NCBI GenBank assembly: GCA_002840275.1
Contig: PHAB01000025.1
Span: 1-34,651, forward strand
Direction of reading: 5' to 3'
Length of the DNA stretch: 34,651 nucleotides
Origin: Firmicutes bacterium HGW-Firmicutes-14
Lineage (GTDB): Bacteria > Bacillota > Thermincolia > Thermincolales > UBA2595
Positions 1 through 34,651 of the stretch are shown in pieces (positions within the stretch are counted from its first letter, which is position 1; each line of letters starts with the position of its first letter). The notes beneath the pieces are model-generated. The model saw only the letters and a program-made list of their open reading frames with translations. It was not told the DNA's origin and did not search any database. The position numbers were made by a program, and so were the translations under genes.

Positions 1-71
1 AGTTTGATTGGTTCTTTGCCGGGCTCTATAGCGCCTTCATATATTTGATCAAAGTTAAGTTCTTCTGACAT
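1..71 (-). CDS. acsB: Acetyl-CoA synthase subunit AcsB, N-terminal fragment (runs off the window)
   Basis: Only the first 23 or so codons lie in the window, on the minus strand from ATG at 71. They read MSEELNFDQIYEGAIEPGKE, which resembles the start of acetyl-CoA synthase (Moorella AcsB begins MTDFDKIFEGAIPEGKEP, from memory). A strong AAAGGAGGAAC ribosome site sits just upstream, and the start is 33 bases after the acsA stop. In the family, AcsB carries the nickel-iron-sulfur A-cluster that joins CO, a methyl group and CoA. The order cooC-acsA-acsB is the expected operon order. The short length limits confidence, but the context is strong. Confidence 0.85.
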   Translation of the reverse strand, partial: MSEELNFDQIYEGAIEPGKEPIK

Positions 72-104
72 TCTTGTTCCTCCTTTCGAATTTCGGGATA
101 TGAA

Positions 105-2012
105 TTAGTAGTTCTGGCAAAGCTCGGCTTCGAATTTTTCAGCAGTCTTCTGGTGGACACCGAGCTTCCATGTCCGGTACTCTAACGCACTGAGCATCTT
201 CTCAGCAGCTACTTTATGGTCAACTTCAAAAATGAAGTATCCGCCATATACGTCACTGGCAATCTGGGTTGCAATGCTGTAGAAGAGGTCGCTTCCTTCA
301 ACAGGCGGCAGTACGCCAACATGGACAGGCATACCAACAGTCACACACCAGCAACCGATAGCGACAGCCTTACCGGACATGGCTTCAGGAGCGGAGGCTA
401 CCCAAGGTACTTTCGGGGTATCTACACCCATTTCATTTGCCATATCCATCAACAGGTCGGAGGCACGGGTATTGTCAACACAGGATCCCATGTGGAATAC
501 TGCAGGAAGGTTTTCTTTGGCCTTGCCGTCAAACTGGGCCAGGAATGCCTTCAGGCCGTCACCGCAGAGGGAATCCCTGTTGGCCGGGTCAAGAATGCCT
601 AACTTGGCATAAGACTGGGCGGCACAACCGGTGGCCACTACAAACACGTCGTTCTTAAGCATTTCTTTAACAATACCGATATGGTTTTCGTCCTGAACAC
701 CTTTTAGGTTATTACAGCCTGCCATCAGGGCTACACCTTTAATCTGACCTGAAAGAATAGCATCTGTCAGCACCTTCACAGGCTTATCAGGATTTACAGT
801 TGCGAAAATATCATAACAACCTTATTCTTAACCTGGGGAACATAAACTCTTGAAGCATCCCGCTCTTTGTATGAAGCGATAGCCAGACGAACGATTTCCT
901 TGGCATCTTCCATAGCACTCTCTACACTAAAGGGTACGTGCATAGTACCGGGAAGCTTGGCAATCGGCTGGGTAGTTACAATCTTGGTGTGGAAGCACTT
1001 GGCGGCAGTGGTCAGACCGGGCATAATGCACTGGACATCAACGACCATGGCATCAATGGCACCGGTGGTGATAGCCAGTTCCTGGGAACTAAAGGAAGTG
1101 GCTATGGGAACGCCCTGACGCATAAGTACTTCGTTTCCTGTACAGCAAATACCGGACAGCTGGATTCCGGCTGCTCCGGCTTCTTTGGCTTCACCGTCGA
1201 GTTCGCGGGCAGCCGCTACAATCATCTCACTGAGCAGCGGGTTGTGGCCGTGAAGGATAATGTTAACTTTCTTCGGATCAATTACACCCATGTTGGCTTC
1301 AGAAACAACCGGTTCCGGTGTACCGAACAGAATGTCAGAGAAATCAGTACCAATATGCATACCGGTATAGTCAGCCATCGCGGCCCTGAGGGCGCTGAAG
1401 GTGATGTTTACAGGGTCATTGTCCTGCCCTACATGGGCCTGGGCCAGCAGGTCTGCCAGCGCTGACTGGATACCGTTAGGAGTGATATTGCAGACATCAA
1501 GTTTGGTTTTTCTGCCTTCAGTGATGGTGGAAGTACACCATACACACTCACCCATATCAGTAAGGATTTCGAAATCCTTGAGGGCCATCTTGGCAACTTC
1601 CTTGGCCAAATCTGTATCAGATTTGCCTTCGGTTTCAATTCCTACCCTCTTGGCAACCTTTTGCAGTTTCTTGGCATCTGTAACTTTATAATCAGGCGCT
1701 TTGCCTTCAGCCATTTCCAGAACGGTATGGGCCATATGACGGGCATGCTCACAGTGGGCGGCAGCTCCTGTCAACAGCATAGTGCCTGTACTCCTTGCGG
1801 CAATGGTCCATGCATCAGCGCCACAGATACCCTTGCTCTTAGGTCCGGTATCAGCGGTTACACGGCAGGGTCCCATCATACAAAACCGGCAGCAGGTACC
1901 CTTGTAACCGAACTGGCACTGAGGCTGTTGAGCGCTTAACATTCTTGGGTTCAAAAACTCTTGGTGCATCTGACGGTTTGCAGGTATGGTTTGGGTCTTT
2001 AAATCTTGGCAT
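105..2012 (-). pseudogene. acsA: CO dehydrogenase catalytic subunit AcsA/CooS, interrupted by two internal deletions with frameshifts
   Basis: In the family this enzyme reduces CO2 to CO (or the reverse) and passes CO to AcsB. The real start is ATG at 2012 after AGGAGG. It reads MPRFKDPNHTCKPSDAPRVF, matching the Moorella AcsA start, then loses frame after EPKN near 1940. Homology resumes in another frame at AQQPQC, with about 28 residues missing. Frame is lost again after KNKVV near 815 and resumes at IFATVNPDKP, with roughly 8 residues missing. The two long pieces read 1969-794 and 779-105, the latter ending YRTWKLGVH...CQNY. All recognisable metal ligands survive: the N-terminal CCRFCMMGPC and GICGA cysteines, HGHNP, GICCTGNE, DVQC, AGCNN, ATGCAAQ and MGSCVDN. 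A decayed gene, strain polymorphism or assembly error are all possible. Confidence 0.88.
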
Positions 2013-2062
2013 TAACTTTAACCTCCTTAATAATGATTTTCTGCCTCCATTCCTCTTCACCC

Positions 2063-2089
2063 CGGGCCTTTCTATTTTTCTACGGCCCG
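2063..2089 (-). other. Hairpin between cooC and acsA
   Basis: A CGGGCC/GGCCCG stem with a 15-base A-rich loop lies in the 134-base gap between the cooC stop and the acsA ribosome site. No T-run follows it on the minus strand, so it is more likely an mRNA-stabilising or processing hairpin than a terminator. Confidence 0.35.
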
Positions 2090-2146
2090 TTAATCTGAAA
2101 AGAAATGTAAAATTCCTTTTGAGAAAACCAATTCATAATTGCTCCT

Positions 2147-2914
2147 TTATTTATCCACCTCCCGCAATAATTTTTCATGAATTTCTTTCATGCTCCGCAA
2201 AAGCTCTCCTCCCAATTCTGCAGCTGGTCCGCTTTCCATGGAGCTTTCCCAGATCTCATCGTCAAAGGGAATGAATCCCAAGACCTCATCTTCGCCGAGA
2301 TATTTCAGGATAAAATCCCTCTCTTTTTCGTTTCGGATTTTGTTGCCGATAAACCTGATATTTTTTATACCCAGATCCATTGCCAGTTTTTTGACCAGAT
2401 TGGCTGTATTCACACTGTTCCTGCTGGGTTCAGCAACTACCAGCATAACATCGACACTTCTTGCGGTACCTCTTGTCAGGTGTTCTATTCCTGCACCCAT
2501 ATCCAAAATAACTGCACTGTCCCTGTCAAAAAGAAGTCCATTCATCAATGCATGCAGAAAGGAGTTTTCACGACAGTAACAAGCTGAGCCGCCCTGTTTG
2601 ATGCCGCCCATTCTCAGAAATTTTATATTACCCAAAGATATGCTATATTGTTCCAGCACATCATCAACATTGGGGTTCAAGGAAAAAAAAGCCCCTCCCC
2701 CGCTGCTTTTTTCGTCTATTAATTCTTTCATTTCCACCAGGGGTCTTAACTCCCCGATCTGTTCCTCAGGTATCCCCACCGCTGCCGCCAGGCATGCATC
2801 CGGGTCGGCATCAACTGCATAAACCTTCTTATGAGAATCGGCAAAAAGTTTTGCCAGGGTGGCAGCGACAGTGGTCTTGCCAACACCGCCCTTACCTGAT
2901 ACTGCAATTTTCAT
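2147..2914 (-). CDS. cooC: CO dehydrogenase nickel-insertion ATPase CooC
   Basis: A 255-residue MinD/SIMIBI-class P-loop ATPase. The deviant Walker A GKGGVGKTT lies at residues 7-15, followed by VYAVDADPDA at 31-40. A Cys-Tyr-Cys motif at residues 112-114 corresponds to the CxC metal site that CooC dimers use to hold nickel, and ILDMGAGIEH is the Walker B region. Family members load nickel into the C-cluster of CO dehydrogenase (CooC) or the A-cluster of AcsB (AcsF). Position directly upstream of acsA and transcription with it support this role. The start ATG at 2914 has GAGGTGAGG close upstream. Telling CooC from AcsF by sequence alone is uncertain; a CooC/AcsF-family maturase is secure. Confidence 0.9.
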   Translation of the reverse strand: MKIAVSGKGGVGKTTVAATLAKLFADSHKKVYAVDADPDACLAAAVGIPEEQIGELRPLVEMKELIDEKSSGGGAFFSLNPNVDDVLEQYSISLGNIKFLRMGGIKQGGSACYCRENSFLHALMNGLLFDRDSAVILDMGAGIEHLTRGTARSVDVMLVVAEPSRNSVNTANLVKKLAMDLGIKNIRFIGNKIRNEKERDFILKYLGEDEVLGFIPFDDEIWESSMESGPAAELGGELLRSMKEIHEKLLREVDK

Positions 2915-3313
2915 TACCTCACCTCATTTTAATATTTGCTGCTATAATTATTGCGCATGTGCTGCTGCATCCAGAACCCTGGGAAAGCTCGCTCCGTCAA
3001 CACACCTCCTTACAGGTTGACAGGCCTAACTTATCCTATTGTATGGGATTTCAAAAAATTCTCACTTTTTAAAACTTTCTGTGCAAGTTTGAGATTCTAC
3101 GCAAATTCCCTAAATCCTCCCGGGCTGAAGGATTTTTATTTAACGGAAACACATTCTGGTAAAATGGGGCATTTTAAATGCACAGAATTCCGTCTATTCG
3201 CAGATATTAGAGCATTTCGACAGAAAATTCTAAATTCCTTCTCAGATTAAAAAATTTATTGAAGTGAATATTATCACAATTTACATGTTCTTTTTCAAAA
3301 TCCTTCATGTTTT
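2915..3313. other. Intergenic leader region upstream of cooC
   Basis: No convincing protein gene. On the minus strand a 23-codon frame (TTG at 3000 to TAA at 2929) has AAGGAGG four bases before its start and ends 14 bases before the cooC ATG, so it could be a leader peptide. An AAATCCT/AGGATTT inverted repeat lies near 3111-3137. A TGTCGAA core (Spo0A-box-like) is at 3216-3222 minus, but this 7-mer is expected by chance a few times in the window. No good sigma-A promoter was found for the cooC operon. Confidence 0.35.
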
Positions 3314-3338
3314 CAAAATAAAAACCCCCCTGGGGTTA
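3314..3338 (-). terminator. Rho-independent terminator after the phosphatase-fold gene
   Basis: On the minus strand an AACCCC/GGGGTT stem (3323-3337) is followed by TTTATTTT, starting 10 bases after the stop of the gene at 3347. Confidence 0.8.
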
Positions 3339-3346
3339 AATGGAAT

Positions 3347-4573
3347 TTAACTGAACATAAGAAATTTTTTGCGGAGGTAATAGTATTCCAAAACATAACC
3401 TGCTCCCATGACCAGGACCGTGACGGCTTCCACCAGCTTGAGAAGACCGGTCTTTCGTTTTAATCCGTTAATCTGACTGTCCTTGTTATCAATCGTATTC
3501 TGGATACCTTCCTTTTCGCCAAGGACTTTTTCCTTTTCAATCCTGACCTGTCTCTTTTCTTCCTCAAGCTTGTAGCTTAAACCTGTCAGTCTTGCGTTTT
3601 GTTCACTGAGGTCCTTTATCCTTTTGCGAAGGAGATTTTCCTCCAGGAACCCGTTCCCCGGCATAAGGGCGTTCCACAGGACCATGCCGTTGGCCTCAGG
3701 GGCTGTATGGATACCGGTCAGCAGTGCAACCGTTGGCGTAATATCTGTGATGTTGACCGGAGGCACCACCGTTCCTGATTTAAGACCCGGTCCTGTCATC
3801 GTTACCGGCGCCATCAGCAGATCATCCTCCGGGGCTCTGATACGGCTTTCCGTTATCCCGCTGCCTTCCGTGATTCCACAGCCGGTTACCACAATCAGGC
3901 ATTCATCATATAACCCTTTTGTACTTAATATTATAAGAAGCCGGCCTATTTGTTCATCAATATCATTGACCGCTTTTGCTATTATAGTCTTGTTTTCCTG
4001 TTCTTTTTCTCCGGGATTCAGGCCCGGCAGGTCCAGACCCATAAAATAGGGTTCGGTTTCTTTAAAAACCTTTATTGCTTCATCTATTACACCCTTGTTC
4101 CCGCCGTCTTTTACCTTGTAAACCCGGACTCCTCCTTTTTCCTGGAAAAGCCCTTCCGGGAAACGTTCCTCATATGCAATAAAAGCTGAACTCTTTCCAT
4201 ATTTGCATATTATTTCAGGCAACAGTTGGGTTTTGGGCTTCATGCCGCTCCCGGTATAACCATGAATTGATACATCTGAACCTGTCAGCAAAGAAGCTGT
4301 AAAAGCCCGGGGATTTGGCGGGAGCGCCCCCACAGCAGAGGTTTTTATCCCTCCGGCAGCGAGTCCGTTGATATTCGGTGTGTAAGCCGAACGTATTTTT
4401 TCATCAGTCAGACCCCCAACACTAATAAAAATCAGGTGTTTTATCACCCTCTGCTCTTTTTTTTCAACCTGGGGCGTGCCTGGATTATCCTGTTCTGTTT
4501 CAGCAAACACAGCCGTGCAAAGTATCAGGCAAAAAACAGCAGCAAATATGGCAGCCCATTTATTGATATTCAA
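3347..4573 (-). CDS. Secreted alkaline-phosphatase-superfamily protein, probably non-catalytic, with C-terminal coiled coil and membrane anchor
   Basis: About 408 residues. The chosen start is TTG at 4573, with AAAGGGGG about 8 bases upstream, giving a compact signal peptide (NINKWAA, hydrophobic core, cleavage near AVFAET). ATG at 4597 is possible but lacks a ribosome site. The body has the phosphodiesterase/sulfatase-fold layout: HLIFISVGGL at the first strand, TPNINGLAAGG, a SLLTGSDVSIHGYTG helix, and ITDITPTVALLTG near the end. Usual ligand positions are changed: the first Asp is Gly in SVGG, DHG is GCG in IVVTGCGIT, and DxxGH is DLPGL. A charged coiled coil (KRIKDLSEQN to KRKTG) precedes a C-terminal membrane helix. 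It is likely an anchored extracellular binding or structural protein. A terminator separates it from the M56/BlaI pair upstream. Confidence 0.7.
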   Translation of the reverse strand: MNINKWAAIFAAVFCLILCTAVFAETEQDNPGTPQVEKKEQRVIKHLIFISVGGLTDEKIRSAYTPNINGLAAGGIKTSAVGALPPNPRAFTASLLTGSDVSIHGYTGSGMKPKTQLLPEIICKYGKSSAFIAYEERFPEGLFQEKGGVRVYKVKDGGNKGVIDEAIKVFKETEPYFMGLDLPGLNPGEKEQENKTIIAKAVNDIDEQIGRLLIILSTKGLYDECLIVVTGCGITEGSGITESRIRAPEDDLLMAPVTMTGPGLKSGTVVPPVNITDITPTVALLTGIHTAPEANGMVLWNALMPGNGFLEENLLRKRIKDLSEQNARLTGLSYKLEEEKRQVRIEKEKVLGEKEGIQNTIDNKDSQINGLKRKTGLLKLVEAVTVLVMGAGYVLEYYYLRKKFLMFS

Positions 4574-4651
4574 AATGGGACCCCCTTTCCGGAGCATGTC
4601 AGTATAATATATTTTGGACAACAACTGTTTATACCAGGACGTCCCAAAAAA

Positions 4652-4703
4652 ATCGAATAAAAACAAACCGGTCGTGTGATATTCAAATCACATGACCGGT
4701 TCT
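4652..4703 (-). terminator. Terminator after the M56 peptidase gene
   Basis: A long stem: AACCGGTC (4666-4673) pairs with GACCGGTT (4694-4701), with an inner GTGTGAT/ATCACAT stem. On the minus strand it is followed by TGTTTTTATT. It lies about 45 bases after the peptidase stop. Confidence 0.8.
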
Positions 4704-4746
4704 CCGCATATAAATTTTGTGCTCACCGATTATTGAGAGCAGAATG

Positions 4747-5688
4747 TCATCCAACTATATTGATACTGAATAAAGCCACTGTCACTACAATAACAATAAA
4801 TATCTTGACATAATAGTCCAACTGGCGGTCAGGTGACACAGCAAAATAATCGCCGGGTAAACGGACTATCCTTTCAACCCGTTCACTGAACAGGGACGTT
4901 GACCCCACCAGGCTCTGCATTACGGTATTGGTCATTATGGTCCTGGCAGCGGTTTTTTCCTTCATCAGTTTGTAAACCTTTAACAGCATTTCCGCAAACA
5001 TTGCCGGTTTACCGGTAATGCTTATAGCAAGGTCATCACAGTTCTTTTCCTTCTCCTTCAGAAGGAAATGATATATGAGAAGCACAACAGGGTTAAAGAA
5101 CATTATATCCCGGAAAAGAACGGCCTGCCAGATATAAAGGTTATCCCACCGGGCGATATGGGCTAATTCGTGGGCCAACAGGGCTTCAAGCTCCTCATCC
5201 GAAAGATTCTCAACAAGATGGTGGGGAAGGACCAGCATTGTATTGAAGAATCCGAGGACAAAAGGAGACGGATAATAAGTATTTACCACCAGCAACCTGG
5301 GAGGGCTTACATTAACCCTGGCAGCCAAGACCTGAACTGTGTATTCGAGCTGCCGGGTTTTGCTGTCTCTCACCTTTTCACTTAGGAATACTTCGGTCTT
5401 GAATTTTTCATAAGTAATCCACCGGTAGACAAAACAGGCAACACCCCAGCCATAAATAAAGGCTACTGTATACCAGGATACCCGAAGTCCCCCAAGATTA
5501 AGACCCAGAAAAACGAGAAAAGCCTTAATAAGAGGAAGTTCCAGGAGCTTAAACCTCAGGTTTGAGCTCAGCGAAGTTCCCTTAATATTCAGGAGCAATA
5601 TAACCAGCAGCACCACAACCAGGGCGAAAGCTCCGGCCAGGATGCTCGGCCATATATTATTCAGCCACAGGGACTTTGCCACTTCCAT
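4747..5688 (-). CDS. M56 (BlaR1-type) membrane zinc metallopeptidase without a sensor domain
   Basis: A 313-residue membrane protein. The start ATG at 5688 follows GGGAGGAATAACCCC and lies 4 bases after the repressor stop; a longer frame to 5817 runs inside the repressor gene and is unlikely. It has N-terminal membrane helices (residues about 15-35, 52-90), the zinc site HELAH at 173-177 with downstream NCDDLA as probable third ligand, a helix near 195-210, and a last helix near the C terminus. BlaR1/MecR1 proteins use this protease to trigger removal of BlaI/MecI, but also carry an external penicillin-binding domain of about 250 residues, which is absent. The signal sensed is unknown. Co-transcription with the repressor supports a signal-protease plus repressor pair. 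Confidence 0.85.
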   Translation of the reverse strand: MEVAKSLWLNNIWPSILAGAFALVVVLLVILLLNIKGTSLSSNLRFKLLELPLIKAFLVFLGLNLGGLRVSWYTVAFIYGWGVACFVYRWITYEKFKTEVFLSEKVRDSKTRQLEYTVQVLAARVNVSPPRLLVVNTYYPSPFVLGFFNTMLVLPHHLVENLSDEELEALLAHELAHIARWDNLYIWQAVLFRDIMFFNPVVLLIYHFLLKEKEKNCDDLAISITGKPAMFAEMLLKVYKLMKEKTAARTIMTNTVMQSLVGSTSLFSERVERIVRLPGDYFAVSPDRQLDYYVKIFIVIVVTVALFSINIVG

Positions 5689-5692
5689 GGGG

Positions 5693-6073
5693 TTATTCCT
5701 CCCTCTTCTTCCCCTTAACCAATTCCTCCAGGTAAGCAACTTCCTCTTTAGATAAATCGGCATCTTCCAAAAGATGAGAAAAGACAGGAGCTTTTGAACC
5801 TTTGAAAATCTTGTCAATTATATACTGAAGCATACCCTTGGCCACTTCGGATTTGGTTGTTGTCGGAGAATAAACAAATGAGCGCCCGCTTTTTGCCCTT
5901 GTCAGAATACCCTTCTGGGCCAGACGGGACATAACGGTCATGATAGTATTGTAAGCTATGGACCGTTCTTCGGACAGCACTTCAAAAACATCCTGTACAG
6001 TGACCTTTTGCCGTTCCCATACCACCTGCATAATATCGGCCTCGAGGGGGCCTAAAGAATTCTCAGGAGACAT
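5693..6073 (-). CDS. BlaI/MecI/CopY-family transcriptional repressor
   Basis: 126 residues. The winged-helix part spans roughly residues 5-75 (LGPLEADIMQVVWE, then AYNTIMTVMSRLAQKGILTR, then the SGRSFVYSP wing). The C-terminal helices, through LSKEEVAYLEEL, are the dimerisation region and contain the segment usually cleaved on induction. Start ATG at 6073 follows GAGGTGATAAATAA. Family members repress their own operon as dimers until the partner M56 protease triggers cleavage. The downstream gene is such a protease, and a palindrome inside the upstream promoter is the likely operator. No beta-lactamase or copper ATPase lies nearby, so targets beyond autoregulation are unknown. Confidence 0.92.
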   Translation of the reverse strand: MSPENSLGPLEADIMQVVWERQKVTVQDVFEVLSEERSIAYNTIMTVMSRLAQKGILTRAKSGRSFVYSPTTTKSEVAKGMLQYIIDKIFKGSKAPVFSHLLEDADLSKEEVAYLEELVKGKKREE

Positions 6074-6117
6074 TTATTTATCACCTCGGATCATAAAATT
6101 TATATTATTTCTTTCTA

Positions 6118-6147
6118 ATTATATACTACCCCCGTAGTTGATTTCAA
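6118..6147 (-). promoter_or_regulatory. Sigma-A promoter of the BlaI/M56 operon with operator in the spacer
   Basis: Minus strand: -35 TTGAAA (6142-6147), 18-base spacer, -10 TATAAT (6118-6123). The spacer holds the palindrome ACTAC-CCCC-GTAGT (6125-6138), placed where a bound BlaI dimer would block RNA polymerase. It differs from the classic TACA/TGTA BlaI box but has the same dyad layout. Confidence 0.8.
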
Positions 6148-6205
6148 GGTAATTTTGCGAATTTGTGAAATAACTAACTTAAATTTTTTTAGTTTTTTTA
6201 TGAAA

Positions 6206-6306
6206 AGCGTATATTGTCGGGATAGTATGTCAATACTATGGATACTCCGCTTTGGTGAGTTCTATCTCTCCCCGTCCAGTGGAAACACTGGACCTTTTTT
6301 TATTTT
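6206..6306 (+). terminator. Strong plus-strand terminator with an upstream hairpin (possible small RNA)
   Basis: GTCCAGTG-GAAA-CACTGGAC (6274-6293) followed by CTTTTTTTATTTT is a textbook terminator. Upstream lies a second hairpin, ATAGTAT-GTCA-ATACTAT. No protein gene ends here on the plus strand, so it may end a short RNA beginning near 6200, or serve as a barrier before the tRNA promoter. The terminator is secure; the small RNA is a guess. Confidence 0.6.
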
Positions 6307-6338
6307 AAAAATTAAATTTTTTTTAAAGCCCGCCGCTC

Positions 6339-6367
6339 TTGACGTATGTAGTTTAATTGGGTATAAT
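6339..6367 (+). promoter_or_regulatory. Sigma-A promoter of the tRNA-Asp/Tyr/Gln operon
   Basis: TTGACG (6339-6344), 17-base spacer, TATAAT (6362-6367), about 43 bases before tRNA-Asp. Confidence 0.88.
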
Positions 6368-6409
6368 ATGACCTGTGTTTACCGGTAATACGTTTTCCGG
6401 AACATACGC

Positions 6410-6486
6410 GGAGCTGTGGTGTAGAGGCCCAACATGCCTGCCTGTCACGCAGGAGATCGCGAGTTCGAATCTCGTCAGCTCCGCCA
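6410..6486 (+). tRNA. tRNA-Asp (anticodon GTC)
   Basis: 77-base cloverleaf. The acceptor stem GGAGCTG pairs with CAGCTCC, the anticodon loop CTGTCAC carries GTC, the T-loop is TTCGAAT, and CCA is encoded. Confidence 0.96.
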
Positions 6487-6491
6487 TTAAA

Positions 6492-6576
6492 GGAGGGGTT
6501 CCCGAGCGGTCAAAGGGAGCAGACTGTAAATCTGCCGGCTCAGCCTTCGCAGGTTCAAATCCTGCCCCCTCCACCA
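6492..6576 (+). tRNA. tRNA-Tyr (anticodon GTA)
   Basis: 85-base class II tRNA with a long variable arm. Acceptor GGAGGGG pairs with CCCCTCC, the anticodon loop CTGTAAA carries GTA, the T-loop is TTCAAAT, and CCA is encoded. It begins five bases after tRNA-Asp. Confidence 0.96.
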
Positions 6577-6735
6577 GTTGCGAAGTGGGAAGTGGGAGGT
6601 TAGAGGTGAGACAAAAAACCTAAAACCCACACTTCTTGGTAATAAATTGGATAGGCTAATAAATAGGATAGGCGTGAAGTGACTGGTGTTTTTTTAGATT
6701 TTCCCACCTCTCACCTCACACCTCACACATCTCAT
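6577..6735. repeat. Facing G-rich and C-rich low-complexity arrays with a 16-base direct repeat
   Basis: Between tRNA-Tyr and tRNA-Gln. A purine-rich array (units like GAAGTGGGA, GAGGTGAGA) at 6581-6611 faces a pyrimidine-rich array at 6702-6733; 6592-6611 and 6702-6721 are inverted complements at 17 of 20 positions. Between them lies a 16-base direct repeat with one mismatch (6641-6656 and 6658-6673). The arms could fold into a long stem in the tRNA precursor. No coding potential seen. Confidence 0.6.
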
Positions 6736-6811
6736 TGGGGCGTAGCCAAGTTGGTAAGGCAACGGACTTTGACTCCGTCATGCGTTGGTTCGAGTCCAGC
6801 CGCCCCAGCCA
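6736..6811 (+). tRNA. tRNA-Gln (anticodon TTG)
   Basis: 76-base cloverleaf. Acceptor TGGGGCG pairs with CGCCCCA, the anticodon loop CTTTGAC carries TTG, the T-loop is TTCGAGT, and CCA is encoded. Confidence 0.95.
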
Positions 6812-6821
6812 GACAAAAAAT

Positions 6822-6846
6822 AACGGCTGTTACAGCCGTTTTTTCA
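6822..6846 (+). terminator. Terminator of the tRNA operon
   Basis: AACGGCTG-TTA-CAGCCGTT followed by TTTTC, 10 bases after tRNA-Gln. Confidence 0.9.
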
Positions 6847-6868
6847 TGTTATATAAAGGACTGAATAT

Positions 6869-7042
6869 CTAGATATCCTCATCATCGTCCCGGTAAACAC
6901 CCCCGATGCCCTTATACCTGGGTGCGGAAACCCGGCGCCTGTTCCTGTGCACAGCCCCGGAAGGTGTTTTCAGGCTGGGTGCATAGTTAACAGATTCATG
7001 ATTCATTTCCCTGCTAATCCTTCCCACAACTTTTCTGGCCAT
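6869..7042 (-). CDS. Small basic hypothetical protein (57 aa)
   Basis: Unrecognised. From ATG at 7042 it gives a 57-residue protein, rich in Arg and Lys in the middle (VHRNRRRVSAPRYKGIGG) with an acidic tail RDDDEDI. AAGGTGGTG lies about 12 bases upstream. Longer starts up to 7132 exist but run through two palindromes (CACTAA-ACA-TTAGTG and CCACA-G-TGTGG near 7079-7112) that look regulatory. It sits convergent to the tRNA operon. The basic-then-acidic composition would suit a nucleic-acid-associated small protein, but this is a guess and the gene may not be real. Confidence 0.45.
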   Translation of the reverse strand: MARKVVGRISREMNHESVNYAPSLKTPSGAVHRNRRRVSAPRYKGIGGVYRDDDEDI

Positions 7043-7174
7043 TTTATCTGTATACACCACCTTTTTTAAAATATACATCACACTAATGTTTAGTGTTCCA
7101 CACTGTGGTGAAAAAATGTGCTCAGATACCACAAATTACAGGTAATTTGGGATGTACCTGATTCCGCTTACCAG

Positions 7175-7203
7175 TTGACTTTTCAATTCTTTTATGCTAT
7201 TAT
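7175..7203 (+). promoter_or_regulatory. Sigma-A promoter of tRNA-Leu
   Basis: TTGACT (7175-7180), 17-base spacer, TATTAT (7198-7203), 21 bases before the tRNA. Confidence 0.85.
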
Positions 7204-7224
7204 CGTTACTGTACCAAAATTAAT

Positions 7225-7311
7225 GCGGTCGTGGCGGAATTGGCAGACGCGCTAGATTCAGGTTCTAGTGCCCATTGGGGTGTGGAGGTTCAAGTCCTCT
7301 CGACCGCACCA
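7225..7311 (+). tRNA. tRNA-Leu (anticodon CAG)
   Basis: 87-base class II tRNA with a long variable arm. Acceptor GCGGTCG pairs with CGACCGC, the anticodon loop carries CAG, the T-loop is TTCAAGT, and CCA is encoded. Leu tRNA genes are frequent integration sites, and a recombinase remnant lies 149 bases downstream. Confidence 0.96.
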
Positions 7312-7459
7312 AATTTAGTTATAACGGGGGTTTCCGGGTTTTTGTAAATTTCGCCTAGAACGTTGTTCATACGACGAATCCAGGGTGTCTGAAAAACAGC
7401 CCGAACCTTACCAGATTTTATCCTCTTAGCTAATTTTAGCGAAGGGGGTTTTTTAGTTT

Positions 7460-7630
7460 ATGGCTAAAGTACGCAGTATCCGAAAAGACATTCCCGATAC
7501 GTGGGAAGAAGCAATGCAACAGTATCTCTGGTTTAAAAAGGCGGAAGGTTTAAGGGGACAGCACTATCATGTTAATTATTACAGCTTATTTCCTCCTGTT
7601 TTTATGTCTAACTTCTTGGGTCCATTATAA
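7460..7630 (+). pseudogene. Tyrosine recombinase (integrase) N-terminal remnant
   Basis: A 56-codon frame from ATG 7460 with GAAGGGGG upstream. It reads MAKVRSIRKDIPDTWEEAMQ, then QYLWFKKAEGLRGQ and HYHVNYY, the pattern of the N-terminal SAM-like core-binding domain of phage/XerD-type integrases (WEEAL..FL..KKAEGL...TL..Y..HV). A few residues normally present between LRGQ and HYHV are missing, and integrase similarity ends near residue 42. The remaining 14 codons overlap the end of the convergent gene and look like read-through. No catalytic domain (R, HxxR, Y) exists nearby. It is probably the last trace of an element once integrated at tRNA-Leu. Confidence 0.65.
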
Positions 7631-8133
7631 TTAGTTGCTATCAACGGTAATTTCTCATCTTTTATCTTACTATCAGGAAATAAACTATCGTCACCTAATT
7701 TAGAAACAAGTAATCCTATGTTTGCCCCAAAAATAGCATGGTCAACGAAACTCAATATATGGGTCAATGGTTTGTTGCTCTTTACAGTTAATCCAAGTCT
7801 AGAGATCAAACCCCATATACTGATCCATTGCATTGCTCCGATACCTGCACCTTTTATAAATGCTTTATCCCTACCTGTTGCAGAAAGCAGATAAGTAATC
7901 AATGTACCTGTAGCACCCACCATAGTGTTATTGACAAGCGAGGCAATAATCTTGCCTTCTATCGTATTTGCCTTCGCTTCCTCCTTTGGTAAGAACAGAC
8001 TTGCACCAGGCTGATTGAACCGCATATCGGTAAGTCCTGCTTTGTATTCAATGGCATTGGTTGCTCTACCTATTGCACCTGCTATAAGACCACAAACTGC
8101 TCCCAAGATAATTCTATCCTTAATCTTCCTCAT
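7579..8133 (-). CDS. Hypothetical membrane protein (184 aa)
   Basis: Start ATG 8133 with AGGAGAG about 9 bases upstream. Likely membrane segments are near residues 8-26 (IILGAVCGLIAGAIG), 64-84 (SLVNNTMVGATGTLITYLLS), 93-115 and 127-145 (FVDHAIFGANIGLLVSK). Glycine-rich small-residue helices, a central TGRDKAFIKGAGIGAMQW and a polar C-terminal tail are visible. I recall similar uncharacterised proteins in other Bacillota, but cannot name the family or function. It is intact and has a good ribosome site although its surroundings are eroded. Confidence 0.7.
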   Translation of the reverse strand: MRKIKDRIILGAVCGLIAGAIGRATNAIEYKAGLTDMRFNQPGASLFLPKEEAKANTIEGKIIASLVNNTMVGATGTLITYLLSATGRDKAFIKGAGIGAMQWISIWGLISRLGLTVKSNKPLTHILSFVDHAIFGANIGLLVSKLGDDSLFPDSKIKDEKLPLIATNYNGPKKLDIKTGGNKL

Positions 8134-8524
8134 ACTTTTTCACTCTCCTGAAGATAGTCCCTATTGCTATCTTTACCGAAACCGGGAAGTTGTATTTCTG
8201 GAAAATAGCGAGAAAAAGAAACCCTCACAATGTGGTTAATGTATTTTAAGCAAGTTAAAGAATTACAATAAAAGCGGGAATGCCAATCGATTATTACCAA
8301 TAAGTACATCCAGCCGGTTTTGGTTCCTTCATAAGATTTCTTTTTTTACCGGTTCTTTATCCATGCTGAAAAAATTGACTATCACAAAAGGTTTTGATAA
8401 GGTATATATAGTAAATATTTGCAATAATATTTATTGGTGAAACACTGACCAGATGGGTTTCGGTTTAATAACACCTATAACTTGGTAAGCTTTTATTGAT
8501 TTAATAATAAAAGGAGGAATTTGT
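8134..8524. other. Intergenic region before the cfa gene
   Basis: 391 AT-rich bases between divergent genes. No further gene was recognised. An AATATT-TGCAAT-AATATT-like repeat lies near 8415-8435. No promoter of good quality could be assigned to either neighbour. AAAGGAGG at about 8511 is the ribosome site of the next gene. Confidence 0.4.
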
Positions 8525-9709
8525 ATGAAAAAAGCCCTTTGTGACCAATTCCTCAGCCACTTGCCGGTAGGATGTGTGCAAGCTGACTTCTGGGACGGTA
8601 CAAGCAAGCAATATGGATACGGGGAGCCTGACTTTGTCTTAAAATTCAACAAACCGCTTTCGGCTAATTTAGTCAGAGACCCTATTTCGGAACTGGGTGA
8701 CGCCTATATTAACAGGGTCATCGAAATCGAAGGGGATTTAAATAAGGTTCTCCGATGGGTTTTCGCTAACCAGGAATTTCTTTCGGCCAGCCGCTCCGGA
8801 AAGGTGGCCGGTCAGCTGTTTTCCTCAGTTAACCGGTGGACTTCAAAAGGAAGCCAGAAAAAAGATATCAGTTACCATTACGACCTTGGCAACGATTTTT
8901 TTGCCTTGTGGCTTGATGATACAATGAGCTATTCGTGCGCTTATTTTAACAGTGCCGAAGACAACCTGACCCAGGCTCAGCTGCAAAAAATTGACCATAC
9001 CCTGAAAAAACTCCAGTTAAAACCCGGAGAAACCCTGCTGGATATCGGCAGTGGCTGGGGTTGGCTGATTATCCGGGCCGCCCGGGATTATGACGTTAAA
9101 TCTACGGGCATTACTCTGAGCGAAGAACAGTACCAAAAAGCCAGGGAACGCATTGCTGAACTGGGATTGGACCACCTGGTCAATGTAAAATTAATGGATT
9201 ACCGTGATTTGGCCGCCGGGGGCCGGACCTTCGACAAGATTGCCAGTGTTGGGATGCTGGAACATGTAGGCAAAGATAACCTGGGAAAATTTATGGATGT
9301 GGTGCAAAAACTTCTATCAAAGGGCGGTTTGGCTTTACTGCACAGTATTACCCACCTCACCGAAGGGGAACCAAATTCCTGGATAAGAAAACATATTTTC
9401 CCCGGAGGTTACATACCCTCCCTGAGAGAATTAATCTGGCTTCTCCCGGAATACGGCTTACACGTTCTGGATATAGAAAGTCTCAGGATGCATTATGCCA
9501 TGACCCTGGATTGCTGGACTGAGAGATATGAAAAACATTTTGACCGGATACGGCAGGAACGGGGTGAACCCTTCGCCCGGAAGTGGCAGCTGTACCTGCG
9601 CGGCTGTGCCGAATCCTTCCGGTCAACCGGTCTGGATGTACACCAGATTCTGGTTTCCAAAGGGTTAAATAACAATTTGCCATTGACAAGAAAGTACCTT
9701 TACGAGTAA
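8525..9709 (+). CDS. cfa: Cyclopropane-fatty-acyl-phospholipid synthase
   Basis: 394 residues, typical for the family. The enzyme transfers a methylene from S-adenosylmethionine to double bonds of membrane phospholipid acyl chains. The N-terminal lipid-binding part (residues 1-110) precedes SYHYDLGNDFFALWLDDTMSYSCAYF, the family hallmark (about 119-144). The SAM-binding motif LLDIGSGWGWL follows (about 174-184), then GITLSEEQ and VGMLEHVG, a catalytic-site segment. IFPGGYIPSL and DCWTERYEKH near the end are also conserved. Start ATG follows AAAGGAGGAATTTGT. It appears monocistronic with its own terminator, within an otherwise decayed region, so it is likely under selection for membrane adaptation. 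Confidence 0.95.
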   Translation: MKKALCDQFLSHLPVGCVQADFWDGTSKQYGYGEPDFVLKFNKPLSANLVRDPISELGDAYINRVIEIEGDLNKVLRWVFANQEFLSASRSGKVAGQLFSSVNRWTSKGSQKKDISYHYDLGNDFFALWLDDTMSYSCAYFNSAEDNLTQAQLQKIDHTLKKLQLKPGETLLDIGSGWGWLIIRAARDYDVKSTGITLSEEQYQKARERIAELGLDHLVNVKLMDYRDLAAGGRTFDKIASVGMLEHVGKDNLGKFMDVVQKLLSKGGLALLHSITHLTEGEPNSWIRKHIFPGGYIPSLRELIWLLPEYGLHVLDIESLRMHYAMTLDCWTERYEKHFDRIRQERGEPFARKWQLYLRGCAESFRSTGLDVHQILVSKGLNNNLPLTRKYLYE

Positions 9710-9712
9710 AGG

Positions 9713-9740
9713 CGGGGTTATTGAATAACCCCGTCTCATT
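9713..9740 (+). terminator. Terminator after cfa
   Basis: A perfect CGGGGTTATT-G-AATAACCCCG palindrome (9713-9733) begins 3 bases after the cfa stop and is followed by a modest T-containing tail. Confidence 0.7.
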
Positions 9741-9872
9741 TATTGCCTTATCTGACCATGGAGATATACCTGATACAGTTTAGTAGAGATATACATGGAA
9801 CGATTTATTTGAAGGTCACGCATATCCTGTATGACCACCTGCAAACAATACCTTTATACGAGGAGGTTTGAT

Positions 9873-10653
9873 ATGCAGGCAGTTGAAACCATAGGATCAA
9901 CTAAATATTATGGCAAAGCCAGGGGAATTGATGATATTAATCTGTCTGTTAAAGAAGGAGAAATATTCGGGTTTATCGGCCCAAACGGGGCAGGCAAATC
10001 CACTACCATACGGTTAATGCTTGATTTGATCCATCCGACCAAAGGCACAGCTTTAATATTTGGCCGCAATTGTTTTAAAGAAGCCAGGGAAATAAAGAAA
10101 GAAATCGATTGACAGGTTGTGTACGGTATTTGATGTAGAAAAACATAAAAAAATTTTCAGCCTGTCCCTTGGCAACAAGAAAAAAGTGGGCATCATCCAG
10201 TCATTAATCCATAAACCCCGCCTTTTGATAATGGATGAACCTACCAGCTGTCTGGACCCGTTGGTGAAAAACAGGTTTTTTGAAATACTTGGCGAGACAA
10301 CTAAAAATGGATGTGCAATTTTTTTCAGTTCTCACGTCCTGTCTGAAGTCCAGAGAATTTGCCACCGGGTAGGATTTATTAAAGCAGGAAAAATCATCAA
10401 AGTGGATTCAATGGAAAACCTAAAAAACCGGACCGTCAAAAAAGTTAAGCTGGAACTAAATCATATTAATGAACAGATCAATATCCCCGGTGCAAGAGAT
10501 GTAAAATCAGCAGGAAAGATTATTGAGTTTATATATACGGGAGACAATCGAATTCCTGTTGTCAAAACCGATTACCAGAAACAGAATGATAATCGGTATA
10601 AACCTGGTTTCATATTTTCTCGGCATACTGGCCGGTTCCTCGGACAAATTTGA
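9873..10653 (+). pseudogene. ABC exporter ATP-binding protein, disrupted by internal deletion
   Basis: The start ATG 9873 follows AGGAGGTTTGAT. The first part carries the Walker A GPNGAGKST and continues to REIKKEID, where a stop occurs at about 10110. The family resumes in another frame at DRLCTVFDVEKHKKI, followed by the signature-like LSLGNKKKVGI, Walker B LLIMDEPTSCLDP and SSHVLSEVQRICHRV. About 45 residues, including the Q-loop region, are missing at the junction. Beyond about 10530 the reading frame runs into permease sequence and ends at 10653. It was probably the ATPase of a BcrA/ABC-2 type exporter. The missing Q-loop and frameshift make function very unlikely. Confidence 0.85.
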
Positions 10654-10774
10654 CAGGTTTAAATACCTTAGTCCCTTTAAATACGTTGACAGTGTGGATA
10701 TAATCCTGAATAAACAGATGAACCTCACATTTATGATTATATCCGCTGCCGTCGTGTTACAACAAAACAGATAA
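10523..10774 (+). pseudogene. ABC-2 type permease remnant
   Basis: An 83-codon frame overlapping the end of the ATPase remnant. It contains RETIEFLLSKPITRNRMIIG, a motif of ABC-2 permeases that follow such ATPases, and further on SDKFDRFKYLSPFKYVDSVD, another permease piece normally separated from the first by well over 100 residues. Most membrane helices are absent. The partner gene of the exporter has therefore collapsed by large deletions and become fused to the ATPase end. There is no ribosome site of its own. Confidence 0.75.
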
Positions 10775-10913
10775 TTGTGGGTTAATACCAGGGAAGCAAT
10801 AAACCCGCAAACTCAAATTGATATTATGTTAACATAAAGTTTAAAGGAATCTTCTGTTGGATGAAGAATTTATTTCAGCAAGAAACTGGTATTTTTCTGT
10901 AAGGGTGATACAG

Positions 10914-12479
10914 ATGAAATTTGCTGGAATAAAAACAAAAATAACCATCCCCCCAGGCTGGGATCAGGTTATTGTTATATTTTCTTTTTTCGCTGCTGCT
11001 TGTTCCCTATATTTATTTGTCACCGGCTTATCACCGGAAATTTTTTTTGATTCCGACCTTTTGTACCTTCCGTCACTTTATCGGGACCTGTTCATTGACG
11101 GATACAGCCTTGCGGGCTGGAGCCTGACCCCGGCTCCTTATTATTTCCCTGATATGGTCCTCTATTTTTTGCTCAGGTTTATTACGGGGGACTTCTTAAA
11201 TGCGACTCTCGTTTATGCCATTATTCAGCCTATTATCCTCATTTATGCTTTCCGGTTTTTGCTAAAACAGTTTTTAGGCGGTCTTTCCATCATTGATGAG
11301 GCCATCATTCTTCTCGCATTCATCACCCTGTTTTCAGCTATTGGCACCTGGGATTTTCTTAAATATGTCCTGCTGCCTTCGATGCATACCGGAAGCCTGA
11401 TAATGTCAATAGTATCACTGGCTCTATTTATAAGATTTATCGTAAAACCTTCCCTGCCCGGAATAATAGTTATATTTGCACTATGTATGGCAACCGCTGT
11501 GTCAGACATGATTTTCCTCGTATATTTCGTTCTCCCGGTTGTTTTAACCTTTATTCCGATTAGATACCTTTCGAATCATCTTCCCAGTCTTGATAATGCA
11601 GCAAAAGCGCTCTTTGCTTCTATAACAGGCTCTGTAACAGGTTTGGCGGTTTATTACGCGACAACGCCAAACAGGGGAATTGCCCACAAGTATATGATTA
11701 CAGATACCAAATCAGCCTTCGAATCTCTTTATATCTTTTTAAATGATATAATTTCAGGCTTAAACCCGGCTAATTTCTTCTATCTGATATTAATCCTGCT
11801 TTGGATATCAATATCGCTTTATTTAGTGTATTCCATTATTAAAAACAAAAAATCAATGGAAGAAAACCAAAGGCTCATTTTTTTGTTCTTTACAGTATTT
11901 CTGCTTGCCCAGAGTCTTATAACCCTTTCGGCCGTCCTGATCACCGGAAATTACTCTTCCCCTGTCGGCTTTAGATACCTGCTTCCTTTGACTGTTATGC
12001 CCCTGTTGGGAATGTATGCATATTTATCCTATTATTTATCAAAATGGAATCCCCAATTATATTTTAAAAAGGTATTGTTATCAATTGTTCTCATTACCAG
12101 TTGTATTGTTTTCACCATCAATCTGGCAGGACATACAAAACAAAAAAGCTTCACTGATTATTACCCGGAACTTGTGGAATACCTCGATAATAACTCTGGA
12201 AAATATGGCCTGTCTTACGGGTTATCGGATTATTGGCATGCCAAACTAATTACCATGTTCTCCCGAAAGAACCTTCGTGTCAACCAGGTACAGTATGACT
12301 TACAGGAAGTATACTGGATTAACAACAGGGAATGGTATGAATATACGGATGACGGCCGGTATAAATTTAACTTCATTATTACCGACAGACTTCCGAAAGA
12401 TAAATTACTTGAGAAATTCGGCTCTCCCGGGGAGGTTCTGATAACCGGCCGGTCGGAAATCTGGATTTACCTGAAGTGA
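10914..12479 (+). CDS. Large polytopic membrane protein, GT-C glycosyltransferase-like
   Basis: About 521 residues from ATG 10914 (AAGGGTG about 6 bases upstream); TTG at 10857 with AAAGGA is an alternative adding 19 residues. Around ten to twelve hydrophobic helices run from residue 20 to about 420, followed by a soluble C-terminal part of about 100 residues ending GRSEIWIYLK. The first external loop has FFDSDLLYLPSLYRDLF, with acidic residues just after helix one, as in GT-C enzymes that use polyprenyl-phosphate sugars. The helix arrangement and C-terminal soluble domain fit that fold. There is no named family match and no sugar gene neighbour. Base composition is more AT-rich than the efflux operon, possibly indicating transfer. 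Confidence 0.6.
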   Translation: MKFAGIKTKITIPPGWDQVIVIFSFFAAACSLYLFVTGLSPEIFFDSDLLYLPSLYRDLFIDGYSLAGWSLTPAPYYFPDMVLYFLLRFITGDFLNATLVYAIIQPIILIYAFRFLLKQFLGGLSIIDEAIILLAFITLFSAIGTWDFLKYVLLPSMHTGSLIMSIVSLALFIRFIVKPSLPGIIVIFALCMATAVSDMIFLVYFVLPVVLTFIPIRYLSNHLPSLDNAAKALFASITGSVTGLAVYYATTPNRGIAHKYMITDTKSAFESLYIFLNDIISGLNPANFFYLILILLWISISLYLVYSIIKNKKSMEENQRLIFLFFTVFLLAQSLITLSAVLITGNYSSPVGFRYLLPLTVMPLLGMYAYLSYYLSKWNPQLYFKKVLLSIVLITSCIVFTINLAGHTKQKSFTDYYPELVEYLDNNSGKYGLSYGLSDYWHAKLITMFSRKNLRVNQVQYDLQEVYWINNREWYEYTDDGRYKFNFIITDRLPKDKLLEKFGSPGEVLITGRSEIWIYLK

Positions 12480-12500
12480 AATTGTTTATTTCACTGCCTC

Positions 12501-12540
12501 GTCAAATAAAAATATCACCGGACTAATCTCCGGTGATATT
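12501..12540 (-). terminator. Terminator shared by convergent genes, stronger on the minus strand
   Basis: AATATCACCGGA (12511-12522) pairs with TCCGGTGATATT (12529-12540). On the minus strand it is followed by TTTTTATTTG, ending the 60-aa gene; its arm overlaps the last codons. On the plus strand only a weak T-tract follows, but it may also stop the GT-C-like gene. Confidence 0.82.
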
Positions 12541-12705
12541 TTGAGCATATTTTATGCTGTTATTCTTTTCCCCCGCTGTAATATCCCGTTGTTCGTCTTC
12601 CTCACCAGCCAGGGCGCTTTTTAAATTCTGCTCTAATACACCCTTGCCATGAAGAAATTCCTTTCCCCATTTATCAATCTCGTCCAGTATGATGTCTTCA
12701 CTCAT
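12523..12705 (-). CDS. Small acidic hypothetical protein (60 aa)
   Basis: Start ATG 12705 with an excellent GGGGAGG site 6 bases upstream, and a terminator at its end, so it is very probably expressed. It begins MSEDIILDEIDKWGKEFLHG and is charged and soluble, with a helix-forming first half and a polar tail AGEKNNSIKYAQNITGD. No family recognised and no membrane or metal motif. It stands alone between the GT-C-like gene and the ABC importer. Confidence 0.7.
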   Translation of the reverse strand: MSEDIILDEIDKWGKEFLHGKGVLEQNLKSALAGEEDEQRDITAGEKNNSIKYAQNITGD

Positions 12706-12915
12706 CTTAGGCCTCCCCTTTCACCCATAAGTTAAAGGCTCCAAATAAGACTTCTAGCAGAAAGACAAAGGTTGTTTTTTTCATTGTATATGATAATCAG
12801 AAAAGGGGCAATCTCCCGTTTCTATATCCATTCTTCTTATTTCTCGACTTCACTCGCTTGTTCTATATATCACTAACTCCTGCATAATTTCTATTATTTT
12901 CTTTTTTTGTTCAAT

Positions 12916-13551
12916 TTATTCTGTGACAATTACCCTCTCCGCAAGGGCGGCGGGCGGCCCCGTGAGGATGTAAATTTCATGACCGGCGGACAAGGCCTCT
13001 TCCCTGTCATGGGTTACTAAAATAACCGTCCTTTGGTCGGCTGCCCACAGGTTTTTAAACTCCCTCACCAGTGATTCCCTCAATTCCATGTCTATAGATT
13101 TAAAGGGTTCATCCATCAAAAGTATGTCTGAAGGATAGGCAAAAGCCCTGGCGATGGCAACCCTCTGCTTCATCCCCCCGCTCAGCTGCCCCGGATAGAA
13201 ACCGGCAAATTCCACCAGACCAACCGTCTCCATAAACCTGTTTGCCTGTTCTTTTCTTTCCCTTTTAGGATAAACATCCTTCAGAACAAATTCGATATTG
13301 CCTATGACCGTCTTCCATGGCAACAGCCTTGGTTCCTGGTAAATATATGATATCCTTTTGCCGGCCAAACCTGAAAATTCGCCCGAGTCAGGCTTCACCG
13401 TACCGCTTATGATGTTGAGCAGTGTTGTTTTGCCACATCCGGACGGTCCCAGAATACATGTTACCCTGTTTTCCGGGAAGGCTATATTAAATTCTTTAAA
13501 CACCTCAAGGCTGTCAAAGCTTTTATTGAGGCGCCTGATAATAAAGCTCAT
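12916..13551 (-). CDS. ABC importer ATP-binding protein, SsuB/TauB family
   Basis: 211 residues, slightly short for the family (usually about 250). Walker A GPSGCGKTT lies near residues 35-43, the Q-loop at SYIYQEPRLLPWKTV, the signature [14 protein letters not shown], Walker B ILLMDEPFKSID and the H-loop ILVTHDREEA. In the nitrate/sulfonate/taurine importer class this subunit powers uptake. It is the last gene of a three-gene set with the permease and binding protein upstream. The YQEPRLLPW segment is characteristic of the SsuB/TauB/NrtD class. The substrate cannot be named from sequence. Confidence 0.9.
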   Translation of the reverse strand: MSFIIRRLNKSFDSLEVFKEFNIAFPENRVTCILGPSGCGKTTLLNIISGTVKPDSGEFSGLAGKRISYIYQEPRLLPWKTVIGNIEFVLKDVYPKRERKEQANRFMETVGLVEFAGFYPGQLSGGMKQRVAIARAFAYPSDILLMDEPFKSIDMELRESLVREFKNLWAADQRTVILVTHDREEALSAGHEIYILTGPPAALAERVIVTE

Positions 13552-13586
13552 AGATTTATGGCTCCAATACTGTTCGTTGCTGCACC

Positions 13587-14339
13587 TTACCTCCAGACAA
13601 CTATTTTTCTTTCAATAAACCTAATCATGTTTTCGAAAATATAGCTTAGTATAACAGCAATGATGGTCCATGCAATGACTTCCTCAACCAAAAGATATGA
13701 TTGGGCATTCTGCATCCGGGTACCAATCCCATATCTCGGCTGGCTGAGGACTTCACTGGCAATTATCGCCTTCCACCCTATGCCCGCAGCGCTGGCTATC
13801 CCTCCGGTAATAAAAGGTACAATAGCGGGTATATAGACTTCCAGTATTATCCTCGGCAGTTTGACCCGGTAGGACCTGGCCATATCCACAAGTTCCCGGT
13901 CCACGCTCTTTATCCCTTCAATTATATTGGTAGTGATAATGGGAAACATGACAAGAAGCCCTATAAATACGGGGACAAAATCTGTCCTAAACCACACCAG
14001 GGCAAGAAGAATAACGGAAATTACGGGGGCTGACCGTACAGCCACGAGCAACGGGGTAACCAGGGAATTAACTGTCCTGTTCAGCCCTGCCAGGACCCCG
14101 ATAACCATTCCCAGGGCCAGGGAAATCAGGAACCCCATGATCCCCCTTATAACCGTCCCGAATACTGCAACGGCGAAATCCGCGGAAAAAGCCAGCTTTA
14201 TCATCGAAACAAAGGCTTCTTCAGGGGGGGGTAAAAGCAGCCGTGATCCCGTCAGTAACGATACCGCCTTCCAAACCAGAACCAGCAGAATTGCTCCCGA
14301 CAGGGATATTATTTTATCTCTCGTAGTAAAAGTCCTCAT
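13587..14339 (-). CDS. ABC importer permease, SsuC/TauC family
   Basis: 250 residues with about six membrane helices of the binding-protein-dependent permease domain. The ATPase-coupling segment is near SYRVKLPRIILEVYIPAIVP. The C-terminal VEEVIAWTIIAVILSYIFE and final IERKIVVWR fit the SsuC/TauC pattern. Start ATG 14339 lies inside the end of the binding-protein gene (26-base overlap), with GGAGGAG upstream, implying translational coupling. It forms the channel for the lipoprotein-delivered substrate. Confidence 0.9.
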   Translation of the reverse strand: MRTFTTRDKIISLSGAILLVLVWKAVSLLTGSRLLLPPPEEAFVSMIKLAFSADFAVAVFGTVIRGIMGFLISLALGMVIGVLAGLNRTVNSLVTPLLVAVRSAPVISVILLALVWFRTDFVPVFIGLLVMFPIITTNIIEGIKSVDRELVDMARSYRVKLPRIILEVYIPAIVPFITGGIASAAGIGWKAIIASEVLSQPRYGIGTRMQNAQSYLLVEEVIAWTIIAVILSYIFENMIRFIERKIVVWR

Positions 14340-15324
14340 CCGGCAATGCTCCTCCGATGATATCCGGGTTAAAACCGTAGAGAATTCTAAGATAATCCTC
14401 TATACATTCCCTTGCATCTGCTGCGTCCTCATACCTGATATTGCTCCTGGGGACAGCTTCGGATGCGACCTGAGCATGGGGCATTATTCCATGTTTCACG
14501 GCAAGTTCTCCCGCTTTTACATGGTTAGCATTGACCCATTGAACAGAATTCCTGTACTCTCTTAGAAATGCTTCCACCACATCAGGATATGAATCGGTAA
14601 AATCGGTCCTGACAATAACACTGGTCTGGGGCATGGGCACACCGGTCAGGCTGTTCCACTCTTTATTCAGGTCCATGATAATTTTCACATCCCTGTTTTG
14701 GGCCAGCAAAGCTGATACCATAGGTTCAGACAGAACTGCCAGGTCAGCCCTTCCGGCTGCGGCAGCATTTGCCAGATCAGCAGGCATGGGAAATGTATAG
14801 TTCAGCCTGGTATCCTTTTCAGGGTCAATACCATTCTGTCTGAGCATATACCTAAAGGAAATATCAGGAGTCATCCCTTTTGCCATCAGGTAAATATCCC
14901 TGCCCTTCAGGTCTTTCCATTCCTTTATCCTGCTGTCATTTCCCACCAGGTAAAGCGTCCCCCACAGGCTCACAGCCGCAACCCTGTATCCTGTCTTCTT
15001 ATTATATAATATTGAAGCAAGGTTTGTCGGTACCGTGGCTATATCCGCTTCATGCTGCAACAGCAGCGGCCTCACAAGTTCGGGGTTTTCCTTAAGGATA
15101 TATTCAGACTTAATACCTTCTCCAAAAGACGGTGTTTCTTCAATCATTTTAATCATACTTAACCCCGTAGGTCCGTTAATGACGGCGATTTTGACCGCCA
15201 TTTCCCCGGTGCCGGCAGTCGTTTTTCCGGATTTGCCGCCGGAACAGCCCGTTGTGATAAAAATCATGAATATTAATAAGAGCGCAAAGGTTTTTCTGCC
15301 AAACAGATTTTTTTTTGCCGGCAT
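14314..15324 (-). CDS. Substrate-binding lipoprotein of the SsuA/NMT1-like importer
   Basis: About 336 residues from ATG 15324, which has GGAAAGGAG upstream; a longer frame to 15366 lacks a site. The lipoprotein signal is KKNLFGRKTFALLLIFMIF followed by the lipobox ITTGC. The mature part is a periplasmic-binding-protein type II fold: KIAVINGPTGLSMIKM at the first strand, HEADIATVPTNLASILYN, WKDLKGRDIYLMAKG and AAAGRADLAVLSEPMVSALL. These match the SsuA/TauA/NMT1 group, whose ligands include sulfonates, nitrate and thiamine precursors. The ligand is unknown. It lies 58 bases after the efflux operon's last gene on the same strand, so it may share its transcript. Confidence 0.85.
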   Translation of the reverse strand: MPAKKNLFGRKTFALLLIFMIFITTGCSGGKSGKTTAGTGEMAVKIAVINGPTGLSMIKMIEETPSFGEGIKSEYILKENPELVRPLLLQHEADIATVPTNLASILYNKKTGYRVAAVSLWGTLYLVGNDSRIKEWKDLKGRDIYLMAKGMTPDISFRYMLRQNGIDPEKDTRLNYTFPMPADLANAAAAGRADLAVLSEPMVSALLAQNRDVKIIMDLNKEWNSLTGVPMPQTSVIVRTDFTDSYPDVVEAFLREYRNSVQWVNANHVKAGELAVKHGIMPHAQVASEAVPRSNIRYEDAADARECIEDYLRILYGFNPDIIGGALPDEDFYYER

Positions 15325-15382
15325 TGTCCCACTCCTTTCCTTATATCTAAAATATATGAACCGCAAACGATATCATTCTGAA

Positions 15383-16618
15383 TTATTTCACCCTGATACC
15401 TTCCTTAAGTTCTTTGTCATGGGGATTTAGGAGCACTTCATCCCCCTGGGCAAGGCCGTTTTTGATTTCAATCAGGTCATCTCCTTCAATGCCTGTCTTA
15501 ACCCGGGCTGTGACAGCAGAACCCTTCCGGACAACCCAGACAAATTTTTCACCTTTGTCACTGAACACCGCCTCTTTGGGCACAGCCAGGACGCCGCGTT
15601 TTTCCTGGGTGGTAACCGTTACATCCACCGTTGTGCCAGGGGTCAGGTTTATCCCCTCAGGACGCTTTGGCATCCTGATTATTACCTTGACTTTATCTTC
15701 AAGTATCCCCAGGGAAGACATCTTCTCTTCCGCCGCAGGGGCAACCCTGGCAATTTCCCCGGTCAGTTCTATGTCTTCACCCGGCATTTTCAGGACAACC
15801 CTGACCTCATCTCCGTTTTTGACGTTGACGATATCTTTACTGCTGACATAGGTTTCAATCTCCAGCAGATCTGTTGTCCCAACAGTAAACAGAATGGCCC
15901 CGGAAGTGACATAATCCCCTTCTTTCACTTTTTTGGCAAACACCAGGCCATCACGGTCACTGGTAATGCGGGCTTTTTCCTTTTGACCTCTGAGGTGTTC
16001 AAGGCGGGCAGTGATGCTCTCTATCTGGCCCTGATACTGGAGACTGCTGCCCTGGCTTTGCCTTTTTGCCGCATTCAGCGCTGTTTCAGCCTGTTCGACA
16101 GCCTTTTGTGCATTCTCCATAGCAGCCCTGGAACTATCCAACTGGGTCTTAGTAACGGCCCCTTCGTTATAAAGCTCCAGGTGCCTCTCATAATCATCCC
16201 TGGCCAGGTCATAATTTATCTTTGTTTCTTCCAGGGCCAGCTGCTGCTGGATCACCTGGTTCTGACCGGTTTGGGACAAGGCGCTCTCCTGCAGGCCTTT
16301 TACTGATTTCAGCTCCCCTTCCAGCTGGGCTATCTGGGCATCCAGGTCTTTTACATCAATCACGGCCAGAAGGGCGCTTTTCTCTACGGAATCCCCGACA
16401 TCAACATGTATCTCCCTGACCGTCCCCTGAACTTCACTGAAAATGTCCACGGCATCCTTGCTTACCAGGGTGCCTTTTTCGACCACAGTAGCGGTAACCG
16501 TGCCTTTCGCAGCTTCGGCCGTAGCCACATCCAGACCCTTGAACGCTGATACGGCAATTAATATAACCACCACCAGGATACCTGCACCTATAATGGCCCG
16601 CTTCTTCCATTTGGTCAT
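15383..16618 (-). CDS. Membrane-fusion/periplasmic adaptor protein of an ABC efflux system (MacA/HlyD family)
   Basis: 411 residues. An N-terminal membrane anchor (residues 7-25, AIIGAGILVVVILIAVSAF) is followed by a barrel-sandwich half (VSKDAVDIFSEVQGTVREIHVDVGD), a long coiled-coil hairpin with a typical LYNEGAVTKTQLDSS turn, then the second half (ITSDRDGLVFAKKVKEGDYV). Beta-barrel and membrane-proximal domains end in LAQGDEVLLNPHDKELKEG. In Gram-positives such adaptors work with MacB-like permeases to move drugs, peptides or lipids outward. It is the last gene of the TetR-ATPase-permease-adaptor set, 71 bases after the permease. Confidence 0.92.
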   Translation of the reverse strand: MTKWKKRAIIGAGILVVVILIAVSAFKGLDVATAEAAKGTVTATVVEKGTLVSKDAVDIFSEVQGTVREIHVDVGDSVEKSALLAVIDVKDLDAQIAQLEGELKSVKGLQESALSQTGQNQVIQQQLALEETKINYDLARDDYERHLELYNEGAVTKTQLDSSRAAMENAQKAVEQAETALNAAKRQSQGSSLQYQGQIESITARLEHLRGQKEKARITSDRDGLVFAKKVKEGDYVTSGAILFTVGTTDLLEIETYVSSKDIVNVKNGDEVRVVLKMPGEDIELTGEIARVAPAAEEKMSSLGILEDKVKVIIRMPKRPEGINLTPGTTVDVTVTTQEKRGVLAVPKEAVFSDKGEKFVWVVRKGSAVTARVKTGIEGDDLIEIKNGLAQGDEVLLNPHDKELKEGIRVK

Positions 16619-16689
16619 TCTGTTCTCCCCCTAGATATACTCATTTTTCTTCCTGCTACCTTGGGATATCAACCTGTTTCCTCAGAATA

Positions 16690-19044
16690 TCAATCCTGTT
16701 CTTTCAGCACATCGAGCATTGACAGTTTCGCAATCCTTTCCGTTGTCTTCCACTGAGCAGCCACCAGAAATGCAGCAGTCCCGGCGAGGGCAATGAGAAT
16801 ACTGCCCGGCTCCAGTATCAGCGGCATATTATAAATTTCACTGTCAATCGCATTGATTATTGCCCACAGCATGCCATAGCCCATTGGTATCCCAAGCGTA
16901 ACTGCCGCTCCGCCAAGAAGGCCCTGCTCAAATATAAGTATCCGCGCTATCTCTCCTTCTGTCATACCCATGACCATCAGGGTTGCCATCTCCCGTTCCC
17001 GCTCTGAGAGGGAAATGATATTTACATTATAAACAATAGCAAAACCCATTACGAAGGAAAAGAATAGCACTATGAACTGCTGGGCCTGTGAAGACTCCAT
17101 AAGCTCTTCAAACTGTTCTTTCATTTTGTTTTTATCATGGATGGCGGTAATGTTCTGACCCTGGTTGAGTACTCTTCTCACTTCCTCTGCCCGGTCAGAA
17201 TCTACCGTTACCAGGATGGATGAAGCTGCGGGAGCTGCCTGCATAATTTCACTGAGAGCGTCAATTTCCATATACGCACCCAAACCGACGTATTGGGGGA
17301 CCAGTTTTCTCACCTGCACCTGCCGTTCCCGCCGGTCACCCAAAAACGGCTTGATGGTTACGATATCCCCCTGCGAGATATCCATCGTTTTGGCCAGCTG
17401 CTCAGATATGACCAGCCCGCCTGACGGCAGGCTGACCGCTTCACCCCGGTCATTTACCAGGTGGTACAGGGAAGCCTGCCGGGGGAGGCCGGTAATAACC
17501 ATATCTTTTTCCCTCCACCCGTTGGTCAGGGTGACCGGCATTTCCAGAATAGGTTCCGCCTCCTTTACCCCTTCGATGTTTCGGGTGGCAGAAACCCCTT
17601 CTATCCTGTCGACGTAATTCTGCAGGCCGATTTTAATATCATAGCGTTCAACCTTTTCATACTGGAAGTCTATCAGGTAGTAAACCGCATCATAGGAGGC
17701 GCCGGATGCTATCATAATAGCAAACGCACTGGATATCCCAAACACAGCCATAAGGCTCCTCTGTTTGCTCCGGAACACGTTCCGGACTGCCATCTTACCC
17801 TGGGTGTTCAGGGCCTGCCAGATAACACTGATCCTCTCCACCAGGGTCTTTTTCCCCAATTTGGGGGCAGGGGGCCGCATGGCCTCCGCAGGGCTGAGTT
17901 TCAGTACTCCCTTACCCCCCTGGTATCCGGCGAAAAGGCTGAAAAGCAGTGACAGTATCGTGCCGGTCAAAAGGTATCCCACAGAAATCCTTCCGGTCAG
18001 GTCAGGTATGTTAAAAAATTGCTGGTACATCTGGGCGAAATAGAAGGACAGCCATGTCCCTCCGAGTCCCCCCAGCAGCCCGCCCAGGAAGCCGATAATG
18101 AATGCATAACCCAGGTAGTGACTGAGGATTTCCCAATCGGTAAAGCCAAAGGCCTTGAGGATGCCTATCTGGCCTCTCTGTTGTTCAACCATCCTGCGCA
18201 GCATTATATACAGGATACCCGCAGCCACCAACAGGAAAATAACCGGTGTGGTATTTACCGACCCTTCCAGGCCGACGATTTCCTGGGAAAGCATGGAATG
18301 GCTCAACTGGTCTTTGCGGGGATAAATCCGGGTCAGCCCATAGTGTTCCAGTATCCGGCTGACAGGCCTTTTAACAGAATTGAATTCAGTACCGCCTTCC
18401 AGGGTAAAGGCGATATCATTAATTGAACCATCCATTCCCAGGAGAGGGGCGGCCACAGAATATGGCACAAAAGCCACACCGAAGACGGTAGGGTCAGGAG
18501 TCAGGGTCTGCCCGCTGGGAATCTCGTACACATACTCAGGAGTGACAGCGGTGCCTGTTATGGTGAATTTTACTTCCCGGCCCCGGATAATGAGGGGTAT
18601 GCTGTCTCCTACACTATAACCATTGGCCTGTAAAAAAGCCGGTGACACCAGTATTTCCCGGCCTTCTCCGGAAGGTATGGAACCCTCCTCCAGCCTGAAC
18701 CGGTTGAGGTCCTGTTTCTCTTCAAAGGTCACCAGCCGCAGGACGGTATTTGCCTCTCCTGCCTGCTTATTCACCATGACATCCTGTACTATCCTTCCGA
18801 TAACCCTGTCGATCCCTTCAACCCCGCCTACATCTTCCACCAATCCGTAAGGGCCCCTGACAATCTGGGCAAACCCCTCGGCAAACCTATATTCACTGTA
18901 GTACTCGTCCTGCCGTTCGGTCAGGCTCTCCAGGGTCAGGGCCAGGGAGACATACATCATCAGCCCTATGACTATTACACTGATACAGGCAATGTACGCC
19001 CCATAGTTTTCCCTGATGTCCCTCAATAGTTTACGTTTTAACAT
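16690..19044 (-). CDS. ABC transporter permease with two FtsX-like domains
   Basis: 784 residues. Order: N-terminal helix (residues about 14-36), a large external domain, three helices of FtsX domain one (about 265-380, including QRGQIGILKAFGFTDWEIL), a linker ending LSPAEAMRPP, another helix (about 430), a second external domain, and a C-terminal FtsX domain (about 655-770, with EREMATLMVMGMTEGEIARI). This duplicated DUF214/FtsX layout is that of long-chain MacB- or BceB-like exporters where external domains handle substrate. The start overlaps the ATPase stop (TAATG), indicating coupled translation. The substrate is unknown; lipids, peptides or drugs are possible. Confidence 0.92.
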   Translation of the reverse strand: MLKRKLLRDIRENYGAYIACISVIVIGLMMYVSLALTLESLTERQDEYYSEYRFAEGFAQIVRGPYGLVEDVGGVEGIDRVIGRIVQDVMVNKQAGEANTVLRLVTFEEKQDLNRFRLEEGSIPSGEGREILVSPAFLQANGYSVGDSIPLIIRGREVKFTITGTAVTPEYVYEIPSGQTLTPDPTVFGVAFVPYSVAAPLLGMDGSINDIAFTLEGGTEFNSVKRPVSRILEHYGLTRIYPRKDQLSHSMLSQEIVGLEGSVNTTPVIFLLVAAGILYIMLRRMVEQQRGQIGILKAFGFTDWEILSHYLGYAFIIGFLGGLLGGLGGTWLSFYFAQMYQQFFNIPDLTGRISVGYLLTGTILSLLFSLFAGYQGGKGVLKLSPAEAMRPPAPKLGKKTLVERISVIWQALNTQGKMAVRNVFRSKQRSLMAVFGISSAFAIMIASGASYDAVYYLIDFQYEKVERYDIKIGLQNYVDRIEGVSATRNIEGVKEAEPILEMPVTLTNGWREKDMVITGLPRQASLYHLVNDRGEAVSLPSGGLVISEQLAKTMDISQGDIVTIKPFLGDRRERQVQVRKLVPQYVGLGAYMEIDALSEIMQAAPAASSILVTVDSDRAEEVRRVLNQGQNITAIHDKNKMKEQFEELMESSQAQQFIVLFFSFVMGFAIVYNVNIISLSEREREMATLMVMGMTEGEIARILIFEQGLLGGAAVTLGIPMGYGMLWAIINAIDSEIYNMPLILEPGSILIALAGTAAFLVAAQWKTTERIAKLSMLDVLKEQD

Positions 19045-19748
19045 TACCAGCTCACCTCATCGGCGGTAACCGGATTTTCGTTCTTCTCCACCTTGTCTAT
19101 CCTTCCATCCCTGATATAGACAACCCGGTCAGCCATGCCTCCGATAGCAGCATTATGGGTTATAACTATCAGGGTCTTGTTCATCTCCCGGTTAATATTT
19201 TGAAGGTAATTCAGAACCTGTTTCCCGGTTTCATAATCGAGGGCGCCGGTCGGCTCATCACAGAGAAGGACATCGGGGTTTTTGGCAATTGCCCTGGCAA
19301 TAGCCACCCTCTGCTGCTGGCCTCCGGAAAGCTGGGCAGGGAAATGTTCCTTCCTGTCGGCCAGGCCTATTTCACTCAAAACCATATCGGCTGAAAGGGG
19401 ATTGTCGGTAATTTCAGTGGCCAAAAGCACGTTTTCATATGCGGTAAGGTTAGGCATCAGGTTATAAAACTGGAATATGAAACCTACTGCCTCCCTTCTA
19501 AACATGGTAAGTTCCCGTTTAGTCATATTCTGCAGGGGGGTCCCTCTGAATACGAATTCCCCTTCGGTGGGGCTGTCCATACCCCCCAGGATATTAAGCA
19601 AAGTACTCTTGCCGGAGCCGCTGGGACCAAGAATCACAATAAACTCCCCTTCAGCAACTTCCAGGTCTACCCCTTTCAGGGCATGGACCGGTACTTCGCC
19701 GGTATAAAATGTCTTATGCAGGTTTCTGGTCAGGATAACAGTTTCCAT
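19044..19748 (-). CDS. ABC transporter ATP-binding protein, MacB/LolD family
   Basis: 234 residues. Walker [11 protein letters not shown] near residues 40-49, the Q-loop [18 protein letters not shown], the signature [16 protein letters not shown], Walker [13 protein letters not shown] and the H-loop IVITHN. The [11 protein letters not shown] and CDEPTGALD segments are typical of the LolD/MacB group, which drives FtsX-type permeases like its downstream neighbour. It lies 41 bases after the TetR stop. Its ribosome site AGGAGCAG lies in a 15-base tandem duplication, giving two copies of the site. Confidence 0.93.
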
Positions 19749-19776
19749 TATTATCTGCTCCTTTATTATCTGCTCC
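19748..19776. repeat. Tandem duplication of the ATPase ribosome binding site
   Basis: A 15-base unit (minus strand AGGAGCAGATAATAA) occurs twice in tandem (19748-19762, and 19763-19776 with 14 of 15 bases). Each copy holds AGGAGCAG; the copy nearest the ATG is at normal distance. Confidence 0.8.
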
Positions 19777-19789
19777 GTCTTTTTCCCGG

Positions 19790-20461
19790 TTATTTACCCC
19801 ATCCCTTTGCTTCCAGGCCGCCGCGGACAAAATCCATTATTTCTCTGACCGTATCCCTTATAGCATCCTCGGTAAACCCCTTTGCCAGTTGGGGATTAGT
19901 GATAAACTCATGCATATTAACATTTTGGGCTTCCAAAAAATATTCCATCAGCCCAAAACCTATTGTGGAATACAGCAGATGGGCCATGAGCCGGGTGTTG
20001 AAGCCACGGCGCACTGTTCCTTCCTGCTGTCCCAGGACAATCATGTTTTCAAACCAATCCATCGCCGTCTGCTTCGACTGGGAAAAGAATTCCTGCAGAA
20101 CCTCTTCTCCCATAGGGTCCATGGCGTTGGCCAGAACCTGCCCCAGTTTGGGGTGATCCAGGCTGAACCGGGTACTGGCATAAACAGCCTGCTCCAGGGA
20201 TGCAAAAAAATCCCCGGCCGGTTCCATACCTTCCTTAATGTAAGCCATCTTTTCCTCGACAGCCATATCCAGGAGATAACTATACAGGTCCTTTTTATCC
20301 TCAAAATACTGGTACATACTCCCCTTGGCAATCCCTGCCCGGGATACAATATTGGACAGTGATGCCTTACTATACGGCTTACCGGCAAACTCTTCAACGG
20401 CCACATCGATTATTCGTTGTCTCTTGTCTTCAGGCAGGTTCAGAAAAGTCGGTTTTACCAC
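19790..20461 (-). CDS. TetR/AcrR-family regulator of the efflux operon
   Basis: 223 residues. The N-terminal helix-turn-helix region is [20 protein letters not shown] followed by [20 protein letters not shown] and [11 protein letters not shown], the family hallmark (about residues 5-55). A long helical ligand-binding domain follows. It is the first gene of the efflux operon and the promoter upstream carries a large palindrome, so it most likely represses its own operon until an exported compound binds. The start used is at 20461; no strong ribosome site is evident just upstream (AGTGAAGCACAGTGG). Confidence 0.93.
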
Positions 20462-20524
20462 TGTGCTTCACTCCCAGTCAAATCAACGGCCTGTGATTTG
20501 TTAGTCATCTAATGGGTTAATTAT

Positions 20525-20585
20525 GTGACTATGGAGTCACGTGACCACTTAGTCATATTATAGTCATAAATTCAGCCCCTGTCAA
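20525..20585 (-). promoter_or_regulatory. Promoter and TetR operator of the efflux operon
   Basis: Minus strand: -35 TTGACA (20580-20585), 17-base spacer, -10 TATAAT (20557-20562). Just downstream, covering the predicted start of transcription, is an imperfect palindrome centred on CACGTG with GACTA/TAGTC outer arms (20525-20556). It also contains the shorter perfect dyad GTGACT-ATGG-AGTCAC (20525-20540). Position and symmetry suit repression by the TetR protein encoded about 90 bases downstream. Confidence 0.85.
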
Positions 20586-20652
20586 TACAGTGGGCTGAAC
20601 TTGTGTTGACTGATTTTCAGTTGAAAATCCTCTTCTGATGGCTAACCACCGG

Positions 20653-21468
20653 TTAGAATTTGACCGGCAAGGCCAATTCTTCAATCAATTCCCCGTTCTC
20701 CATATTTTCATATGAAAATATGATATGTCCGGCCGGATTGGTAGGCTGCTCGTACGAAAGATCAACTTCAAATTCCCCCCAACCAGGGGCTCCTTCGGAT
20801 GCTGTCATAAACTCCCTGGCCAGTTGGTTATGCCCGTCTTCAACAGTAATGCGGAAAGTGGCTTCAAATACCCGGGCCTTTCCGCGGACAGTCACGGGGT
20901 TGGCAATCTTTTCACCTTCGCGGGGTAAAAACACAATGAAGCTTTTACTGGCCCCAAGTTTCATGCCTTCAGGTATTTCAATAACCTCAAGTTTTACGGC
21001 CTGGTTATTGTCTTTACCTGTTTCATACACCTCAACCGGGCTGTCATCATCAATTATGCTTACTGTTTCATACGGGAAAACAGAAGCCCCGGAATAATCT
21101 TCTTCTGCAGGTTTAGTAAAGGAAACTTCTACGACCCAGTTCCCGTCCTTTTTGGCCACCTCGTCCACTTTCACATCATATCCCGGGCTGAACTTCTCTC
21201 CCATACTGACCAGCACCGTGCGGTACCCGTCCAGTTTTTGCAGGAAAACCCCTTCATAAGGGCGATATCTCTCAGTCCAGTCCTTAATGCCTTCCACCGG
21301 GGCATCCTGCCCGATATAATAGTCCTTTTTGTCTTTACCGCCGTCTTCCTGGACGGTACCCGGCCCTTTAGGTTCAGGCTCTTTTTCCCCGCCCAATAAA
21401 TTACAGCCTGAAAAAACAAGGGCTGACAGGATAAGGACCAATCCGGCTATAACCAGCAATTTCCTCAT
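20653..21468 (-). CDS. Secreted lipoprotein with PrcB_C-like and Gmad2 domains
   Basis: 271 residues. The lipoprotein signal is MRKLLVIAGLVLILSALVF followed by the lipobox FSGC at about residues 19-22. A charged linker (GGEKEPEPKGPG) follows. Residues about 80-160 (RTVLVSMGEKFSPGYDVKVD and VVEVSFTKPAEED) resemble the PrcB C-terminal domain. Residues about 175-271 (SFIVFLPREGEKIANPVTVR, REFMTASEGAPGWGEFEVDL) match the immunoglobulin-like Gmad2 domain found in bacillotal spore and cell-surface proteins. It is probably a cell-envelope binding protein of unknown ligand. Monocistronic on the minus strand, upstream of the efflux promoter. The start ATG 21468 has AAAGGAGG close by. Confidence 0.8.
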   Translation of the reverse strand: MRKLLVIAGLVLILSALVFSGCNLLGGEKEPEPKGPGTVQEDGGKDKKDYYIGQDAPVEGIKDWTERYRPYEGVFLQKLDGYRTVLVSMGEKFSPGYDVKVDEVAKKDGNWVVEVSFTKPAEEDYSGASVFPYETVSIIDDDSPVEVYETGKDNNQAVKLEVIEIPEGMKLGASKSFIVFLPREGEKIANPVTVRGKARVFEATFRITVEDGHNQLAREFMTASEGAPGWGEFEVDLSYEQPTNPAGHIIFSYENMENGELIEELALPVKF

Positions 21469-21701
21469 AAAAATACCTCCTTTCTATCAGTTATTATTCG
21501 GATTATTCTCCCCAAAATATACATTCGGGGGAAGTTGCGTTTTTTTTTATAATTTTGCGGGCAAAAGCTTTTTGAACATTTACTGCACCTCCGTAAAAAG
21601 TCTTGGCTGCGCATGGACCCTGGCAACTCCCGCGGCATCATATATGCCGGTTTCTCTGATAATCAAACAGGTTAACCCCCCATTACCCTTTTGGTTCGTA
21701 A

Positions 21702-22955
21702 TTATTTTCTCCCGGTCAGGGTATCTAACAGAATATTCCCCGCCAGCCGGGCCAGGGCAGGCATATGCCTGAATTTGAACAAAACCCACAGGAGGCTTTT
21801 TCTCATATCCTTGGCATCACAGAACTGGTTCAGGAAGTCATCTTTTTCCCTCTCACACAATTTAAACAGGGACGTAAAAGTAGCATTGGATTTCATCCTG
21901 TTCCACAAAAACCTGTAACGGACCTGCCGGCTGAAATAACTAATCATTTCGGCTTCCGCTTCCATCAGGTTATGTATTTGCTTCAGGGCCTGGCTGTCTC
22001 CGTCAAGATGGTCGGGAATCAGTTTCGCAGCTGTTATCCCTGATACCAGGGCTCCCTTTATCCCATCTGCGGAAAACGCCCCGCAATACCCTGCCGCATC
22101 CCCGATGAGGATAACATCATCTGAAACCGTATTCGGCAGCACCCCTCCCACCGGAAAATACCCGCCATATTTGATAAGGGGTTTTTCTTCATATAACCTT
22201 ATATATTCCTTCCATCTCAGCAGGTTTATCATATTATCAAGTTTGTTCTCCTGCTTAATATTGGAATCATATGTGGCGTAACCTATCCGGAACACCTTTT
22301 TCCCGCTGACAAAGTTTGGGGCTATCCATCCGCCGTAACCCAGGGAAAAACTCCCAAACCATAGATGATAGACTGTGCGGTCCGGCTTTTCTCCAAACAA
22401 CGGTTCACCGGCAAATACCTTCTCATATGCAAACAGTATTTTAGTGTTTTTTGACAGGTCAGGACTTCCCGCAGCCACGACGGATTTAGTTCCATCAGCC
22501 CCCACCAGGAGGCGGCAGCGTACTGAGACTGCCGAGTTATCTCCTTCTTTGAACCGGACTATGATTGGATGTATTTCTCCGGTTTCCCTGTCCCAGGTCT
22601 CTACCCTGGCCCCTGTTTTAAGGGTCACATTGGGGCCGAGTTTTCCGGCCATGGAGCCAAGCAGCCCCGGTGTATCCGTCGAAAATATCCAGGGGAAATC
22701 TGTCCCGGAGAAGAAATGGCTCGACCAATCAGGAGCAAGTACACATATATCCTCTATCCGGTTAGTAATATAGCTTCTCACATCTGTTAAATCTGAAAGG
22801 ATGCCCCTGGTAGCAACCGTAATCAAACCGGTTGTATTGGCCCCGGCATCAACCTGGCTTTTCTGTTCCAGTATGAGTACTTTCAAAGACGGCGGAACCC
22901 GCATAGCCAGAGCCAAACCTGAAAACCCGGCACCCACAATGATAATATCGTAAAT
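21702..22955 (-). CDS. FAD-dependent oxidoreductase, geranylgeranyl reductase/FixC-like, apparently with an ATT start
   Basis: About 417 residues. The dinucleotide-binding motif YDIIIVGAGFSGLALA is at the N terminus. The conserved LLVGADGTKS lies mid-protein, and the second FAD motif VILIGDAAGYCGAFSADGIK near residue 290. The last 120 residues are helical. Family members reduce isoprenoid lipids or quinone-like substrates, but the substrate here is unknown. The usual GTG start at 22937 would delete the first strand (YDIII) and lies too far (27 bases) from the only ribosome site, GAGGTGAT at 22961-22968. An in-frame stop precedes. ATT at 22955 is well spaced and restores the full motif, so ATT is the preferred start; a lost ATG is the alternative. 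Confidence 0.82.
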   Translation of the reverse strand: MYDIIIVGAGFSGLALAMRVPPSLKVLILEQKSQVDAGANTTGLITVATRGILSDLTDVRSYITNRIEDICVLAPDWSSHFFSGTDFPWIFSTDTPGLLGSMAGKLGPNVTLKTGARVETWDRETGEIHPIIVRFKEGDNSAVSVRCRLLVGADGTKSVVAAGSPDLSKNTKILFAYEKVFAGEPLFGEKPDRTVYHLWFGSFSLGYGGWIAPNFVSGKKVFRIGYATYDSNIKQENKLDNMINLLRWKEYIRLYEEKPLIKYGGYFPVGGVLPNTVSDDVILIGDAAGYCGAFSADGIKGALVSGITAAKLIPDHLDGDSQALKQIHNLMEAEAEMISYFSRQVRYRFLWNRMKSNATFTSLFKLCEREKDDFLNQFCDAKDMRKSLLWVLFKFRHMPALARLAGNILLDTLTGRK

Positions 22956-23046
22956 GGGAAATCACCTCAGTTCGAACGCTTTTATGCAAACATATTGCTA
23001 TTTCTGTCCGGATAGACGTACTTCCTTTAATTTACTGAACAAAAAA

Positions 23047-23070
23047 CCGGAACTTTTTTGCCTTCCGGTC
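23047..23070 (-). terminator. Hairpin with T-run between divergent genes
   Basis: On the minus strand ACCGGAA pairs with TTCCGGT across an A-rich loop, and TTTTTTG follows. It lies about 90 bases before the FAD gene, so it would act as an attenuator of that gene or a stop for antisense transcription of the small gene at 23100. No transcript is known. Confidence 0.4.
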
Positions 23071-23099
23071 GTCATTACTAATGAAGGGAGGAATGATTT

Positions 23100-23306
23100 A
23101 TGATAAAAAATTACCTGTGGGCTATTATCATTGCCCTTCTGATAGCTCTGGGTACATATTCTATATATAACGGTTATTCAAATGAGCCAAGATTATTCAG
23201 CGAAATATACGGCAATGGGTATAAGGTGAAACAAGGCCCGAAATATCTGGTAGACAAGGATATAAGCAAGGAATTGAAGGTTTTTTGTAACTCGTTAAGT
23301 GGTTAA
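23100..23306 (+). CDS. Small secreted or membrane-anchored hypothetical protein (68 aa)
   Basis: Start ATG 23100 follows AAGGGAGGAATGATTT, an excellent site. It begins with a membrane helix (residues about 5-22, YLWAIIIALLIALGTYSIY), then a polar outer part of about 45 residues with many Lys and Tyr (YGNGYKVKQGPKYLVDKDIS). There is one Cys near the end and no lipobox. A strong terminator directly follows. No family recognised. Divergent from the FAD gene. Confidence 0.7.
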   Translation: MIKNYLWAIIIALLIALGTYSIYNGYSNEPRLFSEIYGNGYKVKQGPKYLVDKDISKELKVFCNSLSG

Positions 23307-23308
23307 AT

Positions 23309-23345
23309 AAACAACCGGCAGACTGCACTGCCGGTTGTTTTCTTT
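23309..23345 (+). terminator. Bidirectional terminator between convergent genes
   Basis: ACAACCGGCAG (23311-23321) pairs with CTGCCGGTTGT (23328-23338), followed on the plus strand by TTTTCTTTTAT and on the minus strand by TTATTT. It serves the 68-aa gene and the DUF2680 gene. Confidence 0.9.
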
Positions 23346-23367
23346 TATGTCCATAGGCTTCTTTTAA

Positions 23368-23760
23368 TTAAATGCTCTGTCCCTGGGCTGCTCCCCAGCC
23401 GCCCCTCATCATTGGGCCACCGAAGCCTGCCCCGGCTCCACTGCCGCCGTATCCGGCATTAGCGCCATAACCGCCGCAGCCCCTGCCGCCGCCTCCCATC
23501 ATGCCCGGTCCGGGAAGAATGCCGTTTTCATCACGGTATTTTTCCATTTCATCGACACGGTCCTTGATGGCTTTACCTTCATCAGCTGTCAGTTCACCGG
23601 CTTCAACATACTTATCAACCAGCTTCTTGCGCAATTCCAGCATTTGTTTGTGAATGTCCAGGATCTCTGTTTTCTGCGCATCGGTGACTGCAGCAAATGC
23701 AGGTATCGCAAAGGCCAGCACCAGGATGACACTCAGGGCTACCAGTAACTTTTTCTTCAT
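23368..23760 (-). CDS. Secreted DUF2680 (YckD-like) protein with glycine-rich tail
   Basis: 130 residues. Signal peptide MKKKLLVALSVILVLAFAIP, cleaved near AFAAV. A helical DUF2680 core follows (residues about 25-85: VTDAQKTEILDIHKQMLELR, then LTADEGKAIKDRVDEMEKYR). The tail is Gly-, Met- and Ala-rich (GPGMMGGGGRGCGGYG and onward) with one Cys. The family is widespread in spore-forming Bacillota, with no firm function. The Met/Gly tail could bind metal, but that is a guess. Start ATG 23760 follows GAGGAGGG. A -10 box and direct repeats upstream suggest control by a response regulator. Confidence 0.85.
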   Translation of the reverse strand: MKKKLLVALSVILVLAFAIPAFAAVTDAQKTEILDIHKQMLELRKKLVDKYVEAGELTADEGKAIKDRVDEMEKYRDENGILPGPGMMGGGGRGCGGYGANAGYGGSGAGAGFGGPMMRGGWGAAQGQSI

Positions 23761-23803
23761 TAGTTTTTCCCTCCTCTAAATTTTATTTTTTGCTTATAAG
23801 CCC

Positions 23804-23862
23804 AGTATACCGCCCCTATGTGATAAATGTAGGGTGAAATTGTGAACATTTTATGAACATTT
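23804..23862 (-). promoter_or_regulatory. Promoter of the DUF2680 gene with 11-base-spaced direct repeats
   Basis: Minus strand -10 TATACT at 23804-23809 with no good -35. Upstream, TGAACATTT (plus strand) occurs at 23843-23851 and 23854-23862, an exact 9-base repeat with an 11-base period. This is the spacing expected of OmpR/PhoP-type regulators activating a promoter with a poor -35. Confidence 0.5.
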
Positions 23863-23875
23863 AGGTTTCTGGTAC

Positions 23876-23929
23876 AAAAAAAATTTTGGGCTGCCCTAAC
23901 CTGTCCGGGAACAGGTTAAAAAACAGCCC
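23876..23929 (-). terminator. Nested hairpin terminator downstream of the first MCP-CheW operon
   Basis: Outer stem GGGCTG (23888-23893) with CAGCCC (23924-23929), inner stem AACCTGT (23898-23904) with ACAGGTT (23911-23917). On the minus strand it is followed by AAAATTTTTTTT. It lies about 200 bases after the CheW stop, with a small plus-strand gene in between. Confidence 0.65.
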
Positions 23930-24010
23930 GAAGAATAATATTCAGTGCCTGCAGCGGGGAAAATACCCCTTAGTTGAGTTCATTATTTCATTCATTTGAG
24001 GTGATTAATT

Positions 24011-24124
24011 GTGACCATTGCTACCAAAGCGCTTATTATGACCTCAGCACTTTTTCTCGGGATAGCATCAGGTTCATGGTTTGGTACATATCTCAGGAGG
24101 GTACATTCCCGGCCCAAAAAGTAA
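24011..24124 (+). CDS. Very small single-helix membrane protein (37 aa)
   Basis: GTG start at 24011 with GAGGTGAT placed 5 bases upstream. It encodes MTIATKALIMTSALFLGIAS followed by GSWFGTYLRRVHSRPKK, i.e. one hydrophobic helix with glycine spacing and a strongly basic cytoplasm-type tail. TAA is at 24122, just 8 bases from the convergent CheW stop. No family recognised. The ribosome site and helix-plus-basic-tail design argue for a real gene; the small size makes chance possible. Confidence 0.5.
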   Translation: MTIATKALIMTSALFLGIASGSWFGTYLRRVHSRPKK

Positions 24125-24131
24125 AGGATCT

Positions 24132-24644
24132 TTAGCACGCAAAACTTATGTCGGCTGCCAGGGTGTTCCCGAGGTTAAGGATTATTATCAACCGGTCCGA
24201 ATAATTGGCTATGCCCTCGATGAATTGTTCATTTAGCCCGTTAGTCATTAAAGATGACGGGGGTTCGATCACTTCCGGGGGAATTCTTACAACTTCTGAA
24301 ACCATATCGACAATCATCCCCACGGTATATCCCTTCACTTCTACAACCATAATGCGCGTTGATTTAGTTGCTGCTGAGGAATCGAGTCCGAACTTCCCCG
24401 CCAGGTCATATACCGGAATTACCGTTCCCCGAAGATTGATTATACCTTTGACATACTCTGCAGTCCTCGGCAATGTGGTCAATTCCTGCATAACGATTAT
24501 CTCCCTGACACGGCTGATTTCTATACCGTACGTTTCTCCCCCAAGCTGAAATACCACAAACTGCTTGTCGTCATTCTCCGGCCCTGAATCAGCCCCGTTT
24601 AATTCTTCGGCCAGTGCTGGGTCAGTGATTTTTTTCTTCATCAT
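24132..24644 (-). CDS. cheW: Chemotaxis coupling protein CheW (copy 1)
   Basis: 170 residues. An acidic N-terminal tail of about 25 residues precedes the CheW fold: FVVFQLGGETYGIEISRVRE, then GIINLRGTVIPVYDLAGKFG (the NLRG segment that contacts receptors), then VDMVSEVVRIP. CheW links receptors to the CheA kinase at the membrane. Start ATG 24644 with AAGGAG is 9 bases after the stop of the receptor gene upstream, so the two are co-translated. It is a paralogue of the CheW at 27124-27627; the pair share most of the FIEGIAN(Y/C)SDRLII end. Confidence 0.93.
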   Translation of the reverse strand: MMKKKITDPALAEELNGADSGPENDDKQFVVFQLGGETYGIEISRVREIIVMQELTTLPRTAEYVKGIINLRGTVIPVYDLAGKFGLDSSAATKSTRIMVVEVKGYTVGMIVDMVSEVVRIPPEVIEPPSSLMTNGLNEQFIEGIANYSDRLIIILNLGNTLAADISFAC

Positions 24645-24653
24645 AGCAACTCC

Positions 24654-26699
24654 TTACCCGGCGGTCATAATCTTGAATGCTTTACAGTTCATGCAGCGGT
24701 GCCGCTTGGATTTAGCATCCCCCTGCTTGACTCCACCGCACCAGGTCCCTTCAATTAGCCAGCATCTCTTCTCTTGCGCATTATATCCGGGGCACTTACT
24801 GCGGAATTCCATTGCACAGTTCATTACATCCCAGCAATTCTCCCTGATTTCCCTCAGCATAAACTTTCCAACCAGCTCACTGAGGTTATCCGCTGTATCT
24901 GCCAGGTTTTGAGCAGATACTGAAATCTCTTCAATTGACGCGCTCATCTCTTCCGTTGACGCTGATACTTCTTCGGCAGCGGCAGAACTCTGTTCAGTGA
25001 CCGAAGAAATGCTCTCCATAGCCGCCGCAACCTGGGCGCTGGCCGCTGTCAGTTGTTCTGTGGCAGCTGTATTCTGTTCGGTAATCGCACTCACATTGTC
25101 AATGGCCTTGACAACCTCCTGGCTGCTGGCAGAAATCTCCTCGGCAGCAGCAGATATGTTTTGAACCTGACGGTATGTCTCTTCGACAGTGTCCAGAATT
25201 TCTTTTAAAGCCTTACCGGCATCAACAGCCAGGGATACTCCCTGTTCTACTTCGCCGGTACCTTCTTCCATGGCTTTAACGGCTCCGGCGGTTAATTTCT
25301 GGATGTTGGTAATCAGTTCGGCGATTTCCTTAGTCGCCTTACTGCTCCGTTCAGCCAATTTGCGGACCTCATCTGCAACCACAGCAAAACCTTTACCGTG
25401 TTCCCCTGCCCTGGCTGCCTCGATAGCAGCGTTCAAGGCAAGGAGGTTCGTCTGTTCAGCGATATCGTCAATCACCTGGATGATTTCACCGATCTGCTGG
25501 GAATGTTCACCCAATTCCTTAATCTTGCTGGCGGTTTCAAAGACCTTATCCCTGATGCCATCCATGCCGTTGACGGTAAGTTCAACTGCTTTTTCTCCCT
25601 TATCCGCCACTTCCCTGGTCTTTTCCGCAGACTGAGATACTGTCTGGGCGCTGGATGCCACTTCTTCTATGGAGGCTGCCATCTGGTTGACCATGTCGGC
25701 AGTAGTGGTAATGTTGTTCACCTGCTCCTGGGCGCCTGATGCGATCTGTTCTATTGCACTGTTGACCTGACCCACTGTCTCGATGGAGCTGTTGACAAAC
25801 TGGCTCTGTTCCGTAGAACCCCTGGCAATCCCCTGGATAGCCTCAGCCACCTGCTGGGTCCCTGTGGAAGATTTTTCAGCATTGTCCGACAGTTGTTTAC
25901 TGTTGGTCAGCACTGCCGAACTGGTTGAACTTATCTGGTATATCATGTTCCTCAGGTTCTGGATCATCTTGTTGAACGCATCTGCCATCATTCCTATTTC
26001 ATCTTGGCTGGAAATATCAATCCTCTGGGTTGTCAGGTTTCCATCTGCAACCTTTGACATATGCCCTGTTAACAAATTAACCGGGCGTGTCACTGACCTG
26101 GTGAGAACGATAGCTAAAATGAACCCCAGCGCCAACGAGATTACGACAACCGCCAATATTATGATAAGCCCGGTTCTCTGCTGGGCTGCGGCCTCCTGGC
26201 GGGCTTTTTCCTCATTAGCTGCCAGATACTCACCCATGTTAGTGAACTGGGCCCGGATAAAGGTTAGGTAACTGATGGTCTGCTCCCTGAATATCCGCTC
26301 GGCTTCAGGTTTATTGCCTTTTACCAGTTCAGCCTGGATAAGCTCGGCTGATTTATGTAAGTTGTTATGTGGTTCTTCTATCGTGGTGAGTATTCCTGTT
26401 AACTCGGAATCGTCAGTCACGAAGCTGTAATACCATTTCCCGAAACCACACTCTTTGGGGTCAAGCTGTTTTGTAAATTCCTTGCCAAGGTAAATTGTGT
26501 CATACATGGCATTAACCCATTCCAGGTGGTCGGTGACTTTTTCAGCGAAGAAATACCTCAATTGCAGGTCTTCCCGTTCATTTGCCGTCTTTTTATTAAT
26601 AGCCTGTACCGTATAATACGAGGCAATTCCCGTAATAATAATTAAAAGCAGTATTAAAGTAAAACTGAAAAACATTTTCTTTCCAATTGTCAATTTCAT
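24654..26699 (-). CDS. Methyl-accepting chemotaxis protein with an external CZB-like zinc module and a C-terminal Cys-rich two-CW domain
   Basis: 681 residues, start ATG 26699 after GGGAGGGG. TM1 residues 9-31, external domain 32-176, TM2 177-199, HAMP about 200-252, then the signalling coiled coil with the conserved tip [20 protein letters not shown]. The external domain has DHLEW (His58), [11 protein letters not shown] (Cys84) and EPHNNLH (His111, His115), the 3-His/1-Cys pattern of the CZB zinc-binding domain, here in the sensor position. The last 66 residues have seven Cys (622, 628, 636, 646, 654, 669, 672), with CW at 622 and 646 ([24 protein letters not shown]), as in two-CW domains. 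Metal, redox or hypochlorite sensing is plausible. It is paired with the CheW downstream. Confidence 0.9.
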
Positions 26700-27051
26700 A
26701 TTACCCCTCCCAACGCAAACACTTTAAAAGCCCGGCAGGCCTTTACCCACACAGCTGTCACCTAATGAATGTTATCACCTTCACAAGAACCCCGTCATTA
26801 ACGCCACCCCTTTCATTTTGTTTTCCTTTTCATTTAAAGCCGTTCCGCCGGCAATTAGAGATTTTTTATTTCTGCTTTCCTTAGTACTTATTTAGTTAGT
26901 ACTACATTTATAGTAGTTTAGTCCCCCACTTCTTCGACAAATTCCTACATTTTCCTTCTTTTTACTTAAAAACAATATATTTTCCTATGTCCTTTCAATA
27001 ACTGGGTTTTGTTTTGGAGGGTATTAACATCACCTTAACGTTTAGGATCAC
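26700..27051. other. Intergenic region upstream of the first MCP
   Basis: No gene seen. Besides the promoter-like set at 26881-26941 it holds only AT-rich sequence. The ribosome site GGGAGGGG of the MCP lies at 26702-26709. Confidence 0.5.
26881..26941 (-). promoter_or_regulatory. Possible Spo0A-dependent promoter of the first MCP operon, with nearby repeats
   Basis: Minus strand: a perfect 9-base Spo0A box TTTGTCGAA (26933-26941), whose TTGTCG could serve as -35. A 22-base spacer leads to -10 TATAAA (26907-26912); long spacers of this kind occur at Spo0A-activated promoters such as Bacillus spoIIG. The -10 lies inside an ACTAC-N7-GTAGT dyad (26901-26917), and TTAGTACT is repeated with a 15-base period (26881-26888, 26896-26903). 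Confidence 0.4.
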
Positions 27052-27094
27052 TGAAAAGGACCGTTCTCAGTTTATTAACCGAGAACGGTCCTTT
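27052..27094 (-). terminator. Terminator after the second CheW gene
   Basis: GGACCGTTCTC (27058-27068) pairs with GAGAACGGTCC (27081-27091), an 11-base perfect stem; on the minus strand TTTT follows. It lies about 30 bases after the CheW stop. Confidence 0.85.
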
Positions 27095-27123
27095 CGGTAT
27101 CCTATGTTTATTTCGTTGATATA

Positions 27124-27627
27124 TTAAGCTATAGATTCAATTTCCCCGGCAACCAGGGAATTATCCAGGTTAAGTAATATGATCAACCGGTCCGAACAAT
27201 TAGCTATGCCTTCAATAAACTGTTCATTCAGATTGTGGGTTATCACAGAAGAGGGGGCTTCAATTATTTCTGCCGGTATCCTAAGCACTTCAGAAACCAT
27301 ATCTACTATTATCCCAACTACAAAATTCCGCACTTCCAGTACCACTATTCGTGTCGACCTTCCCCGGCCGGAACTTTCTATCCCCAGTTTTCCAGCCAGG
27401 TCATAGACTGGGACCACTGTACCCCGAAGGTTTATTACTCCCATGACATATTCTGCCGCCCTGGGTATAGCGGTCAGTTCCTGTAAGGGGATAATTTCTC
27501 TTACACGGCTGATATTGATTCCATATATTTCCTTGCCAAGGATAAAAACCACAAACTGCCTGTCTCCCTCAATATGCTGTATATCGCGTTTTTCTTCTGC
27601 TGCCGGCCTGGTCTGTTTCTCATCCAT
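27124..27627 (-). CDS. cheW: Chemotaxis coupling protein CheW (copy 2)
   Basis: 167 residues with the same layout as copy 1: an acidic tail, FVVFILGKEIYGINISRVRE, then GVINLRGTVVPVYDLAGKLG, then VDMVSEVLRIPAEIIEAP and a final FIEGIANCSDRLIILLNLDN. Start ATG 27627 with AAGGAGGTGG is 12 bases after the receptor stop, so the receptor and coupler are one operon. The high similarity of the two MCP-CheW pairs suggests duplication of a two-gene module. One may serve a separate array, or both a common CheA encoded elsewhere. Confidence 0.93.
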   Translation of the reverse strand: MDEKQTRPAAEEKRDIQHIEGDRQFVVFILGKEIYGINISRVREIIPLQELTAIPRAAEYVMGVINLRGTVVPVYDLAGKLGIESSGRGRSTRIVVLEVRNFVVGIIVDMVSEVLRIPAEIIEAPSSVITHNLNEQFIEGIANCSDRLIILLNLDNSLVAGEIESIA

Positions 27628-27639
27628 ATCACCACCTCC

Positions 27640-29493
27640 TTAAAGCCTGAACCTGGCAACCATTTCCCGCAGTTCTTCTGCCATTGCCGCCAGGGTCTGA
27701 GACGCCGATGAAATCTCTTCAATTGAAGCAGTCATTTCCTCTGTGGAAGCAGATACTTCCTGTGCTGCCGCAGAGGTTTCCTCAGTGACGGATGAAATAC
27801 TCTCCATTGCAGCACCAACCTGGCTGCTGGCGGCTGTCAGCTGCTCTGTGGCAGCGGTATTTTCTTCGGTAATGGAACTGACATTATCGACCGCTTTAAC
27901 AACTTCCTGACTGCTGGCAGAAATCTCTTCTGCCGCAGCTGAAATGTTTTGGACCTGCCGGTATGTCTCTTCAACATTCCGAAGTATCTCTTTAAGGGCA
28001 TTGCCAGCATCATGGGCCAGCCAAACACCCTGTTCCACTTCCCCCGTGCCCTGTTCCATGGCAGTTACCGCTTCGGCAGTTAACTTCTGGATATTTGTAA
28101 TAAGTTCTGCTATTTCCTTTGTTGCCTTTCCGCTGCGTTCTGCCAGTTTCCGCACCTCATCAGCCACTACTGCAAAACCCTTACCGTGTTCCCCGGCCCT
28201 GGCTGCTTCGATGGCCGCGTTCAAGGCAAGCAGGTTCGTCTGTTCGGCGATATCATCAATCACCTGGATGATTTCACCTATCTGCTGAGAATGCTCTCCC
28301 AGTTCCCTAATCTTGTTTGCAGATTCAAATACTTTACCCTTTATTCCTTCCATTCCTTTAATTGTTTGTTCAACTGACTGTTCACCCTTATCTGCAGCCA
28401 CTTTGGTCTTTTCTGCCGATTGAGTAACTGTCTGGGCGCCGGATGCCACTTCCTCAATGGAAGCTGCCATCTGGGTAACCATATCGGCAGTTGAAGTTAT
28501 GTTGTTTGCCTGTTCCTGTGCCCCAGATGCGATTTGGCCTATGGCACTGTTCACCTGACCCACGGTATCCATCGTACCCGTAACAAACGAGGTCTGCTGG
28601 GATGCCCCCCTGGCCACCTCCTGGATTGCATTGGCTACCTGCTGGGTTGCCTTTGCAGCCTCATCCGAATTGGTGGATAATTCCTCACTTGTCGCAGCAA
28701 CATTCTGAGCGGAATCATTTACCTTGGAAATTAATTCTCTCAAGTTACTGAGCATTGTCCTAAAGGCCTCGTTAAGTGTTTGTACCTCATCCTTTGTCCT
28801 GACATCCGGTATCGAAACACTCAGGTCACCTTTGGCTATTTGACCCGCTGCGGCGGCAAGGTTCATCACAGGTTTTGAGATACTCCTGCTGATCAGCAAA
28901 CCTGCCAAAATGCCAAAAATGGCAGCAACTGCCATCACCACATAATTGTTCCTCATTGCCGAATGGCTGCCCTCTTCTGCCATGGCAATATGTTCTTCGA
29001 CGCTTTTGTCATTTGTGCCGTCCCATTCATGGATAATCACATCTATCTGGTCAATGTCCTCTTCAATTTCTTTCATAGATGCCTGGGCCGCCGCCATGTT
29101 ACCGGCGCTTACCAGCTGAAAGACTTGCCTGATTTCCCCACAGAACTCCTCATCCAAAGCGGCTATACGTTCCAGTTTTTCCTTTTCCTCATTACTTAAA
29201 TCCAGCTTGCGTGTTTCTGCCAGAACTTCTTCAGTTTCTGCCTCCAGTTCGTTGAACTCATCAATTGCAGCCTGATCCTGTTTCTGTATATACAACAGGG
29301 CATGGGCAAACTGGCCGTTATAATTATTGGACAGTTCCCATATATGAGTACTTATAGTCCTGTGGGTGTTGACCTCCCCGTATTCATATTCAATTGCGTT
29401 CATCCCTTTAATGCCAAAATATCCTACCAGGACTAAAAAAGCAATAATTAAGAAATACCCAGATATTATTTTCTGCCCCAGTTTTAATCTCAT
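27640..29493 (-). CDS. Methyl-accepting chemotaxis protein with 4HB-type sensor domain
   Basis: 617 residues, start ATG 29493 after AAGGGGGAG. TM1 residues about 9-29, a helical external domain 30-185 rich in Glu (four-helix-bundle MCP type, [20 protein letters not shown]), TM2 about 187-205, HAMP ([20 protein letters not shown]), then a signalling coiled coil with the same tip as the other two receptors. No Cys-rich extension. The ligand cannot be inferred. An ACCGATAA element at 29556-29563 resembles a sigma-D -10 box, but a matching -35 is absent. Paired with the CheW directly downstream. Confidence 0.93.
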
Positions 29494-29671
29494 CCATACT
29501 CCCCCTTGTTATCTATTTCATTTTCCTGCCTATACCTCCGTGTTTTTCCTTTAGTTTATCGGTATTTTTCCACTTCTTAATAAAGTTATTAATATCAATT
29601 TTATTAAATGTTAATAAATTTGTAATATCTCACTTAGAGGCTGTCCATTGGAATCCACCTCCCTTGAGTAA

Positions 29672-29698
29672 GAAAAAAGACCTTAACAAATCAGGTCT
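29672..29698 (-). terminator. Terminator of the arginase operon
   Basis: On the minus strand AGACCT, a 9-base loop, AGGTCT, then TTTTTTC. Confidence 0.8.
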
Positions 29699-29718
29699 CT
29701 TACTAATCACACGGACTC

Positions 29719-29751
29719 ATACCAATTAATATTTAACATGCTAATTGGTAT
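29719..29751 (+). repeat. Inverted repeat, terminator-like on the plus strand
   Basis: ATACCAATTA (29719-29728) pairs perfectly with TAATTGGTAT (29742-29751); on the plus strand GTTTTTC follows. No plus-strand gene is known to end here. Confidence 0.5.
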
Positions 29752-29859
29752 GTTTTTCATTCTCTATATTCTATGTTCGTGAAAATTCGACTTTTCCCTT
29801 TAAAAAAAGGAAATATTTTACCGAATTATGTAGTAATATTTCTTATACAAGTAAAATTT

Positions 29860-30759
29860 TCAATAAAATATCCTTTTCCCAAGGGCAGATGTAACCAGTT
29901 CCACCGCCAGTCTTGCCGTACGGTTCCCCCCTATATCAACTATGGGATTCACTTCACAAACCTCCAATGACCTGAGCATTTTTGTCTCAGCAATCAGTTC
30001 CAGGGCCAGGTGTGCTTCCCTGTAGCTAAGCCCGCCGGTTACCGGTGTCCCCACACCTGAGGCAATGGCCGGATCTATTACGTCCAGGTCAAAACTTACA
30101 TGGATGCCGCCTCCGCCACCGGCCTTAAGAAGAGCTTCCTTTATCACCCTGGCCATTCCCAACTCATCGATTTTTTTCATGCTGAACACGGTTATTTTCG
30201 ATTCTCCCAGCATTGATTTTTCCTTATTGTCCAGGTCCCTGACACCGATCAGGACGGTTTTTTCCTCCCTGACCTTGGGGGCCCTTCCACCCAATTGCAC
30301 GAGGTCCGGGTGGCCCCTTCCGGTCACTGCTGCCAGGGACATACCGTGGATGTTTCCTGTTTCACTTGTTTCAAATGTATTGAAGTCTCCATGGGTATCA
30401 AACCAAATAAGGCCCGGGTCTCCGGCAGACCTGCAGACCCCCGCCAGAGTTCCTATGGCAATACTATGGTCACCTCCCAGGACAAGAGGGAAACCGCCCC
30501 GTTCCAATACTTCAAATACCCTGTCACCCAGCTCCTCACAGACCTCTAATATTTCCTCCAAAAAGAGAAAATGAGGATTAGCCACCTTAATACTCTCCGG
30601 AACAGGGACCTCAATATTCCCGTGGTCCGTAACCTCCAGGCCCATATCCAGGAGCGCCTTTCTCAGGCCGGCATAACGCATGGCACTGGGTCCCATATCA
30701 GTCCCTCTCCTGTTTGCCCCCAAATCCACGGGTACACCTATAATGTCAATTCTGTTCAT
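29860..30759 (-). CDS. rocF: Arginase
   Basis: 299 residues from ATG 30759, preceded by GGAGGG; a longer frame to 30795 lacks a site. The enzyme hydrolyses L-arginine to L-ornithine and urea with two manganese ions. Visible metal motifs: LGGDHSIAIG (His), FDTHGDFN (DxHxD) and SFDLDVIDP (DxD). The N-terminal IIGVPVDLGANRRGTDMGPS and the GVGTPVTGGLSYREAH loop are characteristic of arginases rather than agmatinases. The start overlaps the end of the racemase gene by 14 bases, so the two are translationally coupled. The product ornithine would feed the neighbouring ornithine racemase. Confidence 0.92.
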   Translation of the reverse strand: MNRIDIIGVPVDLGANRRGTDMGPSAMRYAGLRKALLDMGLEVTDHGNIEVPVPESIKVANPHFLFLEEILEVCEELGDRVFEVLERGGFPLVLGGDHSIAIGTLAGVCRSAGDPGLIWFDTHGDFNTFETSETGNIHGMSLAAVTGRGHPDLVQLGGRAPKVREEKTVLIGVRDLDNKEKSMLGESKITVFSMKKIDELGMARVIKEALLKAGGGGGIHVSFDLDVIDPAIASGVGTPVTGGLSYREAHLALELIAETKMLRSLEVCEVNPIVDIGGNRTARLAVELVTSALGKRIFY

Positions 30760-31879
30760 AGGATTTCCCTCCGGCCACATATTCCTTATTAACATAATCT
30801 GATGTCATTACCGCCAGCAGCCCCGGATACTCTAAACCGAATTCCAGTTCAGAGCCCACACCGAAATCACCGGCACTTGCTCCGAAATCCAGCATTGTAT
30901 GGTCACTGGTAGCGCCTATCACCTTAATTCCCGGCCATTTTCTTTTTTCTGTATTATTGCCGTTGAGCCAGTTAACCGGATAAACCGCTTCCGGAGGCAC
31001 ATCCTGCCTGCCAAAAGCGGCTATACCCCGGAAATGTATCTGCAGTTTCTCCTGCTCCGGCCGGTCCCCAAAAGTATTTGAACCCATTTCCCCAAGGGGT
31101 TGTGACGGTTTTTCTTTTAATTCGATTAATTCAGCAATAAAAGTAAAGGCATCCTGGTGTGTCCCTTTGATTGGAGAACTGTCAAAAATATACCGGCCCA
31201 GCAATATTGATTCTCCTATCCTAAACTGGTTTATACCTGCCGGCAGGGACCCGGACTGGATAAGTTTCAATCCGCTGCTGTTCCCCCCCGAATAAACCTT
31301 TAGCCTGTAACCCAGAATCTCTTGGAGTTCCTTCCCGGTGGCCAGCAGCAGGTTCATATTTTCCCTGGTGGGTTTCACCCCGCTGTAGCATGCGAGGTTT
31401 GTCCCAATCCCCACGACCCTGATTCCTTTTAAGCCCCTTACAAATTCACCGACTCTGAATATGTTAGCCGGAAGTATTCCCTCCCTTATTTCACCAACAT
31501 CAATCATTAATATTACCGGGTGCTCCGCGCCCTGTTCAAGGGCACATTCCGACAATCTGCCCAAGACTTCCGGTTCGGAATTCAGGCTTACATCACTGTA
31601 TATCACAACATCTTCTATCTCTGAGAGCATGGGGCTTCTAAGCAGCATTACAGGCGCTTTGATTCCGGCGGACCGCAGTCTTTTAATGTTCTGAATCCTT
31701 GCATCTGCCAACCCCCGCACACCGCCCTTTAACATGGCCAGCGCCACCCTGGGATCGCCGCAAACTGCCTTGGTAACCCCTATAACTTCAATCCCGTGTT
31801 TGGCGCACATTTCCACAATTGTCTGCGTATTTACACTGACCTTATTGGGATCAATAAGTAGCCGTGGATTTACAGTCAT
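30746..31879 (-). CDS. orr: Ornithine racemase-like PLP enzyme (alanine racemase N-terminal family)
   Basis: 377 residues. A TIM-barrel racemase: PRLLIDPNKVSVNTQTIVEM, with the likely PLP lysine in GVTKAVCGDP (Lys37), then LMIDVGEIREGI, GIGTNLACYSGVKPT, YSGGNSSGLKL and FRIGESILLGR. This pattern (VTKA.CGDP, FRIGESILLG) is that of ornithine/alanine racemase-family proteins such as clostridial Orr, which convert L- to D-ornithine. The adjacent arginase, which makes L-ornithine, supports that substrate. It overlaps the GNAT gene upstream by 4 bases (ATGA). A broader amino-acid racemase is possible. Confidence 0.85.
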   Translation of the reverse strand: MTVNPRLLIDPNKVSVNTQTIVEMCAKHGIEVIGVTKAVCGDPRVALAMLKGGVRGLADARIQNIKRLRSAGIKAPVMLLRSPMLSEIEDVVIYSDVSLNSEPEVLGRLSECALEQGAEHPVILMIDVGEIREGILPANIFRVGEFVRGLKGIRVVGIGTNLACYSGVKPTRENMNLLLATGKELQEILGYRLKVYSGGNSSGLKLIQSGSLPAGINQFRIGESILLGRYIFDSSPIKGTHQDAFTFIAELIELKEKPSQPLGEMGSNTFGDRPEQEKLQIHFRGIAAFGRQDVPPEAVYPVNWLNGNNTEKRKWPGIKVIGATSDHTMLDFGASAGDFGVGSELEFGLEYPGLLAVMTSDYVNKEYVAGGKSYEQN

Positions 31880-32349
31880 AATTCCCTCTCCATTATTAAC
31901 CTGTCTTCCCCGGGTCCGTATTCATCTTTAACATATTCTTTTTCCCAAAAGCCTAATTTTTCCCTGTAAAGATACACGGCCCCCCTGTTGTCAGGGCTTA
32001 CACTAAGTATTAATCTGATGATCCCTTCATCCTTCAGGATTGAGAAAGACCTTTCAAGGAATTCAGTACCAAGCCCCCGGCCCCTGTATTCCGGTAGTAG
32101 TGATATCCCATAAAAATAAGCGGTACCGTCCCCGGTCCATGTCCTGATAAACTGGGCGGAGCCAATAAATTCACCTCCCGTCTCAGCGGCAAGGACCTTT
32201 CCGTAACGGAGGACCGGGAGAAACAACCACTCATTGTGGAGGCCGCCATTTCCAAAGGCCTGTTTTTCTATACCAACCAGTTTTCTTACCACATCAGTTT
32301 CATGTGCTTTGATTTCCCTGACCAATATTCCGGCTTGTATGGCAGACAA
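31876..32349 (-). CDS. GNAT-family N-acetyltransferase, first gene of the ornithine racemase/arginase operon
   Basis: About 157 residues. The likely start is TTG at 32349, with AAAGGGG 8 bases upstream; a GTG at 32376 is possible. The GNAT fold is clear: beta4 FYGISLLPEYRGRGLGTEFL, containing the acetyl-CoA loop RGRGLGT, then LSVSPDNRGAVYLYREKLGFW. Members acetylate amines with acetyl-CoA. The stop overlaps the racemase start (ATGA). A role in acetylating ornithine or a related amine is an inference from context only. RimI-like protein acetylation is the alternative. Confidence 0.85.
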   Translation of the reverse strand: MSAIQAGILVREIKAHETDVVRKLVGIEKQAFGNGGLHNEWLFLPVLRYGKVLAAETGGEFIGSAQFIRTWTGDGTAYFYGISLLPEYRGRGLGTEFLERSFSILKDEGIIRLILSVSPDNRGAVYLYREKLGFWEKEYVKDEYGPGEDRLIMEREL

Positions 32350-32465
32350 AGTAACACCCCTTTCCGCTAAAAACACAGCCTACCATTATTGTGTATTGTC
32401 CCGGTGATTTTTATCCTATGGTTTGTGAACCTGAGAAGACGGGCCTGTCATTAATAAATACACTC

Positions 32466-34307
32466 CTACAGTTTAAACCTGTCAACCATTTGGTTAAGGT
32501 TTTCCGCCATTTCTGCCAGCCTCCGGGATGCCGCGGAAATTTCCTCAATCGATGAAGTCATCTGTTCCGTTGAGGCTGAAACCTCCTGGGCTGCGGCGGA
32601 AGTCTCCTCTGTTACGGCAGAGATGTTGTCCATTGCCGCATTCACCAGGTCGCTGGATGCAGTTAATTGCTGGGTAGCAGCAGCATTCTCCTGAGTTATA
32701 GCACTTACACTGTCCATTGCCTTGACAACTTCCTGGCTGCCGGCAGAAATCTGCTCTGCAGCAGCAGAGATATTCTGCACCTGGCGGTAGGTTTCATCCG
32801 CGTTTTGAAGTATTTCATTAAGAGCATTTCCGGCATCAAAGGCAAGCCTAGCCCCCTGTTCTACCTCTGCAGTACCCTGTTCCATAGCAGTTACGGCTTC
32901 AGATGTAACTTTCTGTATATTGGTTATTAATTCAGCTATTTCCTTGGTAGCCTTACTGCTTCTTTCGGCAAGTTTCCTGACTTCATCAGCCACAACGGCA
33001 AACCCTTTGCCATGTTCTCCCGCCCTTGCAGCCTCGATAGCCGCATTCAGTGCGAGCAGGTTGGTCTGTTCAGCTATGTCATCTATTACCTGTATTATTT
33101 CACCGATTTGCTGGGAATGGTCACCCAATTCACGGATTTTACCGGCTGTTTCAAAGACCTTGTTTTTTATGCCATCCATACCCTGAATAGTCATTTCGAC
33201 TGCCTTACCACCTTTTTCCGCAGCTCCTTTAGTCTTTTCAGCCGAACGGGAAACGGTCTGGGCGCCGGATGCCACTTCCTCGATAGAAGCAGCCATTTGG
33301 GTAACCATGTCGGCCGTGGCAGTAATGTTCCCAGCTTGTTCCCCAGCCCCTGTGGCAATCTGGTCTATGGATTGGTTAACCTGAATAACTGTTTCCTTGG
33401 TATCTGAAACAAAGGCAGTCTGTTCCGAAGCACCCCTGGCTACTTCCATGATCGCATTGGAAACCTGTTCTGTGACCCTGGCCGCTTCACCGGAATTGTC
33501 CGATAGGTTCCGGCTGGTGAGGCTGACATTGTGTGAAGCATCAGTCAGACCGGAAACCAGGGTCCTTAAGTTATGTACCATATTATTAAAAGCATCCACC
33601 AGCAGACCCATTTCACCTTTAGTCTTTATGTCCACTGTCATTGTCAGATCACCGGCAGCAATATTATCAGCGCTGTCTTTCAGTGCAACAAGAGGCTTTA
33701 TAATAGACTTATTAATCAGCCGGGAACCGATTAAGCTTAATGCCGCAGTCACCACAGTTGCCAAAATGATTATTAAACCCACCATCTTCTGTTTTGTCTC
33801 TGATGCCTTAATTACACCGTTTTCTTTCTCTCTTATTATTTCTATTAGCTGATTAAGGTCCTCGGACAATGCCGATGCGGCTCCATCCATTTTTTCCATC
33901 AGTTCTGCTCCGGCAGGATTCCCAACAGGATTCTGCAAGGACAGGATATCCTGTTCTGATTTCCTGACCTCATCGTACTCCTCATCAATTTTGTTTATCA
34001 GGGCCTTTTCCAAATCTTTCACAGAAGCATGTTTTACTTTCTCTATACCTTCCTCTACCCTTTTATCCAACTGCTTATAAAGTTCTTTCTCCTCAGCACT
34101 GCCGGTTATAAGGTAATCATTTCCCGGCATTACAACTTCAGAAAAGTTTATCTGCAAATCAGTTATTGCTTCCCTTTGGTGTGACAATGCTTTCATTTCC
34201 CCGGTACTCTTACCCAATTCAATGACGGCAAAATAAACCGCGGCTCCGGCTAATATTACAGCCAATACTGTTCCGCTAATGATTCTTACCATCGCTTTAA
34301 GGCTCAT
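32466..34307 (-). CDS. Methyl-accepting chemotaxis protein (third copy)
   Basis: 613 residues, start ATG 34307 after GGGGTGAAAGCGG. TM1 residues about 8-28, an external helical domain 29-175 with charged residues ([20 protein letters not shown]), TM2 about 175-195, HAMP ([20 protein letters not shown]), then the signalling coiled coil, the same conserved tip, ending [11 protein letters not shown]. It has no CheW partner and stands alone, with the GNAT operon 116 bases downstream. A TGTCGAA core lies at 34348-34354 and an ACCGATAG element at 34412-34419 upstream; both are weak signals. Confidence 0.93.
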
Positions 34308-34454
34308 CCGCTTTCACCCCGTTCATTTCCTTATGTTCTGACGTTTTTTCGACATTTTTTTATATGTTTCCTTCTTTTTCTTTATTAAATTAGTATTAAT
34401 TATTGTCGTAGCTATCGGTACGCTTTTTACTTTGTAACATTAGTCCCGGTTTTG

Positions 34455-34526
34455 AGGTTAACCTCCCAGCACCCTTCGATCTGCCGTGGCCGCTGATGGC
34501 AGACCTCCGGATTCCGGGAGTGCTGG
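34455..34526. other. Structured palindromic element downstream of the rRNA operon
   Basis: A 12-base palindrome GAGGTTAACCTC (34455-34466) adjoins a three-way-junction-like fold: outer arms CCAGCAC (34466-34472) and GTGCTGG (34520-34526), inner stem TCTGCC (34480-34485) with GGCAGA (34498-34503), and a short CCGGATTCCGG stem (34507-34517). No gene or known RNA family recognised. Confidence 0.45.
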
Positions 34527-34536
34527 CCACAAATAC

Positions 34537-34564
34537 GAAAAACACCTGGTTTTCACCAGGTGTT
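34537..34564 (-). terminator. Terminator of the rRNA operon
   Basis: AACACCTGG (34541-34549) pairs with CCAGGTGTT (34556-34564); on the minus strand TTTTT follows, about 12 bases after the 5S rRNA end. Confidence 0.9.
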
Positions 34565-34576
34565 TTTCATATTAGA

Positions 34577-34651
34577 TCCGGCAACGACCTACTCTCCCGG
34601 GACCCTGCGGTCCAAGTACCATCAGCGCTGAGAGGCTTAACTTCCGTGTTC
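34577..34651 (-). rRNA. rrf: 5S ribosomal RNA, 3' part (runs off the window)
   Basis: The minus strand reads GAACACGGAAGTTAAGCC and on to GATGGTACTTGG and GGGAGAGTAGGTCGTTGCC, the conserved middle and 3' end of bacterial 5S rRNA. About 75 of about 117 bases are in the window; the 5' part and the rest of the rRNA operon lie to the right. The exact 3' end is uncertain by a few bases. Confidence 0.95.

Follow-up and report, generated by a model that had tools for sequence, protein, structure and literature searches.

Two frame breaks in an acsA gene of Firmicutes bacterium HGW-Firmicutes-14 very probably reflect short-read assembly of collapsed paralogues

Repeats at least as long as the overlap of a de Bruijn graph are inseparable in short-read assemblies (PMC9215042). 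The acsA locus described here resembles such repeat collapse in that contig ends carry a fixed overlap, in this case of 99 nt. Unlike the collapse described in PMC9215042, it also shows small silent deletions inside contigs and not just losses at contig ends. The locus lies in a window of 34,651 nt, which is the entire contig C66 of the 3.65-Mb draft genome (67 contigs) of Firmicutes bacterium HGW-Firmicutes-14. Compared with AcsA/CooS-type Ni-CODH proteins (TIGR01702/PF03063), it has the same family match on both sides of its breaks, the same metal ligands, and the gene order cooC–acsA–acsB.

The acsA gene, encoding the Ni-CODH subunit of CODH/ACS, was located at positions 105–2012 on the minus strand by open reading frames, alignment, and the TIGR01702 profile, and belongs to what is called operon a below. 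As assembled, it is not a single ORF but is covered by two minus-strand ORFs in different frames (794–1969 and 105–779), a state that we attribute to the assembly. Both pieces matched the AcsA family profile (TIGR01702/PF03063), and they covered consecutive parts of TIGR01702 (CO_DH_cata), namely profile positions 26–408 and 420–621. Their scores of 448 and 263 bits were each under the cut-off of 478 because of the bases absent from the assembled gene (79 and 25 nt). Apart from the two breaks, the pieces contain no further stops or frame breaks. The initial annotation had stated that every metal-cluster ligand was kept, and reading by eye agreed: together, the two ORFs contain the cysteines of the D/B-cluster (QCQFGYKGTCCRFCMMGPCRV...GICG) and, for the C-cluster, the His/Cys motifs HGHNP, GICC, VQC, AGC, TGC and GSC. 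These are known CODH motifs of the B-, C- and D-clusters. Linkage to the neighbouring genes was also as in the relatives, with the start of acsB at the contig end and a cooC-like ATPase gene upstream of acsA (2147–2914, minus strand), which marks operon a by synteny.

The acsA copies of related genomes were used to size the missing segments. Eleven copies from seven relatives were compared (one each from G001, G003 and G009, and two each from G002, G004, G007 and G008); G006 was left out of the frame comparison, as its contig contains N. All 11 copies had acsA in one continuous open frame. Against these, 79 nt were absent at junction 1 (1931|1932, minus strand) and 25 nt at junction 2 (816|817, minus strand). 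Since 3 divides neither 79 nor 25, each gap disrupts the reading frame. The frame crossings had been placed near 1940 and 815, with losses of about 28 and 8 residues, both close to what was measured. In the alignment, the N-terminal stretch corresponding to TSDPAALEMIDKAQEYGIITAFDRAVA of G008 was missing at junction 1, and VAGFSLEAL was missing at junction 2. Repeat-mediated deletion at AAGAAT, which had been noticed upstream of both junctions, was rejected. The hexamer does occur there, exactly twice in acsA, as conserved Lys-Asn coding sequence. In the alignment it was absent from the far end of both missing segments, where homology at the right ends was about 2 nt or less, and it therefore cannot have mediated a repeat deletion.

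A second acsA elsewhere in the genome had been proposed and was located on contig C4 (2237–4172), with 86% nucleotide identity to the acsA of the window. The two breaks recur at the same sites in this copy, which lacks 57 nt at junction 1 and 23 nt at junction 2. On the right-hand side, both gaps end at exactly the same base in the two copies; on the left-hand side, the boundary at break 1 differs between them. The remaining Prismane-family matches in the genome were two full-length CooS proteins (C39 and C21) and two hydroxylamine reductases (C37), so a further acsA besides those on C66 and C4 was rejected.

When exact matches of 30 nt or more were sought between C66 and C4, their lengths ranged from 33 to 99 nt, and no 100-mer is common to the two contigs. 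Exactly three matches reach 99 nt, all on the minus strand of the window. One starts at junction 1 (1833–1931, equal to C4 3968–4066), one starts at junction 2 (718–816, equal to C4 2851–2949), and one is the contig end itself (1–99), which overlaps the interior of C4 at 2134–2232 and runs into the start of acsB. Each break is thus followed directly downstream, in either copy, by 99 nt that match exactly between the copies. Among the 96 usable contig ends of the assembly (several contigs shorter than about 3 kb appeared as N), 34 pairs had common sequence, which was exactly 99 nt long in 27 pairs and 98 nt in 2 more. The de Bruijn graph of the assembler therefore left an overlap of 99 nt, and exact tracts of this length adjoin both breaks and the contig end. 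Tracts that the two copies have in common over more than 99 nt cannot stand twice, unresolved, in such an assembly, and the missing bases belong at the sites of such tracts.

The acsB gene occurs once in the assembly, at full length (C4 6–2204). C31 and C26 both end in the 99 nt with which C4 begins, and one acsB therefore feeds two downstream contexts. This single, collapsed acsB joins C66 and C4 on its upstream side to C26, which has acsC/D-type genes, and C31, which has DUF421-like genes, on its downstream side, and the acsB of the window continues on C4. In relatives, operon a has the order cooC–acsA–acsB–acsC/D, which matches C66/C26, and G004, G007 and G008 have a separate acsA–acsB without cooC, operon b, which matches C4/C31. 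By this synteny, the genome shows two acsAB operons that appear to be genuine. The rest of the operon is intact, with acsB and the acsC/D-type genes on C26. At the other end of the window, positions 34500–34651 resemble 5S rRNA and match the ends of C21 and C29 at 90%; the contig probably ends in a repeat on this side as well.

Most differences between the acsA of the window and those of the relatives fell at third codon positions, and this held on every side of the two breaks. Against G008, substitutions at codon positions 1, 2 and 3 were 0.075, 0.030 and 0.407 between the breaks and 0.051, 0.017 and 0.419 after break 2, a pattern that shows purifying selection on the codons beside the breaks, although such codon statistics are blind to a very recent real deletion in one acsA copy. 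Between the two operons of G004, G007 and G008, acsA was about 73% identical and acsB 88–90% (acsB pairs L033/L043, L034/L042 and L035/L044, respectively). Exact runs between the two acs loci reached 1043 nt in G004, and runs of 266 and 248 nt were found in G008. In the present genome, acsB was collapsed as identical and acsA was mosaic. These patterns fit gene conversion between the two acs operons. The assembler may have failed at the acs loci because gene conversion had made the tracts identical, which would be the biological reason for the failure.

We are therefore highly confident that the breaks in acsA are a short-read assembly artefact of two collapsed paralogues and not a real feature of the gene. 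The 99-nt signature, the common break sites, the collapsed acsB, and the intact genes of the relatives were observed directly. The organism would carry two acsA–acsB operons. Their acsA copies are mosaic, with an overall identity of 86% and tracts without any difference, and their acsB copies would agree at every base over about 2.2 kb. The assembler would have merged the copies into one repeat edge at every place where their identity extended beyond the graph overlap of 99 nt. We infer that at two sites inside acsA the assembler discarded part of this edge as it reconnected the unique flanks, which would have left one copy short of 79 and 25 nt and the other short of 57 and 23 nt. For acsB, only C4 would have kept the repeat, so that the contig of the window ends there. 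Most likely, the two acsA genes are uninterrupted and functional in the cell. An assembly artefact was among the options of the initial annotation, which had leaned away from it on the ground that two separate gaps argue against a single base-calling slip. That argument stands for a base-calling slip, and the leaning does not, as both gaps adjoin exact 99-nt tracts in both copies and fit de Bruijn-graph collapse.

One observation counts against an artefact, namely that the left-hand flanks at break 1 end at different points in the two copies. If the deletions were real, both acsA copies would be pseudogenes with two small deletions each, perhaps spread between them by gene conversion, and CODH/ACS would be lost or reduced. 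The gaps do stand in the deposited sequence of both copies, and these seem to exchange sequence, judging by their identical tracts. However, the tracts beside both breaks have exactly the length of the assembler overlap (99 nt) in both copies, and the loss sizes differ between the copies, yet one boundary is identical to the base. Moreover, the gene has no further stops or frame breaks and retains every ligand, and acsB and the acsC/D-type genes (C26) are intact. We regard real deletions as very improbable. It is just as hard to believe that the CODH half of CODH/ACS has been lost or changed in an organism that retains the acs operon along with two full-length cooS genes, and the recent loss of autotrophy considered earlier found no support.

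Two strains or species may instead have been binned together, so that C4 is foreign and the acsA alleles are tangled; the breaks would still be an artefact, of a mixed sample. The estimated contamination of 2.25% would allow this, mixed alleles give the same graph pattern, and in protein identity the C4 acsA is nearer to the a copies of the relatives, at about 85%, than to the b copies, at about 78%. However, G002, G004, G007 and G008 each have two acsA loci, and in G004, G007 and G008 the b locus has a context similar to that of C4/C31, which lacks cooC upstream and has DUF421-like genes downstream. Mixed strains are thus an unlikely source of the pattern, and a population variant, also proposed earlier, was not supported. 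Programmed recoding, by which a frameshift or bypass would rejoin the frames in translation, might be suspected from breaks at the same places in both copies and from selection that persists on either side of them. Yet residues found in all relatives are absent and not merely shifted, the acsA genes of the relatives need no recoding, and it is the 99-nt overlap that determines where the breaks lie, so that we give recoding almost no credence. A literature search for acsA frameshifts returned nothing relevant to this gene.

With the assembly artefact as the preferred reading, the breaks in acsA are mainly a caution: where a draft genome contains near-identical paralogues, apparent pseudogenes can result from silent losses in assembly, and these can be recognised because every break carries an exact common tract of the same fixed length. 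It would be wrong to annotate this organism as having lost the synthesis of acetyl-CoA from CO or CO2.

Elsewhere in the genome, imperfect palindromes of about 166 nt (with ends CGCCTAAC...GTTAGGCG) recur every 0.3–1.1 kb between unrelated small ORFs. They were found on contigs C55 (L129, over the whole contig), C50 and C62, at the start of C39, and at the end of C4 (L030, last 2.3 kb). The arrays look like an integron attC cassette array. No integron integrase (TIGR02249) passed in this genome, the best match scoring 144 bits against a cut-off of 265. With IntegronFinder 2.0, only one complete integron and a few attC cassette arrays were reported in Firmicutes (PMC9024848). The one palindrome copy that was tested folded strongly as single-stranded DNA (z = -7.1).

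Follow-up and report, generated by a model that had tools for sequence, protein, structure and literature searches.

A conserved acetyltransferase-racemase-arginase operon in a Thermincolales bacterium and a possible short branch from arginine to D-ornithine

The enzyme that consumes D-ornithine during fermentation is D-ornithine 4,5-aminomutase (PMC3958899, PMC8803604). The genes of the clostridial ornithine oxidation pathway (orr, oraS, oraE, ord, ortA and ortB; PMC8803604) have one feature in common with the locus described here, an Orr-family racemase, and in some Peptococcaceae this racemase gene is followed by an arginase gene, as it is in our sequence. Unlike those gene sets, the present locus includes a GNAT-family acetyltransferase and belongs to a bacterial family whose nine searched genomes show no match to the aminomutase domain. 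A second point of comparison is the pair formed by a D-glutamate N-acetyltransferase and an N-acetyl-D-glutamate racemase, named in PMC11747546. The likeness lies in the logic of joining a D-amino acid to an N-acetyltransferase; here, in contrast, the acetyltransferase is a GNAT and is paired with a PLP-type racemase. The titles and opening lines of abstracts in the literature on ornithine racemase and D-ornithine yielded no description of a GNAT-racemase-arginase trio. The trio is an uncharacterised variant of known enzyme kinds, laid out in a real, conserved operon.

The window, that is, the whole stretch of 34,651 nucleotides analysed, comes from an assembly of 3.65 Mb that is 99.96% complete. 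The three genes lie on the minus strand in the order GNAT-family N-acetyltransferase (31876..32349), Orr-family (alanine/ornithine racemase family) PLP-dependent amino-acid racemase (30746..31879) and arginase (29860..30759). Overlaps of 4 and 14 bases had been reported in a preliminary description and were borne out by the ORF coordinates: an ATGA at 31876-31879 holds both the GNAT stop and the racemase start, and the arginase ATG at 30759 precedes the end of the racemase stop codon at 30746. An alternative in-frame arginase ATG is found at 30795; of the two, only 30759 is preceded by a Shine-Dalgarno-like motif (GGAGGG). Similar motifs, GGAGAGGG and GGAAAGGGG, lie upstream of the racemase ATG and of a GNAT TTG codon at 32349, respectively, the latter being a more plausible start than the GTG of the longest ORF at 32376. 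The 4-base overlap is retained in all four family relatives fetched (L030-L033), in which racemase and arginase genes are about 11 to 69 bases apart, the 14-base overlap being found in the window only. A consensus scan returned promoter-like and terminator-like sites at the level of shuffled sequences (5 versus 4.4 and 1 versus 3.5, respectively). Thus, it is the spacing of the genes that suggests co-transcription, and the trio probably constitutes a translationally coupled operon.

The sequence of the third gene product makes a convincing case for an arginase, in agreement with the earlier call. The protein resembles the bacterial arginase RocF over its full length, scoring 291.7 bits against the TIGR01229 (rocF_arginase) cut-off of 227.6, and its nearest solved relatives are the arginases 1cev and 6nbk. 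All six Mn-ligand positions are present in the GGDH, DxHxD and DxD motifs, as are the N, H and E residues of NIHG and EVNP; we take the former motifs to bind Mn and the latter to contact the substrate. Known partners of RocF are of the RocD/RocE type. In the window, the operon partner of the arginase is instead the racemase, and genes of those types do not adjoin it.

The preliminary description had called the second protein an ornithine racemase. Membership of the Orr family was upheld: the protein aligns with positions 1-351 of the 351 of NF040742 (racem_Orr), reaches 95.5 bits with PF01168 (Ala_racemase_N; cut-off 24.1), and yields an AlphaFold model (pLDDT 92) whose nearest folds in the PDB are alanine racemases. 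The NF040742 score, in turn, was 365 bits, below the cut-off of 480, as is that of a racemase from an ornithine gene row (L111, 428 bits). Residue K37, presumably the PLP lysine, is invariant across 41 aligned rows. A phmmer search against PDB sequences gave no matches and a profile search of solved structures retrieved only distant sequence relatives (best E 1.2e-8). Sequence and model together identify the protein as a fold-type III PLP racemase of the Orr family.

The first gene product scores 59.1 bits with PF00583 (cut-off 20.7) and 37 bits with the RimI model TIGR01575, short of its cut-off of 86.4. Its AlphaFold model (pLDDT 90) matches GNAT folds in the PDB; RimI structures appear among the Foldseek matches, and protein N-terminal acetyltransferases among the solved relatives. 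The subfamily is marked by a C-terminal EYGxGEDR-like block. The protein gave no match to DUF1611, nor to DgcN (NF041892) at E 0.001.

A contig scan with a single query sequence recovered no relatives. The trio proved to be conserved, which was the preliminary description's own test of its proposal. Racemase matches at E 1e-10 occurred in 26 of 101 genomes (the window's own, its kin and its phylum; two of the matches weak), including five of the nine genomes of the family. All five carry the genes in the order GNAT-racemase-arginase, and they are exactly the five family genomes with an arginase above the cut-off. Across three genus codes, identity to the window is 66-68% for the racemase and 76-78% for the arginase. 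Three of the four family genomes without the trio are 61-75% complete, the fourth 91%. Outside the family, one distant genome (G054, UBA1874) has the same trio, with the arginase split into two ORFs. The racemases of the six genomes form one group, with support of 93 in a quick tree and 86/90 in a careful one, and so do their arginases (97/94, G054 being represented by an arginase piece); in both racemase and arginase trees the trio proteins stand apart from the Peptococcaceae versions. Four duplicate rows were dropped from the racemase quick tree and three short ones kept, and no racemase ORF was obtained from L035 or L200; neighbours in this tree were labelled automatically, and the label OraE for L201 is doubtful since no PF16554 match is listed for G281.

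The usual aminomutase genes had been noted as missing from the window, and their absence extends further: the D-ornithine aminomutase domain PF16554 was found in none of the nine family genomes, the window's whole genome included. An OrtB query (E 0.001) gave only distant partial matches in all nine, of at most 37.1 bits (30 in the window's genome, G000), which we read as other enzymes. Because PF16554 is missing and the OrtB matches are distant throughout the nine genomes, fermentation of ornithine through the aminomutase, one of the end uses initially considered, is very unlikely. The window is not alone in this respect. In a survey of 398 genomes of the phylum, an Orr-type racemase was found in 95, of which 60 had OraE and 35 did not; the window is therefore one of a sizeable set of loci with an orphan Orr-type racemase, whose neighbours vary. 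Genomes were scored as having OraE when PF16554 matched in a frame of 470 aa or longer, with the addition of G175 (fragments) and the exclusion of G347 (444 aa); OraE queries sit on PF16554 matches, and shorter frames, of about 250 aa, were assigned to lysine aminomutase.

Decarboxylation of ornithine as the rationale for the arginase is disfavoured, if still conceivable, by distributions that do not track: an Orn/Lys/Arg decarboxylase-family gene exceeds its cut-off in eight of the nine family genomes (the ninth being weak), an arginase in five. Conversion to proline by ornithine cyclodeaminase was rejected for the window's genome, which has no match to PF02423; four of the nine family genomes do, one of them barely over the cut-off (25 versus 24 bits). 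As for urea, the sole urease match in the window's genome (23.8 versus 23 bits) is limited to 52 residues, its frame is interrupted by stops, and it was read as not urease. D-amino-acid dehydrogenase was above its cut-off in none of the nine genomes, with weak partial matches in all of them.

The partnership of racemase and arginase recurs elsewhere. Among the 25 loci fetched first, 6 have a stand-alone arginase after the racemase, as do 7 of 80 named loci, the 80 being the best 80 of 577 and no random sample, with three (L057, L058 and L061) repeating genomes among the 25. Neighbour names given in this work (era, cdd, ybeY, MEMO, AmrS, MutL, OraS, Ord, OrtA, OrtB, OTC and CK) were assigned by eye and are presumptive. 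Paradesulfitobacterium (L111) and Peptococcaceae CEB3 (L136) both have, after the racemase at the end of a complete ord-ortA-ortB-oraS-oraE-mutL-like row, an arginase that shares 57% identity with that of the window. The same succession is seen in Desulfosporosinus (L117; 56-57% identity), in the fetched part of an ornithine row from ortB on, and in L119, at the end of the fetched part of an ornithine-oxidation row. Judging by these rows, leading arginine to D-ornithine is an existing use of the gene pair. In three further loci (L037, L198 and L218) a MEMO/AMMECR1-like gene is next after the racemase-arginase pair.

In 15 of the same best 80 of 577 loci, the racemase ORF continues into an arginase-family domain, both Pfam domains being above cut-off in all nine fusions tested. 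Stand-alone arginases kept all six metal-ligand positions in 10 of 10 cases and fused domains in none of 15, where one to four were kept, the alignment being weak for those domains that are most degenerate. With the arginase half degenerate, the fusions by themselves do not demonstrate flux through arginase. They fall in separate parts of the racemase quick tree (three changes), and in the racemase trees the trio has racemases from ornithine rows to either side. Adjacency of racemase and arginase recurs in separate lineages.

We tentatively favour, at less than even odds, a reading centred on ornithine in which the trio forms a short branch from L-arginine through L-ornithine to D-ornithine, followed by acetylation by the GNAT. 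In the first step, which is well supported by the arginase sequence, L-arginine would be split into urea and L-ornithine. Family and neighbourhood suggest that the Orr-family PLP racemase then interconverts L- and D-ornithine. In the third and weakest step, the GNAT may acetylate the D-amino acid made by the racemase and thereby draw it off equilibrium. Since the aminomutase is missing from the whole family searched, the module appears uncoupled from D-ornithine fermentation; its product would thus probably be used as such and not for energy, probably as a D-amino acid derivative that is stored, exported or related to the cell wall. The conservation of the trio, the absence of PF16554, the Peptococcaceae rows, the fusions, the ornithine-row racemases to either side of the trio, the co-occurrence of GNAT and racemase, their linkage in another gene order and the DgcN-like overlaps (see below for the last three) count for the ornithine reading. 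The Orr score below its cut-off, a Shinella cluster, GNAT genes in genomes without a racemase, OraE-less racemase genomes without the GNAT, era neighbours, protein N-terminal acetyltransferases among the solved relatives, the degenerate arginase half of the fusions and the family genomes without the trio count against it. A route from arginine to D-ornithine, as first proposed, is plausible and partly supported: the arginase, the Orr family, the conservation of the trio and the link between racemase and arginase stand, whereas the racemase scores below the Orr cut-off and its use of ornithine is presumptive.

The main rival holds that the second protein is an arginine racemase. It would serve to salvage D-arginine by way of L-arginine to L-ornithine and urea, or to balance D- and L-arginine, and the GNAT would acetylate D-arginine. 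It draws on a Shinella plasmid in which the neighbours of a racemase-arginase fusion include two enzymes above their model cut-offs, a D-amino-acid dehydrogenase (473.5 versus 383 bits) and a 5-guanidino-2-oxopentanoate decarboxylase (737 versus 500 bits); other genes there carry the annotations aldehyde dehydrogenase, agmatinase and RidA. Judging from these assignments, the cluster is a probable D-arginine oxidation route, and this makes arginine a serious candidate substrate for the racemase family. Pairing with an arginine-binding protein would also suit an arginine enzyme. The Shinella cluster is like the window in joining an Orr-family racemase with an arginase-family domain; it differs in that the two are fused and in its dehydrogenase route, for which the window's family offers no enzyme above cut-off, and the arginase half has degenerated in L085 and L126, close relatives of the Shinella fusion, unlike the intact arginase of the window. 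Against the rival, too, an ornithine-row racemase (L040) is among those nearest to the trio, and the arginase-adjacent racemases of Peptococcaceae sit in ornithine gene rows. Given the low Orr score and the arginine-catabolic setting of the fused Shinella homologue, ornithine is best regarded as a presumptive substrate, with arginine racemization somewhat unlikely but a genuine contender.

Much the same doubtful standing is given to the view that arginase and racemase are a metabolic unit to which the GNAT, a RimI-like protein acetyltransferase or housekeeping enzyme, was joined by chance co-transcription. The distant RimI score and the RimI structures among the fold matches agree with such a role. 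So do the neighbours of many GNAT relatives: of 28 loci fetched, the GNAT ORF was called in 25, and in 16 of these it has an era-like gene beside it, 15 of the 16 also carrying a cdd-like gene on the opposite flank. RimI-like folds and era-adjacent relatives thus leave protein acetylation a possible role of the GNAT. In L045, L046 and L048, the era-adjacent slot is held, by eye, by the racemase itself.

Against an unrelated GNAT stands its distribution. A profile of the subfamily matched 46 of the 398 phylum genomes, 39 of them strongly (at least 114 bits, the seven weaker ones being dropped; the genome lists were compiled by hand), and 29 of the 39 have an Orr-type racemase. A racemase in a genome without OraE was found in 23 of the 39 GNAT genomes versus 12 of the 359 GNAT-less ones, an odds ratio of 42; leaving out the six seed genomes of the profile gives 17 of 33 versus 12 of 359, and both genome-level comparisons are inflated by kinship. 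Counted by family, the figures are 9 of 17 versus 7 of about 124; once the two families that supplied seeds are removed, they are 7 of 15 versus 7 of about 124, on the assumption of 141 families (highest code f140). The profile seeds L100, L107 and L116 are named genomes and may also be coded among the 398. Racemase genomes with OraE showed no association with the GNAT (6 of 39 versus 54 of 359). Ten of the 39 GNAT genomes lack an Orr-family racemase (E 1e-50), and of the 35 genomes with a racemase but no OraE, 12 are without the GNAT. The GNAT subfamily is thus associated with genomes whose Orr-type racemase has no aminomutase, even when the two genes are unlinked.

Physical linkage in another gene order points the same way. 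The GNAT gene of L100 shares 4 bases with the end of an Orr-family racemase gene, and those of L107 and L116 begin 32-39 bases after one; within the family, the 4-base GNAT/racemase overlap is retained. On two plasmids inspected, one from Vibrio and one from Ruegeria, the gene sharing 4 bases with that of an Orr-family racemase encodes a DUF1611 protein. This protein aligns with most of the length of the DgcN model, at 158.5 and 154 bits, far below the cut-off of 480. DgcN, as its NCBIfam name indicates, is presumably the D-glutamate N-acetyltransferase. Together with L100, L107 and L116, these plasmid pairs make racemase plus acetyltransferase a recurring pairing.

That the trio is what is left, and now decaying, of an ornithine-fermentation operon after loss of the aminomutase seems improbable: the arginases that follow racemases in Peptococcaceae ornithine rows fit this idea, and the broken arginase of G054 would suit decay there (or an assembly error), but the catalytic residues are conserved, the trio has been kept across three genus codes at the identities given above, and its proteins group apart from the Peptococcaceae versions. 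Chance adjacency of three unrelated genes, for which nothing speaks beyond the generic nature of GNAT proteins, is refuted by the gene order conserved in six genomes, is further opposed by the protein fusions, and is scarcely credible.

A bolder version of the ornithine reading, which we consider unlikely as a whole, would make the trio a dedicated route from L-arginine through L-ornithine and D-ornithine to N-acetyl-D-ornithine. The GNAT would found a family of enzymes that N-acetylate D-amino acids and are partnered, throughout the phylum, with Orr-type racemases lacking an aminomutase, as a counterpart of DgcN on another fold. Arginase and racemase would have been fused more than once, the arginase half being now non-catalytic and perhaps arginine-sensing. 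The racemase-pseudoarginase fusions do look like a regulatory arrangement, of which no description was found among titles and abstract openings in the literature on ornithine and arginine racemases.

The enzymes of the trio are of known kinds; for the GNAT, co-occurrence with racemases now provides a statistical lead. Proteins of the Orr type carry the annotation of ornithine or alanine racemase, yet of the 95 surveyed genomes that have one, 35 lack the aminomutase that consumes D-ornithine in fermentation. The association of the GNAT with these orphan racemases, together with the arginase partnership, offers a testable handle on free D-ornithine or D-arginine outside fermentation.

Racemase and arginase are joined in single proteins in 15 of the 80 named racemase relatives fetched, the best of 577 (L064, L071, L073, L074, L075, L077, L078, L085, L089, L103, L104, L112, L126, L130 and L133). 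Alignment showed the metal sites to be degenerate in the arginase half of these fusions, whose hosts include Spirochaetota, Pseudomonadota and Actinomycetota, among others. Three close copies of the fusion lie on plasmids, and for two of them "alanine racemase" is the sole annotation.

In the window, the genes for the GNAT, the Orr-family racemase and the arginase are flanked by chemotaxis-type genes (24132-34307, minus strand), including cheW (PF01584; 24132-24644, minus) and an ORF that appears CheW-like by eye (27124-27627, minus). Three large ORFs around the trio resemble methyl-accepting chemotaxis proteins by eye, and their signalling parts are very alike. Similar large ORFs likewise flank the trio in two relatives (L030 and L033). 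A CODH/prismane gene (PF03063; 105-1969, minus) is divided over two different reading frames, positions 794-1969 (minus) matching model positions 1-352 and positions 105-779 (minus) matching 346-512. The split is a frameshift, either real or an assembly error. Two ORFs, of 540 aa (10857-12479, plus) and 184 aa (7579-8133, minus), gave no Pfam match at E 0.001.

Orr-family racemase genes have other neighbours as well. MEMO/AMMECR1-like genes adjoin them at 14 loci, both with and without the aminomutase component OraE (L034, L035, L037, L038, L039, L051, L065, L069, L084, L102, L198, L202, L218 and L225); radical-SAM genes are often present too, and we take the set, by eye, to be AmmeMemoRadiSam. 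At seven loci (L059, L062, L067, L068, L087, L108 and L132), from Atribacterota and one unclassified contig, the racemase has directly after it an ornithine-carbamoyltransferase-like gene, with 38-40% identity to the query. Finally, between genes that we take by eye to be cdd-like and era-like lies either the racemase (L045, L046 and L048) or the GNAT (L170-L173 and L175-L180), a single slot with alternative occupants in different genomes of the phylum.
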